Below, piece by piece: positions 1-64,000 of a stretch of 64,000 nt of DNA. The position numbers and the translations under genes are program-made. This stretch comes from Halarchaeum grantii (GTDB taxonomy: Archaea; Halobacteriota; Halobacteria; Halobacteriales; Halobacteriaceae). The notes under the pieces are model-generated. The model worked only from the letters and a program-made list of their open reading frames with translations, was not told where the DNA came from and did no database searches. The first letter of the stretch is position 1; the number at the start of each line of letters is the position of its first letter. The stretch covers positions 682,001 to 746,000 of the forward strand of contig NZ_BMPF01000001.1 in assembly GCF_014647455.2 (NCBI RefSeq), in the 5' to 3' direction.

Positions 1-1
1 C

Positions 2-598
2 GCCGACGAGCTGAAGACGCGCTTCTCGCTCACGGAGAGCCCGTGGGGCGAGGTCTTCATCGTGGATCCAGAAGCGACGACGCTGATCGAGTACGAGCCG
101 CCCGGGCTCGAACTGAAGACGCCGGAAGTCGAGTCCTGGAAGGATCTCGTCTGGCCGGCTGCGCTCCTCGGTGCCGGTGGCGTGATCGCGTGGCAGGCCG
201 CCCAGCAGTACGGGCCGACTGCGTGGGCGGTCCTGCTCGTCGCTGTTCCGGTCCTCGCCTGGAAGTTTGCGGTGACGGGGACAGACACGCACGTACATGT
301 GGAACCGGCTCCGGCGGCTCTGCGGCCGGTTCTCGCGTCGATGCTCGTTCTCCACCTCGGCTACCAAGACGCGTCGAAGCTCCGGGAGGCCGAGCAGTTC
401 GCGTGGAGCGCGCTCGCCGGCCAAGAGAAGGAGAAGATGTCGTGGGAGCGGGACCGCGACGAGACGTTCGTCGAGCGGACGTTCCGCGATGAGAGCACCG
501 ACGCGGACGGTAGCGACGGCGAGAAATCTGAGTCAGAGGCGCCGCGTGAGGACGACGAGGATCTAATCGACCGTGTGGGGGCGTCGAGTGATGACTGA
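2..598 (+). CDS. Membrane protein of integrated element, 5' end outside window
   Basis: The frame is open from base 2, so this is the C-terminal part of a longer protein. The GTG at 62 lies inside that frame and need not be the start. About 30 residues into the visible part come two hydrophobic segments separated by a short polar loop (WPAALLGAGG and AWAVLLVAVPVLAW). A soluble region follows, ending in a strongly acidic tail. The stop overlaps the next start by 8 bases, so it belongs to the element's rightward operon. It sits two genes before a P-loop ATPase, where pleolipoviruses carry a conserved small membrane protein. That match is by position only; the function is unknown. Confidence 0.75.
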   Translation, partial: ADELKTRFSLTESPWGEVFIVDPEATTLIEYEPPGLELKTPEVESWKDLVWPAALLGAGGVIAWQAAQQYGPTAWAVLLVAVPVLAWKFAVTGTDTHVHVEPAPAALRPVLASMLVLHLGYQDASKLREAEQFAWSALAGQEKEKMSWERDRDETFVERTFRDESTDADGSDGEKSESEAPREDDEDLIDRVGASSDD

Positions 599-1394
599 GC
601 ACGACGGCACGCGGTCGCGGCGGCCAGCGGAGGTGCAGGTCGTCACGCAACTCTCGGCGGAGCGTGACCAGCTCCTCGAGGGCTTCACGTCGCGCCGTGC
701 GGTGATTCGGTGGGGCCAACGCGTGGCAGTCCGGACGCTCGGGCAGGTTCCACAGGATCGGTATCGGCAGCTCGCGCGGAGCTTCAAACCGGACAACAAC
801 GCGCAGGAGGGCGTGTTGCTCGCGGCGTTCCTCCGGTCGGGTGCGCGAACGCGCGATCTCGACGACGAGGTGGCGCGTGGTCTCCGCGAGCGATGGGCGG
901 CGGACGTCCTCGGCACGGTGAGCGTGCGCGCGTTCCGCTCGATCAGGAAGGATGCTGGCGAGTACATCGGTGACAGCGAGGACGACGGAAGTAGCGACGT
1001 GGGGTACGACCCGGCGAGTCAGTCGTTCGCGATGCGGCCAGCGCTCTCCGAGCTCGATGACGTGCAGGCGGACACGCTCGGGATGCTTCTCGGTGGCCTC
1101 GAGGATCGGCGGCAGATCCTCGACTGGGGGGACTACCTCACGTCGGCGACGCGTGGTGAGCCGGTCGATCCGGATCTCGGTACGGGCGCGTTCGTGCCGA
1201 AGTGCTATCGGGAGTCCTCGACGGTGCGCGCGCTGACGGATCCCGGTGAGGAGTACGAGCGGTTTCGGGAGATGTTCGCGGCGAAGTGGTTGCTCCCGGC
1301 GTTCAATCGCGGCGTACGCGACCTGACGAATCGGACGGCAGAGGAGCCCGACGGCGGCGACGACTCGGGGCCAGCGGAAGCACCCTCGTGGTAA
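591..1394 (+). CDS. Conserved provirus protein of unknown function
   Basis: A 267-residue soluble protein with no signal peptide or membrane segment. I chose the ATG at 591 because it overlaps the upstream stop by 8 bases; a GTG at 573 is also in frame. The protein is mixed alpha-helical and charged, with an acidic patch near the middle and a Pro/Asp-rich C-terminus. I do not recognise a domain. It lies between the membrane protein and the P-loop ATPase, so it may be the intermediate conserved protein of a pleolipovirus-like block, probably acting with the ATPase. That is inferred from order alone. Confidence 0.75.
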   Translation: MTEHDGTRSRRPAEVQVVTQLSAERDQLLEGFTSRRAVIRWGQRVAVRTLGQVPQDRYRQLARSFKPDNNAQEGVLLAAFLRSGARTRDLDDEVARGLRERWAADVLGTVSVRAFRSIRKDAGEYIGDSEDDGSSDVGYDPASQSFAMRPALSELDDVQADTLGMLLGGLEDRRQILDWGDYLTSATRGEPVDPDLGTGAFVPKCYRESSTVRALTDPGEEYERFREMFAAKWLLPAFNRGVRDLTNRTAEEPDGGDDSGPAEAPSW

Positions 1395-1396
1395 CT

Positions 1397-2749
1397 ATGA
1401 GTGTCATAAAGCAACAGGCGAGTTCGGAGGCAGAGATTCGAGAACAGCTCCGCAAGATCACGGAGCCGTGGGAGAAGTCGCGGCAGGCGCTCGGAGACAT
1501 CACGGCACAGAACCACGACGACGGCGAGGTGATCCACAAGCACTTCTCGGTGCCGCCGCTGCACAAGTATCTCGCGAAGGCGGATCGCGCGGGCGCACCA
1601 GTCGCGCAGTTCCCTCGCGCGTTCGTCGACAACATCCTCTATACGGATAGTCGCGACCTCGAGCTGATGCGCCAGCTGGCCGGAGAGGTCGACTACGACT
1701 TCCGTGATCCGAACCCGTCGCACGAGGCGCTCGAACGATACGGCCGGTACCGTGCGAAGCTGATCGAGTGGGTGTGTGACGATCCGCGCCGTGTCTCCGA
1801 GGTCCGGAGCGAGGGCGGGACGGACATGTTCATGCACGGCGAGCCGGGGGGTGGGAAGACGACGCTCGCGCTCTCGAACGCGATGTGGCGGATGCAGGTG
1901 AACAACGAGACGTTCATCTGGGCGGAGTCAGTCGACGAGTCGGGGACGAACGAGCGGACGGAGTGGCTGGCGTTCGCGCCGTACGCGACGCTGGCGATCC
2001 CGGAGGGACTGGGAACATCAGTCCGGGTCGTGCCGAGGGACACGACGGTCGGGTCGTTCACCGTCGACGTCGAGGAGATCGCGCGAGACGTGATCTACTA
2101 CGACTCGATCCATGATCTGATGACGCAGCTGATGCCGGGGCAGTTCTACGTCGTGTTCCCGGACCCACTGCATCGCGGGTGCGAGGACGTCTCGAAGTTC
2201 AACTACATCAACTTCGAGCAGGTGACGCCGCGCAACGAGGACGGGCCGGATGAGCCGACCGACGCCGATCAGTGGTGGTTCGCGTTCGTGGCGCACCGGA
2301 TCAGCGGCGACGTCTACACGCATCCGACGTTCATCAACCTCGACGAGGCGGGGAACCTCCTCGACCCGGACGCGGCGAAGGACGTCCACCAGCACTATCA
2401 GAAGGTGAAGTGGTTCCGCGACAAGTACGCTGACGCGCGGAAGAAGGGCGTGAGCTTCGGCTATCAGGCACACGCGCTCTCGGAGATCAACAAGTTCCCC
2501 CGGCAGAAGATCCGGTGGCGCGTGACGATGAGCGGGAACGCGCCGCCGATCGGGCGGAAGCTTCCTGGTGATCGTGAGTGCCCGATGACTGCGGACCTGA
2601 CGAGTTCGATGGACGCTGGGCAGGCGGTGATCTGGAAGTCGCCGCACTTCGCGGAGATCAAGTGGCCGAACATGAAGGGGCAGGCGCGTCTCGACGCGGA
2701 GGTCTCGATCGACTTCGAGCGCTGGCAGGATGCGGCTGGGGGTGCCTGA
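1397..2749 (+). CDS. P-loop ATPase of integrated element (pleolipovirus VP8-like)
   Basis: A 450-residue protein starting at the ATG two bases after the previous stop. It has a clear Walker A motif (GEPGGGKTT, residues 148-156) and a Walker B-like strand ending in Asp-Glu (FINLDEAGN, about 312-320). About 140 mainly helical residues precede the nucleotide-binding core. There is no membrane segment. ATPases with this layout, downstream of membrane and structural genes, are characteristic of haloarchaeal pleolipoviruses (VP8 in HRPV-1) and related proviruses, with a suggested role in virion assembly or DNA handling. The ATPase fold is well supported; the exact viral role is inferred from family and gene order. 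Confidence 0.85.
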   Translation: MSVIKQQASSEAEIREQLRKITEPWEKSRQALGDITAQNHDDGEVIHKHFSVPPLHKYLAKADRAGAPVAQFPRAFVDNILYTDSRDLELMRQLAGEVDYDFRDPNPSHEALERYGRYRAKLIEWVCDDPRRVSEVRSEGGTDMFMHGEPGGGKTTLALSNAMWRMQVNNETFIWAESVDESGTNERTEWLAFAPYATLAIPEGLGTSVRVVPRDTTVGSFTVDVEEIARDVIYYDSIHDLMTQLMPGQFYVVFPDPLHRGCEDVSKFNYINFEQVTPRNEDGPDEPTDADQWWFAFVAHRISGDVYTHPTFINLDEAGNLLDPDAAKDVHQHYQKVKWFRDKYADARKKGVSFGYQAHALSEINKFPRQKIRWRVTMSGNAPPIGRKLPGDRECPMTADLTSSMDAGQAVIWKSPHFAEIKWPNMKGQARLDAEVSIDFERWQDAAGGA

Positions 2750-2751
2750 AT

Positions 2752-2943
2752 ATGGGCCGAAAAAAGAAAAATCGCGCTCTCAGGGTTTCGAGATCGGTCG
2801 GGAGGGGTCGGCTTCGGTTCGGGCGCGGTTGCGGCGGCCGCGCGCGCCGGGCGGCCGGCGGTCCCACACGCGCGCGTAGTTGGATCGCAGGCGTGGGGGT
2901 ACCCCCGCGTACGTGCGACGGTCGTGGAGGTGAGCGCGCGTGA
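2752..2943 (+). CDS. Small very basic protein of integrated element
   Basis: A 63-residue ORF starting two bases after the ATPase stop and ending in a GTGA overlap with the next gene, which supports its being translated. It opens with a Lys-rich stretch (MGRKKKNRALR) and is Arg/Gly-rich throughout, unlike the acidic proteins typical of haloarchaea. High positive charge could mean nucleic-acid binding. A strong ribosome binding site for the following gene lies within its 3' end. No homologous family is recognised, and the reading is less certain than for its neighbours. Confidence 0.5.
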   Translation: MGRKKKNRALRVSRSVGRGRLRFGRGCGGRARRAAGGPTRARSWIAGVGVPPRTCDGRGGERA

Positions 2944-3263
2944 GCGACTTGTTCGACTCGTACGTCCGGGAGGCAGTCCGTAGCGACCGTGACGTTCGTC
3001 TCGTGGAGTACGACGGTCGCGGCGGTGATATGCTCTTAGAGATAGATGGCATCCGGATCGAAGAACTCCCGCTGATCGCGGACGTCTACTCGTTCGATCT
3101 CGAGGAGGTTGGCGACCTCAGTACGGAGAGTCGGGAACTGCTCGATGAGCTCGAGGCGGAGCGTGTGGCGCGGAGTCGAGCGCGACGTCGTGCTCGGGTC
3201 GCCGAGCGAACGGGAGCGCATCGGTCGGCGGAAGGAATCGCGTTCAGTGAGGGATCGGCATGA
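2940..3263 (+). CDS. Small acidic protein of integrated element
   Basis: A 107-residue ORF from GTG at 2940. The start is fixed by a strong Shine-Dalgarno sequence (GGAGGTGA at 2926-2933), 6 bases upstream, and by the GTGA overlap with the preceding gene. The N-terminal two thirds read as a compact alpha/beta domain (DVRLVEYDGR, MLLEIDGIRIEELP). A helix rich in Glu, Leu and Arg follows, then a basic segment. There is no membrane segment or recognised domain. It couples to the next gene by an ATGA overlap. Function unknown. Confidence 0.7.
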   Translation: MSDLFDSYVREAVRSDRDVRLVEYDGRGGDMLLEIDGIRIEELPLIADVYSFDLEEVGDLSTESRELLDELEAERVARSRARRRARVAERTGAHRSAEGIAFSEGSA

Positions 3264-3547
3264 TCAGCGAGCTCTTGCACGCGCTCGGTGTGCCGGGATC
3301 GATCGTGGTGGTGGCGTCGGTCGCGGTGACGCTGTTCCACGGCCGGCACTTGCTCGCGATCGGGGCGACGGTGGCGACGTGGGCGCGCTTCGTGGGCTTC
3401 CTGGTGCTCGTGGGCGCGGTCGCGTATGCGGGCCTGATTCCGGGCGTGAATCTGTCGGTGGCGGTCGAGCCGCTCTGGCACGCGACGTCGGCGCTGGCGG
3501 GCGCAGCGTGGGAGTTCGGGCGAGCGTTCTTCGGAAACTGGATGTAG
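3260..3547 (+). CDS. Small two-span membrane protein of integrated element
   Basis: A 95-residue protein starting at the ATGA overlap with the upstream gene. It has two strongly hydrophobic segments: one near residues 12-24 (SIVVVASVAVTLF) and one near 43-62 (FVGFLVLVGAVAYAGLI). The tail is amphipathic and aromatic. Small membrane proteins like this are common in haloviral structural or assembly blocks. Nothing in the sequence identifies a specific role. Its stop is immediately followed by the next start at 3548. Confidence 0.7.
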   Translation: MISELLHALGVPGSIVVVASVAVTLFHGRHLLAIGATVATWARFVGFLVLVGAVAYAGLIPGVNLSVAVEPLWHATSALAGAAWEFGRAFFGNWM

Positions 3548-3946
3548 ATGGATCTCGGACTGCTCGGGCCGGTGTTCTGCGTCGTCTGGGCCGTCATGTG
3601 GCTCGTGGACCGCTATCGGTCGCGCCTGCCGCTCCGGGTGCGCGTATGGCTTGGCGATATCGACCTCGAGGACCCACGGACGGAGGACGCGGTGAAGCTG
3701 GCGTACATAGAAGGAGAGATCACGCTGGATGAGTTGGAGCGGCGGCTGTCGGTAATCGTCGATCCGCGCGCCGAACAGTTACAGCGCTCGGTGGAGGCGG
3801 TGTCGGGGGTCGGGCCGAAGACGGCGTGGTCACTCGCGGAAGCGTTCGCTGACGAGGATGAGTTGCGTGCGGCGTCGCGCGAGGAGCTGGAGAGGGTGCC
3901 GAACGTCGGTGAGGAGCGTGCGCGAGCGATTCGCGAGCGTCTATAG
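3548..3946 (+). CDS. Membrane-anchored SHOCT-like plus helix-hairpin-helix protein
   Basis: A 132-residue protein in three parts. There is an N-terminal transmembrane anchor (LGPVFCVVWAVMWLV, residues 5-20). A short segment near residue 55 resembles the SHOCT family (EGEITLDELERRL). A C-terminal helix-hairpin-helix pair (SGVGPKTAWSLAEAF and VPNVGEERARAI) is the fold that usually contacts DNA non-specifically. The layout suggests a protein that tethers DNA to the membrane, for example during packaging or segregation of the element. It ends the rightward operon. The domain reading is from motifs; the role is inference. Confidence 0.7.
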   Translation: MDLGLLGPVFCVVWAVMWLVDRYRSRLPLRVRVWLGDIDLEDPRTEDAVKLAYIEGEITLDELERRLSVIVDPRAEQLQRSVEAVSGVGPKTAWSLAEAFADEDELRAASREELERVPNVGEERARAIRERL

Positions 3947-4302
3947 CTCGTGGCTGGCTCGGCAGCGCAGTGGTGGAACGATGAAATCGGAGGTGCACCT
4001 GCAAGTGTTTCGTGTGTTTCACGGTGCGGTGCTGCGGCGTAGCGGGTATTTTTTGCCCGTCTCTTTAGGGACACTTCCTAAGGGGGTGCCGACACCCCGT
4101 GTCGCAGCCCCGCGAGGTCCGCGACCTCGTCGAGCGTGCTCGACGCCGAAGGTGTCGCGTGTCCGAGTGATTCGGCGCGCGCGAGGGAGATCTTCGCGAG
4201 CGTCCGAAACGGCTGTAGAATCGGGGAAGCAGCCCGCTACGCCGGCTCAGAAAACGATCGGAAGAAGAGCGCTGGATAGTGTTGCCACTGGGTCGGAGCC
4301 GG
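3947..4302. other. Structured non-coding gap between convergent units of the element
   Basis: There is no credible gene in these 356 bases, which separate two converging transcription units. A T-tract at about 4049-4055 sits between short GGG and CCC arms and could terminate the rightward operon. TTAGG and CCTAA arms follow near 4067-4080. Three perfect inverted repeats come next: 4083-4098 (6-bp stem), 4113-4129 (7-bp stem, 3-base loop) and 4129-4144 (7-bp stem, 2-base loop). Further weak palindromes reach about 4260. Such clustering suits a terminator block, a replication origin or a structured RNA; I cannot choose among these. Confidence 0.55.
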
Positions 4303-6321
4303 TCAGCCGAGGACCGTGCTCGAGGACAGGAGGTGTTCCGGCTCGCCAAGATAGCGAAGCTCGCTACCGACGACTCGGACGATCCGACTCGTCTCAGTCT
4401 GTCGCTCGCCGTTCTCGTTGATCCAGCGGAGGTTCGCGGTCTCGAAGCGCTCGGTTCCGAGGCCGGCGCGGATCCACGCCTTGTGGCCAGCGCGGAGGAG
4501 GGCGGCGACCTCCTTCCGGCTGTAGCGCGTGGCGCCGAGGTCGATCTCGAGGTCGTCCTCGGCGGCGTCGGCGAAGGAGACGCCGTAGCGGTTCATCCAC
4601 TTCGCGAGAGCGCTGTCGGCGTCGAGGTTCGCGGCGGACAGCTGGTTCGCGATCTTCCGGCCGGTGGTCTCCACGGCTGACCGAAGCGAGTCGACGGCCT
4701 GGTGGACGGACTTCTTCAGGTGGTTGGTGACGAACTTCAGGTTCCCGTTGTCGCTCTCGACGATTCCCTCGAGGCGTTCGAGGGCGCGCCAGAGCGTGCG
4801 GGTGGAGATGTCCGCCGAGTCGGCGACCTCGCTGTAGTGTTGGTCTTCGCCGCCGTCAGTGAGGACCTCCAGGACGTCGAGCTCGCGGTCACCCATCGCG
4901 TCGGGGGAGAAGACGCGCGTGACGAGATGCTCCTGCTCGGCGCGGAGTTCGGGCGTCGGGTCGGGATGGGTCGCGATGTTCCGGTCCTCGGCGCCGACCT
5001 CGAAGTACTCGTCCTCGACGAAGATCCACGGGTGCGGGCCGGTCGGGAGGTCGGACCAGTGAAGGAGGTTGATGAGCGCCTCGTCGAGTTCGCGGTCGAG
5101 TCGGTCGCGGTCGCTCCAGGTGATCGAGCCCCCCGACTTCTTGCTGTCGAGAGCGACGCCGATCTTCGGATGGTAGAGCGGGCTGTCTTCGTCGTCGTTG
5201 ACGGTTCGAGGGTGATAGTGCTTGAACTTCTTGCCGAGCGAGTGCCCGGAGATGAGCTTTCCCGCTGCGCGGTTGTCGACTTCGACGCGATGGAGGTGCC
5301 CCTCGATGTCGGTGTCGTCGCGGTAGTAGACGAGCTTCTGGCCCTCGCGGCCGGCGAACTCCATGAGACGTTTGAGCGCGCCTTCCCAGCCGACGACCTG
5401 TTTGCTCTTCTGCCGGTCGATGCGGACGTAGCGCTCGAACTGGGTGATGCGGCTGTCCGGGTGGACGAGCTTCGGCGCGACGTATCGATGCATCCGACCG
5501 CCGGTCTCGGTATCGACGATCTCGTCGACGACGCGGTTCACGAGCTTCGGATAGGCGTCCGGCTCAAGGTTCGAACCCTGCACGTCGACGCTCAGGCCCT
5601 CGAAGTCTCTCGGAACAGGAATCGACTTCCCGGACTTCGACGTCATCCCGCTCCACGCGGGCGTGATGTGGAGACTGGCCTTCTTCTCCTCGAGGCCGTC
5701 CTCGGCACACACGGAGATGTAGAACTCGTACGTCGAGTCGAAGTCCATGTTTTCGTGCGGCTCGATGTTCCCCTTCTGGTAGGTGAGTCGCGAGAGCCTC
5801 CAGGTCTCGCCCTGGAACTGGAAGCGCGGAAGGTCGGGATGGTCGCTCGGGTCAAGATCCTTCCCGAGCGGGAGCTCGTCGAGACGGCCGTTGTCTCCGA
5901 GCATCGCTCCCCGGATCGCGTAGAACGCGCTGAACGGCTTCCGGCCCGGCGTGCTCCTGTGCTGACCGTAGTAGAAGTACGCCTGGAACTCGTGGGGCGC
6001 AGTCTTCTGGTAGGTCGTGGTCTGCTGCTCGTGAAGGAGTTCGTCGAGATCGTGGCGTCCGTCGCAGCGATGGCGACCGTCCTCGGAACGACGGTCGAAC
6101 GTCTCCTGGCAGAACCGACAACAGCGTCCGTCGATCTCCTCGAGGGAGAGGTCGCTGATGTCCTCGTTGTCGCTGTCCTCCAGGTCGGGAGCGTGCTGGT
6201 CGCCGTCGAGGACGCCGTCGTCGAAGAGAGCGAGCGCATCATCGCCGTCGAGGTCGGCGGCGTCGGCAGGCTCGTCGAAGTCGCCGAAGTCGTGCTGGTC
6301 GCGTCCGGGGCGACGCGTCAT
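4303..6321 (-). CDS. Large zinc-finger/wHTH protein of integrated element
   Basis: A 672-residue protein. It has a very acidic 65-residue N-terminus, then a compact metal-binding cluster (Cys67, Cys68, Cys71, His84, Cys86, His90). A long central domain contains HEFQAYFYY and many conserved aromatic positions. A predicted winged helix-turn-helix lies near residues 470-525 (YSEVADSADISTRTLWRALERL). The stop of the preceding 45-residue zinc gene overlaps this ATG. Large proteins of this type recur in haloarchaeal proviruses and plasmids, and I tentatively think of the DUF7845 group. A role in replication or regulation is plausible but not shown. Confidence 0.75.
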   Translation of the reverse strand: MTRRPGRDQHDFGDFDEPADAADLDGDDALALFDDGVLDGDQHAPDLEDSDNEDISDLSLEEIDGRCCRFCQETFDRRSEDGRHRCDGRHDLDELLHEQQTTTYQKTAPHEFQAYFYYGQHRSTPGRKPFSAFYAIRGAMLGDNGRLDELPLGKDLDPSDHPDLPRFQFQGETWRLSRLTYQKGNIEPHENMDFDSTYEFYISVCAEDGLEEKKASLHITPAWSGMTSKSGKSIPVPRDFEGLSVDVQGSNLEPDAYPKLVNRVVDEIVDTETGGRMHRYVAPKLVHPDSRITQFERYVRIDRQKSKQVVGWEGALKRLMEFAGREGQKLVYYRDDTDIEGHLHRVEVDNRAAGKLISGHSLGKKFKHYHPRTVNDDEDSPLYHPKIGVALDSKKSGGSITWSDRDRLDRELDEALINLLHWSDLPTGPHPWIFVEDEYFEVGAEDRNIATHPDPTPELRAEQEHLVTRVFSPDAMGDRELDVLEVLTDGGEDQHYSEVADSADISTRTLWRALERLEGIVESDNGNLKFVTNHLKKSVHQAVDSLRSAVETTGRKIANQLSAANLDADSALAKWMNRYGVSFADAAEDDLEIDLGATRYSRKEVAALLRAGHKAWIRAGLGTERFETANLRWINENGERQTETSRIVRVVGSELRYLGEPEHLLSSSTVLG

Positions 6322-6455
6322 GTCGATCCCTCCGTGAGGACGTCGCCACAGGTATCGCAGATGAGGACGGTCGCGCCGTCGCGTCGATCACGTCGGTGGC
6401 GCGCGTCCTTCCAGGTGTCGCAGTGACACGCGGGCGCGTCACGATCGAAGCTCAC
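6318..6455 (-). CDS. 45-residue zinc-binding protein of integrated element
   Basis: A short gene from GTG at 6455 to a TGA that overlaps the ATG of the large downstream protein by four bases. A GGTGAT ribosome binding site lies about 8 bases upstream of the GTG. The product has two metal-ligand pairs, CHC near residue 10 and CDTC near residue 33, separated by an Arg/Asp-rich helix. It resembles the small one-finger proteins common in haloarchaea and their viruses. The coupled stop/start and the ribosome binding site are the main support. It probably acts as a DNA-binding or partner protein, but the target is unknown. Confidence 0.65.
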   Translation of the reverse strand: MSFDRDAPACHCDTWKDARHRRDRRDGATVLICDTCGDVLTEGST

Positions 6456-6578
6456 GCAGCATCACCCCCGAAAACAGCCCTACTTGAAAGAGGGGGTTGT
6501 ATGCACTTCTGGTTAAGTAGTAATTTGTCGAGTGAAGTCCTGAACCGGGTGGTGTCCCGATGCAGGAGTGTGAGAAGT

Positions 6579-6650
6579 GGGACCGTTGAGATTTGAACTC
6601 AAGTCCGACGGACCCCATCCGCCGAGGATACCAAGCTACCCCACGGCCCC
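6579..6650 (-). tRNA. tRNA-Pro (GGG)
   Basis: A 72-base tRNA on the minus strand. The acceptor arms GGGGCCG and CGGTCCC pair with one G-U. The D arm has GG at the usual place. The anticodon stem GGCGG/CCGTC encloses loop ATGGGGT, giving anticodon GGG. The T arm is TTGAG-TTCAAAT-CTCAA. CCA is not encoded. Its 5' side faces the cbf5 end of the ribosomal cluster and its 3' end faces the integrated element, the usual orientation when a tRNA 3' end is the attachment site. Confidence 0.93.
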
Positions 6651-6674
6651 GCACTCGGGAAGACGAGGGTGCCA

Positions 6675-6690
6675 GCATTAAGGCCTTCGT
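6675..6690 (-). promoter_or_regulatory. TATA box and BRE of tRNA-Pro
   Basis: On the minus strand CCTTAATGC (6683-6675) is preceded by a purine-rich CGAAACGAAGG. The box is centred about 29 bases from the tRNA 5' end, the spacing expected for an archaeal TATA element. Confidence 0.6.
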
Positions 6691-6736
6691 TTCGGGGACG
6701 CGAGGGGGAGGTCCTATCGGGGGGTCGCGTGGCGGG

Positions 6737-7612
6737 CTACACGAGGACGCGTTCGAGCGAGACGACTTCCCCGCGTTCGGCGTCGGGGTCACCGACGAGA
6801 CGGCCGAGGCAGACAACCGCCTCGTTCGGCGTGTAGCACGCGACGAGCGTGCCGGTCTCGGCGTCCTCGGCGTCGATGACGCCCGGCGCGAACACGGGCG
6901 CGCCCTCGGCGACTTCGCGCGCCGCCGACGGCGCAATCGTCACCGACGGCAAGTGCGTGAGGGCGCGTTCGGCGGGTGCAAGGGTCGCTCGAAGCCAGTC
7001 GTCGGCCTCGCGCTCGCGCCACTCCGCGAGCGCGTCCGCGAGGTCCTGAAGGGAGACGAGGTCGCCGTCCGCGAACGGCCCCGTCGCCGTCCGCCGGAGG
7101 TGGCCCATGTGCGCGCCCGTTCCGAGCGCGAGGCCGAGGTCGTGACAGAGCTTTCGGACGTACGTCCCGCTCTCACAGCGGATCCGGAGGAGGATCTGCC
7201 GGCGGTCGTCGCTCACCTCCAGCGCCTCGAGTGCGTACACTTCCCGGACGCGGAGTCGGCGCGCCACCGCGCTCTTTCGCGGCGGCTTCTGGTAGAGGCG
7301 CCCCTCGAACTCCGCGAGCACGGACGCGTAGTCCGTCGGTGCGCTCGCGTGCAGCTCGAGGACGGCGACGTACTCCTTCGCGCCCTCCAAGAGCGCCGGG
7401 GCGAGTCGCGTCGCCGTCCCCGTCAGCACGGGGAGACAGCCGGTCACCTTCGGGTCGAGCGTGCCGGCGTGTGCGGCCTTCTCGACGCCGATCATGTCCC
7501 GGATCCACGCCGAGACCTGGTGGGCGGACGGACCCGGGGGTTTGTCCAGATTCACCACTCCGAACGACCGGAGCGCGTCGACGTCGCGCTCGTCCGGCGC
7601 TTCGCGGAGCAT
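6737..7612 (-). CDS. cbf5: tRNA/rRNA pseudouridine synthase Cbf5
   Basis: A 291-residue member of the TruB/Cbf5 family. The catalytic motif HAGTLDPKVTGCL holds the essential Asp at residue 53. A further conserved segment (ESGTYVRKLCHDLG) lies near 172-185. The C-terminal 80 residues fit a PUA RNA-binding domain. In archaea Cbf5 is the catalytic subunit of H/ACA guide RNPs and can also make pseudouridine 55 in tRNA. It begins one base inside the stop of cmk (TGATG), so the two are co-translated. It is the last protein gene of the ribosomal supercluster. Confidence 0.95.
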   Translation of the reverse strand: MLREAPDERDVDALRSFGVVNLDKPPGPSAHQVSAWIRDMIGVEKAAHAGTLDPKVTGCLPVLTGTATRLAPALLEGAKEYVAVLELHASAPTDYASVLAEFEGRLYQKPPRKSAVARRLRVREVYALEALEVSDDRRQILLRIRCESGTYVRKLCHDLGLALGTGAHMGHLRRTATGPFADGDLVSLQDLADALAEWREREADDWLRATLAPAERALTHLPSVTIAPSAAREVAEGAPVFAPGVIDAEDAETGTLVACYTPNEAVVCLGRLVGDPDAERGEVVSLERVLV

Positions 7613-8190
7613 CAGAACTCGTACCGCACGCCTTCGACCGGCGTCTCACCCTCGTCCCGCGCGGACTCGTAGGACTCCACGGCATCGAGGACGAGGCGCG
7701 GAACCGTCGCCTCCCCCCAGCGCGCCGTGTTCACCGCGAGGTCGTAGATGGAGCGATCGTCGAAGTCGATGCCGTAGTACTCCCGATACCGCCGTTTCTC
7801 CGAGCGCTCGCGCTCCGCCGTCTCGCGTCGCGCCACGTCGACCGCCTTCCCCTCGCGGTCGGCGATGCGCCGTGCGCGAACGTCGAGCGACGCGTCCAAC
7901 CAGAACTTCAAGTCCGCGTGCTCGCCCGCCATCCAGCCGGCGAGACGCGACTCCAAGACGAGGTCGTCGCGGTCGCGCGCCGTCTCCCGGAGCTGCGCGT
8001 CCAAGTCCCGGTCCACGCTCTCGTCCTCCTCGGCGAGTTCGTTGAACTCCGCGAGCGTGTACCCGCGCTCGTCCGCGAGCGCGCGGAAGATGTCGCCGCC
8101 GCTCACGTGCTCGTAGCCGAGCTCGGCCGCGAGGAACGCCGCGACCGTACTCTTCCCGCTCCCCGGCGGCCCGGAGATGGTGATCAACAT
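7612..8190 (-). CDS. cmk: (d)CMP kinase
   Basis: A 192-residue P-loop kinase with Walker [10 protein letters not shown] at residues 7-15, directly after the first beta strand. It is of the short archaeal type that phosphorylates CMP and dCMP to the diphosphates. The GGDIFR and RLAGW regions near residues 32-37 and 82-86 match the nucleotide monophosphate-binding part, and an Arg-rich lid follows near 110-140. It sits between the DUF106 insertase gene and cbf5, the usual haloarchaeal order. A small inverted repeat (CTCCCA/TGGGAG, 8195-8209) lies just upstream of its ATG. Confidence 0.94.
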
Positions 8191-8259
8191 ATGTCTCCCA
8201 CGGTGGGAGCGAAAAAGACGCTTTTGGGACGCGTCGCCGCGTGCGACGGAGTTACACCC
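8191..8259 (-). terminator. Hairpin and T-tract between DUF106 gene and cmk
   Basis: On the minus strand a run of five T (8212-8216) follows the DUF106 gene and is followed by CTCCCA-CCG-TGGGAG (8209-8195), just before the cmk start. It could be a partial terminator, or the T-tract could be a TATA element for cmk. The sequence alone does not decide. Confidence 0.35.
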
Positions 8260-9171
8260 TCAGGTCGGCGTCGTCTGGATGCCCAGGCCCTTGCGGACGA
8301 CCTGGCTGAACCCCATCGAGCAGAGGAAGTACCAGACGATCCACGCCGGCATGAACCCCGCGATGCGGTCCAGGAGGTGGATCTGTCCGACGAGCGGCAT
8401 GACGAAGGACGCCTCGGCGCCCGTCACCCCGTTCGTCAGGAGCTTCCAGTACATCCAGAGGAAGACCGGGATCGTGAGGAGCATGATCCAGACCATCGGC
8501 CGGAACTGCATCTTGAACATCCCGAGCTGATCGCCCATCGCCTCCATCTGCTCCTCCCGGATGCGCTCTAGGGCCTCCTCGTCACCGCGCTCCTTCGCGG
8601 CCTTCTGGCGGTCCTGGATCTCCTGCATCTGCTCCTGGTACATCGACATCTTCTCGAAGTCCATCAGGTTCGCCTGAATGATGGACGTGTAGAACCCCGT
8701 GAACGTCGCGAGGATCATGATGACGACGAAGAACGGCAGCATCGCGTCGATCGGGCCGAGGACCACGTCGACGACGCCACCGACGATCCGCCGGATCGGG
8801 TGGTAGTAGTAGCCGGCCATCATCGCGACCGCGACCACGCCAGCGAGCTTGTCGTAGGTCGTCCACGACGACCCCTCATCGTCGGAGTCCGTCGACGCGG
8901 ACGCCGACGGAGACGTCGATGCCGTCGGCGACTCGTCCTCGTCCGACAATCCCTCGCGAACGGCCTCAGGGTCGTCGACGCGGAAGCCATCGCCGGCCTC
9001 GGTGAGGATGCCTTTCTCGATGAGGCGTCCCCACTGACCGCTCGTCAGCTCGCCCTTGACGTCGCGCCACTCGACGGCCTCGTCCTCGTGTTCGAGGAGC
9101 GCCGTGAGGGACGCGCGCATCTCGGGGTCCTCCGAGACGAGCTCGCGTACTTTCTCCGCAGTCCGTGCCAT
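8260..9171 (-). CDS. DUF106/EMC3-like membrane insertase (YidC/Oxa1 superfamily)
   Basis: A 303-residue protein. The first 80 residues form a soluble, probably winged-helix-like region, followed by a Ser/Asp-rich linker. A membrane domain then has hydrophobic segments near residues 108-122, 140-165, 226-245 and 263-290. Between the second and third lies a long charged amphipathic hairpin (YQEQMQEIQDRQKAAKERG), the cytosolic coiled coil typical of the DUF106/Oxa1 group. These proteins are the archaeal relatives of YidC, Get1 and EMC3 and help insert membrane proteins. Location beside secY in the ribosomal cluster agrees with that role. Confidence 0.9.
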   Translation of the reverse strand: MARTAEKVRELVSEDPEMRASLTALLEHEDEAVEWRDVKGELTSGQWGRLIEKGILTEAGDGFRVDDPEAVREGLSDEDESPTASTSPSASASTDSDDEGSSWTTYDKLAGVVAVAMMAGYYYHPIRRIVGGVVDVVLGPIDAMLPFFVVIMILATFTGFYTSIIQANLMDFEKMSMYQEQMQEIQDRQKAAKERGDEEALERIREEQMEAMGDQLGMFKMQFRPMVWIMLLTIPVFLWMYWKLLTNGVTGAEASFVMPLVGQIHLLDRIAGFMPAWIVWYFLCSMGFSQVVRKGLGIQTTPT

Positions 9172-9206
9172 GCTACGTACCTCCGAGAGGAGCGTTCATC
9201 AACCTT

Positions 9207-9842
9207 TTACTCCGTGCGCGAATCGACGGCGGCCTTCACGTCCGCCCAGACCTCGTCCGGGGTCTGCTCACCGTCGACCTCGACGAACTCGTCGGTGCTT
9301 CGGTAGTGCTCGATGACGTCCTCCGTGTTCTCCTCGTACGTCTTCAGGCGCTCACGGACCGTCTCCTCCGTGTCGTCGTCGCGCTGGACGAGCTCCGCAC
9401 CGCACTCGTCGCAGACCCCCGTTTCCTCGGGCGCGTTGAACTCGACGTGATAGGACGCACCGCAGTCCGGACAGACACGACGGCCGGTCAGCCGGCGAAC
9501 GAGTTCCTCCTCGCTGACGTCGAGGTAGAGAACCACGTCGAGTTCCGTCGCGTCCTCCAAGTACTCGACCTGACTCTCGTTGCGCGGATAGCCGTCGAGG
9601 ACGAACCCATCGGCGTCCTCGAGCGCCGCCGCGACGATCTCGTTCACGAGCGGGTCCGGGACGAGTTCGCCCGCGTCCATGTACTCCGCCGGCGTCCCGT
9701 ACTCCGTCTCCATCTGCTTGTTCGCGCGGAGTGCATCCCCGGTCGTGATGTGCTCGATGCCGTACGCCTCACAGAGCCGCTTCGACTGCGTCCCCTTCCC
9801 AGCGCCCGGTGCGCCGAGAATGAGAATGCGCGGGTCGCTCAT
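9207..9842 (-). CDS. adk: Adenylate kinase with zinc-binding lid
   Basis: A 211-residue kinase converting AMP and ATP to two ADP. The P-loop GAPGAGKGT is at residues 10-18 and the AMP-binding TTGDALR at 33-39. A Cys4 lid (Cys124, Cys127, Cys144, Cys147) stabilises the mobile domain as in other zinc-type adenylate kinases. The total length is normal. It follows secY, as in many prokaryotic spc clusters, but the 123-base gap and its own TATA element allow separate transcription. Confidence 0.96.
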
Positions 9843-9863
9843 AGCAACCCGTTCATCCTCCCG

Positions 9864-9872
9864 GGATAAATG
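9864..9872 (-). promoter_or_regulatory. TATA element for adk
   Basis: CATTTATCC on the minus strand lies about 22-30 bases before the adk ATG at 9842. That spacing predicts an almost leaderless transcript, common in haloarchaea. It sits inside the secY-adk gap. Confidence 0.5.
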
Positions 9873-9965
9873 TCTGCGGAAACGCGCTCGACGTCGACGC
9901 TGCGACCACCGACGCCGTCGCTCAACGGGTCGAAAGAACGAGGAAGATGGGTGAACAGCGAGCCG

Positions 9966-11420
9966 CTAGTTGAACATCTGGCGCATCATCGGATGCATCT
10001 CCATGAGCTGCTCCTCGGCGATCTCCTCGTACAACTTGTACGTGATGGAGATCGTCAGCAGCAGCCCGGTGCCGGAGACGCCACCGATGGTGCCCATCAT
10101 GTTCGCGAGGACGGCGAGCAGGCCGACGAGCGCGCCACCGATGACGGTGACCTGCGGGATGTAGCGCTCCATGACCTTCTCGATGACCCCGACGTTCTGT
10201 CGGAACCCGGGAATCTGCATCCCCGAGTTCTGGATCTGCTTCGCGGTCGACTCCGGCCCCATGTCCGCGGTCTCCACCCAGAAGATCGCGAAGATGGCAC
10301 CGCCGATGACCATGAAGGTCAGGTCGGCGGAGACCCGGAGCAGGATCTGCCACGGCTCAGCGCCCGACGCCCCGCTCGTCCACCACATCCAATCCGAGGG
10401 ACTGTGAATGGGGGCGAGGTAGTAGAACAGGCCACCGGTGACCTGCATGTCGGTCGTGTACTGGCCGAGCCACGTGGGCATCCCGGTGCCGAGCCAGCTC
10501 TTGAGGATCCGACCGACGAACTGGATGTTCGCCTGTAGGGCGCGTACCAGGATCATCGGCAGGACGCTCGCGTAGATGAGCTTCACCGGGAAGCGACCGC
10601 GAGCGCCCTTCACTCGAGCGTGGCTGAGCGGGATCTCGACGCGGACCGACTCCGCGTACACGACGATCGCGTAGATCAGGAGCGTCGTGAAGATCGGGAG
10701 CAGGCCGACCGTCGAGTTGAACACCACGGAGCTGAGCGTGACGCCCGAGATGTTCCCGAGCAGGACGTTGATCCAGTACGGGAAGACGCCCATCTCGCCC
10801 GTGCCGCCGCCCCAGTAGAGCAGTCCACCGACGAGGCTCTGTGAAACCCCCGCGATGATGAACAGCCCGATACCGGAGCCGACGCCCCACTTCGAGACGA
10901 CCTCGTCCATGTAGAGGATGAGGACGCCACCGATGAAGATCTGGGCGAAGATCAGCCACTTCACACCGAGGGTTCCGACCCCGAGTGAGGCGGCGAGCGC
11001 GGTGTCGGCAGGCAGGAAGCCGCCGAGGAACACCAGCGGCAGCCCGGTCAGGCAGATCATCACGAGCACCAGGAACTTCTGGAGGCCCTGATAGATCGCC
11101 TGATCGCGCGGGTCGTTGGTGTCCAACCCGAGCAGGTTCGCTCCGCCGAGCAACTGGAGGACGATACTCGCCGTGACGATGGGGCCGATACCCAACTGGA
11201 GTAGCGACCCCTGGCCGCCGGCGAGCAGGCTACGGAACTGTCCGTACAGGTCGGACGCCCCTGCGCCGAGCCCCCAGATCGAGACGTTCGTCAGGAAGAA
11301 GTACACCACCAGGATGAAGCCCGTCCACGCCAGCTTGCGCTTGAAGGGCACGTGGCCCTCCGGGCGCGAGACGGTCGGCATCCGAGTGAGGTACGGCTCG
11401 GCAGCTTCCTTCCAGCCCAT
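9966..11420 (-). CDS. secY: Preprotein translocase channel subunit SecY
   Basis: A 484-residue multi-span membrane protein with about ten hydrophobic segments, beginning with the N-terminal helix LAWTGFILVVYFFLT. The pore and plug region after residue 55 is Gly-rich (GLGAGASDLYGQF), and the cytosolic loops carry the conserved basic stretches that contact the ribosome. SecY with SecE and Sec61-beta forms the protein-conducting channel in the cytoplasmic membrane. It starts three bases after uL15 and ends the spc part of the cluster. Confidence 0.97.
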   Translation of the reverse strand: MGWKEAAEPYLTRMPTVSRPEGHVPFKRKLAWTGFILVVYFFLTNVSIWGLGAGASDLYGQFRSLLAGGQGSLLQLGIGPIVTASIVLQLLGGANLLGLDTNDPRDQAIYQGLQKFLVLVMICLTGLPLVFLGGFLPADTALAASLGVGTLGVKWLIFAQIFIGGVLILYMDEVVSKWGVGSGIGLFIIAGVSQSLVGGLLYWGGGTGEMGVFPYWINVLLGNISGVTLSSVVFNSTVGLLPIFTTLLIYAIVVYAESVRVEIPLSHARVKGARGRFPVKLIYASVLPMILVRALQANIQFVGRILKSWLGTGMPTWLGQYTTDMQVTGGLFYYLAPIHSPSDWMWWTSGASGAEPWQILLRVSADLTFMVIGGAIFAIFWVETADMGPESTAKQIQNSGMQIPGFRQNVGVIEKVMERYIPQVTVIGGALVGLLAVLANMMGTIGGVSGTGLLLTISITYKLYEEIAEEQLMEMHPMMRQMFN

Positions 11421-11423
11421 GGG

Positions 11424-11915
11424 TTAGTCCTCGTTCTCTTCGGCTTCGTCGTCCTCTTCGCTCGCGAGCTCCTCGCCGCGCTCGGTGAGGAGCGCGTCAC
11501 CGCCCTCGCCCTCGATGAGGTCGACGGCGGACTCGCTGAACGCGTCGGCGACGACTTCGAGCTGGTTGTAGACCTGACCGGAGCCGAGGACCTTCACGGC
11601 GTCGACCTCGTGGCCGTCCTCGACGACGTCGCGGACGTCCACCCGGTAGCCGTTCTCGGTCTCCTCGGCGACACCCGACTCGACGTGGAGCGCGATGTCC
11701 TCGTCGAGCTCGCGGACGGTGATCTCCGCGACGTCGAGCTGCGACTTCTCCGGACGCTTGAAGCCGCTTTTGCCGATCGGCTCGTAGTTGTGGAACTCGT
11801 GCTTGTCGCGGCCGGCGCGGCCGCGCCCACCACGGTGACCGGCGCCGCGCCGGTTCTTGTGCGACCCACCGCCGTGCGTGCGCGAACCGCGCTGGCGTCG
11901 TTTCTTACTCGTCAT
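11424..11915 (-). CDS. rpl15: Ribosomal protein uL15
   Basis: A 163-residue protein of the large subunit. I set the start at the ATG at 11915, which gives MTSKKRRQRGSRTHGGG, the usual basic Gly/Arg-rich N-terminus that threads into rRNA. The ORF extends further upstream only as overlap with uL30. The globular C-terminal domain ends in an acidic haloarchaeal tail. It lies between uL30 (2-base gap) and secY, the standard order. Confidence 0.96.
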   Translation of the reverse strand: MTSKKRRQRGSRTHGGGSHKNRRGAGHRGGRGRAGRDKHEFHNYEPIGKSGFKRPEKSQLDVAEITVRELDEDIALHVESGVAEETENGYRVDVRDVVEDGHEVDAVKVLGSGQVYNQLEVVADAFSESAVDLIEGEGGDALLTERGEELASEEDDEAEENED

Positions 11916-11917
11916 GG

Positions 11918-12382
11918 TTATCGCATCCTCTCGAGGAGCTCGTCGACCTGCTCGGTCGTCTGCTTGCCGAGCTGTCCACCCTGCGACTGGGGCTGCTTGA
12001 TGCCCTGATGACCGCCGCGCGGCGGGTGCAGGCGCAGCACCGGAGAGAGACCCTCCTCGCGGAGCGTCGTCTTCTCGTTGTACAGCGCGTGAGCGAGGTC
12101 GTCGACGTCGTCGTAGTCGGTGTTCTCCTCGACCCACTCGTCGTCGACGTCGGCGTCGCCCTCGAGGGGCTCGGCGCGCTTCGCGACGAGCGCCTTGACC
12201 GTCTCGAGCGACGGCTCGCCGTAGGCGACGTAGTCGTTCACCTTCGCGATCATTCCGGAGTACGTGTCCGTCTCCGGAACGAACGTCGCGTGGTTGACGC
12301 GGTGGAGATTGAGCATCGAGAGCGTGTCCTCGACGGTCTCGCGCATGTCGACCTCACCGCGGAGCTGAACGATCGCCTGCAT
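11918..12382 (-). CDS. rpl30: Ribosomal protein uL30
   Basis: A 154-residue archaeal-type uL30, longer than bacterial L30 because of its C-terminal extension. It opens with AIVQLRGEVDM and contains MLNLHRVNHATF in the ferredoxin-like fold. The ATG at 12382 overlaps the uS5 stop (TGATG) and is preferred over the in-frame GTG at 12385. The extension (PPRGGHQGIKQPQ) matches archaeal and eukaryotic L7/L30 proteins. Confidence 0.95.
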   Translation of the reverse strand: MQAIVQLRGEVDMRETVEDTLSMLNLHRVNHATFVPETDTYSGMIAKVNDYVAYGEPSLETVKALVAKRAEPLEGDADVDDEWVEENTDYDDVDDLAHALYNEKTTLREEGLSPVLRLHPPRGGHQGIKQPQSQGGQLGKQTTEQVDELLERMR

Positions 12383-13020
12383 CACTCGATCACCTCGCGC
12401 TTCTCGCGCGTGCGCTCGGGAATGCGGGCTTCCGCCGTGTTCTGGAGCGCGTTGAACGTCGCCTTCGCGAAGTTCACGGTCGTCCGGGTCTTCCCGGCGG
12501 ACTTCGTCCAGACGTCCTCGATACCGGCGAGTTCGAGGACGTTCCGGACCGTCTCACCGCCCGCGAGGCCGAGGCCGCGCGGCGCGGGGATCAGGTCGAC
12601 GGAGACGCTCCCGGCCTTGCCGGTCGTCTTCAGTGCGACCGTGTGCGGACGCCCACAGCCACACTCCCACGACCCACAGCCACGGGAGACGTCGATGATG
12701 TTCAGCTTCGCGACCTCGATGGCCTTCTGGATGGCACCGCCGACCTGGTCGTCGCGACCCTCGGCGTAGCCGACGAAGCCGTCGCGGTTACCGACCGCGA
12801 CGACACACCGGAACTTCACCCGGCGGCCGGAGTCCGTCATCCGCTGGACCATGTTGATGTCCAGTACCTCGTCGTCGAGCCCCGGAAGGAGGTTGTCGAC
12901 GATCTCGGGCTCCTTCAGCGGGAGTCCGGAGTTCAGCGCCTCCGACATCGACTCGATCTCGCCGTCCTGAACGAGGCGGCCGAGTCGCGTCTGGGGCTGC
13001 CAGCTGTCGTTGTAGCTCAT
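12382..13020 (-). CDS. rps5: Ribosomal protein uS5
   Basis: A 212-residue small-subunit protein with the N-terminal double-stranded RNA-binding-like domain ([16 protein letters not shown], residues 74-89) and the C-terminal S5 domain ([21 protein letters not shown]). A Cys cluster, [11 protein letters not shown] near residue 112, is typical of archaeal uS5 and may bind metal. uS5 lies at the mRNA entry site. It is translationally coupled to uL30. Confidence 0.97.
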
Positions 13021-13023
13021 TCG

Positions 13024-13575
13024 TTAGTCCTCCTGGATGGATTCGAGCACGTCGTCGAAGTGCTCGGGGAGTTCGGTTGCGTCGAAGTCACCGCTGTAGA
13101 GCGGCTCGTCGAGCTGTTCTGCGTAGTCCGCGATGTGCTCGCCGCGCGTGCGCGACCAGTCCGCGAAGACGGACTCGTTGTGCGGGACGTCCAGGCCGGC
13201 GTCGATGACGCCCTCCTGGATGGCGAACACCTTCGACCCCTTGGTCGCGGCGTTCAGCCCGATGTCCAGCACGGCCTCGTCGAGGTCGACCTCACGGGCG
13301 CGAAGTCCCGCGAGGTAGCCGGTCAGGTAGGCCGACGGGAGGTTCCCCGTGGGCGCGTCCCAGCCGTACTCTTCGAGGTCGGTCGCCTGTGCACTCGCGA
13401 GCGTCTCGTCGCCGTGGGGACCGGTCGCGACCAGCTGCGCCGTGACGTTGTTGTTGCTCTTTCGAGCGACAAGCCGGGGCTTGCCCGACTTGAGGAGGCG
13501 CAACCTCTGATGGTAGTCCGTCCGGACCTCGCGGCGGCGGCGCATCGGAACCTTGTATCGTGGTCCGCTAGCCAT
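13024..13575 (-). CDS. rpl18: Ribosomal protein uL18
   Basis: A 183-residue 5S rRNA-binding protein. It has the basic N-terminus [20 protein letters not shown], the RLVARKSNNN strand, and a long C-terminal archaeal/eukaryotic extension. The start overlaps the eL19 stop by one base (TAATG). Together with uL5 and 5S rRNA it forms the central protuberance. Confidence 0.97.
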   Translation of the reverse strand: MASGPRYKVPMRRRREVRTDYHQRLRLLKSGKPRLVARKSNNNVTAQLVATGPHGDETLASAQATDLEEYGWDAPTGNLPSAYLTGYLAGLRAREVDLDEAVLDIGLNAATKGSKVFAIQEGVIDAGLDVPHNESVFADWSRTRGEHIADYAEQLDEPLYSGDFDATELPEHFDDVLESIQED

Positions 13576-14024
13576 TATTGCTCACCGTATTGGTCTTCGA
13601 TGTAGTTGTGCATCCGGCGAACGCTGTCGAACTCGCCACCCTTCGCCATGTTGTAGAGGTCACGGTACTGGGATGGCGTGAGTTCACCGCTGTCCCGAAG
13701 CTCACGGAGCTCCTGGCGCTGTGCGCGGATGCTGCTCTTCCACTCGTCCTTCTTGTTCTGGCGGGCGCCCGCCTTACCGCGGCGCTTGCCCGGCCCCTTG
13801 CGGTGGCCGTACGCGCGCTTCGCGTCCCGTTCCCGGGCGCGGCCACGCGAGTTGCCCTGCTTGGCTTCCGCCTGAATGGTGCCCTGCTGGACGAGGTCAC
13901 GGATGTCCTCACGCGTGATGGCGTCCGCGATCTCCTCCTGGGCGGCGGGGTCGAACCAGACGCGGTTCTTCCCGACGTCGAGGACGTCGGCCGCGAGTCG
14001 CTTCTGTGCACTCAGGTCAGTCAT
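13575..14024 (-). CDS. rpl19e: Ribosomal protein eL19
   Basis: A 149-residue archaeal/eukaryotic-specific large-subunit protein. It begins [20 protein letters not shown], continues with the [20 protein letters not shown] helices, and has the long basic stretch [18 protein letters not shown] that lies along rRNA. It overlaps the eL32 stop by four bases (ATGA). Length and order are normal for archaea. Confidence 0.97.
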
Positions 14025-14734
14025 TCTTCGACCTCCACTTCGACGTAGGTCGGGTTGAGGACGCGGATGCCCGCCTCCTCGGCCTGGTCCTCGATGGTCT
14101 CGCGCTTGCGCGCGCCGACCTTCGAGGCGATGCGGACCGCTTCCGTGTCAGGATCGACGCCGTCGAGGTCGTCCGCGTTGTGCACGCGGACCTCCTCGAA
14201 GCCGCTCGGGTGCTTCCCGCGCACCGCTTTCGGCGTCCGGAAGCCGGCCTCGACCTTCGGGCCCTTGCCCTTGATGCCCCGTCGCTGCTTCGAGAGCTGA
14301 CCGCGGGGCTTGCGCCACGAGGTCGGGGTCCGCTTCTTCTTGTGGTAGTCCTGGCGGTTGAACTGCGGCTTGCCTTCGCGCCGGCGCTTGTCGAGGAGGC
14401 GTTCGGACTCCTCGTCGAGCTCCGGCGTCTTGTCGGCGTGGCCGCGCGGGCGGAGCTCCGTCTCCACCGCTTCCGCCTCTTCCTCGGCCGCTTCGGCCTC
14501 GGACGCTTCCTCTTCGAGTTCGGCCTCGGTCTCCTCGGAGACCTCGAGACCGCCGACGTCGGCCTTGATACGGGCCGCGAGCGCGTTCCCGACGCCGTCC
14601 ACGTCGGCGAGGTCGCTCTGGCTCGCTGCCTTCACGTCCTCGACCGTCTCGTAGCCGGCCTCGCGGAGCGCCTCGGCCTTGCTCGGGCCGACGCCGCTGA
14701 TGTCTTCGAGTTCCTGTGGTTCGTCGTCTGCCAT
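14021..14734 (-). CDS. rpl32e: Ribosomal protein eL32 with N-terminal helix-hairpin-helix extension
   Basis: A 237-residue protein. Residues 100-237 are eL32 proper ([20 protein letters not shown], then the [15 protein letters not shown] region). The first 60 residues form a helix-hairpin-helix module ([20 protein letters not shown] and [14 protein letters not shown]) joined by an acidic Glu/Ala linker. Such an extension is known in haloarchaeal eL32 but absent from most other archaea. It may add an RNA- or DNA-contact surface. Confidence 0.95.
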
Positions 14735-14737
14735 CTA

Positions 14738-15274
14738 TCAGGCACCTCCCTTCTCGGGCTTCTCGACGATGTAGACGCCGTCCTGGAAGACGCGCGTGTC
14801 CTTGTCGGTGACACGGGTGAGTTGCTCGATGTCGGCGGCGGTCTGCCCGACGGACTCCTTGTCGGAGCCCGAGAGGGTCAGCTCTTCGCCGTCGACCTGC
14901 ACGTCCGTGTCGCCGCGGATCTGCGCGCGACGGGGCGCCTTCTCGCCGAGGAAGTTCTCGATGACCACTTCCTCATCCTCCACGTTGACCTGCATCGGGA
15001 AGTGAGAGTAGTGGACTTGCATCCGGTACTCCCATCCCTCGGTCACGCCGTGGAACATGTTCTCGACGTGGCTCTCGAACGTCCCGACCGTCGCGTTCGT
15101 CTTGGCGTCCTCGTTCTCCGATTCGATGACGACGGCGCCGTCCTCGACGGACACGCGCACGTCCGGGTACCAGAGCCGCCGCGTGACGGAGCCGTTAGGC
15201 CCCTCGACGGTCAGCTCCAGGTGGTCGACTTCCGCGTCGACGTCTCCGGGGATTTCGAGTTCTATTCGCGTCAT
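14738..15274 (-). CDS. rpl6: Ribosomal protein uL6
   Basis: A 178-residue protein with the two tandem alpha/beta repeats of uL6. I use the ATG at 15274 (MTRIELEIPGDV); the longer open frame only overlaps uS8. The C-terminal repeat keeps the IENFLGEKAPRRAQI region, which contacts the sarcin-ricin loop. It is placed between uS8 and eL32. Confidence 0.96.
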   Translation of the reverse strand: MTRIELEIPGDVDAEVDHLELTVEGPNGSVTRRLWYPDVRVSVEDGAVVIESENEDAKTNATVGTFESHVENMFHGVTEGWEYRMQVHYSHFPMQVNVEDEEVVIENFLGEKAPRRAQIRGDTDVQVDGEELTLSGSDKESVGQTAADIEQLTRVTDKDTRVFQDGVYIVEKPEKGGA

Positions 15275-15276
15275 TG

Positions 15277-15669
15277 TTAGTAGACGTAGGCGATGACCTG
15301 GCCACCGATGCCCGCGTCGCGGGCCTCGTAGTGACTCATGATGCCGTGGCTGGTCGTCACGATGAGCGTCCCGTAGTCCCGAGCGGGGAGGAATCGCTTC
15401 TCCCACTGCTCGAAGTCCTCAACGCCCGCCGAATAGCGGGGCTTCACGGGGCCGCACTCGTTGATGGCACCCTTCAGTTCGACCTCGAACTGGCCACCTT
15501 TGCCGTCGTCGACGAACTCGAAGCCGTCGATGTACCCGCGGTCGTAGAAGACCTCGAGGACGGACCCGATGGTGTTGGAGGCGGTCGATACCGTGTGGGT
15601 GAGATGCCCGACGCTCTCGGCGTTGTCGATGCCGGAGAGTGCGTCGGAGAGCGGGTCTTTCCCTGTCAT
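15277..15669 (-). CDS. rps8: Ribosomal protein uS8
   Basis: A 130-residue small-subunit protein that binds the central domain of 16S rRNA. It starts [17 protein letters not shown] and ends with the conserved [21 protein letters not shown] loop. Its length equals that of other archaeal uS8 proteins. Gaps of 2-3 bases to both neighbours indicate one transcript. Confidence 0.97.
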
Positions 15670-15672
15670 GGT

Positions 15673-15831
15673 TTAGCTGTACTTCTTGAAGCCCATCGGT
15701 CGGGCGATCTCTCGGAAGCACTGGCGACACAGCCACACGTCGTACTTGCCGACGAGGCCCTGACTGCGGCCACAGCGTCGACACTCGTGGGTCTGGCCAG
15801 TCTCTTCGTGCTCGTGCTCTGCTTCGCTCAT
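15673..15831 (-). CDS. rps14: Ribosomal protein uS14 (zinc type)
   Basis: A 52-residue gene between uL5 and uS8, found by reading the gap. The ATG at 15831 overlaps the uL5 stop (ATGA) and the frame ends in TAA at 15673. Two CxxC pairs, CRRC near residue 17 and CRQC near residue 35, bind zinc. The C-terminal [14 protein letters not shown] is the universal uS14 ending. The His/Glu-rich first 15 residues are a haloarchaeal feature. Confidence 0.97.
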
Positions 15832-16346
15832 TGCGTGACCTCCACGTCGAAGTTCGCCTCGAGGAACGAGACGGCGTCGTCAGCGTTGAGGCGATGGTTC
15901 GAGGGGATCTGCTGGCTCCGCTTGTCACGCTTGGTGACGCGGTAGCCGGGGCGGACGAGGTTGACCGTGACGTCCAGCCCGAAGATCCCGATGTTCGGGT
16001 CGTACTCCTGACTCGGGAAGTCCGTGTGCTCTTCGATACCGAAGCTCACGTTCCCGGTCTGGTCGAACTGATTACGGCTGAGGGAGACGGCGTCGAGGGC
16101 GCGCTCGAGGAAGTCCCGAGCGGCCTCGTGACGGAGCGTGACCTTCGCACCGATCGGGTCACCCTGACGGATCCCGAACTCGGGCTCCGTCCGCTTCGCG
16201 GTCGTGCGGACGGACTCCTGTCCGGTGATCGCCTCGAGGATCTCCTCGGCGTTCTGGAGTTCGCGGCCACCCTGACCGACGCCCATGTGGACGACGACCT
16301 TCTCGATGGTGGGCTCGCGCATCTCGTGGAACTCGGCCTCGCTCAT
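15828..16346 (-). CDS. rpl5: Ribosomal protein uL5
   Basis: A 172-residue 5S rRNA-binding protein. Residues 14-25 ([12 protein letters not shown]) and the C-terminal [20 protein letters not shown] match archaeal uL5. The start overlaps the eS4 stop by four bases and the end overlaps uS14 by four bases, so three genes are translationally chained. It contacts the P-site tRNA from the central protuberance. Confidence 0.96.
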
Positions 16347-17053
16347 TCGTCATCACCCTCCTCGTCGCCGACGAACTGCTCGTCGATGACGAAGACGTAG
16401 TTCTCGACGGTCTCGAAGGCGCCGTCGTCGGTCTCGACCGTGACCGTGTTGTCGGCGCTGCCGGGCGAGACGGTGATGTCCGTGACCTCACCGACCTCGC
16501 CGGCGTGCTGGCCGGAGACGGCGGTGACGAGCGCGCCCTCCTCGTACGGGAAGTGCGCGAGCACGTCGTCGTTCTCGAGGTCGACGACGATGCTGTCGTT
16601 GCCGTTGTACTCGTCCTCCTCGACGACGATGTTGTGGCCGTTGTGCAGGTTGAGCTGCACGTCGCCGCCGGAGACGAGCGTCTTGTCGACGACCTTCGCG
16701 AGCTTGCCGTCCGCGTCGGCGGCCGGGATCTCGGTCAGGGCGAGGCGTCCCCCCTCGTCGGGGAAGACGCGGTAGTACTCTTCGCGCTCGGGGAACCCGA
16801 GGATGTCGAACATCCCGATGGGGAGCGTCACGTCGCGGACGGTGTCGCCGTTGACGAGGACGCCGTCGTGGTGGGCGGCGTACTTCGCTTCCTTCGTGGT
16901 GTCGACGTACTCGAGGACGTCCCGGAGCACGACGACGAGCGGGACGCCGGCCTCACCGTGCGGGCCGGCACCAGCCTTCGCCGTGAACGTGGCGGTCTTC
17001 CGCTCGACCGGCCACGACTTCGGAACGGAGAGTCGTTTCTGGTGGTTGCTCAT
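16343..17053 (-). CDS. rps4e: Ribosomal protein eS4
   Basis: A 236-residue archaeal/eukaryotic-specific S4e. It has the N-terminal conserved stretch [20 protein letters not shown], then an S4-like RNA-binding domain ([20 protein letters not shown]), then a C-terminal KOW segment ([18 protein letters not shown]). The protein ends in a short acidic tail. ATGA overlaps link it to uL24 upstream and uL5 downstream. Confidence 0.97.
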
Positions 17054-17406
17054 TCGTTGTCACCCTCCAGTCGGGTTTCGCGCACGTCGTCGGAGAGGTC
17101 GAGCTCGGTGACGCGGAGGTTCGAGGCGTCGAGCGCCCGGGGGACCTCCTCGCCGTCAGCGGCCTCGACGGTCACACCGTCGACGTAGACGGCGGCGTCG
17201 GAGAGGTCGACGTCGGTGACCTCCGCCTCTTCGCCGGCGTCGTCGCCGCGCATGACCTCGACCGTGTCGCCCGCGTTCACGCGGACGCGGCGCTGGTCGT
17301 ACTCCTCGCGGAGGTCCTCCGCGAGGTGGGCACGAACCTGCTTCTGCCGCTTGTGCAGCGGTGCGTTCTCCGTGCGGGTGCGCTGTTTGTGTGGTTGTTC
17401 GCTCAT
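17050..17406 (-). CDS. rpl24: Ribosomal protein uL24
   Basis: A 118-residue large-subunit assembly protein. It has the archaeal N-terminus ([15 protein letters not shown]) and a KOW motif near residues 44-70 ([18 protein letters not shown]). It begins one base after the uL14 stop codon and overlaps the eS4 start by four bases. Confidence 0.96.
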
Positions 17407-17407
17407 G

Positions 17408-17806
17408 TTATACGATCATCGTCGCGGTGCTCGCGATGCTGCCGTACCGCTCCGCGACCTCTCGCGTGATGGGACCCTTGATTTCGGTCCCGCGAGGCTC
17501 GCCGAGGTCATCGATGATGACTGCGGCGTTGTCCTCGAACTTCACGCGCGTGCCGTCGGGGCGCCGAATGGGCTTCCGCTGGCGGACCACGACGGCCTCC
17601 AGCACCTGTCGGCGCATCTCGGGCGTCCCCTTGGTCACCGAGACGGTGATCTTGTCACCGACGCCCGCCTTCGGGTGTCGGTTGTGCGTCCCCTGATAGC
17701 CGGAGACGGACGTGACCTTGAGCTCGCGCGCGCCGGTGTTGTCGGCACACGTGATGAGGGAACCCTTCTCGAGTCCGGGCGTGATGTCTGCTTTGATAGC
17801 CTCCAT
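17408..17806 (-). CDS. rpl14: Ribosomal protein uL14
   Basis: A 132-residue protein with the typical beta-barrel core. Conserved segments are [35 protein letters not shown] and [15 protein letters not shown]. uL14 forms an inter-subunit bridge and contacts eL19/eL24 at the factor-binding face. Its start overlaps the uS17 stop by one base. Confidence 0.98.
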
Positions 17807-18132
17807 CAGTTCTCACCCTCCGTGAGCTCGACGACCACGTGGGATTTGGTCTTCGAGAGCGGTCGTGTCTCTGCGATGCGAACCGTGTCGCCTTCTGCGA
17901 TGTCGAAGCACTCCGGCGCGTGTGCCGGAACCCGAGAACGCCGCTTCATATAGCGGTCGTACTTCGGGACGAATACGTCGTATTCGCGTTCGACGACGAC
18001 GGTCTTTTCCATGGCCGTAGAAGCGACTTCGCCTTCGATGACCTGTCCTCGAGTGGACAGACTCCCGTGGAACGGGCAGTCATCGTCGCCGCAGTCGCCT
18101 TCGGGCTCGTCTACGTTCAGTCCTATCGCCAT
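17806..18132 (-). CDS. rps17: Ribosomal protein uS17
   Basis: A 108-residue protein. I use the ATG at 18132 ([13 protein letters not shown]), ten bases inside the rnp1 3' end; the longer frame is only overlap. It has a Cys pair region [10 protein letters not shown], then the OB-fold core ([28 protein letters not shown]). It binds the 5' domain of 16S rRNA. Confidence 0.95.
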
Positions 18133-18485
18133 TGTGATTCGACTCCGTTTTCGGAGCGTAATGCGGGTCGTGAGAGCAGTATATCGCCATCCACCGTAAC
18201 GTAGGCCGCGTCCTCGCCCGACGTGCCGCCGCACGAGTCGGGTTCGGACGCGGTCCCGGCCGCCTTGCGGTCGGCCGCGGCTTCATCTATCAGTCGGAAC
18301 TCGAACGTTCTTCCCGCTTTCGGAACGCGCTTGCTTCCCGAGACAGTGTCAACCACGATGGTGTTCGTCGTCTCAGAGACGACGCGACCCGCTATACCGA
18401 CCTGTGAGGGGTCAGCTGACTCGACGACCCGCACGTGCAGGCCGACGAGTTCGTGTCGTGGGAGCGTCTCGGGTGTCAGCGCCAT
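18123..18485 (-). CDS. rnp1: Ribonuclease P protein component 1 (Rpp29/Pop4 type)
   Basis: A 120-residue protein placed between uL29 and uS17, where archaea carry the Rpp29 homologue. The Sm-like barrel is visible (ELVGLHVRVVESADPSQVGIAGRV, then TNTIVVDT and FEFRL). A haloarchaeal insertion rich in Asp, Cys and Gly follows. It joins the archaeal RNase P holoenzyme that trims pre-tRNA 5' ends. Its 3' end overlaps uS17 by ten bases. Confidence 0.9.
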   Translation of the reverse strand: MALTPETLPRHELVGLHVRVVESADPSQVGIAGRVVSETTNTIVVDTVSGSKRVPKAGRTFEFRLIDEAAADRKAAGTASEPDSCGGTSGEDAAYVTVDGDILLSRPALRSENGVESQWR

Positions 18486-18490
18486 TCCGG

Positions 18491-18700
18491 TTACTCCTCG
18501 AGGTCGCCCTCTTCTCGCTGAATCGTCTTGATGCGTGCGACCGTGCGGCGCAGTTCGCCGATGCGGCCCGGGTTCTCGGGTGCCCCGCCGGCCGCCTTGA
18601 CGGCCTTCTCGTTGAGGAGCTCGGTCTCGAGCTCTTCGAGTTCGGCCTCACGCTCTGCGGGCGTCATGTCGCGGATCTCCTGAGTGTAGAGGATCGCCAT
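18491..18700 (-). CDS. rpl29: Ribosomal protein uL29
   Basis: A 69-residue two-helix protein at the polypeptide exit tunnel. Its start [17 protein letters not shown] and the helix-turn-helix hairpin [13 protein letters not shown]...[12 protein letters not shown] match archaeal L29. Its ATG shares one base with the uS3 stop (TAATG). Confidence 0.96.
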
Positions 18701-19683
18701 TATTCCTCACCCTCCTCGTCGTCGGACTCGGACTCGTCGGCTTCCTCCATCTCCTCGAGGAGCTCGTCGGCTTCCTCTTCGATGTCGGCGTCGACCTCGT
18801 CGAACTCGTCGGTGTCGACGACCTCCTCCTCGAGCTCGTCGAGGGCCTCCTCGACGGACTCCTCGGAGTCGGGCGGCGACGTGGAGCTCGCGCCTTCCTC
18901 GGACTCGACTGCCTCTTCGAGGATCTCCTCCTCGGCGGCGTCGTCGTCGGCCTCGGTGAGGGCGTCCTCACCCGGGGCTTCGCCCTCGGGGCCGCCGAGT
19001 TCGCTCTCCTCGGGTTCGCCTTCGAGGAGTTCCTCGACGCCTTCGCCTTCGAGGTCCTCCTCTTCGACGATGAGGTCCTCGATGTCGGCGTCCTCGTCGA
19101 TCTCGAAGTCGTCGGGCAGTTCCGCGCCCGGCGGGATGATCTTGACGTTCACGCCGATGGTGCCGAGCTTCATGACCGCGACACCCTGACCGTGGTCGAC
19201 GATCTCCTCGGCGGGCTCGCCGTTGTGCTTGATGTAGCCGCGGTTGAACTTCTCGACGCGGCCACGGTTGCCGGTGACCTTCCCGCTGAGGACGATCTCG
19301 GCGCCGAGGGCGCCGGCGTCCATGATGCGGTCGATGGTCGTGTGACCGGCCTTGCGGAAGTACCAGCCGCGTTCGAGCGCGTTCGCGAGTCGGTCCGCGA
19401 CGATCTGTGCGTTCAGGTCGGGCTCCTCGACTTCCTGGACGTCGATCTGCGGGTCGTCCAGGTCGAAGCGCTCCTCGAGCTGCGTCGTGATCTTCCGGAT
19501 GTTCTTCCCGCCCTTCCCGATGACCATCCCGGGCTTCTCGGCCTTCAGGACGATCTGGGTGCCCATCGGCGTGTGTGCGACGTCCATGCCGCCGTAGCCG
19601 GCTCGGGCGAGTTCCTCCGAGAAGAACTCGTCGATCTGGGAGCGCTGAAGCCCCTCCTCGATGAATTCGAGTTCGTCTGCCAT
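18700..19683 (-). CDS. rps3: Ribosomal protein uS3 with long acidic tail
   Basis: A 327-residue protein; the ATG at 19683 gives [13 protein letters not shown]. The N-terminal KH domain holds the GxxG-type loop ([13 protein letters not shown]), and the C-terminal uS3 domain runs to about residue 205 ([14 protein letters not shown]). The last 115 residues are almost purely Glu/Asp/Ala/Ser. Acidic extensions of uS3 occur in haloarchaea and reflect salt adaptation. uS3 lines the mRNA entry tunnel. Confidence 0.96.
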
Positions 19684-19684
19684 G

Positions 19685-20143
19685 TTATTCTTCCTCCTCG
19701 ATGATGAGTTCGACGTCCACCTGCGGGGTGTTCCACGCGGTCGCACGGCCCATCGCGCGGGGCTTGCGGCCCTGGGATTCGCCGACCTTGTGGGCGGCGA
19801 CGTGCGCGATGACCATGCTCTCGGGCTCGAAGCCCTGCTGTTCGGCGTTGTTCGAGACGTTCGTCAGGAGCTTCTGGAAGTCCTTCGTCGCCTTCTCGGG
19901 GTAGCGACCGGCGTCCCAGCCGTCGATGTCCGAGCGGTGACCGACGCCCGTGTTGTGCTGTTTGAACGGCACCGAGCGCTCCTCGTTCAGAACCGCTTCG
20001 AGGTACTCCTCGGCGTCCGCGACCGTCTCGCCCTTGATCTCGCGGGCGATGGCCTTGCTGTGCTTCAGGCTGATCGGCCGCTCGCGGAGCATCCCCTTCG
20101 CGGTGGTCTCCGGGTCGGCGTCGACGCTGTAACTGATTCCCAT
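19685..20143 (-). CDS. rpl22: Ribosomal protein uL22
   Basis: A 152-residue protein whose extended beta hairpin lines the exit tunnel. It begins MGISYSVDADPETTAKGMLR and carries the archaeal motif SLKHSKAIAREIKG. The C-terminal hairpin region (KPRAMGRATAWNTPQVDVEL) is conserved. It lies one base from uS3. Confidence 0.96.
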   Translation of the reverse strand: MGISYSVDADPETTAKGMLRERPISLKHSKAIAREIKGETVADAEEYLEAVLNEERSVPFKQHNTGVGHRSDIDGWDAGRYPEKATKDFQKLLTNVSNNAEQQGFEPESMVIAHVAAHKVGESQGRKPRAMGRATAWNTPQVDVELIIEEEE

Positions 20144-20146
20144 GGT

Positions 20147-20569
20147 TTACTTGAGCGGCACGAACTTCGAGGAGCGGGTCGCGCCGATACCCGCCTGCCC
20201 GTGTTCGACCGAGCTACGCGTCAGCTCGAACTCGCCGAGGTAGTGGCCGATCATCTCCGGCTGCACTTCGACGCGCCCGAACTCCTGGCCGTCGTAGACG
20301 GCGAAGGTCAGGCCGACGAACTCGGGAAGCACCGGCATGTCGCGCAGGTGCGTGCGGATCGGGTTGTTCGCCGTTTCCTCGGCGTCGCGCTCGCGCGCCT
20401 TCTCGAGGACCTTCTGGTGCTCCTCGGAGAGCCCACGGGTGATGGTTCGCCGCTGTCGAGCGGGGAGCAGTTCCGCGACGTCCTCCAGGTCCATTTCCTG
20501 GAGTTCGTCGAGGTCGTAGCCGCGGTAGGTGAACTCACCCTCGCGGCCGGTTCGGTATTCCGTACTCAT
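20147..20569 (-). CDS. rps19: Ribosomal protein uS19
   Basis: A 140-residue archaeal-type uS19 with an N-terminal extension ([15 protein letters not shown]) before the conserved core ([33 protein letters not shown]). It sits in the head of the small subunit near the A-site. Three-base gaps separate it from both neighbours. Confidence 0.97.
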
Positions 20570-20572
20570 GGG

Positions 20573-21292
20573 TTACTTGTTGCCTCCGCGACCGGTGCGT
20601 CGGGAGCCGATGTCCCCGACCTTCCGTCCGGGCGGCGCGTTCTTCGAGACACTCTTCGGGCGACCGGGGTGCTGGCGGCCACCGCCACCGAAGGGGTGGT
20701 CGACGGCGTTCATCGCGACACCACGGACGCGCGGCCACTTCGTGCCACGCGCCTTCATCTTGTGGTGCTTGTTGCCGGCCTTCACGAAGGGCTTCTCGGT
20801 GCGGCCGCCACCGGCGACGACGCCGACGGTGGCGCGGCAGTCCGGCGAGAGGCGCTTGACCTCACCGCTCGGGAGCTGCACGACCGCGGCGTCGCGCTCG
20901 TGCGTGATGAGGTCCGCGTTCACGCCGGAGGCGCGAGCGAACACGCCGCCGTCGCCGGGCTGGCGCTCGACGTTGCTGACGGGGACCCCTTCCGGGATCT
21001 CCGCGAGCGGGAGCGTGTTGCCGGGCTCGACGGACGCCGAGATGCCGACCTCGAGCGTGTCGCCGACGCCGACGCCCTCGGCGGCGAGGACGAGGCGCTG
21101 GTCGCCGTCGTCGAACTCGACGCGCGCGACGGGAGCGCTCCGTGCGGGGTCGTGCTCGATGTCGATGACCTCGCCGGAGAGAACGTCGCCCTCGGGCTTC
21201 TTGTGTGACAGTTCCGCCTTGTATCGGTGCGAGGGGGCGCGGAACGTACTGGTCCCGCGACCGCGTCGCTGTCCTTGAATCCTGCGTCCCAT
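20573..21292 (-). CDS. rpl2: Ribosomal protein uL2
   Basis: A 239-residue protein needed for peptidyl transferase centre assembly. It starts MGRRIQGQRRGRGTSTFRAP, as in other archaea. The C-terminal region keeps VRGVAMNAVDHPFGGG, which contains the functionally important His and Gly-rich loop, followed by the basic tail. Confidence 0.98.
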   Translation of the reverse strand: MGRRIQGQRRGRGTSTFRAPSHRYKAELSHKKPEGDVLSGEVIDIEHDPARSAPVARVEFDDGDQRLVLAAEGVGVGDTLEVGISASVEPGNTLPLAEIPEGVPVSNVERQPGDGGVFARASGVNADLITHERDAAVVQLPSGEVKRLSPDCRATVGVVAGGGRTEKPFVKAGNKHHKMKARGTKWPRVRGVAMNAVDHPFGGGGRQHPGRPKSVSKNAPPGRKVGDIGSRRTGRGGNK

Positions 21293-21294
21293 GT

Positions 21295-21546
21295 TCAGAA
21301 CACCCCGATGCGGGAGGCGACGTCTTGGGCGTCGTCCTCCTCGGAGAGCGCGACGATGGCTTTCTTCGTGCCGTCCATCGTCACCTGCGTGTTCACGGAC
21401 TCGACGGTGACGTCGTACTGCGAGGCGACTTCCTCGCGGACGTCGGTCTTCGTCGCGTCGATGTCGACGACGAACTGGAGCTTGTTACCGAAGTCCATGT
21501 CGTTCATCGCCTTCTCGGTGACGAGCGGGTACTCGATGACGCTCAT
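21295..21546 (-). CDS. rpl23: Ribosomal protein uL23
   Basis: An 83-residue protein at the tunnel exit that docks SRP and the translocon. It begins MSVIEYPLVTEKAMNDM and has the beta-alpha-beta fold with VDIDATKTDVREEVASQYDV. The start overlaps the uL4 stop by four bases. Confidence 0.97.
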   Translation of the reverse strand: MSVIEYPLVTEKAMNDMDFGNKLQFVVDIDATKTDVREEVASQYDVTVESVNTQVTMDGTKKAIVALSEEDDAQDVASRIGVF

Positions 21547-22295
21547 CGCTCGGCCACCTCATCGAGTGCGCTCTCGGTCCAGACGGTGAGTCGACCGGCG
21601 TGCGTGCCGGGCGCGAGGTCCTCCGCGTTCACTTCGGCGGCGGTCGCGACATCGACGCCCGCGAGGTTGCGGGCGGCCTTCGACGGACCGGTCTCGCTGG
21701 AAGTGACGAAGAGGACGGACGTGGGCTCGCGGTACTTGCGGCCGCGGAGCTTGCCCTGTCCGGCGCGGACGGTCTTGCCGTCGTCCGCGCGCTCGACGTC
21801 GGCGTGCGCGCCGACGGCCTTGAGGAAGGAGACGACCTCCTTCGTCTTCACGAGGTCCGCGAAGTCGTCGGAGACGACGAGCGGGAGTTCGAGGTCGTCG
21901 TCGAACTCGTGGCCGCGCTCGTCGACGAGCTCGGGGTCAGTGGTCGCCGCGATGGCGGACCGGACGGCGAGCTTGCGCTCCTTCTTGTTGACCGTCTGCC
22001 CCTGGTCTTTCTCTGCTTTCGGCGGGTGCGCCTTCCGACCGCCCACGGTCTGAGGCACGCGGGCGCCACGTCCGTTCGTGCGGGGGACGTGGGCCATGCC
22101 GCGGCCGCTACCCATGGATTCGGCGGGGGTGCGCAGACCCGCGTACTCGTCAGCGCCGTACTTCTGTTTTCGGTTGGCCTGAGCGGCGAGGACCGCCCGA
22201 CGGATGAGGTCGGGGCGGTACTCCGTCTCGAAGACCTCCGGGAGGTCAGTCGAGCCGGAGTCGTCGCCGTCGAGGCCACGGACTGTTGCCTGCAT
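21543..22295 (-). CDS. rpl4: Ribosomal protein uL4
   Basis: A 250-residue protein. The N-terminus is MQATVRGLDGDD, and the long internal loop (GMAHVPRTNGRGARVPQTVG) reaches the tunnel constriction. The C-terminal globular domain has VVSDDFADLVKTKEV and ends in LDEVAER. It is three bases from uL3 and coupled to uL23. Confidence 0.97.
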   Translation of the reverse strand: MQATVRGLDGDDSGSTDLPEVFETEYRPDLIRRAVLAAQANRKQKYGADEYAGLRTPAESMGSGRGMAHVPRTNGRGARVPQTVGGRKAHPPKAEKDQGQTVNKKERKLAVRSAIAATTDPELVDERGHEFDDDLELPLVVSDDFADLVKTKEVVSFLKAVGAHADVERADDGKTVRAGQGKLRGRKYREPTSVLFVTSSETGPSKAARNLAGVDVATAAEVNAEDLAPGTHAGRLTVWTESALDEVAER

Positions 22296-22298
22296 GAT

Positions 22299-23312
22299 TT
22301 AGCCCTGGTTCGACGCGGTACTCACGTAGCGCACCTCGGGATCGAGGCGCGGCGATTCGTTCGGGCGGATGGCCGGCCGGAAGCGCAGGAGGCGCTTCTC
22401 GGGGCCGGGCAGCGAGCCCTTGATGAGGGCGTACTGGCCGGAGACTTCGCCGTAGTTCGGGAAGCCACCCTCGGCGTCGACGTCCTCGCCCTCGCCGAAG
22501 TCGACGAGGCGCTTGTTGAGTTCGGTGCGCTGGTGGTAGCCGGTCTGGCCCTGCTGGGGAACGGTCGAGCGAACGCGGCTCGGGTTCCACGGGCCGAGGT
22601 TGCCGATGCGGCGAACCCAGCCCTGGCGCTTGTGCTTGCCCTTGCGCTTCTGGACGCCCCAGCGCTTGACCGGGCCCTGGGTGCCCTTGCCCTTGGTGAC
22701 GCCGGAGGCGTCGAGGAACTCGCCGGCGCGGAAGACGTCGCCGAACTCGTGCTCGCCACCGTCGGCGAGGAGTTCGAGCGCGAAGTCGGCGCGCTCGTCG
22801 AGCGAGCCGCCGCCGACGCGCGTCTCCATGACGTCGGGCTTCTTCTTCGGGACGCCGCTGAGGCTCGCGGGAGCGGTGTGGGTGACGACGCGGAGGTCGT
22901 CCACCTCACCGTTCGCCACGAGCTCCTCGATGGCGCCGTAGTCACCGCGCGCGGCCTCAGCGGGGACGTCGAGGGTCCGGTCGAGGTCCGCGTCGAGGTC
23001 CTCGGACCAGACTTCCGTGATCGGCTTCTTGCCGTACGGGGTGTCCTCGTACGCCCGCACTGCGGCGGCGCGCATCGGGGGTGTTTCGACGACGGTGACG
23101 GGGACGGACTGCTCCATGCCCTCGGTGGGGGAGTTGGACTTGTCGTCCACCATCACGACGTGAGTCATGCCTGCCTTGTACCCGGCGAAACCCTGGAGTC
23201 CCGGCTGGCCGTCGTCGTCGGGCCAGCTGTTGAAGCGCGGGACTTCACTCGTCGCGCGCTTGCGGGGTCCGAACCCCAGAGAGCCTTTGCGTGGTCGGTT
23301 TGGTTGTGGCAT
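22299..23312 (-). CDS. rpl3: Ribosomal protein uL3
   Basis: A 337-residue archaeal-length uL3. It opens with the basic stretch MPQPNRPRKGSLGFGPRKRA and continues with FAGYKAGMTHVVMVDDK. The central finger holds VTKGKGTQGPVKRWGVQKRK and the tip region that contacts the peptidyl transferase centre. It is the first ribosomal gene after the SPOUT methyltransferase. Confidence 0.97.
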   Translation of the reverse strand: MPQPNRPRKGSLGFGPRKRATSEVPRFNSWPDDDGQPGLQGFAGYKAGMTHVVMVDDKSNSPTEGMEQSVPVTVVETPPMRAAAVRAYEDTPYGKKPITEVWSEDLDADLDRTLDVPAEAARGDYGAIEELVANGEVDDLRVVTHTAPASLSGVPKKKPDVMETRVGGGSLDERADFALELLADGGEHEFGDVFRAGEFLDASGVTKGKGTQGPVKRWGVQKRKGKHKRQGWVRRIGNLGPWNPSRVRSTVPQQGQTGYHQRTELNKRLVDFGEGEDVDAEGGFPNYGEVSGQYALIKGSLPGPEKRLLRFRPAIRPNESPRLDPEVRYVSTASNQG

Positions 23313-23316
23313 CGTA

Positions 23317-24168
23317 TCACTCCGTGAGCGTCAGGCACGCGAGGGAGGCGAACATCGCTTCTTCAGTTCGCACAACCCCGCTACCCTGGTTCGGGATGGT
23401 GTTGAGCCAGACGTCGAACCCCCCGGGAGCGCCGGTGGATGTCGCGGGGTCGAACTCGCTGACCGTCTCGGCGTCGAGGCCGAGCATAGGCGGAAGCCCG
23501 CGTTCGGGCGAGCCGAACGCCACGGTCAGTCCGTCCTCGTGGACGCGCTGGGCGAGGTCGCCCACGTTCGCGGTGCCGACTGGCACCCCGAAACGTGAGG
23601 TGGCGACCCGGAACCCGGCGTCCGGACGGTCGAGTTCGTCCCCGATTGCTCGGGTGAAGACCTGGAAGCCCGGTGGGGCGTCCTCGGTGATCTTCGCCCG
23701 AAGCGGTCGTCGCGAAGATATCCTGATGGTCACGCGTTCCCCCTCCGAGACCTCCATATCGCCGGGGAGGTGGAGAGAGACCGGGTGTTGCATTCCGCAA
23801 TTGACCCGAACGCGCCCTTCAGGTCCGACCTGGGTCACGATCCCTTCTCGATTCGACCCCGAACCGCTCGATTCGGAGCCGGTCCATGACGAGAGGCGGA
23901 GCGGAGGCAGGACACCGGCGTACTCCAGTTCGTCGCGGGTGTCGAAGGCCTCCTTTCGGAGGTACGGTGGCGTCGCGGCGTACCGCAACACCGTTTCGAC
24001 GAACCCGACGCCCCATCGCCGCTCGCCGTCGCGGTCCGGAAAGACCACGAGGCGGTCGGCCCGGTATATCGCGGCCGCGCGGGCCACGTAGCCGAGTTTG
24101 CGAGTTGCCTCGCGTTTGTCCTCGGCTTCCCGGCAGATGGACGACGGCACGAGTACGGTGCGTGTCAT
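23317..24168 (-). CDS. Putative RNA uridine N3 methyltransferase (SPOUT, COG2106)
   Basis: A 283-residue protein, first gene of the leftward supercluster and directly upstream of uL3, a conserved archaeal position for the COG2106/C9orf114-like SPOUT methyltransferases. An insertion of OB-fold type (residues 108-160, REGIVTQVGPEGRVRVNCG) splits the knotted domain. The C-terminal half has the SAM-binding knot region (VAFGSPERGLPP, then FDVWLNTIPNQGSG), whose NTIPNQGS motif is diagnostic for the group. The likely substrate is large-subunit rRNA, inferred from family and position. Confidence 0.88.
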   Translation of the reverse strand: MTRTVLVPSSICREAEDKREATRKLGYVARAAAIYRADRLVVFPDRDGERRWGVGFVETVLRYAATPPYLRKEAFDTRDELEYAGVLPPLRLSSWTGSESSGSGSNREGIVTQVGPEGRVRVNCGMQHPVSLHLPGDMEVSEGERVTIRISSRRPLRAKITEDAPPGFQVFTRAIGDELDRPDAGFRVATSRFGVPVGTANVGDLAQRVHEDGLTVAFGSPERGLPPMLGLDAETVSEFDPATSTGAPGGFDVWLNTIPNQGSGVVRTEEAMFASLACLTLTE

Positions 24169-24223
24169 GCCTTAGTCGCGTCCACGTCTCGTCACGAGAC
24201 TGTAGACGTTCTACCGACGGCGC

Positions 24224-24231
24224 GGTAAAAA
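24224..24231 (-). promoter_or_regulatory. Candidate TATA box of the ribosomal supercluster
   Basis: TTTTTACC on the minus strand, 56-63 bases before the SPOUT gene start, is the best TATA-like element in the divergent gap. It would give a leader of about 30 bases. No other strong promoter is seen before uL3. Confidence 0.45.
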
Positions 24232-24344
24232 GGGTGTTGTTTCGTTCACGCCCCCGTGAAGCGCTCTCACGGCTCTCTCGGCGTCGTTCGCGTGTCACTC
24301 CGGACCGTGGGAACCGGCCGAGGGCGCGACTCCGGTTCGAAAGT

Positions 24345-24354
24345 CTTTTTTATA
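24345..24354 (+). promoter_or_regulatory. TATA box of tRNA-Gly
   Basis: TTTTTTATA (24346-24354), preceded by CGAAAGTC (a BRE-like element), starts 37 bases before the tRNA 5' end. This is the clearest TATA box in the window. Confidence 0.75.
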
Positions 24355-24382
24355 CCCGGCCACTTCGATAGGATGCAGACGC

Positions 24383-24453
24383 GCACTAGTAGTGTAGCGG
24401 TATCACGTGACCTTGCCATGGTCACAACCTGGGTTCAAATCCCAGCTAGTGCA
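24383..24453 (+). tRNA. tRNA-Gly (GCC)
   Basis: A 71-base tRNA. The acceptor GCACTAG pairs perfectly with CTAGTGC and the discriminator base is A. The anticodon stem TGACC/GGTCA encloses TTGCCAT, giving GCC. The T arm is CTGGG-TTCAAAT-CCCAG. CCA is not encoded. It is divergent from the ribosomal supercluster. Confidence 0.96.
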
Positions 24454-24605
24454 CTTCCATCCTCTCGTTCATTACGCCTCTTCGAGCGACGGCGCCGTCG
24501 TTCGTGGTTGGTCCGATATCCGGGTCCAGGGAAAGAGGCGTAGTTCTTCTCGCGCGTACGCGCGTAGTCGGTACTGCTATGCGGGCGGGCGCGCTGGACT
24601 CGTGC

Positions 24606-24920
24606 ATGACCGTCGTCGCACTTCTGAGCGTCGCACCGGTTCGCGAGGGAAGCATGGCCGAGGACGTCGCGCGCGCCGTCGAGGCGCTCGACGACTTCGA
24701 GGTGTCCTACGAGACGAACCCGATGGGGACCGTCATCGAGGCCGGGGACGTCGATACGCTCCTCGACGCCGTCGGTGCGGCGCACAACGCCGTGCCGGGC
24801 GACCGGGTGAGCACGTTCCTGAAGATCGACGACAAGCGGACGTCCACGTCGTCGGCGCGCGAGAAGGTCGAGCGCGTCGAGCACGAGCTCGGCCGGCCCG
24901 CCGAGCGACAGCGAGACTGA
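24606..24920 (+). CDS. MTH1187/YkoF-like thiamine-binding family protein
   Basis: A 104-residue protein from the ATG at 24606 (MTVVALLSVAPVREGS). It has the ferredoxin-like pattern of the MTH1187 family: a first strand with the VAPV-x-EG signature, the helix AEDVARAVEALDDF, and then the SYETNPMGTVIEAGD strand. Members bind thiamine or related small molecules and form tetramers. Nothing nearby points to thiamine synthesis, so the ligand is not certain. It is probably a single-gene unit after tRNA-Gly. Confidence 0.85.
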   Translation: MTVVALLSVAPVREGSMAEDVARAVEALDDFEVSYETNPMGTVIEAGDVDTLLDAVGAAHNAVPGDRVSTFLKIDDKRTSTSSAREKVERVEHELGRPAERQRD

Positions 24921-25044
24921 GACCGTCGCGGGGGGCTGCCGAGAGCGATCAATGCGAGAGCGGCCGGTTCCTGTGCTCGACTCCGACTCGCTGGAAAGGA
25001 CGGAACTGCAAACCCTTTACCGAGAGACGGCCGAATCCGTCGGT

Positions 25045-25980
25045 ATGGAGAGCATCAATCGGATGGCGGTCGAGCTCGCGGACGAGGCCCTCGAGTTCGC
25101 GGGGGAACTCGACATCGGCGCGTTCGACCTGGAGAACGGCGCGACGGTACTGGACTTCGGCGTGGAGCACACCGGGGGTATCGAGGCGGGGCTCCTGCTC
25201 GCGGAGCTACAGACGGCGGGGCTGGCGACGGTCCAGACCGGGATGGACACGGTCGCGGACGCGCCGTTCACGTTCGTCGAGTTGGCGTGCGACCGGCCGG
25301 ACCTCGCGTTGCTCTGCTCGCAGAAGGCGGGCTGGGAGGTCTCCGTCGACGGCTTCGAGGGGCTGGGCTCGGGGCCGGCGCGCGCGCTCGTCGCCGAGGA
25401 GGCGGAGTTCCGCGAACTCGGCTACACGGACGCCTTCGACCTGACGGCGCTCACGCTGGAGTCCGACGTCCTCCCGGACGAGCGCGTCGCACAGGTGGTC
25501 GCCGAGCGCGCGGAGGTGAACACGGAGGGCGTCTACCTCCCGGTCTATGCGGCGGGCTCGATTGCGGGGAGCGTCTCGGCGGCGGCGCGTGCGGCGGAGA
25601 TGGCCGTCTTCCGGCTCTTCGAGGCGGGCTACGATCCTCAGTCGGTGCTGTCGGCGACCTCTCGCGCGCCGGTCGCGCCGGTCGCCGGCGAGGAGGAGAC
25701 GGCTATCGCGCGCCAGATGGACGCGCTCGCGTACGGCGGCGAGGTCTCCCTCACGGTCGCGGAGGACGACGCGGAGGCGTTCGAGGCGGTGCCGTCGACG
25801 GCGGGCGAGGAGCACGGCCGGCCGCTCGGCGGCGTCTTCGACGACGTCGAGTGGGACTTCTCCGAGGTGGCGGCGGGCGTCTTCGGCCCGGCGTCAGTAA
25901 CCGTAAACGTCGTGGGCGGCCCGACGTACGCGCTCGGTGAGACCGACGAGGCGGTGCTCGCGGAGTCGTTCGGCGTGTGA
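25045..25980 (+). CDS. mch: Methenyltetrahydromethanopterin cyclohydrolase
   Basis: A 311-residue protein from the ATG at 25045 (MESINRMAVELADEAL). Length and motifs fit archaeal Mch: FGVEHTGGIEAGLLLAEL, FEGLGSGPARALVA and the C-terminal NVVGGPTYALGETDE. The enzyme interconverts methenyl- and formyl-tetrahydropterin derivatives in C1 metabolism. Haloarchaea keep it without methanogenesis, where it probably serves folate-type C1 units. The stop overlaps the next gene's GTG by three bases. Confidence 0.93.
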   Translation: MESINRMAVELADEALEFAGELDIGAFDLENGATVLDFGVEHTGGIEAGLLLAELQTAGLATVQTGMDTVADAPFTFVELACDRPDLALLCSQKAGWEVSVDGFEGLGSGPARALVAEEAEFRELGYTDAFDLTALTLESDVLPDERVAQVVAERAEVNTEGVYLPVYAAGSIAGSVSAAARAAEMAVFRLFEAGYDPQSVLSATSRAPVAPVAGEEETAIARQMDALAYGGEVSLTVAEDDAEAFEAVPSTAGEEHGRPLGGVFDDVEWDFSEVAAGVFGPASVTVNVVGGPTYALGETDEAVLAESFGV

Positions 25981-26429
25981 GGTGGACGGCCGTTCCGCCG
26001 GCTCCGGACGCGCTCTCCGCGCTCGCGGCTCTCCGGGCGGCCCTTCCCCGGGAGCCCGACGCGGGCGCCGACTGCTGTGCGCTCGTCCTCGGGGCGGACG
26101 CCGACGTCACGGTCCCGGATCGACAGACGGCGGCGGAGTGGCTCGTCTTCCTGCGCGCGCTCGGTCTCGCGCGCGAGTCGGGCGGGACGTACGCGCGGAC
26201 GGACGCGCCCGTCGAGCGCGACGCGCTCGGCGAGGCGTTCCTCGAGAACGTCCACGGCGCGCGCGAGGTCGTGACCGCGCTCGACGCGGACGCGCCCCTG
26301 CCGGCGGCGGACGTGGCGTCGCGCGTGCCCGCTCGCGTGCGCGAGAAAGGCTCGGTCGGTCGGTTGCTCGACTGGGCGGTGCTGTTCGGGCTCGCGGCCG
26401 AGCGCGACGGCGGTTACGTGCGGGCGTAG
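25977..26429 (+). CDS. Haloarchaeal protein of unknown function, coupled to mch
   Basis: A 150-residue protein starting at GTG in a GTGA overlap with the mch stop, so it is co-translated. It is Ala-rich and alpha-helical, with two parts that each look like a small winged-helix segment (TAAEWLVFLRALGLARESGG and GRLLDWAVLFGLAAERDGGY). No catalytic motif or membrane segment is visible. The repeated helix-turn-wing pattern suggests a regulator or adaptor. I do not recognise a named family. Confidence 0.7.
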   Translation: MRWTAVPPAPDALSALAALRAALPREPDAGADCCALVLGADADVTVPDRQTAAEWLVFLRALGLARESGGTYARTDAPVERDALGEAFLENVHGAREVVTALDADAPLPAADVASRVPARVREKGSVGRLLDWAVLFGLAAERDGGYVRA

Positions 26430-26432
26430 CGC

Positions 26433-27818
26433 TCAGTCGAGGATCTCGGTGACGGTACCGACGCCCTTGCTGGAGCCTTCGCGGAAGACGAAGCGCTGGC
26501 CCTCCTCGACGACGTAGGGCCGGAACTTGAACTCGATTCGAGCGGTGCCGGTGTCGCCGGGGAGGAGTTGGCCGCCCTCGGGGTGGAATCGCGCGGCCTC
26601 GCTCGCAGTTTCGAGGTGGACGACGGGCTCGTAGCCGGCGTCGATCCTTGTGGGGTGGTTGAGCACCATGACGTCGGCCTCGAAGGCCCGGACGGGCGTC
26701 GGGTCGGCGTCGCGGGGGAGGAGCGCCATGCCGCGCTCGACCTCGCTCTCGCGGACGCCCTTGAGCGCGATGCCGACGATGCGGCCGGCTTCGGCGCGGT
26801 CGACGCGGTGGTAGTGCATCTCGATGCTGCGGACTTCGACCTCGCGGAAGGAGCCGTCGCCGAACGGGCCGAGGAGGAGTTCGTCGCCGGCTTCGACGGT
26901 GCCGGACTCGATGGTGCCGGAGGCGACGGCGCCGACCCCGGTGACCTTGTAGGAGCGGTCGACGTAGAGGCGGAAGTCGCCACCAGCGGCGGCGGTCTTC
27001 GGGAGGCGCGCGAAGAGTTCGTCGAGGACGTCGAGGCCGGCCTCGTCGACGGCGCTGGTGCGGACGATCGGGACGACGGCGTCGTCGGTCTCTTCGACGG
27101 CGGCGTCGACGCCGTGGCGTGCGACCGGGAGCGGGGCGCGCCCGGTCGTGCGGAGGAGGCGTTCGACCTCGCGTTCGACCTCGTTGACGCGGTCGGCTTC
27201 CTCGACGACGGCGGCGCGCTCGTGCTTGCGGTGTGGGTTCTCGACGCGGACGGGGCCGTCGCCGTCGAAGCCGTAGACGCCGTAGGAGAGGTCGGCCGAG
27301 AGGCCGCGTTCGACCTCGTGGGGCTGGACGTCGAGGAAGCCGCGGGTGTCGCCGTCGCCGTCGTCGGCGCGGCCGGTGACGAGCGAGCCGACGAGCGTGG
27401 ATTTGCCGTGGTCGACGTGGCCGGCGGTGCCGACGATGATGTGGTCGTCGTCGGCGGTGAGCGTGCCGCCGTCCCGAACGGTGGCGACGCCGACCAGTCC
27501 CTCGCCGTCGGTCCCCCACGTCTGGACGTCGTCGATGTGGGCGCCGGCTTCCTCGGCGAGGAGGCTGAGGACGTCAAGCGTCTCGGAGAAGACGTCGGCG
27601 TCGACGCCGGCGATGCCGCCGTCGTCGGTGACGCCGACGACGTACTGGGCTTCGCCGTCGCCCGAGAGGACGCGGTGGCGCAGTTGTGCGGCGAGGCTCT
27701 CGAGGCGCCCGTCGGCGAGGTGGACGTCGCGGCTGAGGCGTTCCTTGAACTCGACGTTGCCGCCCTCCTGCTCGCCGCGCTCGAGCGCGCGATGCAGGAC
27801 GGACCGGTCGACGCTCAT
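26433..27818 (-). CDS. GTPBP1-type translational GTPase lacking G3 and G4 motifs
   Basis: A 461-residue protein. Residues 1-125 are the N-terminal domain of the GTPBP1 family. The P-loop GHVDHGKST lies at 133-141, and the effector-side region (RGLSADLSYGVYGFDGDG) near 171-188. After HERAAVVEEADR the sequence jumps at residues 209-212 straight to EVEREVERLL. The expected D-x-x-G (G3) and N/T-K-x-D (G4) motifs and the strands around them are absent, about 65-75 residues. A G5-like RTSAV and both C-terminal beta-barrel domains (YKVTGVGAVASGTI and FRPYVVEEGQRFVFREG) are intact. Family membership is firm; GTP hydrolysis by this version is doubtful. Confidence 0.88.
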   Translation of the reverse strand: MSVDRSVLHRALERGEQEGGNVEFKERLSRDVHLADGRLESLAAQLRHRVLSGDGEAQYVVGVTDDGGIAGVDADVFSETLDVLSLLAEEAGAHIDDVQTWGTDGEGLVGVATVRDGGTLTADDDHIIVGTAGHVDHGKSTLVGSLVTGRADDGDGDTRGFLDVQPHEVERGLSADLSYGVYGFDGDGPVRVENPHRKHERAAVVEEADRVNEVEREVERLLRTTGRAPLPVARHGVDAAVEETDDAVVPIVRTSAVDEAGLDVLDELFARLPKTAAAGGDFRLYVDRSYKVTGVGAVASGTIESGTVEAGDELLLGPFGDGSFREVEVRSIEMHYHRVDRAEAGRIVGIALKGVRESEVERGMALLPRDADPTPVRAFEADVMVLNHPTRIDAGYEPVVHLETASEAARFHPEGGQLLPGDTGTARIEFKFRPYVVEEGQRFVFREGSSKGVGTVTEILD

Positions 27819-28008
27819 GGGACTGTGTTAGGGACCGTCTACCAAAAGCCTTCCTCGGGTGAGGGCTCCGGAGGCCTCACGAGACGTCCGGAGGGGCGCC
27901 CTCGGCGGCGTTTTCGACGGGAGCGCCGTCTCGCCCACGAGCGGGGAGCGGCGGCGTCCACGCGGTCGACCCGGGCATTGATGTGTCAGCGCGCTCTCCG
28001 GAAAACCG

Positions 28009-28203
28009 ATGAGTGTCACCGGTCTCTGCCAGCTCTGTGAGTCCGCCGAGGCGCGGTCCGCGTGCGACCGCTGTGGGGCCGTCGTGTGCCGGGAGCACTA
28101 CGACGCGGAGCTCGGCGTCTGCACGGAGTGCGCGGCGGAACAGCGGCGGTCGAGCGGTGTCACTAGGGACGACGAGGGGCCCGGGTTCACGGGGCCGCGT
28201 TAG
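28009..28203 (+). CDS. Small cross-brace zinc finger protein
   Basis: A 64-residue protein from ATG at 28009. It has four ligand pairs spaced CQLC, CDRC, C-x2-H (CREH) and CTEC, a pattern like B-box or AN1-type two-zinc cross-brace fingers. The C-terminal 20 residues are polar and probably disordered. Its stop overlaps the PyrF stop on the other strand by four bases. Small fingers of this kind are abundant in haloarchaea and mostly of unknown function. Confidence 0.75.
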   Translation: MSVTGLCQLCESAEARSACDRCGAVVCREHYDAELGVCTECAAEQRRSSGVTRDDEGPGFTGPR

Positions 28204-29000
28204 CGGTACTCGTTGAGGCGGTCGCGCAGGCGCTTGGCGGCCTCGCCGGCGGCGCGGTCCCAGTGCTCGGTGTCCTCGCCCGCGAAGATGATGCCGCGCG
28301 TGGAGTTGACGACGCCGACGCCGTCGGCCGTCCGGCCGTGCTCGACGGCGGCCTCGACGTCGCCGCCCTGTGCGCCGACGCCCGGCACGAGGAACGGGAG
28401 ATCGGGCGCGATTTCGCGTACTCGTTCGAGTTCGTCGGGGCGCGTCGCGCCGACGACGAGGCCGACGTTCCCGTGCTCGTCCCACTCCGCGATGCGGCGC
28501 GCGACGTGCTCGTAGAGGTACTCCTCGTACGAGGCGAGTTCGAGGTTCTGGAAGTCCTTCCCGCCGGGGTTCGAGGTGCGACAGAGGACGAAGACGCCCT
28601 TCTCCTCGCGCGAGAGGAACGGTTGGAGGCTGTCCCGACCCATGTAGGGGTTGACCGTGATGGCGTCCGCGCGGTCGAGCGCCGTCGCGTACTGGCGGGC
28701 GGTGTTCCCGATGTCGCCGCGCTTCGCGTCGAGGATGACGGGAACGTCCTTCCCGTGCGCGTACGCGATGGTCTCGTTGAGCGCGCGCCACCCGTCCGGG
28801 CCCTCGTAGAAGGCGGCGTTCGGCTTGTAGCAGGCGGCGTACTCGTGGGTGGCGTCGATGATGCGGCGGTTGAACTGCCAGCGCGGCAACTCGGCGTCGC
28901 GGACGTCGTCGGGGAGGCGGTCCGTATCGGGGTCGAGACCGACGCAGACCATCGTGTCCCGCGCCTCGATGCGCGCGGCGAGGTCGTCGAAGAAACCCAT
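28200..29000 (-). CDS. pyrF: Orotidine 5'-phosphate decarboxylase
   Basis: A 266-residue TIM-barrel enzyme that decarboxylates OMP to UMP, the last step of de novo pyrimidine synthesis. The signature LDAKRGDIGNTA (residues 90-101) has the catalytic Lys and Asp. The phosphate-binding end is VPGVGAQGGD and VVNSTRGI. It is of the longer subtype with MVCVGLDPD at residues 17-25. Convergent with the small zinc finger gene. Confidence 0.96.
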   Translation of the reverse strand: MGFFDDLAARIEARDTMVCVGLDPDTDRLPDDVRDAELPRWQFNRRIIDATHEYAACYKPNAAFYEGPDGWRALNETIAYAHGKDVPVILDAKRGDIGNTARQYATALDRADAITVNPYMGRDSLQPFLSREEKGVFVLCRTSNPGGKDFQNLELASYEEYLYEHVARRIAEWDEHGNVGLVVGATRPDELERVREIAPDLPFLVPGVGAQGGDVEAAVEHGRTADGVGVVNSTRGIIFAGEDTEHWDRAAGEAAKRLRDRLNEYR

Positions 29001-29042
29001 ACTCCCGGATGCGTCGGGCGTCCGCCTAAACGTACTGTTCCG

Positions 29043-29441
29043 CTACGCGCCGTTCGGGTCCGTCCCCCGACCGGCGAGCGCGGCCTCGAAGACGTCGAGG
29101 ACGCGCTTTGCGTGCGCACCGTTCTCGACGAAGACGAGGAGCGCGGGCGGCGTCGCGGCACGGGGGCGCGCGCGGAGACCGGCGTCGTCGGCGGCGCGCG
29201 TCGCGGCGTCCAGCCCGACGAACAGTTCGACGCGGGCGCGCTCCGGCTGGACGAACACGGTGGCGACGCGCTCATCGCCGCGCGTGACGGCGTAGGCGCG
29301 CGCGCCCTCGGGCGTCGCCTCGACGTCCGGGTCGGCGTCCGTCACCGTCACGTCGGCGAACGGCCCGAGCTCGCGACCGGTGAGTTCGGAGGCGAGGAGT
29401 TGGGCGATGCGGACGCCGTCGGAGAGCTCGCGCTCGACCAT
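29043..29441 (-). CDS. Conserved haloarchaeal protein (DUF7112-like, tentative)
   Basis: A 132-residue protein whose ATG follows the DUF2240 stop directly, indicating co-transcription. It is alpha/beta with the helix SDGVRIAQLLASELTG, a central pair of strands (RVATVFVQPERARVELFVG), and a C-terminal strand-helix (PPALLVFVENGAHAKRVLDVF). No catalytic motif is evident. I recall haloarchaeal proteins with this layout under DUF7112 but cannot confirm that. Confidence 0.7.
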   Translation of the reverse strand: MVERELSDGVRIAQLLASELTGRELGPFADVTVTDADPDVEATPEGARAYAVTRGDERVATVFVQPERARVELFVGLDAATRAADDAGLRARPRAATPPALLVFVENGAHAKRVLDVFEAALAGRGTDPNGA

Positions 29442-29882
29442 TCAGAGGTCCTCCGCGGCCTTCGCGGCGGCGTCGTCGACGGTGAGACCCTCGCGGCGCG
29501 CGTGGAGGACGGCGGCGACGTCGGCGGTGACACCGAGGTCCCGCTGGAGCGCGTTCACGGCGGCGACGGCGTCCTGTCGCTCGGCACCGTCGGCGACGAG
29601 CGCGTCGAGCGCCGTCTCGAAGGCCGAGCGCTCGCGGAAGAGCGATTCGTCGGGCGTGAACTCCTCGGGGACGGTGACGGCCTCGGTGTCGAAGGTCGCG
29701 ACGAGGTCGCCGTCCTCACGCGTGAGGAGGCCCTCGCCGGTGGCGACGTCGATGAGGCGTTTCGCCTGATCGGGGCTCATCCAGTCCCGATCGAGCGAGA
29801 GGGCGACGACGAACTCGTGCTCGCCCAACCGGTCGCGTCCCTCGGAGACGAAGGGCGCGCCGACGGCGACGCGGAGGCTCAT
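29442..29882 (-). CDS. DUF2240 family protein
   Basis: A 146-residue archaeal protein. I use the ATG at 29882 (MSLRVAVGAPF), two codons after an in-frame GTG. The N-terminal part has RDWMSPDQAKRLIDVATGEGLL, which resembles a winged-helix fold, and an acidic central strand. The C-terminal helices RQDAVAAVNALQRDLGVTADVAAVLHARREG are the conserved DUF2240 block. The function is unknown. It pairs with the downstream DUF7112-like gene and is divergent from eS8. Confidence 0.8.
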   Translation of the reverse strand: MSLRVAVGAPFVSEGRDRLGEHEFVVALSLDRDWMSPDQAKRLIDVATGEGLLTREDGDLVATFDTEAVTVPEEFTPDESLFRERSAFETALDALVADGAERQDAVAAVNALQRDLGVTADVAAVLHARREGLTVDDAAAKAAEDL

Positions 29883-29937
29883 GGTCACCGGGAGGTGGCG
29901 CGCCGCCTAAAGACGACGGGTTCCCGTCGGACCGAAC

Positions 29938-29946
29938 GGTTTTAGT
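29938..29946 (+). promoter_or_regulatory. TATA element for eS8
   Basis: GGTTTTAGT starts 32 bases before the eS8 ATG at 29970, preceded by CCGAAC. This predicts a leaderless or near-leaderless transcript. Confidence 0.55.
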
Positions 29947-29969
29947 ACGTAACGACGCCATTTCCCGGT

Positions 29970-30344
29970 ATGCAGAACCAGGGCCGCTCCAAGCGCACGA
30001 AGACGGGTGCGCGAACTCGCCCCCACTCGAAGAAGAAGAAGCACGAACTCGGTCGCTCCCCGACGGAGACGACGCTCGACGAGCCCCGCTTCCGCGTCGT
30101 CGACTCCCGCGGTGCGGGCAAGAAGGTCCGCGCGCTCTCCACGGACGTCGCGAACGTCACCGAGGACGGCGAGACGACGCGCGTCACCATCGAGGACGTC
30201 GTCGAGAACGACGCGAACCCGAACTACGCCCGCCGGAACATCATCACGAAGGGCGCCGTCATCGAGACGGACGCCGGCCGCGCGCGCGTCACCTCCCGCC
30301 CCGGCCAGAACGGGCAGGTCAACGCCGTCGTCGTCGACGAGTAA
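29970..30344 (+). CDS. rps8e: Ribosomal protein eS8
   Basis: A 124-residue archaeal eS8. The basic N-terminus MQNQGRSKRTKTGARTRPHS and the KKKKHELGRSPTETTL segment are characteristic. The middle carries VTEDGETTRVTIEDVVENDAN and the C-terminus the conserved NIITKGAVIETDAGRARVTS. It is a single-gene unit away from the main ribosomal cluster. Confidence 0.96.
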   Translation: MQNQGRSKRTKTGARTRPHSKKKKHELGRSPTETTLDEPRFRVVDSRGAGKKVRALSTDVANVTEDGETTRVTIEDVVENDANPNYARRNIITKGAVIETDAGRARVTSRPGQNGQVNAVVVDE

Positions 30345-30476
30345 CCCACGACCGCGTTTCTGCCGTTCTCCCATCGCGTAGCGACGCCTCCAGCGAAGCG
30401 TTCGAGGCGACGAGCATCGAAGGAGAGAGGAGGGGTCTCGTTGAAGCGGTGACCGCGCCGAGCGCAGCAAACGGCT

Positions 30477-32702
30477 CTACTGGAAGCCGATGTGGCCGCC
30501 CTCTCTGCGGCCCTGGCCGGGCGAGTTCCCGCCCTTGAACTGCTCTTCGACGTCCGCGTAGTAGTCGAGGAGGTCGTCGGTGATGGTGGGCCGGACGTTC
30601 TCCATGGCCTTGCGGAAGTGGCGCATCTCGACTTCCTCGGCCGAGTCGTCCTCGCGGAGCGCCTCGATGGCGGCTTCGCGGGCGATGGACGCGATGTCGC
30701 TACCGACGTAGCCATCGGTGATCTCGGCGAGCTCGCGGAGGCTGACGTCGGGCGCGAGCGGGATGTCCTCGGTGTGGATCTCGAGGATGCGCGCGCGGCC
30801 CTCGACGTCGGGCTGGCCGACCATGACCATGCGGTCGAAGCGGCCGGAGCGGATGAGCGCTGGGTCGATGATGTCGGGGCGGTTCGTCGCGCCGATGACC
30901 ATCACCTCGCCCATCTCCTCGAGCCCGTCGAGCTCGGTGAGGAGCTGGTTGACGACGCGCTCGGAGACGTTGTTCCCGACGTCCTGCCCGCGACCCGGGG
31001 CCAGCGAGTCGAGTTCGTCGAAGAAGACGACGGTGGGGCTGACCTGCCGGGCCTTGCGGAAGGTCTGGCGGATGGCCTTCTCGGACTCGCCGACCCACTT
31101 CGAGAGGAGCTGTGGGCCCTTCACGGAGATGAAGTTGGCGTTCGTCTCGTTGGCGACAGCTTTCGCCATGAGCGTCTTCCCGGTGCCGGGCGGCCCGTAG
31201 AGGAGGACGCCGTTCGGCGGGTCGATGCCCATGCGTTCGAACTTCTCCGGCGAGTTGAGCGGCCACTCGACGGACTCCTGGACGTTCTTCTTCGCGTCGG
31301 TGAGCCCGCCGACGTCGTCCCACGACATCTTCGGGAGTTCGACGAGCACCTCGCGCATCGCGGAGGGCTCGACTTCGCCGAGCGCGCCGCGGAAGTCCTG
31401 GCGCTTGACGATCATCCGGTCGATGAGGCTCGGCGGGATGTCCTCCTCGTCGAGGTCGATCTCGGGGAGGTAGCGCCGGAGCGCGCGCATCGCGGCCTCC
31501 TTGCTGAGGCTCTCGATGTCCGCGCCGACGAAGCCGTGGGTCTCCTCGGCGAGGTGACTGAGGTTGACGTCGTCGGAGAGCGGCATGCCGCGCGTGTGGA
31601 TCTTGAGGATCTCCTCGCGACCCACCTCGTCGGGGACGCCGATCTCGATCTCGCGGTCGAAGCGACCCGGCCGCCGGAGCGCGGGGTCGACGGCGTCCAC
31701 GCGGTTCGTGGCGGCGATGACGATGACTTGGCCGCGACCTTCGAGGCCGTCCATCATCGTGAGGAGCTGGGCGACGACGCGGCGTTCGACCTCGCCGGTG
31801 ACGTCCTCGCGCTTGGGCGCGATGGAGTCGAGCTCGTCGATGAAGATTATGGAGGGCGAGTCGTCCTTCGCGTCCTCGAAGATCTCCCGGAGTTGCTGTT
31901 CGGATTCGCCGTAGTACTTGGAGATGATCTCGGGGCCAGCGATGGAGAAGAAACTCGCCGACGTCTCGTTCGCGACGGCCTTCGCGAGCAGGGTCTTCCC
32001 GGTGCCGGGCGGGCCGTGGAGGAGCACGCCCTGTGGCGGCTCGATGCCGAGCTTCTGGAAGATCTGCGGGTGCTTCATCGGGAGTTCGACCATCTCCCGG
32101 ACGCGCTGGATCTCGTTCTGGAGGCCGCCGATGTCCTCGTAGGTGATGCCGCCGCCGGTGCGTTCGAAGCCGCTGATGGGCTCCTCGCGCAGCTCGACGT
32201 CGGTGTCCTCGGTGATGAGGACGACGCCCTCGGGCTCGGTCTCGACGGCGATGAGCGGGATGGCCTGTCCCGGCGAGCGCATGAACGGGTGGTTCGTGGA
32301 GGACATCACGGGGACGATGTCGCGCGAGACGACGGGACGCTTGAGGATCTGGCGCTTGACCATGCCGGCGGCGTCGCTGCCGAACTGGACGGACGCCTCC
32401 TCGGGGGGCGCGAGGACGAGCGAGTCGGCCTTCTCGGCGTCGGCCTTCCGGATGGTGACGCGTTCGCCGATACCGACGTCGGCGTTCTGGCGGGTGAAGC
32501 CGTCGATGCGGACGGTGTCGGTGTTCCAGTCCTGCCGGTCGGCACGCCAGACCTTCGCGGCGGTGGTCTCGGCGCCCTCGATCTCGATGATGTCTCCCGG
32601 GCTGAGCTTCAGGTGCAGCAGCGTGTCGGGGTCGAGGCGCGCGATGCCGCGCCCCGAGTCGTTCGGGTACGCTTTCGCGACCTCGAGTTGGACTTCGTTC
32701 AT
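30477..32702 (-). CDS. cdc48: AAA+ ATPase Cdc48/p97/VAT
   Basis: A 741-residue double-ring unfoldase. Residues 1-180 are the N-domain (double-psi barrel). The D1 ring has Walker A GPPGTGKT at 230-237 and Walker B IIFIDELD. The D2 ring has a second GPPGTGKT near residue 503 and VVFFDELD. Arg-finger SRH-like segments follow each ([12 protein letters not shown] and [12 protein letters not shown]). Cdc48 extracts and unfolds substrates for the proteasome. A short tail ([18 protein letters not shown]) may bind partners. Confidence 0.96.
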
Positions 32703-32885
32703 TGTCTCTTATGTCCGATGGGGGGAGATTCTCGCCGGCGCGGGAAAGCACTTCCCCCGACGGCGAGGACTATGTGTCACAGTATCACACCCTCGTACAT
32801 ATCGCTGACGCTCGAACGGATTCCGGCCGGTGTCGATGGCGCTCGGATGGCCACGTTTTTCGCCGCCGCGCCCCCTCCTCGAACC

Positions 32886-34256
32886 ATGACCACGCTCGCT
32901 TTCGACGGCCGGACGGGCGCGAGCGGCGACATGCTGCTCGGCGCGCTCGTCGCCGTCGGCGCCGACCCCGCCGTCCTCGCGCCCGTCGAGGACGCCCTCG
33001 ACGTGACGTACGACGTCCGGACGGTGACGAGGCGCGGCGTCCGCGCGACGAAGGTGACGGTGCGCCACGGGGAGGCGTCGGAGGACCGACGGCCACGCGT
33101 CCACGACGACGGGGGCCACGGCCACACGCACGGCGACGCCGAGGAGCACCACCACTCACACGACGGCGAAGCCGACCGCGGCCACGCTCACCACGACCAC
33201 GACGACGCCGAGGGGCACGGGCCGAACCGGAGCTATCCGGAGGTCGTCGCGGTCGTCGAGGCGATGGGACTGCCCGAACCCGTCGAGGCGGACGCGCTCG
33301 CGACGTTCGAGTTGCTCGGGCGCGCGGAGGCCGCCGTCCACGGTACGGACCTCGAGGCGACCCACTTCCACGAGGTCGGCGCGGACGACGCCATCGCGGA
33401 CGTCGTCGGGGTCTGCCTCCTCCTCGCCGACCTCGACCCGGAGCGCGTCGTGACGACGCCCGTCTTCGCCGGTGGTGGCGAGGTCGAGATGAGCCACGGC
33501 GTCTACCCGGTGCCCGCGCCCGCCGTCGTCGAACTCGCCGAGCGCGCGGACTGGCGCCTCGTCGGGGGTCCCGCCGACACCGAACTCCTCACGCCAACGG
33601 GGGCGGCGCTGCTCGCGCATCTCGCCGAGGGCGTGGACGAGACGCCGGCGATGCGGGTCGACGCGTCGGGCTACGGCGCGGGGGCGAAGGACCTCCCGAA
33701 CCGCCCGAACGTCCTGCGGGCGGCGCTCGGCGCGGAGGCGGCGGACGCGGGTACGCGTGCGGAAGACGGAGCACACGCGGGACACGCCGACGAGAGCGGC
33801 CTCGTCCGCGACGACGTCGTGGTGCTGGAGACGAACCTCGACGACGCGACGCCAGAAGTGCTGGGCGGGCTGCAGGAGACGCTCGCCGACGCGGGCGCAC
33901 GCGACGTCTCCGTGCTGCCGGTGACGATGAAGAAGTCCCGGCCCGGCCACCTCGTGAAGGTGGTGACGAAGCCGGCGGACGCCTCGCGCGTCGCGCGCCG
34001 CCTCGCCGAGGAGACGGGAACGCTCGGGATCCGCGAGTCGGGCGCGCGCCACCGCTGGATCGCCGAGCGCGCCTTCGAGACGGCGGAGCTGGAGGTCGAC
34101 GGCGAGGCGTACGCGGTGTCGGTGAAGGTCGCGAGCGACGCCGACGGCGAGGTGTACGACTACAGCGCGGAGTACGACGACGCGCACGCGGTCGCGCGGG
34201 AGACCGGCCTCCCGGTTCGGGAAGTGATGCGTCGCGCCGTCGAGGCCGTGCGGTAG
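32886..34256 (+). CDS. larC: LarC-type nickel pincer cofactor synthesis protein with His-rich insert
   Basis: A 456-residue protein from the ATG at 32886, about 30 bases after an ACGTTTTTC TATA-like element. The N-terminus FDGRTGASGDMLLGAL and the segment THFHEVGADDAIADVVG define the LarC family, which inserts nickel into the pincer cofactor of lactate racemase-like enzymes. Residues 73-111 contain 13 His among Asp/Gly, a plausible nickel store. The C-terminal ferredoxin-like domain (ETNLDDATPEVLGGLQE, MKKSRPGHLVKVV) is complete. LarA, LarB and LarE are not in the window. Confidence 0.9.
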   Translation: MTTLAFDGRTGASGDMLLGALVAVGADPAVLAPVEDALDVTYDVRTVTRRGVRATKVTVRHGEASEDRRPRVHDDGGHGHTHGDAEEHHHSHDGEADRGHAHHDHDDAEGHGPNRSYPEVVAVVEAMGLPEPVEADALATFELLGRAEAAVHGTDLEATHFHEVGADDAIADVVGVCLLLADLDPERVVTTPVFAGGGEVEMSHGVYPVPAPAVVELAERADWRLVGGPADTELLTPTGAALLAHLAEGVDETPAMRVDASGYGAGAKDLPNRPNVLRAALGAEAADAGTRAEDGAHAGHADESGLVRDDVVVLETNLDDATPEVLGGLQETLADAGARDVSVLPVTMKKSRPGHLVKVVTKPADASRVARRLAEETGTLGIRESGARHRWIAERAFETAELEVDGEAYAVSVKVASDADGEVYDYSAEYDDAHAVARETGLPVREVMRRAVEAVR

Positions 34257-34982
34257 CTACCCCTCGCGGTGGCGCTCGAGCGCTTCGTCGAGCGTGAGTT
34301 CGCCCGTCGCCACTCGGCGCGCGAGCTCCTCGGTGATGGTGCGGTTCTGCGCGGAGCGCTCCCGCGAGCGCTGCTTGATGACGTCGAGTTCGCCCGCCGT
34401 CGGTTCGACGGTGCGCTCGCCGACGACCTCGCCCTCCAAGCGCGCGATGTTGACGGCGGCGAGCACGTCGTCCATCCCGCGCGCGCCGCGCCCGAGATAC
34501 GGTGTGGTGCCGGTCTCGTCGACGAGCTCGACGGTGACGTCGTCGAGGCCGTCGATGATGCGCGCGCCGTGAATCCGGGCGCCGTCGCCGACGCGAACGA
34601 GCGGGTCGGGGTCGTCCGCGACTTCCTCGCGGACGACGGCCGCCGCGTCCTCGACGGGGACGTGGAAGACGGCGACGACGAGGTCGCCCGAGAGGACGGC
34701 GATGCCGGGACGCGGCCCGGGGTCGACGCCGACGACGGTGCGGCCGCCGTGCCCCCGCAGGAGCGTGAGGGCTTCCTCGACGGCGGCGCGCGGGTTCCCG
34801 GGGTCGGCGACGACGACGTCGACGGCGACCGAGAGGTCGTCGTCGGGTCCGGCGATGACCACGTCCGCGTCCTCCGGGAGGGCACCCCCGGGTTCGACGG
34901 TGGTGAAGGCGGCCCCACGGTCGCGGAGTTCGCCGACGACCTCGTGGTACACTTCGAAGTCCGCGGTGGCGACGACGATCAC
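34257..34982 (-). CDS. Predicted RNase H-fold protein of haloarchaea
   Basis: A 241-residue protein, convergent with larC (adjacent stops). The first 75 residues form a small alpha/beta domain. The strand VVGVDPGPRPGIAVL (residues 86-100) has the Asp-Pro-Gly signature of RuvC-like RNase H folds, followed by a second strand (LVVAVFHV). The C-terminal third is helical and charged (KQRSRERSAQNRTITEELAR). A nuclease or nucleic-acid-binding role is likely. It is divergent from radB, which would suit DNA repair. No precise family assigned. Confidence 0.7.
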   Translation of the reverse strand: MIVVATADFEVYHEVVGELRDRGAAFTTVEPGGALPEDADVVIAGPDDDLSVAVDVVVADPGNPRAAVEEALTLLRGHGGRTVVGVDPGPRPGIAVLSGDLVVAVFHVPVEDAAAVVREEVADDPDPLVRVGDGARIHGARIIDGLDDVTVELVDETGTTPYLGRGARGMDDVLAAVNIARLEGEVVGERTVEPTAGELDVIKQRSRERSAQNRTITEELARRVATGELTLDEALERHREG

Positions 34983-35065
34983 TGTCCCGTAGTCGCACAG
35001 CGGAGCGGAAAAAGCCTACCGGGGTACCGGGGTGTTTTTCCGGCGAGCCACACTACGAGCGAGCG

Positions 35066-35764
35066 ATGGAACCACTGACGACGGGGTGTGCGCCGCTGGA
35101 CGCGCTCCTCGGCGGCGGCGTCGAGCGCGGCGCGGTCACGCAGGTGTACGGGCCGCCGGGCGCGGGGAAGACGAACGTCGCGCTCTCGACGGCCGCGCAC
35201 GCCGCCGCCGCGGGCATGACCGTCGTCTACGTGGATACGGAGGGGCTCTCGGCCGAGCGCTTCCAGCAGGTGCTCTCGGCCGTCGCGGACGACCCCGACC
35301 GGGCCGCCGAGCGCATCGTCGTCAGCGAAGCGTACGACTTCGACGAGCAGGCCGAGGCCGTGAAGGACACCGAGGGGTTCGCGGAGCGCGCGGACCTCAT
35401 CGTCCTCGACTCCGCGACGGGGTTCTACCGTCTGCGGCGAACCGAAGAGGGCGGCGAGGACGGCGAGGCGCTCCGCGACGTCGCCAGACAGGTGACGCAC
35501 CTCCTCTCGCTGGCGCGGCGACACGACCTCGCGGTGCTCGTGACGAACCAGGTGTACACGGACCCGGAGGCCGAGCGGACGCGACCGCTCGGCGGGCAGA
35601 CGCTCGAGCACTGGACGGCGACGGTCGTCCGCTTGGAGCGCTTCCGGGGCGACGCCCGGCGCGCGGTCCTCGAGAAGCACCGCGCGAAGCCGACCGGGGA
35701 GCGCGCGCGCTTCTCGATCACGGACGCGGGCATCGAGGCGGCGGGCGACGGCACGGGCGTCTAG
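35066..35764 (+). CDS. radB: RecA-like recombination protein RadB
   Basis: A 232-residue RecA-fold ATPase lacking the N-terminal HhH domain of RadA, which identifies RadB. Walker A is GPPGAGKT (29-36). The Walker B strand is ADLIVLDS, followed by a VTNQVYTD segment, as in RadA. RadB acts as an accessory mediator for RadA in homologous recombination. The tail is short (DAGIEAAGDGTGV). A repeat of CCGGGGTA (35019-35032) lies upstream of its TATA-like GTTTTTCC. Confidence 0.93.
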   Translation: MEPLTTGCAPLDALLGGGVERGAVTQVYGPPGAGKTNVALSTAAHAAAAGMTVVYVDTEGLSAERFQQVLSAVADDPDRAAERIVVSEAYDFDEQAEAVKDTEGFAERADLIVLDSATGFYRLRRTEEGGEDGEALRDVARQVTHLLSLARRHDLAVLVTNQVYTDPEAERTRPLGGQTLEHWTATVVRLERFRGDARRAVLEKHRAKPTGERARFSITDAGIEAAGDGTGV

Positions 35765-35812
35765 CGAAGTGTCCGAACCGCGTCGAAAAAGCGGGAACGG
35801 TCGAGGACCGAC

Positions 35813-36970
35813 TTAGAGTTCGCCGAGTTTGCGGAGGAGCTGACCCTGGTACTCCTCGTCGGACTGGATGCCCTTCTTCTCGAGGACGTTCCGCTCGAGC
35901 GTGTCGAGCGCCATGTAGAAGGCGTTGTCCGCGCCGTAGCCCTCGCCGGTGCCGGCGGCCTGGCCCTTGTTGGTGCGCAGGCGGATCTGGCACTGGATGA
36001 GCGGCGTGCCGCGCAGGCGCTCCTTGTGCTCGTGGAAGCGGACGTGCGCGTGCTGGACGGTCATCTTCGAGTACTTGCCGGCGACCTTCTCGATGCCGTC
36101 GCGGACGTCCTCGCGGGAGATGGTGTCGAGGAGGTCGATGTTCGTGATCTGGACGTCCATGTGCTCCTCCTCGGTGTAGGAGAGCGCACGGAGCACGTCG
36201 GTCTTCGTGATGACGCCGACGACCGTCGTGGCGTCACCGGCGGGCGTGACGATGAGGCCCGCGTAGTCGTTCTCGAGCATGACGCGGACGGCGTCCTCGA
36301 CGTCCGTCTCGGGCGTCGTCGTCTGGACGGGGCTCGACATCACGTCGTAGACGGGGAGGTCGAGCATGCGCTCGATCTCGCCGCGTCGGTCGCCCCGCGT
36401 CGTCTTCTCGATGTCGCGCGTGACGAACTCGACGAGGTCGTACGTGGTGACGACGCCGGTGAGGTCGCCGTCGTCGTCGAGGACGGGCAGTCGGGAGACG
36501 CCGCGCTCGCGCAGGCGGTTGATGACGACGCCGACGTTGTCGTCCTCGCCGACGGTGATGACGTCCTCGGTGTAGATGTCGGAGACGGTGAGCGCGTCGA
36601 GATTGTCGATGACGGCCTCGAGGAGGTCGTCCTCGGTGAGGACGCCCCAGAGCTGGTCGGCCTCGAAGACGGGTGCGACCTTCGAGCCGCCTTCGACGAG
36701 CTTCCGGGCGGCGTCCCGAACGTCCTCGGTCCGCGTGAGCTTGGGGGCGTTCCCCTCGGGGTTCGCGATGGAGGCCGCACGCGTGTTCTCCTCGATGTGG
36801 GAGCTGAGGAGTTGCTTCTGCGTGATGACGCCGACGTACTCGGCGCCGCCGGCGCGGGTGACGATGACGCCCTTCGGGTTCGACTCCTCGAAGAGCGAGC
36901 GGACTTTCCCGAGGCGTTCCTCGGCGTCGACCTCGACGTAGTCCTGAGTCGCGATATCGGAGATGTCCAT
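35813..36970 (-). CDS. Four-CBS-domain protein with HPF/RaiA-like C-terminal domain
   Basis: A 385-residue protein. Residues 1-280 hold two CBS pairs (for example TQDYVEVDAEERLGKVRSLF, VSDIYTEDVITVGEDDNVG and YDVMSSPVQTTTPETDVED), which usually sense adenine nucleotides. Residues 285-385 look like a ribosome hibernation-factor fold: YSKMTVQHAHVRFHEHKERL, CQIRLRTNKGQAAGTGEG, then ADNAFYMALDTLERNVLEKK. A nucleotide-sensing ribosome-associated factor is a reasonable reading. A TATA-like TTTTAGAC starts 34 bases upstream. Confidence 0.8.
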   Translation of the reverse strand: MDISDIATQDYVEVDAEERLGKVRSLFEESNPKGVIVTRAGGAEYVGVITQKQLLSSHIEENTRAASIANPEGNAPKLTRTEDVRDAARKLVEGGSKVAPVFEADQLWGVLTEDDLLEAVIDNLDALTVSDIYTEDVITVGEDDNVGVVINRLRERGVSRLPVLDDDGDLTGVVTTYDLVEFVTRDIEKTTRGDRRGEIERMLDLPVYDVMSSPVQTTTPETDVEDAVRVMLENDYAGLIVTPAGDATTVVGVITKTDVLRALSYTEEEHMDVQITNIDLLDTISREDVRDGIEKVAGKYSKMTVQHAHVRFHEHKERLRGTPLIQCQIRLRTNKGQAAGTGEGYGADNAFYMALDTLERNVLEKKGIQSDEEYQGQLLRKLGEL

Positions 36971-36996
36971 GTACCTCGAACGTTGGCCGGGTAGGG

Positions 36997-37004
36997 TCTA
37001 AAAG
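36997..37004 (-). promoter_or_regulatory. TATA element for the CBS-HPF-like gene
   Basis: CTTTTAGAC on the minus strand, 27-35 bases before the ATG at 36970, fits a leaderless haloarchaeal promoter. Confidence 0.45.
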
Positions 37005-37106
37005 ATTATTGCAGGGACAGTCCGAGTGAGAATCGGGATATTCGACCGCTCAGTAGGCGTACAGACCGCCACAAGGCATTTGCACTCATACGTGGTATTA
37101 ATACTC

Positions 37107-37211
37107 ATGGGCGAACGTGTCTGCTATCGTGAATTCTGTCCGGCGTGCGACGCACCGCTGACGCACGTCGACGAGACGTGCCCCGACTGCGGGGCCGACC
37201 TCGACGCGTAA
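37107..37211 (+). CDS. 34-residue zinc ribbon protein
   Basis: A very short gene from ATG at 37107 (MGERVCYREF). It has two CxxC pairs, CPAC and CPDC, separated by 12 residues: a rubredoxin-like knuckle pair. Longer in-frame starts exist (from 37029), but the ATG at 37107 gives the compact form seen in many haloarchaeal one-finger proteins. It is divergent from the CBS-HPF-like gene across 136 bases. Function unknown. Confidence 0.65.
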   Translation: MGERVCYREFCPACDAPLTHVDETCPDCGADLDA

Positions 37212-37389
37212 GGGGAGTCGAAACCGAGCGCGGGGGACGCCCCACTCACCAACGTATGCCGGTGTGCGCCACGCCGCGCGGATGTGCGGGGGAGGCGCTC
37301 GCTGGGGACGCACCGCTCGTCGTCTCGGTTCTCACCCGGTCACCCGCGAAACGATTCACCGGTGGCTCTCCGGTGTGAGATCGTAGAAG

Positions 37390-37464
37390 TGGGTTGGGGC
37401 GGATTTGAACCGCCGGCCTCCTCCATGTCAAGGAGGTGTCATAGCCTGACTAGACCACCAACCC
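37390..37464 (-). tRNA. tRNA-Val (GAC)
   Basis: A 75-base tRNA on the minus strand. The acceptor GGGTTGG pairs with CCAACCC. The anticodon stem CCTCC/GGAGG encloses TTGACAT, giving GAC. The T arm is GGCGG-TTCAAAT-CCGCC. The discriminator is A and CCA is not encoded. Confidence 0.96.
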
Positions 37465-37506
37465 TCGGTGGCGCGCTCCTCCGAACGCATCTCTTCGTAG
37501 TCCGGG

Positions 37507-37515
37507 GGTATAGTT
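37507..37515 (-). promoter_or_regulatory. TATA element of tRNA-Val
   Basis: AACTATACC on the minus strand, preceded by CGAAACCTTC, lies about 43-51 bases from the tRNA 5' end, so a short 5' leader would be trimmed by RNase P. Confidence 0.55.
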
Positions 37516-37575
37516 GAAGGTTTCGAACCGGGTGTTTCCCCGTGAACTATTCCCACTCGGGGAGCCCGCGACAGG

Positions 37576-37621
37576 CTTATAGTGGTGTACAGACTTGTAC
37601 ATCATAAGCCGAATTCGTACA
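37576..37621 (+). promoter_or_regulatory. trp promoter: TATA element plus three phased TGTACA boxes
   Basis: CTTATAGT (37576-37583) is the TATA element. It is followed by TGTACA at 37586-37591, TGTACA at 37596-37601 and a one-mismatch CGTACA at 37616-37621. Starts are 10 and 20 bases apart, so all three lie on the same face of the helix, covering the expected start of transcription near 37605. TGTACA is the TRP-box consensus bound by the TrpY repressor in Methanothermobacter. Repression by a tryptophan-sensing protein is a reasonable inference. Confidence 0.65.
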
Positions 37622-37634
37622 CCGGTGCCCCACC

Positions 37635-38642
37635 ATGCAGGACTACATCGAACGCGTCACCGAGGGAGAGGACTTGACGGTCGCCGAAGCACGCGAGGCC
37701 GCCACCGCCGTCTTCGAGAGCGCGACGGAGGCACAGATCGGCGCGCTGCTCGCCGCGCTCCGCGCGAAGGGCGAGACCGAGGCCGAGATCGCGGGCTTCG
37801 CGCAGGGGATGCGGGAGGCCGCCATCACCATCGACCCCGACCGGAGCCCGCTCGTCGACACCTGCGGGACGGGCGGCGACGACTACAACACGATCAACGT
37901 CTCCACGACGTCCGCCATCGTCGTCGCCGCCGCCGACGTCCCCGTCGCCAAGCACGGCAACTACTCCGTCTCCTCCTCCTCGGGCAGCTCAGACGTCCTC
38001 GAAGAGGTCGGCGTCGACCTCGACACCACGCCCGAGGCCGTCGAGTCCCACATCGAGGAGTTCGGCATCGGGTACATGCACGCCCCCGCGTTCCACCCCG
38101 CGATGAAGGCCGTCATCGGCCCGCGCCGCGAGCTCGGGATGCGCACCATCTTCAACGTCCTCGGGCCGCTCACGAACCCGGCGGGCGCGGACGCACAGGT
38201 CCTCGGCGTCTACGACCCCGACCTCGTCCCCGTCATCGCGGAGGCGCTCACGGAGATGCCCGCCGGGGACGCCCTCGTCGTGCACGGGAGCGGCCTCGAC
38301 GAGATCGCGGTCCACGGCGAGACGGTCGTCGCGGAAGTCCACGGCGACGATGTCGAGGAGTACACGCTCACCCCCGACGACCTCGGTCTGGAGCGCTCGC
38401 CCATCGACGCCATCGCGGGCGGCACGCCCGAGGCGAACGCCGCCGACTTACGCGGCATCGTCGAGGGGGAGGTGACCGGCGCGAAGCGCGACGTCATCCT
38501 CGCGAACGCGGGCGCGGCCGTCTACGTCGCCGGCGAGGCCGAGTCGCTCGAAGCCGGCGTCGAGGCCGCCCGCGACGCCATCGACTCCGGCGCGGCCGCC
38601 GCGAAGCTCGCCGACCTCTGCGGCCCAGAAGGCGAGCGATGA
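37635..38642 (+). CDS. trpD: Anthranilate phosphoribosyltransferase
   Basis: A 335-residue type III-fold phosphoribosyltransferase joining anthranilate and PRPP. The PRPP-loop motif TCGTGGDDYNTINVST lies near residues 75-90, and KHGNYSVSSSSGSSDVLE near 106-123 forms the anthranilate side. RELGMRTIFNVLGPLTNPA is also conserved. It is the first gene of trpDFEG and overlaps trpF by four bases. Expression is probably controlled by the boxes upstream. Confidence 0.97.
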   Translation: MQDYIERVTEGEDLTVAEAREAATAVFESATEAQIGALLAALRAKGETEAEIAGFAQGMREAAITIDPDRSPLVDTCGTGGDDYNTINVSTTSAIVVAAADVPVAKHGNYSVSSSSGSSDVLEEVGVDLDTTPEAVESHIEEFGIGYMHAPAFHPAMKAVIGPRRELGMRTIFNVLGPLTNPAGADAQVLGVYDPDLVPVIAEALTEMPAGDALVVHGSGLDEIAVHGETVVAEVHGDDVEEYTLTPDDLGLERSPIDAIAGGTPEANAADLRGIVEGEVTGAKRDVILANAGAAVYVAGEAESLEAGVEAARDAIDSGAAAAKLADLCGPEGER

Positions 38643-39310
38643 CGGCGACGCGAACGAAGGTCTGCGGCCTGACGAGCGCCGAGGACGTCGCCGCCGCCGT
38701 CGAGGCGGGCGCTGACGCCCTCGGGTTCATCGTGGACGTGCCGGTGGAGACGCCGCGCGAGGTGTCGGTCGAGCGCGCGGCCGACCTCGTCGCGGCCGCG
38801 CCGCCGTTCGTCTCGACGGTGCTCGTGACGATGGCCGACCCGGAGGCGGTGCCGACGCTCCACGACGCCGTGGGGACGGACGCCGTCCAACTGCACGGCG
38901 ACCTCCCCGCAGAGCGAGTGGCGAGCCTCGCGAGCGTGCTGGACGCGCGCGTGGTGAAAACCGTGGACGCGGACGACCCCGAGGCGGCGCGCGACTACGA
39001 CGGCGTCGCGGACGCCCTCCTCGTGGACTCGACGGACGCGTCCGGTGCGGGCGGCACGGGTCGGACCCACGACTGGACGGTGACGCGCGACCTCGCCGCC
39101 GAGCTCGACGCCCCGGTCGTCCTCGCGGGCGGCCTCACCCCCGCGAACGTCGCGGAGGCGGTGCGGACGGTGGAGCCGTACGCGGTGGACGTCGCGTCCG
39201 GCGTCGAGTCCGAGGGCGGCGTGAAGGACCACGACGCCGTGCGGTCGTTCGTCGCGAACGCGACGCGCGCGTTCGACGGCGCCGACGACGAACCGGAGGT
39301 GTCGCCCTGA
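38639..39310 (+). CDS. trpF: Phosphoribosylanthranilate isomerase
   Basis: A 223-residue TIM barrel. The catalytic Cys lies in KVCGLTSAED (residues 7-16), the acid in DALLVDS, and the phosphate-binding end is LAGGLTPANV and DVASGVES. It catalyses the Amadori rearrangement of PRA to CdRP. The ATG at 38639 overlaps the trpD stop (ATGA), and its own stop shares a base with the trpE start (TGATG). Confidence 0.96.
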   Translation: MTATRTKVCGLTSAEDVAAAVEAGADALGFIVDVPVETPREVSVERAADLVAAAPPFVSTVLVTMADPEAVPTLHDAVGTDAVQLHGDLPAERVASLASVLDARVVKTVDADDPEAARDYDGVADALLVDSTDASGAGGTGRTHDWTVTRDLAAELDAPVVLAGGLTPANVAEAVRTVEPYAVDVASGVESEGGVKDHDAVRSFVANATRAFDGADDEPEVSP

Positions 39311-40905
39311 TGGGGTTCGACGTGACGCGCGAGGCGTTCGTCGAGCGCGCGGCCGGCGACGGCCCCGGCGTCGTCTACGCCGAAGCCACGCTGGACGCGG
39401 ACGTCTCGCCGCTCGCGGCGTACGCGGCGCTCGCGGACGGCGACTACGCCTTCCTCCTCGAGTCCGCCGAGAAGACGGCGGCCTCCGACCCCGGCGGGGC
39501 GTTCCGACCCCGCGACGCGGCGGGCGAGCGCCACGCGCGCTACTCCTTCGTCGGCTACGACCCGGATGCGGTGGTGCGCGCGACGCCCGAGGGAGCGAGC
39601 GTGGAGCGCCTCTCGGACACCCGCGCCGCCCGCTCGGTGGCGCCGGGCGGCGGCGACGTCCTCGACCAGCTGCGCGGGTCGCTCCCGTCGGTCGAACGGC
39701 GGGGCTTCCCGGAGAGCGAGCGCCAGCTCCTCGACGGCGGGCTCGTGGGGTTCGTCGCCTACGACGCCGTCTACGACCTCTGGCTCGAGGAGGTCGGCGT
39801 CGAGCGCCCGGAGACCGCCCTGCCGGACGCGGAGTTCCTCCTGAACACGGCCGTCCTGCGCTTCGACCGCGCGACGGGGACGCTCTCGCTCGTCTGCACG
39901 CCCGTCGTCGACCCCGACGCGGACGACGCCGGCGCGGTCTACGACGACCTCGTCGCGGAGGCCGAGCGCGTCGAGGACGCACTCGCGGACGCGAGCGACC
40001 CCGACACCGGTGGCTTCGAGCGGACGGCGACACACGCCGGCCCGCAGGACGAATACGAGGACGCGGTCGAGCGCGCGAAGGACGCGGTGCTCGACGGCGA
40101 GATCTATCAGGGCGTCATCTCGCGCACGCGCGAACTCGAGGGCGACCTCGACCCGCTCGGGCTCTACGCGGCGCTGCGCGAGATCAACCCCTCGCCGTAC
40201 ATGTACGTCCTGAAGCACGACGAGCGGACGGTCGTCGGTGCGAGCCCGGAGACGCTCGTGAGCGTCCACGGCCGCGAAGTCCTCAACAACCCCATCGCGG
40301 GCACGTGCCCGCGGGGAACGAGCCCCGTGGAGGACCGCCGACTCGCCGGCGAGATGCTCGCGGATGAGAAGGAGCGCGCGGAGCACACGATGCTCGTCGA
40401 CCTCGCGCGCAACGACGTCCGCCGGGTGAGCGAGGCGGGGTCCGTCAGGGTCCCGGAGTTCATGCGCGTCCTCAAGTACAGCCACGTCCAGCACATCGAG
40501 TCGACTGTGACGGGCCGCCTGCGCGAGGAGATGGACGCCTTCGACGCGATTCGCGCGTCGTTCCCGGCGGGGACGCTCTCGGGCGCGCCAAAGGTGCGCG
40601 CGATGGAGCTCATCGACGAGCTCGAGCGCACACCGCGAGGGATCTACGGCGGCGGGGTGGGGTACGTCTCGTGGACGGGCGACGCGGACGTTGCGATCTG
40701 CATCCGCACCGCGACCGCCCATCACGGCGCGGGTGATGCGGGCGCGGACGTCGTTCGCGTCCGGGCGGGCGCGGGCGTCGTCGTGGACTCCGACCCGACG
40801 AGCGAGTACGAGGAGACGGAGAAGAAGATGGGCGGCGTCCTCGACGCGCTCGACGAGATCACGCGACCGGCCGATGCGGACGGAGACGCGGAGGTGGAGC
40901 GATGA
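39310..40905 (+). CDS. trpE: Anthranilate synthase component I
   Basis: A 531-residue chorismate-binding enzyme that makes anthranilate with TrpG. Conserved blocks are GEIYQGVISRTRELE, NPSPYMYVLKHDERTVVGASPE, IAGTCPRGTSPVED and FPAGTLSGAPKVRAMELIDE. The N-terminal region contains FLLESAEKT (about residues 50-58), the usual LLES motif of tryptophan feedback inhibition. It overlaps trpF and trpG. Confidence 0.97.
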   Translation: MGFDVTREAFVERAAGDGPGVVYAEATLDADVSPLAAYAALADGDYAFLLESAEKTAASDPGGAFRPRDAAGERHARYSFVGYDPDAVVRATPEGASVERLSDTRAARSVAPGGGDVLDQLRGSLPSVERRGFPESERQLLDGGLVGFVAYDAVYDLWLEEVGVERPETALPDAEFLLNTAVLRFDRATGTLSLVCTPVVDPDADDAGAVYDDLVAEAERVEDALADASDPDTGGFERTATHAGPQDEYEDAVERAKDAVLDGEIYQGVISRTRELEGDLDPLGLYAALREINPSPYMYVLKHDERTVVGASPETLVSVHGREVLNNPIAGTCPRGTSPVEDRRLAGEMLADEKERAEHTMLVDLARNDVRRVSEAGSVRVPEFMRVLKYSHVQHIESTVTGRLREEMDAFDAIRASFPAGTLSGAPKVRAMELIDELERTPRGIYGGGVGYVSWTGDADVAICIRTATAHHGAGDAGADVVRVRAGAGVVVDSDPTSEYEETEKKMGGVLDALDEITRPADADGDAEVER

Positions 40906-41483
40906 AGGTCGTCTTCGTCGACAACTTCGACTCGTTCACGTACAACCTCGTGGAGTACGTGAGCGAGCACCCGGGCGTGGAGACGGCGGTGCTGAAGAAC
41001 ACGGCGTCGGTCGCGGAGATCGAGGCGGAGGAGCCGGACGCGCTCGTCATCTCGCCCGGCCCCGGCCACCCGAAGAACGCGCGCGACGTCGGCGTCACGG
41101 CGGCCGTCCTCACGGGCCTCAGCCACGAGGTGCCGACGCTCGGCGTCTGTCTCGGGATGGAGGCGGCGGCCTACGAGTACGGCGGGGCGGTCGGGCACGC
41201 GCCCGAGCCCATCCACGGGAAGGCCTACCCGATCGAGCACGACGGCGCGGGCGTCTACCGCGGCCTCGAGCAGGGCTTCCAGGCGGGGCGCTATCACTCC
41301 CTCATCTGCACGACGATCCCGGACTGCTTCGAGGTCACGGCGACGACGGAGCACGACGGCGAGACGCTCCCGATGGGGATTCGCCACCGCGAGCATCCCA
41401 TCGAGTGCGTGCAGTTCCACCCGGAGAGCGTCCTCACCGGAGTCGGCCACGACGTCGTCTCGAACTTCCTCGAGACCGTCTAG
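40902..41483 (+). CDS. trpG: Anthranilate synthase component II (glutamine amidotransferase)
   Basis: A 193-residue class I glutaminase. It opens VVFVDNFDSFTYNLVEY and has the oxyanion loop ISPGPGHPKN. The catalytic Cys is in GVCLGMEAA, and His-Glu are in QFHPES. The usual CLGHQ is CLGME here, so the residue after the loop is not the common Gln. It releases ammonia for TrpE. Its start overlaps trpE (ATGA) and its stop overlaps a convergent gene at CTAG. Confidence 0.95.
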   Translation: MKVVFVDNFDSFTYNLVEYVSEHPGVETAVLKNTASVAEIEAEEPDALVISPGPGHPKNARDVGVTAAVLTGLSHEVPTLGVCLGMEAAAYEYGGAVGHAPEPIHGKAYPIEHDGAGVYRGLEQGFQAGRYHSLICTTIPDCFEVTATTEHDGETLPMGIRHREHPIECVQFHPESVLTGVGHDVVSNFLETV

Positions 41484-41677
41484 GCCAGAACCGTCGTCAC
41501 GACCCAGAGCGCGCCGATGACGACGACGGCGAGCACGAGGAGTTTCCACGCGACGTTCAGGACGAACTTCCCGACGAGCACGACGACGAGCGCCGCGATG
41601 AGCGCGACGAGGAGCGTGCCGAGTTGGCCGCCGGGGATACCGAACGCGAGCGGGAGTGCGGATGCCGTGTGGGACAT
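41480..41677 (-). CDS. Small two-span membrane protein
   Basis: A 65-residue protein from ATG at 41677 (MSHTASALPLAFG). Two strongly hydrophobic segments, TLLVALIAALVVVLVG and WKLLVLAVVVIGALWVV, are joined by KFVLNVA. The longer open frame upstream lacks membrane or domain features and is not used. The stop shares the CTAG palindrome with the trpG stop. The function is unknown. Confidence 0.65.
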   Translation of the reverse strand: MSHTASALPLAFGIPGGQLGTLLVALIAALVVVLVGKFVLNVAWKLLVLAVVVIGALWVVTTVLA

Positions 41678-42034
41678 ACGGAGAGCGTCGCGGGCGACGG
41701 GCATAGTCGTGGCGGCGGCCGGCCGGTCGACCTCGGCGTGTCGGGTCGGCGACCGAGTCGCGAAACTGAAAACCGACATCCGGCACGGCGTCACGCTCGT
41801 TTCACCGTCCACTTTCAGGTCGCTTTGCGAGACGTTATTGCCCCCGCGAGAGTAGTGACGTAGCACCCGCGTGGTCGGTGTGATAGACACTAGTTCACGG
41901 CCCTGTCGCCGTGAACGGAAGTACTATGACCGACCCGCCAGTAACGATTGGTCGTCTCCGAACGACCCTTTCCACCCATCATCCATGACCCTGAAACCCA
42001 CTTGTACGTCACCGACAGCACGGAGGGCCGCCGC
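41678..42034 (+). promoter_or_regulatory. Leader region of the ribonucleotide reductase gene
   Basis: This 357-base gap holds the nrdJ promoter and leader. GTTATTG near 41833-41839 is a weak TATA candidate. A perfect 9-bp inverted repeat, GTTCACGGC and GCCGTGAAC with a six-base spacer, spans 41893-41916. Two short ORFs at 41926-41988 and 41985-42038 then run to nrdJ by ATGA overlaps. The repeat could be a repressor operator or an RNA hairpin; control by cobalamin or oxygen is only a guess. Confidence 0.5.
41926..41988 (+). CDS. Candidate 20-codon upstream ORF 1 of nrdJ
   Basis: Begins ten bases after the inverted repeat and encodes MTDPPVTIGRLRTTLSTHHP. It ends in TGA, overlapping the ATG of the second small ORF by four bases. 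It may be chance in GC-rich DNA; the double ATGA chain into nrdJ is what makes it worth listing. Confidence 0.3.
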   Translation: MTDPPVTIGRLRTTLSTHHP

Positions 42035-42038
42035 ATGA
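41985..42038 (+). CDS. Candidate 17-codon upstream ORF 2 of nrdJ
   Basis: Starts in the stop of the first small ORF and encodes MTLKPTCTSPTARRAAA. Its TGA overlaps the nrdJ ATG at 42035. Translation would bring ribosomes straight to nrdJ. No protein function is implied. Confidence 0.3.
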   Translation: MTLKPTCTSPTARRAAA

Positions 42039-45000
42039 GTTCGCACGACCTGAGCGCGGACGAGATCACGCTCCCGATCAAGCGCGTCGACGGCGACACG
42101 CTCGAGGAGCGCATGACCGCGAACGCCTACAACAACATCCTGCCGGCGCGCTACCTCCGACAGAACGCCGACGGCGAGCTGATCGAGGACCAGGAGGACC
42201 TCTTCGAGCGCGTCGCGAAGAACATCGCGCTCGCGGAGGCCGTCTACGAGGCGGAGAACCAGGGCGTCGAGGTCCTCGTCTCCCCCGACCAGCTGAAGCC
42301 CGACCACCCGCGCCGCGACGAACTCGCCGCCGAGGTCTTCGGCGAGGGCACGACGGCCGAGGACGACGTCGAGATCGAGCTCGACGAGGAGAACGTCAAC
42401 AAGTTCGCCTACGACACCATCGTCCCCGAGCTCCCCGACGAGGTCCGCGCGCACGTCGAGGACACCGCGGAGCGCTTCGAGTCGCTGATGAGCCGCCTCG
42501 CGTTCATGCCGAACTCCCCCACCCTGATGAACGCCGGCGACGAGCTCCAGCAGCTCTCCGCCTGCTTCGTCGACTCCCCCGCCGACGACCTCACCGACAT
42601 CCACCAGACCGCGAAGGAAGCGGCGGAGGTCTTCCAGAGCGGTGGCGGGATGGGCTACGCCTTCTGGCAGCTCCGGCCGTTCGGCGACCCCGTCGGCTCC
42701 ACCGGCGGCATCGCCTCCGGCCCCATCACGTTCATGCGGACGTTCGACCAGATGTGCGAGACCATCGCCCAGGGCGGGGCGCGGCGCGGCGCACAGATGG
42801 GCGTCATGCGCATCAGCCACCCGGACGTCATCGAGTTCATCCACGCGAAGAACAAGGACGTCTCCCTCGCGCACTGCCTGAAGCTGAACGACCCCGACGA
42901 CTACACGTACACGACGTTCAGCGAGGCCCTCGAGGAGGCCCGCGAGCTCATCGACGAGGACGGCAAGGTCCCCAAGCACCTGCGGAACGCCGTCGAGGGC
43001 CACCTCTCGAACTTCAACATCTCCGTCGGCGTCACGAACGGCTTCATGGAGGCCCTCCAGAACGGCGAGGAGTACACCTTCACGAACCCGCGGACGGGCG
43101 AGCCCCACATCGCCACCGAGGAGACGAAGGAGATGTACGAGCGCTACGACCTCGCGGAGCACGTCGAGGTCGGCGAGGAGTTCTCCATCCCCGCAGAGCT
43201 CCTCTGGGAGCGCATCGTCGAGGGCGCCCACGAGAACGGCGAACCCGGCGTCATCTACCTCGAGCGCGCGAACGACGAGCACTCCTTCGACGTCGAGGAG
43301 CACCCCGACCACCGGATGCTCGCGACGAACCCCTGTGGCGAGCAGCCCCTCGAGGAGTACGAGGCCTGTAACCTCGGGCACATCAACCTCTCGACGGTCG
43401 TCGCCGAGGACGCGCCCGACTGGCGCGTCTGGAGCGAGGAGCACGAGTACGACACGCTCGAGGAGGGCATCAGTCGCTTCCTCGACGAGGCCCTCGACAT
43501 GGAGGAGTTCGACTACCGCATCGAGACCGGCACACGGTTCCTCGAGAATGTCGTCACGATGTCGGACTTCCCCGTGCCGGAGATCGAGGAGAAGGTCGCC
43601 GAGATGCGCAAGATCGGCCTCGGCATCATGGGCCTCGCGCAGCTCTACGTCCAGCTCGGGATGCCGTACGGCGACGAGCCCGCGAACGAGGTCGCGAGCC
43701 AGGTGATGCAGCACATCAACCACGGCTCGAAGACGGCCTCGCACGAGCTCGCGGAGGAGCGCGGCTCCTTCGACGAGTGGGACAAGTCGAAGTACGCGAA
43801 CCCGACGGAGTACGCCGAGTGGTTCGAGCACCACACCGGCGAGAGCGCGGCGGAGTGGGCGGACGGCTACCCCATCCGCAACCACAACACGACCACCATC
43901 GCGCCGACCGGCACCACGAGCATGGTCGGCAACACCACGGGTGGCTGTGAGCCCATCTACAACGTCGCCTACTACAAGAACGTCTCCGACGACGTGCAGG
44001 GCGACGAGATGCTCGTCGAGTTCGACGACTACTTCCTGCGCACCCTCGAGGCCAACGACATCGACGTCGAGGCCGTGAAGGAAGAAGCGCAAGAGCAGAT
44101 GGCGAGCAACGAGTTCGACGGCGTCACCGGCCTCACGACGGTCCCGAACGCCATCGGCGAACTCTTCGTCGTCACCGCCGACCTCTCCGGGAAGCAGCAC
44201 GCGGCCGTCCAGTGCGCGTGTCAGGACGGCGTCGACTCCGCCATCTCGAAGACCTGCAACTTCCCGAACGACGCGTCCGTCGAGGACATGCGCGAGGTCT
44301 ACGAGTACATCTACGAGCACGGCGGGAAGGGCGTCACCGTCTACCGCGACGGTACCCGGAACAAGCAGGTGCTCACGACGCGCGCGGAGAACTCGGAGTT
44401 CTCCGACATGGAGGAGGACGAGGCCGCCGAGGCGATGCTGGAGAGCATCCAGGAGACGTTCGGCGACCTCGAGGGCTTCCTCGAGAACGAGTCGGTCCGC
44501 GACGCCGTCGGCGAGGACGCCGACGAGCTCGTCGACATCGACGTCGCGCCCTCCGGCGCGCAGAAGCGCCCGCGCCCGGACGTCCTCTACGGCGTCACTC
44601 AGCGCATCGACACGGGCTACGGGAAGCTCTACGTGAACATCAACGAGGACGAGAACGGCCGGCCGTTCGAGCTCTTCGCGAACATCGGCAACTCCGGTGG
44701 CTTCACGGCCTCCTTCACGGAGTCGCTCGCGAAGACGGTGTCGACGGCGCTGCGCGCCGGCGTCGACCCCGAGGAGATCGCGAGCGAGCTGCAGGGCATC
44801 CGCTCCCCGAAGGTCGCCTGGGACAAGGGCGAGCAGATCAACTCCATCCCGGACGCCATCGGCACGGCGATGCGCCGCTACCTCGACGGCGAGATCGACA
44901 AGCAGGTGCCCAAACAGCAGAACCTCACCGAGCTCACCGACGAGGACGTCGAAGACGCCGAGACGGAGGCCGTCGAGACGGACGGCGCCGGCGTCGACGT

Positions 45001-45217
45001 CGGCGACGCCGCCAACCCGAACGTCGACGTCGGCGGGGACGTCGCCGCGCCCGGCGAGGGCGACGGCCAGCCGAACGGCGCGTCCGGTGACGACGCGACC
45101 TCGGACCTCCTCGCGGCCGGCGAGAGCCCCGAGTGCCCGGACTGCGGTGCGATGGACCTCTACTACTCCGAGGGCTGCAAGACCTGCCAGTCCTGCGGTT
45201 GGTCCGAGTGCTCGTAG
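42035..45217 (+). CDS. nrdJ: Adenosylcobalamin-dependent ribonucleotide reductase (class II)
   Basis: A 1060-residue reductase supplying all dNTPs. I use ATG at 42035 (MSSHDLSADEITLPIKR); a TTG-initiated extension from 41948 is open but overlaps the leader. Conserved blocks include FMPNSPTLMNAG, FQSGGGMGYAFWQLRP, AQGGARRGAQMGVM, the active-site NPCGEQPLEEYEACNLGHINL and TGTTSMVGNTTGGCEPIYN. A zinc-ribbon-like C-terminus (CPDCGAMDLYYSEGCKTCQSCGW) carries the cysteines that take electrons from thioredoxin. An acidic linker of about 80 residues precedes it. Confidence 0.95.
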   Translation: MSSHDLSADEITLPIKRVDGDTLEERMTANAYNNILPARYLRQNADGELIEDQEDLFERVAKNIALAEAVYEAENQGVEVLVSPDQLKPDHPRRDELAAEVFGEGTTAEDDVEIELDEENVNKFAYDTIVPELPDEVRAHVEDTAERFESLMSRLAFMPNSPTLMNAGDELQQLSACFVDSPADDLTDIHQTAKEAAEVFQSGGGMGYAFWQLRPFGDPVGSTGGIASGPITFMRTFDQMCETIAQGGARRGAQMGVMRISHPDVIEFIHAKNKDVSLAHCLKLNDPDDYTYTTFSEALEEARELIDEDGKVPKHLRNAVEGHLSNFNISVGVTNGFMEALQNGEEYTFTNPRTGEPHIATEETKEMYERYDLAEHVEVGEEFSIPAELLWERIVEGAHENGEPGVIYLERANDEHSFDVEEHPDHRMLATNPCGEQPLEEYEACNLGHINLSTVVAEDAPDWRVWSEEHEYDTLEEGISRFLDEALDMEEFDYRIETGTRFLENVVTMSDFPVPEIEEKVAEMRKIGLGIMGLAQLYVQLGMPYGDEPANEVASQVMQHINHGSKTASHELAEERGSFDEWDKSKYANPTEYAEWFEHHTGESAAEWADGYPIRNHNTTTIAPTGTTSMVGNTTGGCEPIYNVAYYKNVSDDVQGDEMLVEFDDYFLRTLEANDIDVEAVKEEAQEQMASNEFDGVTGLTTVPNAIGELFVVTADLSGKQHAAVQCACQDGVDSAISKTCNFPNDASVEDMREVYEYIYEHGGKGVTVYRDGTRNKQVLTTRAENSEFSDMEEDEAAEAMLESIQETFGDLEGFLENESVRDAVGEDADELVDIDVAPSGAQKRPRPDVLYGVTQRIDTGYGKLYVNINEDENGRPFELFANIGNSGGFTASFTESLAKTVSTALRAGVDPEEIASELQGIRSPKVAWDKGEQINSIPDAIGTAMRRYLDGEIDKQVPKQQNLTELTDEDVEDAETEAVETDGAGVDVGDAANPNVDVGGDVAAPGEGDGQPNGASGDDATSDLLAAGESPECPDCGAMDLYYSEGCKTCQSCGWSECS

Positions 45218-45303
45218 CGTAGCGACACACACCACGTCTCTCTCCCTCTGCGTTCTTCTCGCGACGCGCAACGCTCATACGCGCGAGCCGTGAGTGTCCG
45301 ACT

Positions 45304-45486
45304 ATGAGCGACGCCGACGGCGAACCCGGCGCGGACGCTGGCGACGCCGACGCTGCTGGAAGCGACGGCGAGCGCGGCGGCCGGCCGTGCCCGCTGTGCG
45401 AGCGGCCGATGTACAAGCGCCACTGCAAGTACGTCTGCCCGACGCACGGTGTCGTCGTGGACTGTTCGGATCCGTTCGTCTTCTGA
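45304..45486 (+). CDS. Small HVO_2523-like zinc finger protein
   Basis: A 60-residue protein with an acidic, low-complexity first 25 residues. The compact finger CPLCERPMYKRHCKYVCPTH has ligands CxxC, then Cys and Cys-x2-His; VVVDCSDPF closes it. The end block HCKYVCPxHGVVxDCSD is widespread in haloarchaea, and I associate it with the HVO_2523 zinc finger group. It follows nrdJ by 86 bases in the same direction. Function unknown. Confidence 0.8.
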   Translation: MSDADGEPGADAGDADAAGSDGERGGRPCPLCERPMYKRHCKYVCPTHGVVVDCSDPFVF

Positions 45487-45528
45487 GCCGCACGTAGCTA
45501 TTTCCGCTCGCGCGCCGACGCTCCCGGT

Positions 45529-46824
45529 ATGGAGTACTCACGCCGCGCGCTCCTCCGTGCCGGTGGCGCGCTCGGCCTCGGCGCGCTCGCGGGATGTAGC
45601 GCGCCATCGGACGGGTCGACCACGACGGCGACCGGCGGGGCCGGGAGCACGTCGCTCGGCGTCGAACCGGTCGCGTCGGGGTTCGTCTCACCGGTCGACG
45701 TCGCCGTCGGCGGCGGGGAGACGCTCGTCGCGGACCAAGTGGGCGTGCTCTATCGCCTCGGGGCGGGCGGACGCGAGCGCGTGCTCGACCTCCGGACCGC
45801 CACGGTAAACGTCTCGGGCTACGACGAGCGCGGCCTCCTCGGGGTCGCGCTCCACCCCGACTTCCCGGATACCGAGGAAGCGTACGCCTACTACAGCGCG
45901 CCGCGACGCGAGGGGACGCCGGACGGCTACGACCACACGTCCGTCCTCGCGGCGTTCGACTGGACGGACGGCGTCTTCGACCCGGCGAGCGAGCGCGTCC
46001 TCCTCGAAATCCCGGAGCCACAGTCGAACCACAACGGCGGCGCGCTCGCGTTCGGCTCCGACGGCTACCTCTACGTCGGCGTCGGCGACGGCGGCGGCGC
46101 GAACGACACGGGACGCGGGCACGTTTCGGACTGGTACGAGGCGAACGCGGGCGGAAACGGGCAGGACACGGCGACGAACCGCCTCGGGAGCGTCCTCCGT
46201 ATCGACGTCGACGCGACGGAGGGCGAGCGACCGTACGGCATCCCCGAGAGCAACCCGCTCGCGGACGCCGCGTATCCCGAGCAGTACGCGTGGGGCTTCC
46301 GGAACCCGTGGCGGCTGAGTTTCGACGAGGTCGGGTTGCTCGTCGCGGACGTCGGGCAGAACCGCTACGAGGAGGTGAACCTGGTCGAACGCGGCGGGAA
46401 CTACGGGTGGAACGTCCGCGAGGGGCGCCACTGCTTCGCGGCGGCCGCGCCCTCGGAGCCGCCGGAGTCGTGCCCGAGCGAGACGCCGGACGGAACGCGC
46501 CTTCGCGACCCCGTGATCGAGTACCCGCATCGCGGCGACGGCGTCGCGGGCATCGCGGTGGTCGGCGGCCACGTCTATCGCGGCGAGGCGCTCGACGGCC
46601 TGCGCGGCGCGTACGTCTTCGCGGACTGGCAGGCGGACGGGCGCGTGTTCGTCGCGACGCCCAAGGGCGAGTCGTGGCCGACGCGCGTCGCGCCGGTAGA
46701 CGGCCTCGGGGGCTACGTCACCGCGTTCGGGAAGGACGCGGAGGGCGAACTGCTCGTCTGCACGAACGAGACGGGGACCGTCTCGGGGTCGTCCGGGAGC
46801 GTCGTCCGACTCGCCGCCGAGTAG
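45529..46824 (+). CDS. Tat-exported lipoprotein PQQ-type sugar dehydrogenase (GSDH family)
   Basis: A 431-residue protein. The N-terminus SRRALLRAGGALGLGALAGC combines a Tat twin-arginine motif with a lipobox Cys at residue 23, so it is exported folded and lipid-anchored outside. The rest is a six-bladed soluble glucose/sorbosone dehydrogenase propeller: GLLGVALHPDFPDTEEAYAY, SNHNGGALAFGSDGYLYVGV (with the catalytic-type His), YAWGFRNPWRLSFD and GGNYGWNVREG. It probably oxidises aldose sugars. PQQ synthesis genes are not seen here. A TATA-like CTATTTCC starts 32 bases upstream. Confidence 0.9.
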   Translation: MEYSRRALLRAGGALGLGALAGCSAPSDGSTTTATGGAGSTSLGVEPVASGFVSPVDVAVGGGETLVADQVGVLYRLGAGGRERVLDLRTATVNVSGYDERGLLGVALHPDFPDTEEAYAYYSAPRREGTPDGYDHTSVLAAFDWTDGVFDPASERVLLEIPEPQSNHNGGALAFGSDGYLYVGVGDGGGANDTGRGHVSDWYEANAGGNGQDTATNRLGSVLRIDVDATEGERPYGIPESNPLADAAYPEQYAWGFRNPWRLSFDEVGLLVADVGQNRYEEVNLVERGGNYGWNVREGRHCFAAAAPSEPPESCPSETPDGTRLRDPVIEYPHRGDGVAGIAVVGGHVYRGEALDGLRGAYVFADWQADGRVFVATPKGESWPTRVAPVDGLGGYVTAFGKDAEGELLVCTNETGTVSGSSGSVVRLAAE

Positions 46825-46836
46825 TCCCCCGTCGAG

Positions 46837-47478
46837 CTACCGCCGGCGCCACACCGCGTAAGCGGGGCCGGCGAGGAGCGCGACGCCGAGCGCGGCGATG
46901 GCGACGGCGAGACGCGGGTCGAAGTGGACGGCGGTAGCGGTGAACGAGTCGAGGCCGACGCCGACCGCGACGGCGGCGACGGTCCACGGGAGTTCGCCGA
47001 TGGCGGTGCCGAGGGCGAACACGCCGACGGGGACGCGGGCGGCGCCGGCCGCGCCGGAGATGGCTTCGGCGGGCGTCGGCGCGAGGCGCGCGGCGACGAC
47101 GCCGCGAAGGCCCCCGGCGGCGTCGAAGAAGCGCGCGCTCCCGTCGCGGAACCGGCCGACGAGCGGCCAGTCGGGCGGGAGGGAGCGGGCGGCGTAGTAG
47201 GGTAGCAGGCTGGTCGCGACGGCGCCACAGAGCGCGAGCGGGAGGCCGACGAGGAAGCCGTACTGGTAGCCACAGAGCGCGGAGAGGACGGTGATGGGCC
47301 ACGCGAGGAACGGCCGGGCGAGGTAGAGCGCGAGGAGGACGAGCGGGAACCACGGGCTCGCGAGGAGCGCGCGGACGTGCCCGAGGACCGCCGACGGGGA
47401 GGCGAGGAGGGCGAGCGCGACGAGCGCGACGAGACCGCAGACGGCGGCGGCGTGTCGCGCGCGGGGGAGGCGACTCAC
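46837..47478 (-). CDS. TVP38/TMEM64-type VTT-domain membrane protein
   Basis: A 213-residue multi-span protein. I use GTG at 47478 (SRLPRARHAAAVCG); the longer frame adds a region without membrane character. Five to six hydrophobic segments and the motif PFLAWPITVLSALCGYQYGFLVG identify the VTT/DedA fold. A re-entrant segment GVVAARLAPTPAEAISGAAG matches its proton-coupled core. Members help with lipid scrambling and membrane integrity. Convergent with the sugar dehydrogenase gene. Confidence 0.85.
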   Translation of the reverse strand: MSRLPRARHAAAVCGLVALVALALLASPSAVLGHVRALLASPWFPLVLLALYLARPFLAWPITVLSALCGYQYGFLVGLPLALCGAVATSLLPYYAARSLPPDWPLVGRFRDGSARFFDAAGGLRGVVAARLAPTPAEAISGAAGAARVPVGVFALGTAIGELPWTVAAVAVGVGLDSFTATAVHFDPRLAVAIAALGVALLAGPAYAVWRRR

Positions 47479-47561
47479 TCCGCGAGCGTAGGCCGTCGGC
47501 GAGGATAGGTCTTCTTCTCCGACCGCAGGCGCTATGTCGTCGGAGGGCGCACTGGCGCGTA

Positions 47562-48152
47562 GTGAGCGAGGAGGAACCGGGAGCGCGCGAGGATGACACC
47601 GAGCGGCCACGCCGCGAGGACGACACCGAACGCCAGCACCGTGCGGACGCGACGCTCGACGACCCGCGCTTTCGCGAGAGCGACACCGAACGGACACGAC
47701 GTGAGGACGACACCGATGGCGCCGACCCCGACGAGGAAGACGAGTCGGGCGGCGACGGCGGGCCCGAGTCCCCAGAGTCCGTGGACGGGACGGCCGAGGA
47801 CCCCGATCCGGTCGAGCTCGGCGTCGCGCTCGTCGAGCGCATCGAGGACGACGAGCTGTCGATGGCGGAGCTGATGGACCGCGTGGAGACGGTGTCGACG
47901 CATCCGCGCATCGTCAGCGAGATCATCGATGCCGCCGAGGAGCGCGGCCTCGTCGAGCGCGACGGCGCGACCGTCCGCCCGCAGGGCGGCGGCTACGTGC
48001 GCTTCGGCGCGGACGTCATCACGAAGGAGGGCGAGTTCTCCTGTCGGCGCTGTGGTACCGGGCTCTCCGAGGGCTACTTCATCGACCTCGACGCGGGCGA
48101 AGTCGGGCCGTTCGGCTCGTCGTGCATCCGGAAGGTCACCGGTCGCGAATAG
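47562..48152 (+). CDS. DUF5830 family protein with repetitive acidic N-terminus
   Basis: A 196-residue protein. The last 115 residues are the DUF5830 domain: ELGVALVERIEDDELSMAEL, VRPQGGGYVRFGADVI, then a zinc knuckle FSCRRCGTGLSEGYFI and GPFGSSCIRKVTGR, which has four Cys in all. The first 80 residues are charged repeats with near-copies of DDTERPRREDDT (DNA repeats 47595-47629 and 47682-47716). GTG at 47562 is the longest start; internal starts would omit the repeats. The 3' end overlaps the convergent gene by 17 bases. Confidence 0.8.
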   Translation: MSEEEPGAREDDTERPRREDDTERQHRADATLDDPRFRESDTERTRREDDTDGADPDEEDESGGDGGPESPESVDGTAEDPDPVELGVALVERIEDDELSMAELMDRVETVSTHPRIVSEIIDAAEERGLVERDGATVRPQGGGYVRFGADVITKEGEFSCRRCGTGLSEGYFIDLDAGEVGPFGSSCIRKVTGRE

Positions 48153-49089
48153 TCTCGAGGAGGTCGTCGACGCGCTCGGCCTGCTCGTCGAGCAGGTCGA
48201 GTTGGGCGTCGAGGGCGGCGCGTTGGCGCTCGATGGCGTCGCGCTGTGCGTCCGCGCGCTCGCGCTGGTCGGCGAGCGCGTCCCGGAGCTCTTCGAGGTC
48301 GGCTTCGAGCGCGTCGAAGTCGACGTCCGGCCCGGGGTCGGTCGCGGCGTCGAGCGCGTCGCTCGCGGACGCGCCCGCGTCGTCGGGGTCGAACGCGAGC
48401 GCGGGGTCGGCGTCCGAGTCGTCCGTCGTTTCGGGTGCGTCGTCCTCGTCGGGCGCGACGGCGCGGCGGAACGCGTCGTAGTCGGCGACGCCGTGCGCCT
48501 CGAAGAGCGCGGTTTCGACGGTTTCGCGGACGTCGCGGAAGCGCTCGTCGGGCACTTTGATGCGCTGTGTGCGCCCCGTCGTCTCGAGGACGAGTTGGCT
48601 GGCGACCGACCCCTCCTCGGCGGTGACGTCCGTGACGTCCGCGTAGGGGATGACCTCGTAGTCGCCGTCCCAGACGGCGCCGCCGACGTGGCGGACGAGG
48701 CGCTCGCTCGTGACGACGAGCGTGAGCTCGCTGAAGCGGTACGTCCGGACGACGCGCTCGCCCGAGTCGGTGACGCCGCCGGCGTTCAGAACGCCGGCGA
48801 GGACGGGGTGGAGGACGTCGTCGAGCGCGCGCGACGGGACGTCGAAGGAGGACTCGCCGTCGAGGCCGTAGTCGAGCGTGATGGTCGCCGTCCGGCGGCC
48901 CTCCGAGGCGATGACGCGCTCGGCGTCGTGGTCGTAGGCGGTGACGGATTCGTTGCTGAGGAGGCCGTCGGCGCGGTAGACGAGCGTTCGTGTCGGCGTG
49001 ACGAGGAGCACGTCGTCCCCGCGAAGCGGGACGCGCGCGGCGACTGACTCGTCGCCGAGGGCGTCCGTGACGGCGTCGGGTACGTCCAT
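48136..49089 (-). CDS. DUF7115-like protein with C-terminal coiled coil
   Basis: A 317-residue haloarchaeal protein from ATG at 49089 (MDVPDAVTDALGDES). Two beta-rich repeats that look PH-like are seen at about 15-110 and 110-195 (LLVTPTRTLVYRADGLLS and LVVTSERLVRHVGGA). A 60-residue acidic linker and a Glu/Arg/Gln-rich coiled coil to the end follow (LEELRDALADQRERADAQRD). I connect it tentatively with DUF7115. No enzyme motif is visible; a membrane- or protein-scaffolding role is possible. Confidence 0.7.
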   Translation of the reverse strand: MDVPDAVTDALGDESVAARVPLRGDDVLLVTPTRTLVYRADGLLSNESVTAYDHDAERVIASEGRRTATITLDYGLDGESSFDVPSRALDDVLHPVLAGVLNAGGVTDSGERVVRTYRFSELTLVVTSERLVRHVGGAVWDGDYEVIPYADVTDVTAEEGSVASQLVLETTGRTQRIKVPDERFRDVRETVETALFEAHGVADYDAFRRAVAPDEDDAPETTDDSDADPALAFDPDDAGASASDALDAATDPGPDVDFDALEADLEELRDALADQRERADAQRDAIERQRAALDAQLDLLDEQAERVDDLLETIRDR

Positions 49090-49170
49090 ACGGCGTCCTA
49101 CTGCCGGCCGGACATAAACCCGACGCCGAGGTCGTGTCCCGTGTTGGCGCACCCCGGGACCGAAAGAGAA

Positions 49171-49179
49171 CTTTAATAC
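49171..49179 (+). promoter_or_regulatory. TATA box of split tRNA-Met
   Basis: CTTTAATAC, preceded by CGAAAGAGAA, starts 34 bases before the tRNA 5' end at 49205. Confidence 0.65.
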
Positions 49180-49204
49180 GGGGCCTCCGCTTAGCCGGGG
49201 ATGA

Positions 49205-49357
49205 GCCCGGGTGGCTTAGTCTGGTCATAGCGCCGCACTCATAGGGTTCAGAGATTCGGTGCGGCAGCCATTCGGAGGCTGTGCGTGTCCCCCGAGGCCC
49301 GCCGAGCCTCGAACCTGGGACATGCGGAGGCCGAGGGTTCGAACCCCTCCCCGGGCA
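49205..49357 (+). tRNA. Elongator tRNA-Met (CAT) with 78-base intron
   Basis: Exon 1 is 49205-49243 and exon 2 is 49322-49357, giving a 75-base tRNA. Acceptor GCCCGGG pairs with CCCGGGC. Anticodon stem CCGCA/TGCGG encloses CTCATAA with anticodon CAT. The intron (49244-49321) starts after position 37, the canonical archaeal site. The flanking ACTCATA|GGG and GGGAC|ATGCGG can form a bulge-helix-bulge for the splicing endonuclease. An intron in this tRNA is known in other haloarchaea. Confidence 0.93.
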
Positions 49358-49402
49358 TTCTGCTACCTTTTACGGACCCACGTAGCAGTGCGTGGCGTTC
49401 GA

Positions 49403-49828
49403 CTACGCGCGGACGGGGTCGTGGACGTTGCCGGTCACAGCATCGTTGGCGTCCTGCCACGTCCGGTCTTTCGCGCGCGCGATGTCCTCGACGATGCGGT
49501 CCGTGCGGTCGCCGCCCGCGCCGAACTCGGTGTAGAGGCGCATGAAGTCCTCGGCGACGTCGTGGGCGTCCGCGAGCGACGGAACGGCCGCGAGCTCGTC
49601 GGTGTCGAGGCCGGTCTCGGCGGTCCCGTACCGGACGTCGACGCGGTAGCCGCGTCCGTCCTCGGCGACGCTCTCGGGAACGCGTGCGGGTGCGAGGACG
49701 ACGCGGAGGTGCTGGTCGAGGTGTTCGTACTCGACGACGGCGCGCGGGTCGTACTTCCGGCCGGCGTCCTCCTCCCACTCGGGGTCGTCGCGCGTCCAGT
49801 TCGGCGGCGTGGTGAGGCCATCGGTCAT
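49403..49828 (-). CDS. Haloarchaeal protein of unknown function
   Basis: A 141-residue acidic protein from ATG at 49828 (MTDGLTTPPNWTRD). One beta-rich segment, PRAVVEYEHLDQHLRVVLAPAR, and then YRVDVRYGTAETG suggest a small beta sheet. A helical C-terminus (HDVAEDFMRLYTEF, DRIVEDIARAKDRTW) follows. No metal or catalytic motif is seen. It is divergent from the small membrane protein at 50122. Confidence 0.65.
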   Translation of the reverse strand: MTDGLTTPPNWTRDDPEWEEDAGRKYDPRAVVEYEHLDQHLRVVLAPARVPESVAEDGRGYRVDVRYGTAETGLDTDELAAVPSLADAHDVAEDFMRLYTEFGAGGDRTDRIVEDIARAKDRTWQDANDAVTGNVHDPVRA

Positions 49829-50121
49829 ACCTCGGCGTTCGCCCGGCCCCCTGAAACCGCTACTGGCCCCGCGGGTGGTGAGCGCGCACGCCGCGCTCGA
49901 CGGCGCCGTCGCGTAGCGATGCATCGCCGACGTACACGAACGATAGTTCGATACGCGATAGCGGTCTTAGATGCGCCTTTGAAACGTCTAACAGTCTCTG
50001 AATCGGCCGTGAAACGTCCGGCGTGGCCAGCGGTACGGGCGTGAGCGGCGTGAAACGAACGGAAGGATCGACCCCATATATCCGGATGGGGGCCGTGGTA
50101 TCCGATGAGGTCACCCCGCCC

Positions 50122-50370
50122 ATGTCGAGTCAGAACCACCCCCTCCACGAACTCCCGTTGGATAGCCTCCACAGCCACACCGACGGGCTCGCCCTCCTCC
50201 GTCGGCCCCTCGAAGCCATCGGCTTCTGGAGCGCCGTCGTCCTCCCGTTCCTCTACGTCCCGCTCGTGTTCAGCGGCCTCCAGTCGACCGGAACGCAGTA
50301 CGCGTTCGCGCTCCTCGTCGCCCTCCACGTCGTCGCGCTCGTCGCCGGGCGCGGCTACCACGCCGAGTGA
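50122..50370 (+). CDS. Small two-span membrane protein
   Basis: An 82-residue protein from ATG at 50122 (MSSQNHPLHELPLD). It has a polar His-rich N-terminus and two hydrophobic segments (IGFWSAVVLPFLYVPLVFSG and YAFALLVALHVVALVAG). No family recognised. The 293-base gap before it (49829-50121) contains three copies of GAAACG and no gene. Confidence 0.65.
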   Translation: MSSQNHPLHELPLDSLHSHTDGLALLRRPLEAIGFWSAVVLPFLYVPLVFSGLQSTGTQYAFALLVALHVVALVAGRGYHAE

Positions 50371-50385
50371 CGGTTTTTCTTCTCG

Positions 50386-51324
50386 CTAGTCGAGCACGCC
50401 GACGCGCCGGAGTTCCGCGAGCAGCGCCGCCCGCTTCAGCAGGCAGAAGCCGGCGAAGATGACGAGGAAGCCGACGGCCGTCGTCGCGTCGAGCGACTCG
50501 CCGAGTAGGAGCCAGCCGACGACGGCGGCGACGACGGGCGCGACGTAGGAGACGAGGTTGATCTCGATGGAGCCGAGGCGCTCGTGTAGGTCGAAGTAGA
50601 GGAGGAAGCCGAGCGCGCTCGCGACGACGGAGAGGTAGAGGAGTGCGCCGACGCTCTCGACGGTGAGCGGAATCCGCTGTGATTCGCCGAGCGCGACGCT
50701 CGCGGCGTTCATGAGGAGCGCGCCGAAGAGCATCGACCACGCCTCCATCGTCTCGGCGGGGAGGCCGGCGTCGATGCGTTCGGTGAGGACGCTGCCGAGC
50801 GCGAACGACGCGGCGGCGCAGAAGACGAGGAGGGGGCCGAGCGCGTTCGACCCGACGACGGCGGAGAGGTCGCCGCTCGCGAACACCTCGGGCGGGACGA
50901 CGAGGACGGCGACGCCGACGAGGCCGAGGAGGAGGCCGAGCACGCCGAGCGCGGAGAGGCGCGTGCTCGGGAGGAGCGAGCGACTGAACGCCGTCGTGAG
51001 CACGGGACTGAGGCTGACGACGACGGCGGCGGACGCGGAGGTGACGCCGGGGAGGTCCTCGCCGACGAAGAGGAAGGCGTGGTAGGCGGCGATGAGGAGG
51101 ACGGCACCGACGGCGACCGCGAGCCAGTCCGCGCGCGTCTCGGGGCGCCACCGGTCGGTCGCGTACCACGCGTACGCGAGCATCAGGACGGCGGCGACGT
51201 CGTAGCGCAGCGCCGCGAAGAAGACGGGGTCGAAGAACGCGAGGCCGGCCTTGATCGCGACGAACGCCGACCCCCACGCGAGGGCGAGCACGCAGAAGAG
51301 CAGGAGGGTCCGATATCGGGACAC
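50386..51324 (-). CDS. DMT-superfamily exporter with two EamA domains
   Basis: A 312-residue protein with ten predicted membrane helices in two EamA repeats. The first is near residues 5-140 (YRTLLLFCVLALAWGSAFVA, GVTSASAAVVVSLSPVLTTAF). The second is near 160-295 (LLVFCAAASFALGSVLT, INLVSYVAPVVAAVVGWLLLGE). Such proteins export metabolites such as amino acids or nucleotide precursors; no substrate can be read. It is convergent with the small membrane gene. Confidence 0.88.
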   Translation of the reverse strand: MSRYRTLLLFCVLALAWGSAFVAIKAGLAFFDPVFFAALRYDVAAVLMLAYAWYATDRWRPETRADWLAVAVGAVLLIAAYHAFLFVGEDLPGVTSASAAVVVSLSPVLTTAFSRSLLPSTRLSALGVLGLLLGLVGVAVLVVPPEVFASGDLSAVVGSNALGPLLVFCAAASFALGSVLTERIDAGLPAETMEAWSMLFGALLMNAASVALGESQRIPLTVESVGALLYLSVVASALGFLLYFDLHERLGSIEINLVSYVAPVVAAVVGWLLLGESLDATTAVGFLVIFAGFCLLKRAALLAELRRVGVLD

Positions 51325-51444
51325 GGCGGAACGATGGCTCCGCCGCCACTCAACGTTTCGATAAGCGCTCGCTCGCGGTGGGCCCCGCGTCGCGCGCCAC
51401 TCGACCGTCCGCCGCGTCCCACGATGGATGCCGCGTCGAGCGCG

Positions 51445-51948
51445 TTACGCCGCGTCGCCCGTCCGCTCGCGGTGGACGGCGCGCAGGACGTCCTGTCTGG
51501 TGACGATCCCGACGAGGTGCCCGTCCTCGACGACGGGGATGCGATTGACGTCCTCCTCCTCATCGGCGAGCACGCCGAGCACGTCGTCGAGGGTCGCCTC
51601 GGGCGTGACCGTCCGGACGTCCGTCGTCATCACCTCGCGGATCGGCTTCCCGGCGTTCTTCGCGAGGTCGAGTTCGACGTCGAGTTCGTCCCACGAGAGG
51701 TCGAGGGCGTACGTCAGGCTCTCGAGGAAGGGCGGGAAGCCGAACGGGACGTAGAGCGTGCGGTCGCTCGGCTGGAAGATGTCGACGAGGTCGTGCTCGG
51801 TGACGATGCCGACGAGTTCGCTCCCCTCGACGACGGGGAAGCCCGTGAAGTCGCGTCGGGAGAGCTTCGTGAGCACCTCGCCGATCTCGTCGTCGGGCGC
51901 GACGGTCTCGACGTCCGTCGTCATCAGCTCGCGTGCGGTGAGTCCCAT
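51445..51948 (-). CDS. Two-CBS-domain protein
   Basis: A 167-residue protein from ATG at 51948 (MGLTARELMTTDVETV). Residues 5-60 and 105-165 are CBS repeats with LMTTDVETVAPDDEIGEVL and VMTTDVRTVTPEATLDDVL. An insertion of about 40 residues between them contains YVPFGFPPFLESLTYAL. A stand-alone CBS pair probably senses nucleotides. It is divergent from the RNase H-like gene. Confidence 0.85.
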   Translation of the reverse strand: MGLTARELMTTDVETVAPDDEIGEVLTKLSRRDFTGFPVVEGSELVGIVTEHDLVDIFQPSDRTLYVPFGFPPFLESLTYALDLSWDELDVELDLAKNAGKPIREVMTTDVRTVTPEATLDDVLGVLADEEEDVNRIPVVEDGHLVGIVTRQDVLRAVHRERTGDAA

Positions 51949-52037
51949 AGTGACCAGTCGGCGGAGACCGTAGTAGTAGTTGTGGGACGGCCCGAATCGG
52001 CGCACGGTTTAAGTCCGAGCGTCAGGTACCCACGAGT

Positions 52038-52658
52038 ATGGCCACCGTGGGCCGCCACCGGCTGCGTGAGCTGTTCGACGACTCACCGACCCCGCATATC
52101 GCACACTACCCCCACACGCACCGACGCGATTACTACGTCGCGACGGACGGGTCGTTCGCCCCCGATGGGGGCGGCCTCGGTGTCGTCGTCGAGACGCGGA
52201 GCGGCGAGCGCGTCGCGCGCCTCGCGCTCCCGGACGCCGCGCCCGACAACAACGTCGCGGAGTACCGCGCGCTCCACCTCGGTCTCGACGTCCTCGCGCA
52301 CCGCGCGCCGGCGGACGCGAACGTCGGCGTCCTCGTCGACCACAGCGACCTCGCGGCGGACGTCAACCTCGCCGTCCTCGCCGCGCGCGGCCCCGATTAT
52401 CGCCCGCTCCGGGACGTCACCGTCCCGAGCGGCGCCGCGAACCACTGGCGCGGCATCCGCGCGCGCATCGCCGGCTTCGGGAAGCTCCGCGCCGCCGAGC
52501 TCCCGAGCGGGGAGAACCCCGCGCACGCCCTCGCGAACGCCCCCGAGCAGTACGGGCACGTCAACGACGAGCCCGCGAAGTGTACGCTCCCCGACGTCGA
52601 GGCGGACGAGCCCCAGATCCCGCCGCCGAGCCGCGCGAACCGACACGCCGGGGACTGA
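52038..52658 (+). CDS. RNase H-like family protein
   Basis: A 206-residue protein. The core has the RNase HI pattern: YYVATDGSF (first Asp), NNVAEYRALHLGL (Glu in the helix) and VGVLVDHSDLAADVN (second Asp). A C-terminal acidic, Pro-rich tail of about 50 residues is probably disordered. Type 1 RNases H remove RNA from hybrids; haloarchaea have several variants. The final Asp/Glu of the catalytic set is not evident, so activity is uncertain. Confidence 0.75.
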   Translation: MATVGRHRLRELFDDSPTPHIAHYPHTHRRDYYVATDGSFAPDGGGLGVVVETRSGERVARLALPDAAPDNNVAEYRALHLGLDVLAHRAPADANVGVLVDHSDLAADVNLAVLAARGPDYRPLRDVTVPSGAANHWRGIRARIAGFGKLRAAELPSGENPAHALANAPEQYGHVNDEPAKCTLPDVEADEPQIPPPSRANRHAGD

Positions 52659-52741
52659 GGGACTCGGGCGACGACAGGGCGGGCGCGGGCGTCTCGCGCG
52701 TGGACAACTATTTTGGTCGTCGGCGTACCTCGGATTCGACG

Positions 52742-54046
52742 ATGCCCTCCACACGATTTTCGCGCCGGCGGCTACTCGCGGGTATCGGCGCGGCGAGCGT
52801 CGCGGCCGTCGCGGGGTGCGCATCGCTCCCCGCCGGACCGACGGACGGCGTGACGTCGGTCCGTCGCGCGCACCTCTCGATGCCCGCGACGCCCCGGCCG
52901 AACGAGCCGACGGACGCGCAGGTGCTCGCGCTCCGCGCGCACCTCGACGGCCTCGTGACGGCGGCGGAACCGCTCTACGCGCGCGCCGACGACGGCGACG
53001 CGCTTCCCGAGGACGTCAGCGTACGGGTCGGCGCGGGCGTCCCGTCGGTCCGGGAGTTCCTCGCGGAGAGCGCGGACGCGCCGGCGTCGATGGACTACGG
53101 GTTCGCGCGGAGTCGCGTGTCGTACGCGGGGTTCGCGCTCGGCTACCTGCGGGGCTGGTTCGGACTCGACGACCCGGCTGGCGCCCGCGAGCGCGCTCGG
53201 GACGCGCGGGCGTCGCTGACGAACGCGGGCGCGGAGACGCCGCGACGCGCCGACGAGACCCGCGACTATCTCGCGCAGGTCGGGTGGGCGGAGCGCGCCC
53301 TCCGGTTCGCGTGGCTGGCGGTCGATCAGCACGACGGCGAGACGGACCGCGACCCCCCGGCGTCGCGGGCGGGCCGAGCGGAGCGAGTCGGGACCCACTA
53401 TCGGCAGGCCGCGAAGGCGCGGATGCACGCGACGGCCGGCCGCCACTACGCTCGGGAGTACCGACGCGGGCTGTCCGATGGGGCGACGCCCGTCGTCGGC
53501 GCCCTCGACGAGCGCCGGGACGCGTTCCTGTCGCGCATCGAGTCGGACGCGCCGCCACGCGGGCGCCCACGGGCGCTCGCCGACCGGTACGACGACCCGG
53601 CGGTGGCGGCGTACTACCGCCGCCTCGACAACCCGCGCGGTGCGGTCGCAGAGCAGGCGCATCTCGCGCGGACCGCGGCCGAGCACGGCTGGCACGCGCT
53701 CGGCGCTCTCGCGGCGCTCCGGGCGGCGGCGAACCTCGCGGGCTACGAGCACGCCGTGGCGGCGGACGTGTCGACGGTCCGGGACGGCGTCGCGCCCGCC
53801 GCGCTCTTCGAGGCGAAGCGGCGGGTCGTTCGACGCGTCGGGGCGCTCGCGGACCGGGACGGCGCGCTCGGCACGTGGCTCGCCGGGGAGCCCGCGCGGC
53901 TCGTCGCGGCCGGCGAGGGCTACCTCGACGCGGACGTGATGGACAGCCGCGCGAGCGCCCGCGCCGTCTGCTTCGCGTTCTTCCGGCACGCGGCCGGATA
54001 CGCGGCGGCGCTCCCGGGACTCCTCGCGCGAGTCGAGAGCGCGTAG
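52742..54046 (+). CDS. Tat lipoprotein of unknown function
   Basis: A 434-residue secreted protein. SRRRLLAGIGAASVAAVAGC at the start is a Tat signal with lipobox, so it is exported folded and lipid-anchored. The mature part is Ala/Arg-rich and almost wholly alpha-helical, with repeated helices such as AAKARMHATAGRHYAREYRRG and EHGWHALGALAALRAAANLAG, resembling TPR-like or helical solenoid proteins. No catalytic motif is seen. A TATA-like CTATTTTGG starts 35 bases upstream. Confidence 0.75.
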   Translation: MPSTRFSRRRLLAGIGAASVAAVAGCASLPAGPTDGVTSVRRAHLSMPATPRPNEPTDAQVLALRAHLDGLVTAAEPLYARADDGDALPEDVSVRVGAGVPSVREFLAESADAPASMDYGFARSRVSYAGFALGYLRGWFGLDDPAGARERARDARASLTNAGAETPRRADETRDYLAQVGWAERALRFAWLAVDQHDGETDRDPPASRAGRAERVGTHYRQAAKARMHATAGRHYAREYRRGLSDGATPVVGALDERRDAFLSRIESDAPPRGRPRALADRYDDPAVAAYYRRLDNPRGAVAEQAHLARTAAEHGWHALGALAALRAAANLAGYEHAVAADVSTVRDGVAPAALFEAKRRVVRRVGALADRDGALGTWLAGEPARLVAAGEGYLDADVMDSRASARAVCFAFFRHAAGYAAALPGLLARVESA

Positions 54047-54052
54047 CGGGCG

Positions 54053-54444
54053 TTACTCCTCGGCGAGCGGGCCGACGAGTTCGATGACGTGGCCGTCCGG
54101 GTCTTCGACGAACGCAGTGCGCGCGCCCGCTGTGTCGTTGTTCTCGGGTTCCTGAACGACGCCGTGGTGGTCGATGTCGTCGAAGGCGGCGTCGACGTCG
54201 TCGACCTTCACGGCGAGGTGGTCCCAGCGGTCACCGGACTCGTCGGGCGTGACGCCCGCCGTCTCGGAGAACTGGAGTTCGACGCCGGCCTCGTCGGCGA
54301 CGTAGCGGTTCGTCGTGTCGCCGGCCTCGAAGCCCCACGACGCCTCGAAACCGAGTTGCTCGGTGTACCACGCGACCGCGCGCTCGGCGTCCGCGACGTT
54401 CAGGCAGGTGTGGAGGAAGGTGGCGTCGGCACCGGTGTCGTCGC

Positions 54445-54448
<4 letters not shown>
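54053..54448 (-). CDS. VOC (glyoxalase/dioxygenase fold) protein
   Basis: A 131-residue protein with two beta-alpha-beta-beta-beta repeats: [20 protein letters not shown], and [22 protein letters not shown] ending in [17 protein letters not shown]. The metal ligands of the family (an N-terminal His, a mid His and a C-terminal Glu) are present. Methylglyoxal or methylmalonyl-CoA epimerase activity is possible but not decided. Its ATG overlaps the malic enzyme stop by four bases. Confidence 0.85.
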
Positions 54449-56709
<2,261 letters not shown>

Positions 56710-56833
56710 GTCCACTACGGCGACGCGGCGGGCCAAAAACCTATGGACTGCGTCGAGACGGTGGTTCGTTGTTCGTCGAATTCCGTGTCTGGTGTGTGTC
56801 GGCCGTCGAACGACTCGGCGCCGGAGTTGCCGC

Positions 56834-56841
56834 AATTTATG
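56834..56841 (+). promoter_or_regulatory. TATA element of the ABC transporter operon
   Basis: CAATTTATG lies 25-33 bases before the start of the binding-protein gene at 56866. This predicts a leaderless transcript. The divergent gap also holds GGTTTTTGG (about 56737-56744) for the leftward malic enzyme. Confidence 0.55.
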
Positions 56842-56865
56842 TAGACCCCGGCCGATTGCGTGGAT

Positions 56866-57714
56866 ATGGACAGACGGAGTTACCTCAAGGCACTCGGCGC
56901 GAGCGGCGCGGCGCTCACGCTCGCCGGCTGTACGTCGAACGGCGGTGGCGACGGCAGTACGACGACCGGGAGCACGACGACCGGAAGCACGACGTCCGGC
57001 ACGCAGCAGACGCGGATCGTCGCCGGCACCGCGCCCGGCTTCCAGCCGTTCGAGATGATACAGGACGGCGAGCTCGTCGGCTTCGACATCGACCTCCTCG
57101 AGGCCGTCGTCGAGCAGGCGGACGGCTACACCCTGCAGGGCTGGGAGCAGTACGAGTTCGGCTCGCTCATCCAGGCGCTGACCACGGACAAGATCGACAC
57201 CATCGCCGCCGGGATGACGATCACCGAGAAGCGCAAGGAATCCATCGGGTTCACGAACCCCTACTGGGACGCGAATCAGGCGCTCCTCGTCCGCGAAGGG
57301 TCGAGCTTCCAGCCGCAGTCGCTCGAGGACCTCGCCGGCCACAAGGTCGGCGCGCAGTCCGGGACGACCGGCGAGGGCCTCATTCAGGACCTCATCGACG
57401 AGGGGACGCTCGCGGAGTCGAACTACAACGCCTACCCGAAATACCCGCTCGCGGTCTCCGACCTCGAGAACGGCAACATCGACGCCGTCGTCATCGACAC
57501 GCCGGTCGCCGAGACGTTCGTCGACAGCCGCGACGTCGTCGTCTCCGCGACCGTCGACACCGGCGAGCAGTACGGCTTCGGCGTCCGCCAGAACGACGGC
57601 GACCTCGAGTCCGCGCTCAACGGCGGCCTCGAGGCCGTCCGAGACAACGGCACGTACGCCGACCTGACCAAGAAGTGGTTCGCCTCCGGCGGTACCACGA
57701 CGACGAGCGAGTAA
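56866..57714 (+). CDS. Polar amino acid ABC transporter substrate-binding lipoprotein
   Basis: A 282-residue protein. The start at 56866 ([17 protein letters not shown]) gives a Tat-like twin-arginine signal and lipobox LAGC. A Ser/Thr-rich linker follows, then a family-3 solute-binding domain: [56 protein letters not shown] and [17 protein letters not shown]. The EKRKE motif is typical of His/Glu/Gln-binding proteins. It delivers the ligand to the permeases coded next. Confidence 0.92.
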
Positions 57715-57718
57715 CTCC

Positions 57719-58405
57719 ATGACCGCCGCCGCGCTGCCGCTCGCCACGTCCGACTGGACGTACGTCTGGCAGAACCTCGGCACGCTCCTCCGGGGCGTCT
57801 GGCCCGCCGTCCAGCTCACCGGGGCCGCGCTCCTCGCGGGATTCCTCGTCGGCGTCCCGCTCGGCGTGCTCGAAGTGTACGGCGGGCGGCGGAGTGCGTG
57901 GCTCGCCCGGAAGGCCGGCGTCGCCGTTCGCGGGACGCCGATCCTCGTCATCATGTTCATCACGTACTTCGGGCTCGGGCTCTCGCCGGCGTTCGTCGCC
58001 GCGACGGCCGCGCTCGGCGTCCGGAGCGCCGCCTATCAGGCGCAGGTGTTCCGGGGCGCGCTCCAGTCCATCGACCGCGGCCAGATGGAGGCCGCGCGCG
58101 CCGTCGGCCTCTCGAAGCTCGGCGCCATCCGGCACGTGATGATCCCGCAGGGGCTCCGACGCTTCGTCCCCGGCTTCCAGAACGAGTACACGATCGTCCT
58201 CAAGGACACCAGCATCGCGTTCGCGATCAGCTACACGGAGATATTCTACCAGATGTACAACCTCATCCCGCAGCAGACGACCGCGACGCCCGAGTTGTTC
58301 GTGACGGCGGCCGCCGTCTACCTCGTGTTGACGCTGGTCGGGAACCGAGTCCTCGACTACGTGGACGACGCCTTCGGCGTCCCCGGCGGGGGTGCCTCAC
58401 AGTGA
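57719..58405 (+). CDS. Polar amino acid ABC transporter permease 1
   Basis: A 228-residue membrane protein of the HisM family, starting four bases after the binding-protein stop. It has about five spans and the signature loop [26 protein letters not shown] (EAA motif), which docks the ATPase. [20 protein letters not shown] is also conserved. Its stop overlaps the GTG of the ATPase gene (GTGA). Confidence 0.92.
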
Positions 58406-59163
58406 GCGAGACCGACCACCTCCTCACCGCCGAGGACCTCCAGAAGAGCTACGGCGACGAGCGCGTCCTCGACGGCATCGACTTCACGATGGACGCACAG
58501 GACGTGCAGGTGCTCATCGGCCCGAGCGGCTCGGGGAAGTCCACGCTCCTCCGGTGCGTGAACCGCCTCACCGAGTTCGAGGGCGGAACGATCAGCCTCG
58601 ACGGCGAGGACGTCATGGCGATGGACGTCGACGAGCTGCGCCGGCAGGTCGGGATGGTCTTCCAGGACTTCAACCTCTTCGCGCACCTCACCGCGCGGGA
58701 GAACGTCGCGCTCGGCCCGCGTCGCGTCCTCGGGAAGTCGAAGGCGGACGCGAACGAGCGCGCGCTCGACGAGCTCGAACGCGTCGGCCTCGCCGACCAA
58801 GCCGACTCCTACCCGGCGGAGCTCTCCGGCGGGCAGAAACAGCGCGTCGGCATCGCTCGCGCGCTCGCGATGGACCCGAAGCTCATGCTCTTCGACGAGC
58901 CGACGTCCGCGCTCGACCCCGAGCTCATCGGCGAGGTCCTCGGCGTGATGCGCGAGCTCGCCGACGAGGGGATGACGATGCTCTGCGTCACCCACGAGAT
59001 GGGGTTCGCCCGGCAGGTCGCGACGGACATCATGTTCCTCGAGGACGGCCGCCTCGTCGAACACGGCGACCCCGAGCAGCTGTTCACGGACCCGCAACAC
59101 GAACGCACCGAGCAGTTCCTCCGCCGGCTCACCGACCTCCACGGCGGCGGGTCGGAGTCGTAG
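58402..59163 (+). CDS. Polar amino acid ABC transporter ATP-binding protein
   Basis: A 253-residue ATPase from GTG at 58402. Walker A is GPSGSGKST (about residues 35-43). The Q-loop is VGMVFQDFNLFAHLT, the signature LSGGQKQRVGIARAL, Walker B LMLFDEPTSALDPE and the switch His in CVTHEMGFARQ. It couples to both permeases. The stop is directly followed by the start of permease 2 at 59164. Confidence 0.95.
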   Translation: MSETDHLLTAEDLQKSYGDERVLDGIDFTMDAQDVQVLIGPSGSGKSTLLRCVNRLTEFEGGTISLDGEDVMAMDVDELRRQVGMVFQDFNLFAHLTARENVALGPRRVLGKSKADANERALDELERVGLADQADSYPAELSGGQKQRVGIARALAMDPKLMLFDEPTSALDPELIGEVLGVMRELADEGMTMLCVTHEMGFARQVATDIMFLEDGRLVEHGDPEQLFTDPQHERTEQFLRRLTDLHGGGSES

Positions 59164-60129
59164 ATGTCCGCAGCACGCGAGCGCCGTCACGCCGACCTGG
59201 AGCGCGGCCTCACGTACGCCATCGGCGGCGCGATCTGGCTCTGGCTCTGCTTCCGGTGGCTGAACTCGTGGCTCGGCGGCGTCGTCGTCGGGCCGACGGA
59301 GCCGCTGGTCCCGCAGTCGTTCGCCACGGCGACCGAGTCGCTCGGCGCGACGCTCGGCACCGTCGCGGACGGCGTCCCGCTCGTCGCGACCGGCTTCGAC
59401 TTCGTCGGCTGGGCCGTCGGGATGGTCGGGTTCGCGAGCCAGCACGGTCCGCAGCTCGCCGTCGCGGCGTGGCTCACCGTCGTCCTGACGGTCATCAGCA
59501 CCCTCGTCGGGCTCGTCATCGCGGTGCCGCTCGCGGCGGCGCGCGTCTACGGCCGCGTCACGAAGTACGTCGCGCTCGTCTACATCGAGCTCATTCGCGG
59601 GACGCCGCTCGTCGCACAGCTCTTCTTGCTCTACTACGGCGCGCCGTTCCTCTCGAAGTTCATCCGCGAGGTGCCGGGCGTCGGGCAGGGCATCGTCCCC
59701 GCGCAGGCCGTCTGGATCGCCATCATCGGCTTCGTCATCAACTCCTCGGCCTATCAGGCGGAGTACATCCGGGGCTCGGTGGAGAGCGTCGACCCCGGCC
59801 AACTGACGGCGGCGCGCGCCGTCGGCCTCGACAAGCTCGGCGGCATCCGCCACGTCGTCCTCCCGCAGGCGCTCCGGTACGCGATCCCGTCGTGGACGAA
59901 CGAGCTCGTCTACCTCATCAAGTACAGCTCGCTCGCGACGTTCATCACCGTCCCGGAGATCTTCACGCAGGCGGACGCGATCGGCTCTGAGACGTTCGCG
60001 TACACGAACGCCTACGTCCTCGCGGCCGTCTTCTACCTCGTGCTCGTCGTCACCGCGTCCTACGCGATGTCGAGAGTGGAGGCCGAGGTCGCGATTCCGG
60101 GCGTCGGCAGCAGCGACGCCGGGCGCTAG
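59164..60129 (+). CDS. Polar amino acid ABC transporter permease 2, with N-terminal extension
   Basis: A 321-residue HisM-family permease, about 90 residues longer than the first. The extra N-terminal segment has one clear span (AIGGAIWLWLCFRWLNSWLG) and a Gly/Pro-rich extracytoplasmic stretch. The core has IELIRGTPLVAQLFLLYYGA and the EAA-type loop TAARAVGLDKLGGIRHVVLPQALRYA. With permease 1 it could form a heterodimer. The next gene is convergent with overlapping stops. Confidence 0.92.
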   Translation: MSAARERRHADLERGLTYAIGGAIWLWLCFRWLNSWLGGVVVGPTEPLVPQSFATATESLGATLGTVADGVPLVATGFDFVGWAVGMVGFASQHGPQLAVAAWLTVVLTVISTLVGLVIAVPLAAARVYGRVTKYVALVYIELIRGTPLVAQLFLLYYGAPFLSKFIREVPGVGQGIVPAQAVWIAIIGFVINSSAYQAEYIRGSVESVDPGQLTAARAVGLDKLGGIRHVVLPQALRYAIPSWTNELVYLIKYSSLATFITVPEIFTQADAIGSETFAYTNAYVLAAVFYLVLVVTASYAMSRVEAEVAIPGVGSSDAGR

Positions 60130-60935
60130 CGATACGTCCCGAAGCCGACGCGCTCGGTGACGTTCACCGCCGTCCACCCGTCGTGCGAGCCGGTCAGCTC
60201 GACGCTCCCGTACTGGTGGTACTCGTTGCCCGTCCAGCCGCCGGCGAACCACCAGTTCGAGCCGGTGAACGAGACGAACACCTCGACGCTGGCGTTCGCC
60301 GGCGCGTCGTAGTCGGCGTAGACGGCGCTCTCGACGTGCCGGCAGGTGGCGTCGCCGGCGCCGGGGTCGTCGCAGGACACCTCGACGGCGTTCCGCCGCG
60401 GGACGAGCACCGGTTCGTCGCCGACGGGCGAGCGCGTGTCGATGGTGTGGTTCGTGCGGAGCGTCACGACCACCGTGTAGGGGTCGGTGACGCTGTGGTT
60501 TCCGGGCACGGGGGCGGGGTCGGCAGTCGTCGTCGGACCGTCACCGGTCGGGAGCGGCGTCGGGTCGGAGACGGTGCGCGTCTTCGCGGGGATGCGGGCG
60601 GCGGTGACGGCGAGCATCGGGCCCGCCGAGGTGTCGACGACCGCGTAGGAGAGGTTCGCGTCGCGCGTGACGCTGGCGTTCGGGACGCTCCCGGGGTCGA
60701 CGACCGCCGCGCCGACGCGCGTCTCGTTCGCCTCGGCGGGCACGGGGAGGTAGAGGGTCGCGTTCGTGAGCGTCGCGTTCGGCGTGACGCTCGCGCGGTA
60801 CTCGTACTCGTGCGTGTACGACTCCTCGACGGGCTGCGTGAAGTTCCAGAAGAGGACGACGGCGCCGCCGACGACGGCCGCGAACACGACGAGGGCGACG
60901 GCGACGACGGCGACGACGGTCCGACGAGCGGGCAT
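60126..60935 (-). CDS. Membrane-anchored extracellular protein of unknown function
   Basis: A 269-residue protein with an N-terminal signal anchor (VVAVVAVALVVFAAVVGGAVVLF, shown only in part: VVAVALVVFAAVVGG). The rest is extracellular and rich in Thr and Asn, with many N-x-S/T sequons (for example NATL, NASV, NLSY, NHS, NVTE), as in N-glycosylated haloarchaeal surface proteins. A Cys pair is seen near residue 195. No enzyme motif. Convergent with the ABC transporter. Confidence 0.7.
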   Translation of the reverse strand: MPARRTVVAVVAVALVVFAAVVGGAVVLFWNFTQPVEESYTHEYEYRASVTPNATLTNATLYLPVPAEANETRVGAAVVDPGSVPNASVTRDANLSYAVVDTSAGPMLAVTAARIPAKTRTVSDPTPLPTGDGPTTTADPAPVPGNHSVTDPYTVVVTLRTNHTIDTRSPVGDEPVLVPRRNAVEVSCDDPGAGDATCRHVESAVYADYDAPANASVEVFVSFTGSNWWFAGGWTGNEYHQYGSVELTGSHDGWTAVNVTERVGFGTYR

Positions 60936-60971
60936 ACGCGCACGGACACCGGTCAGCGTGATGAAGGTTTC

Positions 60972-62042
60972 TCAGAACTCGGTAACGACTTCGACGCCCG
61001 CCGTCCCGTAGTCGTCCATCGCGGCGAGGCGGGCGGGCACGGCGTCGAGCGACACCTCGCGGGTGACGAGCGCGCCCGGGTCGACGGCCGCGCCGGCGAC
61101 GAACCGGAGGAGCGCGGGATACGCCGTGGGGCTGAGGCCGCGCGCGCCCACCCAGTCGAGTTCGTCGCGCGTCATCGCGTCCGTCGGGAGCGCCACCTCG
61201 CCCGCCTCGGCGTCCGTCGTGAGGCCGATTTGGACGTGCGTGCCGCCCCGCCGGAGCGAGCGGGCGGAGTTCCGACAGGTCTCCGCGCGCCCGAGGGCGT
61301 CCACGGAGACGTGCGCGCCGCCGTCGGTCACCTCGCGAACGGCCGCGTCCGCACTCGCGGGTCCGCCGTCTTCGCTCGCGTCCACGAGTTCGGCCGCGCC
61401 GAGGTCGGCGGCGAGCGCCAGCGGTTCCTCGCGCACGTCGACCGCGACGACGGTCGCGCCGCGCGCCGCCGCGATCTGGACGGCGGACAGGCCGACGCCG
61501 CCGCAGCCGTGGACGGCGACCCGGTCGCCCGGGCCGACCGACGCGCGCTCGACGAGACCGTTGAACGCGGTGGCGTAGCGACAGCCGAGCGCGGCGGCGT
61601 CCCGGGCGGAGAGCGCGTCCGGGAGCGCGGCGAGGTTGTAGTCGGCGTGCGGGACGGCGACCCGTTCGGCGAACGCGCCCGGCACCGAGGGCTCGAAGCC
61701 GAGCGCGTACCCGTCGGAGCAGCGGTTCCCGTGCCCGGTCACGCAGTGCTCGCAGGTGCCGTCGCCGAGTGAGAACGGGACGGCGACCCGGTCCCCGACC
61801 GCCCACTCGGTGACGCGCTCACCGACGGCGCTGATCGTGCCCGCGGGTTCGTGGCCGAGCACCTGCCCGCGCTCGACCGCGTCGTCCGCCCACTCGCCGT
61901 GGCCCTTCCAGGCGTGCCAATCGCTCCGGCAGACCCCGCAGGCCTCGACGTCGACGACGACGCCGTGCTCGGGCGGCGTCGGTTCGGGGACGTCCTCGAT
62001 GGCGAGCGGGGCGTCGTACTCGCGCAAGACGGCGGCCTTCAT
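60972..62042 (-). CDS. adh: Zinc-dependent alcohol dehydrogenase
   Basis: A 356-residue MDR-family dehydrogenase from ATG at 62042 (MKAAVLREYDAPLAIED). Catalytic zinc ligands are in ACGVCRSDWHAWKG and GHEPAG. The structural zinc loop GTCEHCVTGHGNRC has three Cys, with Asp where the first Cys is usual. The NAD(P) fold motif is VHGCGGVGLSAVQIA, followed by VAVDVREEPL, whose Asp favours NAD. Substrate unknown. It is divergent from the isopentenyl-diphosphate isomerase gene. Confidence 0.9.
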   Translation of the reverse strand: MKAAVLREYDAPLAIEDVPEPTPPEHGVVVDVEACGVCRSDWHAWKGHGEWADDAVERGQVLGHEPAGTISAVGERVTEWAVGDRVAVPFSLGDGTCEHCVTGHGNRCSDGYALGFEPSVPGAFAERVAVPHADYNLAALPDALSARDAAALGCRYATAFNGLVERASVGPGDRVAVHGCGGVGLSAVQIAAARGATVVAVDVREEPLALAADLGAAELVDASEDGGPASADAAVREVTDGGAHVSVDALGRAETCRNSARSLRRGGTHVQIGLTTDAEAGEVALPTDAMTRDELDWVGARGLSPTAYPALLRFVAGAAVDPGALVTREVSLDAVPARLAAMDDYGTAGVEVVTEF

Positions 62043-62142
62043 GCGTGGTGGTGCGCGCGCGGACGGGAAAAGCGTCGCCTTCGTCCCCGCCGAGAGGACG
62101 GAAGTCCGAAGCCATTTGTAGCGCCTCGCCCTCCCATGGCCC

Positions 62143-62766
62143 ATGAGCGACGCAGACGCCGGGAGCGAGGGCGAGTACGTCCGAACGGCGGAGGAAGTCG
62201 AGAACGCGCGCCAAGACGTCATCGCGGTGAACAACGCGGACGAGCCCGAGGGGCTGGTCAATCGCCTCGACGCCCACACGGGCGACGGCGTCCGCCACCG
62301 GGCGTTCACCTGCGTGCTCTTCGACGAGGACGGGCGCGTCCTCCTCGCGCAGCGCGCCGCGCGCAAGCGCCTCTGGGACACCCACTGGGACGGCACCGTC
62401 GCCTCCCACCCCGTCGAGGGCCAGTCGCAGGTCGAGGCGACGGAGGAGCGCCTCGAGGAGGAGCTCGGCGTGACGCCCGACCAGTACGACGACCTCGAGG
62501 TCACCGACCGCTTCGAGTACAAGCGCCACTACCTCGACGAGGGCGTCGAGTGGGAGGTCTGCGCGGTCCTGCAGGCGACGCTCCACGACACGACGCTCGA
62601 CCCGGACGAGGCCGAGGTCGGCGGCGTGCTCTGGGCGGACTACGAGGACCTCTGGGAGAACCCGCGCCACTACCGCCAGCTGCGCTTCTGCCCGTGGTTC
62701 GACATCGCGCTTCGCCGCGACCTCACGGGCGACGCGGACCCGGACGCCGGCGGCCCTCGGGAGTGA
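62143..62766 (+). CDS. idi: Isopentenyl-diphosphate delta-isomerase, type I
   Basis: A 207-residue Nudix-fold isomerase that interconverts IPP and DMAPP for archaeal lipid synthesis. The characteristic regions are HRAFTCVLFDEDGRVLLAQR, LWDTHWDGTVASHPVEGQS and the Nudix-like EATEERLEEELG. A 25-residue acidic N-terminus and a Pro/Gly/Asp-rich end are additions. A TATA-like CCATTTGTAG starts 32 bases upstream. Confidence 0.94.
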   Translation: MSDADAGSEGEYVRTAEEVENARQDVIAVNNADEPEGLVNRLDAHTGDGVRHRAFTCVLFDEDGRVLLAQRAARKRLWDTHWDGTVASHPVEGQSQVEATEERLEEELGVTPDQYDDLEVTDRFEYKRHYLDEGVEWEVCAVLQATLHDTTLDPDEAEVGGVLWADYEDLWENPRHYRQLRFCPWFDIALRRDLTGDADPDAGGPRE

Positions 62767-62789
62767 CCGTGGTTCCGTAGGAACCACGG
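62767..62789. terminator. Perfect 10-bp hairpin after idi
   Basis: CCGTGGTTCC, a GTA loop and GGAACCACGG directly follow the idi stop. It could terminate or stabilise the idi transcript. There is no T-tract. A copy of GGAACCACG recurs near 62850. Confidence 0.5.
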
Positions 62790-62981
62790 AGAAACGAGCG
62801 GGGAGGGACGACCCGCGAGTAACCGTCGCGCCGAGCGCGAGCGAGGAACCACGAAAAGGCGAGCGCTGACCGGCGGGAAGCGCGAATGACGCGGTTCCTG
62901 CGGAGCCGCGACGAACGCGAGCGCGATAGCTCGACGCCGCGCGTCCGCGAGTCTCTTGGGTGCGCGGCACGTCGTCGGCGT
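62790..62981. other. Repeat-like intergenic stretch
   Basis: No gene is supported. It contains a second GGAACCACG near 62850 and an imperfect palindrome (GCGGTTCC-TGC-GGAGCCGC, about 62890-62908), related to the hairpin after idi. These read as decayed copies of a short palindromic repeat. Confidence 0.4.
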
Positions 62982-63641
62982 ATGACCGAGACGCAGGACG
63001 CCCTCACGGGACAGGTCGCGCTCGTCACCGGCGCCACGACCGACGTGGGGCGCGCGGTGGCGGCGGGGTTGGCGGCGCGCGAGGCGACCGTGTACGCGGC
63101 GACGGAGTCGATGAGCGACGACGTCCCCGAGGGCTGTGAGCACGTCCTCCTCGACGTCACACAGGAGGGCGACGTCGAGGCGGTTGTGGACGGCATCTAC
63201 GCCGAGACGGAGCGCCTCGACGTGCTCGTGAACGCGGCGGAGTTCGGCCGCCCCGACGAGGGGCGGGACACCGTCGTGACGGAGGACGCGACCCGACTCG
63301 ACCGGGCGCTCGCGACGAACGTTCGCGGACCGATGGTGCTCGCGAAGCACGCCCTCCCGCTGTTGCTCCAGCAGCGCGCGCCCCGCGTCGTGAACGTCGG
63401 GAGCGCGCTCGGCCCCGCCGTCGGGTCGGGAGCGCCGGGCTATCAGGTGTCGAAGGCGGGCCTCGAGGCGTTCACGGCGTACCTCGACGCCGAATACGGC
63501 TCCCGGGGGTTGTTGGCGAACACGGCGTACGGCCCCGAGGGCGACGACGAGCGGGTGGCGGAGACGGCGCTGTGGCTCGCGCGACTCGCGGGCGGCGGCC
63601 CGATGGGCGAGGCGTTCGTCGGCCCGGACGAGCGCGTCTAA
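62982..63641 (+). CDS. Divergent short-chain dehydrogenase/reductase
   Basis: A 219-residue SDR from ATG at 62982 (MTETQDALTGQVALVTGA). The nucleotide motif is TGATTDVGRA, with Asp for the usual second Gly of TGxxxGxG. The NNAG-type motif is NAAEFG. The catalytic Ser (NVGSALGP) and Tyr-x3-Lys (YQVSK) are present. The fold is therefore complete, but cofactor binding may be altered. Convergent with the next gene, with a four-base stop overlap. Confidence 0.82.
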   Translation: MTETQDALTGQVALVTGATTDVGRAVAAGLAAREATVYAATESMSDDVPEGCEHVLLDVTQEGDVEAVVDGIYAETERLDVLVNAAEFGRPDEGRDTVVTEDATRLDRALATNVRGPMVLAKHALPLLLQQRAPRVVNVGSALGPAVGSGAPGYQVSKAGLEAFTAYLDAEYGSRGLLANTAYGPEGDDERVAETALWLARLAGGGPMGEAFVGPDERV

Positions 63642-63892
63642 GTGCGCGAGGCCTGCACGGACCAGAGCGCGGCGACGGCGAGAATCAGCGCGGGCACCAT
63701 CGCGGCGGCCATGTAGGCGTTCTCGAAGCCGAGGAAGGCGGGCGGCCACGCGTAGACGACGGCCGGCGCGACGATGCCGGCGAACGCGACGACGCCGACG
63801 AGTATCCACGACTGGCGTTCCGAGAGGCCGTCGGCGTCGCTGTCGGGGTTCGCCGGTTCGTGGACGTACGTGTCCGCGGCGTCTGACGCCAT
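63638..63892 (-). CDS. Small two-span membrane protein
   Basis: An 84-residue protein from ATG at 63892. It has an acidic N-terminus and two hydrophobic segments (WILVGVVAFAGIVAPAVVYAW and AYMAAAMVPALILAVAAL). An in-frame GTG at 63895 directly precedes the ATG. The layout resembles small haloarchaeal proteins of unknown function. The stop overlaps the SDR stop on the other strand. Confidence 0.65.
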   Translation of the reverse strand: MASDAADTYVHEPANPDSDADGLSERQSWILVGVVAFAGIVAPAVVYAWPPAFLGFENAYMAAAMVPALILAVAALWSVQASRT

Positions 63893-63981
63893 CACCGGTG
63901 CGTATCGGCGGCGCCCCCATAGCCTTGCCGGTCGTCGGGCGCGGTGACAACGGCTTTGCGGGTGGCGACGCCACCACGGAT

Positions 63982-64000
63982 ATGGTCGACTTCCAGTCCC
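63982..64000 (+). CDS. Start of a gene cut by the window edge
   Basis: ATG at 63982 opens MVDFQS and runs off the end. The upstream gap to 63892 is plausible for a promoter. Haloarchaeal MoaB-type molybdenum cofactor proteins can begin like this, but six residues are too few for an assignment. Confidence 0.3.

Follow-up and report, generated by a model that had tools for sequence, protein, structure and literature searches.

We analysed a 64-kb stretch of Halarchaeum grantii DNA (the window) that includes the right end of an element integrated at tRNA-Pro, with ~26.6 kb between the two copies of the attachment site (att). The initial annotation had placed a convergence point of an integrated element in this stretch, and this proved correct: a plus-strand virion/ATPase-like module meets the minus-strand rep gene at positions 3947–4302, where a non-coding gap separates the two convergent gene sets (Table 1). 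A further att copy, at C1:647300, bounds a second provirus of ~14.7 kb. Hence, two proviruses lie in tandem, head to tail at one tRNA-Pro with three att copies, each with its own Rep-Arvir gene and origin core. An integrase-like gene (410 aa, minus strand) ends ~60 nt from the left att; Pfam finds in its product only an N-terminal SAM-like domain (E 5.8e-5). The rep gene, also on the minus strand, starts ~250 nt from the right att. Given these positions and orientations, excision would join the genes in the order int - attP - rep - origin.

Table 1. Features of the gap, the adjoining genes and the provirus; coordinates are those of the window unless a contig or locus is named.
Feature	Position	Strand	Remarks
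Left attachment copy, 16 bp	about C1:661964		outside window
Further virion-like genes of the provirus	L006:9737-12676, 12892-14598		same module as window 1397-2749
450-aa ATPase-like protein	1397..2749	+	phrog_22963; P-loop-like stretch by eye; convergent module
132-aa helix-hairpin-helix protein	3548..3946	+	last gene of convergent module; Pfam PF14520, E 2.5e-10
Non-coding gap with the whole putative origin region	3947..4302	-	356 nt, behind rep
Putative origin core	4031..4084	-	covariance models R1 and R2, window in neither training set
12-bp perfect inverted repeat, arm one	4035..4046	.	brackets origin element
Small palindrome CGGG...CCCG enclosing A/T-tract	4043..4059	.	3' end of core
Predicted nick hairpin GTCCC-TAAA-GAGAC	4059..4072	-	five-pair stem with one C-A mismatch
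GC-rich palindrome, 6 bp, loop 4	4083..4098	-	directly precedes TTAG
Alternative hairpin, 6 bp, loop 3	4090..4104		overlaps 4083-4098 palindrome
Variable palindrome, 7-bp stem, loop 3	4113..4129	.	hairpin search
Variable palindrome, 8-bp stem, loop 2	4128..4145	.	hairpin search
12-bp perfect inverted repeat, arm two	4233..4244	.	brackets origin element
Motif 1, AGTGGCAACACTATCC	4274..4289	-	from 14th nt after rep stop; T-rich stretch follows
rep, predicted 672-aa Rep-Arvir rolling-circle initiator	4303..6321	-	PF25227, phrog_3288, alignment with SNJ2
Right attachment site, 16 bp	6575..6590	.	3' end of tRNA-Pro (6577-6650, -)

The integrase-like gene (L005:10038-11270, -) also reads across the shared att toward the rep of the neighbouring left provirus, and the tandem arrangement may therefore create a hybrid int-rep operon without excision. 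Elsewhere in the provirus are a Cdc6/Orc1-type gene and a second, short integrase of 220 aa (L006:2912-4132 (-) and 4006-4668 (+)); the lemon-shaped virus LSV-48N is similar in having a DnaA-like gene and a short integrase.

The rep product matched Pfam PF25227 (DUF7845) with an E-value of 2.5e-87 (293.7 bits, cut-off 27) and phrog_3288 with an E-value of 2.7e-113. It comprises a DUF7845 endonuclease domain (~residues 100–450) followed by a MarR-like winged helix (~455–566), over which MarR/ArsR-type structures align with model residues 455–566 at Z ~9 (Foldseek probability 1.00). Its homologue in the betapleolipovirus SNJ2 (orf19) is reported to be required for replication and is argued to be a rolling-circle initiator, with single-stranded intermediates described and with mutants of Tyr283, Glu25 or Glu303 abolishing replication (PMC13107129, April 2026). 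In an alignment of 10 Reps, Tyr369 and Glu111 of the window Rep align with SNJ2 Y283 and E25, and Gly388 occupies the place of E303, as it does in several of the virus Reps. We assign the protein, on these matches, as a predicted Rep-Arvir rolling-circle initiator with Tyr369 as the candidate catalytic residue.

Because a full-length model of Rep gave PDB matches mainly to winged-helix structures, we folded the DUF7845 domain separately (AlphaFold, pLDDT 88.8). The best 35 rows of a VIA-align comparison with solved structures were all TBPs or TBP complexes (best TBP row: Z 9.3, 176 residues, rmsd 4.2), and the N-terminal domain is accordingly modelled with a TBP-like fold. RepDE, a Rep_trans initiator of Staphylococcus plasmids, aligned with the domain over 202 residues in two entries (4cwe, Z 7.0, rmsd 4.8; 4cwc, Z 6.7), and unrelated folds scored about equally (BamC domain, Z 7.2; phosphoglucomutases, Z 6.8). 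Since RepDE scores no higher than unrelated folds, the case for a relation to Rep_trans depends on what has been argued in print and on Inoviridae G2P, which is among the matches of the domain in BFVD, a set of predicted viral structures (E 2.7e-4). As argued in PMC13107129, pT181/RepDE-type origins share a bipartite logic of bind palindrome and nick hairpin; the same report describes no recognizable sequence similarity to Rep_trans, and the archaeal Rep adds the MarR-like winged helix.

A search of phage records with Rep returned 21 matches. The best 20 of the 21 belong to haloarchaeal pleomorphic viruses and LSV-48N; among those listed, it is the LSV-48N Rep that matched the window Rep with the lowest E-value. 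Neither rep alone nor the ATPase-like protein alone, used as query, found close relatives in viral contigs. The nearest Reps in a draw of 391 genomes are 34–39% identical. In a tree of 62 Reps, for which canonical rows were thinned by hand and groups named by locus and not by a sequence rule, the window Rep falls in a set of 20 rows (support 100) containing no placed virus record. An earlier tree, which had 86 rows and lacked these close relatives, places it on a branch of length 2.0; its branch is long in both trees (0.98 to 2.0). The earlier tree left out partial or ill-cut rows (L114, L116, L119, L130) and copies (L009, L010, L019, L022, L049, L050), and retained L042 though mis-cut (117 aa), such that the position of L042 is meaningless; L068, which has a stop within its stretch, was left out of the fold alignments. 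The replicase of Haloquadratum pL6-family plasmids is also homologous to the window Rep, and conserved intergenic sequences are reported between F3 and R7 of these plasmids, likewise a convergence zone (PMC5974055, PMC11431627).

Palindromes in the gap

The initial annotation drew attention to three perfect stems in the gap, and all three are present, at 4083–4098, 4113–4129 and 4128–4145. The third, which had been given as 4129–4144, is one pair longer, and its overlap with the second is two bases, not one. The TTAGG/CCTAA arms that had also been described are at 4065–4081, and the T-tract lies within a further small palindrome, 4043–4059. Hairpin centres whose stems reach 6 bp or more number 4 in the whole gap. 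Dinucleotide shuffles average 0.54, and 5 of 2000 reached 4. For the stretch 4080–4150, which was picked post hoc, none of 2000 shuffles matched its number of hairpin centres. Counting clusters of at least three hairpin centres in 62 nt across the 64 kb, we obtained 20 start points in ~10 places, the gap cluster included. The cluster is unusual but not unique in the window, and palindromes alone are insufficient to decide its function. The origin element is bracketed by a 12-bp perfect inverted repeat whose arms are 186 nt apart; such a repeat was present in 4 of 1000 shuffles of the gap. Predicted single-strand folding of 4031–4150, computed as DNA, was modest (z -2.0), with 11 of 200 shuffles folding equally well.

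The predicted nick hairpin, 4059–4072, is conserved and was absent from the stems of the initial annotation. The case for function is carried by this comparative evidence, i.e. by a conserved element, and not by the perfection of the stems; to judge from the alignments, the perfect GC-rich stems that first drew notice are the variable part of the region. A DNA search with the whole gap against 26 genomes of the family gave short matches, mostly over 4108–4145, which we read, without regard to their contexts, as coincidental GC-rich similarity.

A conserved core and its predicted nick hairpin

On the rep strand, the gap presents motif 1 (4289–4274), the GC-rich palindrome (4098–4083), TTAG and a TAA-loop nick hairpin (4072–4059), with the core ~220 nt behind the rep stop. 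Most related loci have the same order: motif 1 behind the rep stop, then a core of the form TTAGNNGTGT-GGC-TAAG-GCC-AC ~170–240 nt further on. We built a covariance model (R1) from 67 loci, excluding the window and including the core of the neighbouring provirus. R1 matched the window at 4031–4084(-) with 23.8 bits (E 2.4e-4 in 119.5 kb). A second model (R2), built from 14 close relatives with both cores of this genome excluded, matched the window core with 37.0 bits (E 5.9e-5 genome-wide). When R2 was run over the 3.02-Mb genome, with 150 of 232 first-look candidates scored, two sites had E-values of at most 1. One is the window core and the other the core of the neighbouring provirus (C1:658677 region), and a Rep-Arvir gene precedes each of them. 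R1 over the whole genome found the same two sites plus one at E 0.9. Close relatives share a core type, TTAGGRAGTGT-GCC-TAAG-GGC-AC followed by an A-tract, that differs slightly from the main consensus. Among related loci, R1 matched 86 of 89 at E up to 1, with 53 of the 89 having trained the model and several others being copies of one virus or genome; the misses were L119, which is cut at a contig end, and L054 and L055, in which the hairpin appears by eye to be changed.

Base-pair evidence from ~100 loci supports the reality of the nick hairpin. In an alignment of 67 cores, 96.1% of the cells of the five-pair stem are paired, and two-sided stem changes occur in 16 cells, compared with 2.4 in shuffles; rival registers, with the partner slid by 1–3 columns, are at most 41% paired. 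The stem arms take seven fully Watson-Crick forms among 104 loci. For the GC-rich palindrome before TTAG, 65 of the 73 loci compared, a set that includes the window, have a best stem above the mean of their shuffles; in the window itself this palindrome is weak, with a 6-bp stem arising in 15 of 40 shuffles of that stretch.

The window's own nick hairpin forms four of the five pairs and has the TAA loop. The second pair from the loop is a C-A mismatch, a position broken in the window alone among 104 loci counted with a script which picks the best register among several and so favours intact stems; L111, omitted from that count, breaks the same pair. Other departures are the broken innermost pair of L100, a T-G at the innermost pair of L020, three of five pairs in L170, and the loss of only the outermost pair in ten loci, SNJ2 included. 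The direct-oriented close relatives (L155–L169, L171, L172) have the complete five-pair stem in 17 of 17 cases. As the source of the mismatch we considered a 2-nt deletion from LSV-48N-like loops; one substitution relative to TAAA-loop relatives such as L120 is simpler. Because the conserved hairpin carries this mismatch, the present activity of the window's copy appears uncertain.

We also considered TTAGG/CCTAA as the functional hairpin. It is the preferred fold of the window core as single-stranded DNA, ahead of the nick hairpin, and was set aside because the nick stem is better kept and is favoured by the SNJ2 mutants. Of 104 loci, 10 break TTAG/CTAA (L013, L021, L053, L054, L055, L098, L102, L159, L162, L165), three retain it by G-T, two (the sisters L160 and L163) have it changed on both sides and the others have it plain, after seven rows with TTTA or TTTG before TTAG were re-registered by eye. 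This pairing is thus less well kept across the aligned loci than the nick stem, and may be an alternative fold.

A putative rolling-circle origin in the integrated virus

The arrangement closely parallels the origin of SNJ2. In that virus, 210 nt behind rep are also required for replication, and the region contains motif 1 (positions 1–36), a variable inverted repeat (156–166) and a conserved hairpin (176–197); stem-breaking or loop mutants of the hairpin abolish replication, and a stem change that preserves pairing is tolerated (PMC13107129). The window, similarly, has a Rep with DUF7845 and winged helix, motif 1 after the stop, a variable inverted repeat, TTAG and a TAA-loop hairpin, and by homology with SNJ2 (PMC13107129) the palindrome 4083–4098 occupies the place of the inverted repeat at the Rep bind site. 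SNJ2 excision likewise joins int, attP, rep and the gap (PMC13107129). The window differs from SNJ2 in the second consensus of its core (TTAGGRAGTGT, with an A-tract after the hairpin), in the C-A mismatch, in the separate clade of its Rep, and in the other gene module, which is unmatched in phage records. LSV-48N and its relatives carry the same element behind the Rep-Arvir gene; unlike the window, this group, which is one clade, has a longer nick loop, TAAAGA or TAAGGA in most members. In this clade (L045, L054–L062) seven loci have the loop TAAAGA, two have TAAGGA, and L054 has a different change, such that origin and Rep seem to change together.

We therefore consider it highly probable that a Rep-Arvir rolling-circle replicon, carried here by an integrated virus, has its double-strand origin in the gap behind rep. 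The grounds, drawn from the window and its relatives, are the synteny and conservation of the element, the compensatory changes in its stem, the predicted fold and key residues of Rep, and the att sites; nicking at the window's site, the direction of replication and the continued function of this copy are inferences. The initial annotation had offered a replication origin, a packaging signal or a structured RNA. The first of these is now favoured by synteny, by matches to covariance models that were not trained on the window, by compensatory changes and by the SNJ2 experiments (PMC13107129); the other two gained no support. The Rep-Arvir origin type was first described in 2026 (PMC13107129) and has so far been mapped in one virus. 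Our analysis extends it to a Rep-Arvir clade with no placed virus record, and to a host genome in which two tandem proviruses at one tRNA-Pro each have their own putative rolling-circle origin.

On this model of an origin, excision at tRNA-Pro would bring the integrase gene (left end) and rep (right end) together as int - attP - rep - origin, a junction from which Rep can be made. Rep would bind near the GC-rich palindrome 4083–4098, the adjoining hairpin 4059–4072 would be extruded as a single strand, Tyr369 would nick the TAA loop of that hairpin on the rep strand, and the 3' end at the nick would prime rolling-circle synthesis. Motif 1 and the T-rich stretch would terminate the rep transcript ahead of the origin.

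The alternative with most to recommend it is that this was formerly a Rep-Arvir origin and is now dead, the mismatch blocking nicking and leaving the provirus stuck or dependent on its neighbour. We regard this as a real possibility, somewhat short of an even chance. It would account for a mismatch at a pair that forms in all 17 direct-oriented close relatives, given that two-base stem-breaking changes abolish SNJ2 replication (PMC13107129), and the long Rep branch is a further, weak indication. By contrast, the 672-aa frame of Rep is open and retains Tyr369 and Glu111, motif 1 has a common form, single mismatches occur elsewhere (the innermost pair of L100 and, in L111, the same pair as in the window), and the SNJ2 hairpin functions without its outermost pair.

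An improbable alternative is that the gap is merely a transcription-termination zone of two convergent operons. Its location at a convergence point, the T-runs near motif 1 and the end of the SNJ2 rep transcript 50 nt behind the gene (PMC13107129) are consistent with this. However, the core lies ~220 nt behind the stop and its stem letters change in compensation, and the distal hairpin of SNJ2 is essential for plasmid replication (PMC13107129); termination may account for motif 1 but not for the core. A structured small RNA transcribed from the gap is still less probable: there are several stems, and motif 1 is probably inside the rep transcript, but Rfam gave no family at the origin site at E up to 1 (elsewhere, one weak C/D-box match at 3814–3895 fell under its gathering score), the fold energy, computed as DNA, is only modestly low, and the core sequence is kept when inverted relative to rep, a better fit for DNA than for rep-strand RNA.

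The least probable alternative is a packaging signal, to which the ATPase-like gene in the convergent module might point; the element tracks rep and not the virion genes: it follows rep both in pleolipoviruses and in LSV-48N, a lemon-shaped virus, and the same virion module occurs with differing rep/origin cassettes. The ATPase-like protein has relatives of 67–75% identity in six further genomes (391 examined), and the virion-like module marks a provirus family in several haloarchaea. The initial annotation would have been contradicted by related elements lacking the repeats at this place; five of the six same-module proviruses carry rep and core, the core lying behind a Rep-Arvir gene, on the rep strand, with stems intact by eye. 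In the sixth (L174), neither rep nor core was found within the 18 kb examined. By identity, three of the Reps resemble that of the neighbouring provirus (48–52%) and one is nearer the window's (33%). This is an example of modular evolution: within one provirus family, the virion module is combined with more than one kind of rep/origin cassette. The likeness to pleolipoviruses, whose non-coding gaps the initial annotation had proposed for comparison, is confined at the sequence level to the replication module: three proteins of the other module (450, 979 and 568 aa) had no tblastn match at E 0.01 in 50,697 phage records, so that by sequence comparison no pleolipovirus spike or internal membrane protein was recognised in the 979- and 568-aa proteins.

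Motif 1 and the orientation of the core

Motif 1 of the window has a form common among relatives, and in 105 of the 108 loci where it was found it starts 9–16 nt behind the rep stop. Among 100 loci, counted without copies, ill-cut rows and three loci with no sure motif (L103, L104, L112), positions 3 and 8 are T-A in 72, A-T in 26, C-G in one and C-A in one; the sole exception to pairing is the C-A of L170. On a Rep tree of 81 rows, seven independent comparisons differ at position 3, and position 8 is concordant in all seven (sign test, p 0.016). A 4-bp hairpin of the GNRA type (AGTG-GCAA-CACT) was considered for motif 1 and rejected, since the covariation partner of position 3 is 8 and not 10. 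Runs of at least four Ts within 16–50 nt of the motif 1 start were present in 65 of 100 loci, compared with 26% in shuffles, and fit the published idea of a terminator (PMC13107129).

In eight loci (L066, L067, L068, L073, L114 and L117, also L154 and L170), core and rep are on opposite strands, and the tree requires two changes, i.e. at least two independent inversions. Motif 1 retains the orientation of rep in all eight. We tentatively propose, at rather less than even confidence, that motif 1 is a second, paired cis-element belonging to the end of rep, and that the core is a separable cassette which can lie in either orientation and would so reverse replication relative to rep. Under this proposal for motif 1, the paired positions may form a short hairpin or a dyad, either at the 3' end of the rep mRNA or in DNA, and may tie rep expression to the origin via termination or Rep feedback. 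Motif 1, at the 5' side of the gap, may act on the rep transcript. The pairing of motif 1 and the inverted cores apparently go beyond PMC13107129 and related literature, as judged from a limited search. The role of motif 1 and the direction of replication relative to rep, both left open by the SNJ2 work as set out in that report, now become testable.

One Halobacterium contig has a second, partial core (L064:6653-6698 (-), model positions 9–54, 40.3 bits) ~1.9 kb from the first, which could be the trace of a rolling-circle event or of an insertion.

Follow-up and report, generated by a model that had tools for sequence, protein, structure and literature searches.

In Halarchaeum grantii the promoter of the trpDFEG operon carries an array of TGTACA-type boxes spaced by whole helical turns, and arrays of the same kind stand in front of both trp operons in essentially all of the haloarchaea that we sampled. 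The repeated word, TGTACA, is the TRP-box consensus of the regulator TrpY. We are highly confident that the array is a tryptophan operator, and an ancient tryptophan operator is the best reading of the sequence comparisons described below. The protein that reads it is probably a TrpY-family member, an assignment that draws on protein and DNA sequence conservation and that we make with somewhat less assurance than the operator itself.

Phased boxes at the trpDFEG and trpC promoters of Halarchaeum grantii

The window, by which we mean the whole 64-kb stretch of H. grantii DNA that was analysed, contains the trpDFEG operon together with its promoter region (Table 1). On re-reading the sequence, we found the two TGTACA copies and the CGTACA copy of the earlier note exactly where it had placed them, with spacings of 10 and 20 bp and lying between the TATA element and the start of trpD. 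Its identification of the downstream genes as trpDFEG agrees with curated models for trpD, trpE and trpG, trpF being recognised from its sequence. The distance from the TATA-like CTTATAG to box 1 is the same as that of the CTTAAG element in most other haloarchaeal trpD promoters.

Table 1. Features of the trpDFEG promoter and operon in the window, and loci of related tnaA promoters.
Feature	Position or locus	Strand	Basis or remark
TATA-like CTTATAG, trpD promoter	37576-37582	+	sequence
Box 1, TGTACA (palindrome)	37586-37591		conserved position 0 of the trpD array
Box 2, TGTACA, +10 bp from box 1	37596-37601		conserved position +10 of the trpD array
Putative transcription start region, about 25 bp past TATA	37603-37608	+	inferred from usual archaeal TATA-to-start spacing
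Box 3, CGTACA, +20 bp from box 2, presumed leader	37616-37621		GTACA conserved at +30
Degenerate fourth lattice position, TGCCCC	37626-37631		weak in H. grantii; TGTTCA or TGTCCA in many relatives
trpD, anthranilate phosphoribosyltransferase, first gene of operon	37635-38642	+	ATG at 37635; TIGR01245, 422 bits
trpF, phosphoribosylanthranilate isomerase	38639-39310	+	ORF, identified by sequence only
trpE, anthranilate synthase component I	39310-40905	+	TIGR01820 above cut-off
trpG, anthranilate synthase component II	40902-41483	+	NF041322 above cut-off
tRNA-Val(gac), upstream neighbour bounding the intergenic region	37389-37464	-	
tnaA promoters with phased CGTACA/TGTACA boxes, genus g3	L326, L329, L332, L333, L349		

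Chance occurrence of such boxes in H. grantii is conceivable in so far as TGTACA is a short palindrome, of which the window has four single copies besides boxes 1 and 2. The total of six copies in the window compares, however, with 1.41 expected, the exact pair TGTACA-N4-TGTACA did not arise once when the 170-bp intergenic region (37465-37634) was put through 20,000 dinucleotide shuffles, and the array is conserved across 116 genomes and 46 genera. This conservation refutes the chance reading, to which we attach virtually no probability. In the whole 3.02-Mb assembly the exact pair occurs a single time, at trpD.

A near match to the box pair lies directly 5' of trpC in the same genome (TrpC NCBIfam haloarchaeal model, 430.8 bits, cut-off 380), where the promoter reads TGTACA-gatg-AGTCCA-ttat-TGTACA-acg-ATG, with three boxes following each other in 10-bp steps up to the start codon. 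With arrays at trpD and at trpC, both trp promoters of this genome therefore carry the phased word. Other two-mismatch matches in the genome were rejected as operators, most of those fetched lying inside long open reading frames; trpC was the only recognisable tryptophan gene at which a fetched match was found, and a control pattern yielded as many two-mismatch near matches.

The trpC site also bears on the possibility that these operons are controlled at the RNA level, by attenuation or a leader structure of which the repeated words are parts. Box 3 of trpD does fall within the presumed leader, and promoter-independent control of trpA has been suggested in H. volcanii (PMC13147458). We nevertheless consider RNA-level control exceedingly improbable, since the last trpC box lies a few bases 5' of the ATG and leaves hardly any room for a leader, tRNA is the only Rfam family detected in the region, and the boxes are DNA palindromes in phase with the helix.

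Conservation of the array across haloarchaea

The earlier note had proposed that trp genes of other haloarchaea be searched for the same boxes. We located trpD and trpC in 116 haloarchaeal genomes from 46 genera, and every upstream region was read or searched by pattern. All 116 genomes have the array at trpD, a few of the copies being degenerate: 60 were recovered exactly by pattern and the other 56 were read directly, each of these containing a box pair at three mismatches or fewer. At trpC it is present in 115 of the 116, with 85 recovered by a three-box pattern and 30 of the remaining 31 by a pair at two mismatches or fewer. The sole exception, genome G021, has an array just past the 3' end of trpC (L348:3076-3101), where it possibly serves a rearranged trp gene. 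In the shuffled background, a pair at two mismatches or fewer turned up at a rate of about 1% for trpD-type regions and 0.3% for those of trpC type; none of the 30 haloarchaeal trpY promoters used as a control has one.

Genome-wide searches gave a similar distribution. The exact form TGTAC-N5-TGTACA has 119 sites in the 116 genomes, 60 of them situated 52-62 bp before the trpD model start, and the three-box pattern with one mismatch has 92 sites, 85 at trpC and one at trpD. Several of the recurrent two-box sites elsewhere were discarded as coding (kinase-like, response regulator, hydrolase-like and tubulin-like open reading frames). In genome G109 (L179:1551-1566, L284:2651-2666) an exact TGTACA-N4-TGTACA comes directly behind a TATA-like TATAAAA, and the 150 bp that follow contain no obvious gene.

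The consensus at trpD is CTTAAG-N4-TGTAC-N5-TGTACA-N14-CGTACATTGGTG, behind which a weak fourth box is often seen, and that at trpC is CGCAAGCCTTATGTACA-N4-nGTnCA-N4-TGTACA-nnAATGAAC. The fourth weak box of trpC, TGAACG, overlaps the start codon (L004:1530-1538 and other trpC starts), and conservation of the ATGAAC N-terminus may in part be an operator constraint. The first box adjoins the TATA element at trpD and overlaps it at trpC, and the array spans the presumed start in both cases; such a layout would be expected if a repressor acted by blocking the basal machinery.

The same closeness of box 1 to the TATA element, above all at trpC, could also mean that the boxes are mainly core-promoter sequence of highly expressed operons, with no specific regulator involved. 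This is very unlikely, because the array is largely limited to tryptophan genes and absent from the trpY and SNF-family control promoters, the boxes follow a 10-bp lattice to 40 bp beyond TATA, and the tnaA promoters of one genus have them upstream of TATA.

A TrpY-family protein as candidate reader

A TrpY homologue, for which the earlier note had advised looking, is encoded in H. grantii and in every haloarchaeon searched. The H. grantii protein matches the TrpY_fam model NF053754 with 228.9 bits (cut-off 180) and has a weak Pfam ACT match at its C-terminus. All 116 haloarchaea have exactly one TrpY_fam gene, and scores above the cut-off were obtained in 193 of the 197 genomes examined in the phylum; members of the family combine a winged-helix-like N-terminus with a C-terminal ACT domain. 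Near the N-terminus, the haloarchaeal and methanogen proteins share DRRVVD(S/A)T with hardly any variation, a segment read here as a putative recognition helix; the ACT motif SIRQ is kept in most. The gene is unlinked to the trp operons (trpY at 585241 and trpC at 248546 of contig C2, trpD at 719647 of contig C1). The box array is missing from the trpY promoter of H. grantii, as it is from the 30 haloarchaeal controls, and weak degenerate pairs occur in 2 of 20 methanogen trpY promoters.

In clade f18, which has no TrpY above cut-off, the trpE-first operon is without the array and its upstream region is A+T-rich. The joint lack of protein and array points to TrpY as the reader, an observation that comes from one clade and is suggestive only. 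The trpE promoters of this clade (L275, L276; G132, G124) share a different repeated element around ATATGTCA, which is perhaps the operator of another regulator.

The TrpY of M. thermautotrophicus represses trp by binding TRP boxes; in T. kodakarensis, trp is not under the control of the homologue, and the haloarchaeal branch was described in 2019 as one whose members "have not been examined" (PMC6737238). A genuine trp operator might be read by another regulator, for instance one of Lrp/AsnC type such as H. salinarum LrpA2. LrpA2 (OE2776F) is up 14.9-fold without aromatic amino acids, and a role in regulating the synthesis of these compounds has been proposed for it (PMC4162585); an Lrp-type regulator therefore stays the main rival. 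That some TrpY homologues leave trp unregulated is in line with this, and TrpY_fam is nearly universal in the phylum, so that its co-occurrence with the array is weakly informative. We regard a reader other than TrpY, of Lrp type for instance, as unlikely all the same, given the joint absence of TrpY and array from clade f18 and the conservation of the TrpY recognition segment between haloarchaea and array-bearing methanogens. The word of the array, moreover, matches the TRP box of TrpY.

The array in methanogens of the same phylum

In methanogens the array stands in front of the first trp gene of the operon, whether that is trpD, trpE or trpC, in most families though not in all. All 12 trpD-first loci have it (p 0.036 or better in shuffles), as do, within 270 bp, 8 of 10 trpE-first loci, a ninth having it farther upstream; trpC-first operons with the array were found in two genomes of family f17 and two of f11. 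None of 20 internal trpE genes is preceded by an array. Families f12, f13, f14 and f26 have TrpY_fam and lack the array at their first trp gene, and the presence of TrpY is therefore not predictive of the array. A TrpY homologue from family f13 (L304, genome G141) has a diverged recognition segment, DRKVVVSA, and the trpC-first operons of this family are among those without the array.

The earlier note had spoken of a shared or convergent operator. The first of these terms fits better, and the second is disfavoured because methanogens of the same phylum have the array at the first trp gene. Common descent followed by later losses accounts for the distribution better than convergence does.

Operator model and comparison with known systems

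In the model that we favour, TGTACA half-sites at whole-helical-turn spacing lie between TATA and the presumed start of trpDFEG and at the start of trpCBA. The TrpY-family protein, encoded by a single gene, would most likely bind as a dimer to adjacent boxes on the same face of the helix, and its ACT domain would take up tryptophan, the probable ligand. Loaded with tryptophan, the protein would occlude the region from TATA to the start and shut off both trpDFEG and trpCBA. In H. salinarum the two operons rise jointly without aromatic amino acids (PMC4162585). The trpCBA promoter of H. volcanii has been described as "not tightly regulated" (PMC13147458), and regulation is therefore possibly modest.

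Among known systems, the closest comparison is offered by trpEGCFBAD of M. thermautotrophicus, in which TGTACA boxes likewise lie over the trp promoter near TATA and the start. The candidate haloarchaeal regulator is of the same winged-helix/ACT family, as judged from the NF053754 match, and by analogy repression by tryptophan would be expected here as well. Unlike in M. thermautotrophicus, trpY of H. grantii is not next to a trp operon and shares no overlapping promoters with it, and the haloarchaeal trpY promoter is without the array, whereas M. thermautotrophicus trpY is autoregulated. Haloarchaea differ further in having the array at two separate operons, in a box spacing that keeps to one 10-bp lattice throughout the class, and in the inclusion of tnaA in one genus with boxes upstream of TATA. 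Since the word and the protein family are the same while trpY lies apart from the trp operons and has no array at its own promoter, the haloarchaeal system is best called a variant of the M. thermautotrophicus TrpY/TRP-box system.

Bacterial TrpR operators are likewise tryptophan-dependent operators within promoters, although TrpR belongs to a protein family unrelated to TrpY and recognises a different operator word. A further archaeal protein that controls transcription of trp and related operons is Tar (TK0271), the T. kodakarensis activator of aromatic amino acid operons, a different regulator from TrpY (PMC6737238).

Possible further targets

Tryptophanase (tnaA) promoters of genus g3, which belongs to the same family as H. 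grantii, have two to three boxes in 10-bp steps upstream of a TATA-like element in 5 of 7 genomes (Table 1); that of genome G035 reads CGTACA-N4-TGTACA-N4-CGTACA-N14-GGTTTATC. This geometry is opposite to that of the trp operons, and from the placement of the boxes it is possible that breakdown is activated by the same protein. In genus g23 the tnaA promoters (L307, L310, L311, L315) have a conserved CACCGATGYACA-N4-CGTCCACGA about 100 bp upstream, which resembles a degenerate box pair (shuffle p 0.000-0.014). The p.tna promoter of Haloferax volcanii is likewise a haloarchaeal tryptophan-responsive promoter, but it is induced by tryptophan, in contrast to the repression expected at the trp operons; the phased boxes described here are those of tnaA in genus g3.

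In two genomes of genus g11 (G115, L174:1566-1581; G084, L283:665-680) a close pair, TGTACAGACGTGTACA, stands directly 5' of the ATG of an SNF-family sodium symporter. The symporter may be regarded as a tentative candidate for a tryptophan transporter within the regulon of this genus. SNF-family transporters as general targets were set aside, as no close pair was seen among the promoters inspected and the array was confined to genus g11.

A single ancient TrpY-family regulator might run the whole tryptophan homeostat across Halobacteriota through one word in two geometries, with boxes between TATA and the start repressing synthesis (trpDFEG, trpCBA) and the g11 SNF transporter, and boxes upstream of TATA activating tnaA when tryptophan is plentiful. 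We put this forward as a tentative proposal and lean slightly against it in its full form. Such a regulator could underlie the widely used tryptophan-inducible p.tna promoter.

Significance

The operator is known for only a few archaeal regulators. For the unexamined haloarchaeal branch of TrpY, the phased boxes at both trp operons of essentially all haloarchaea are a concrete predicted target, one that is testable at once in genetically tractable haloarchaea, and with them the TRP-box idea reaches much of a second phylum. If functional, the tnaA sites would supply a candidate mechanism for the tryptophan induction of a promoter that is widely used in Haloferax.
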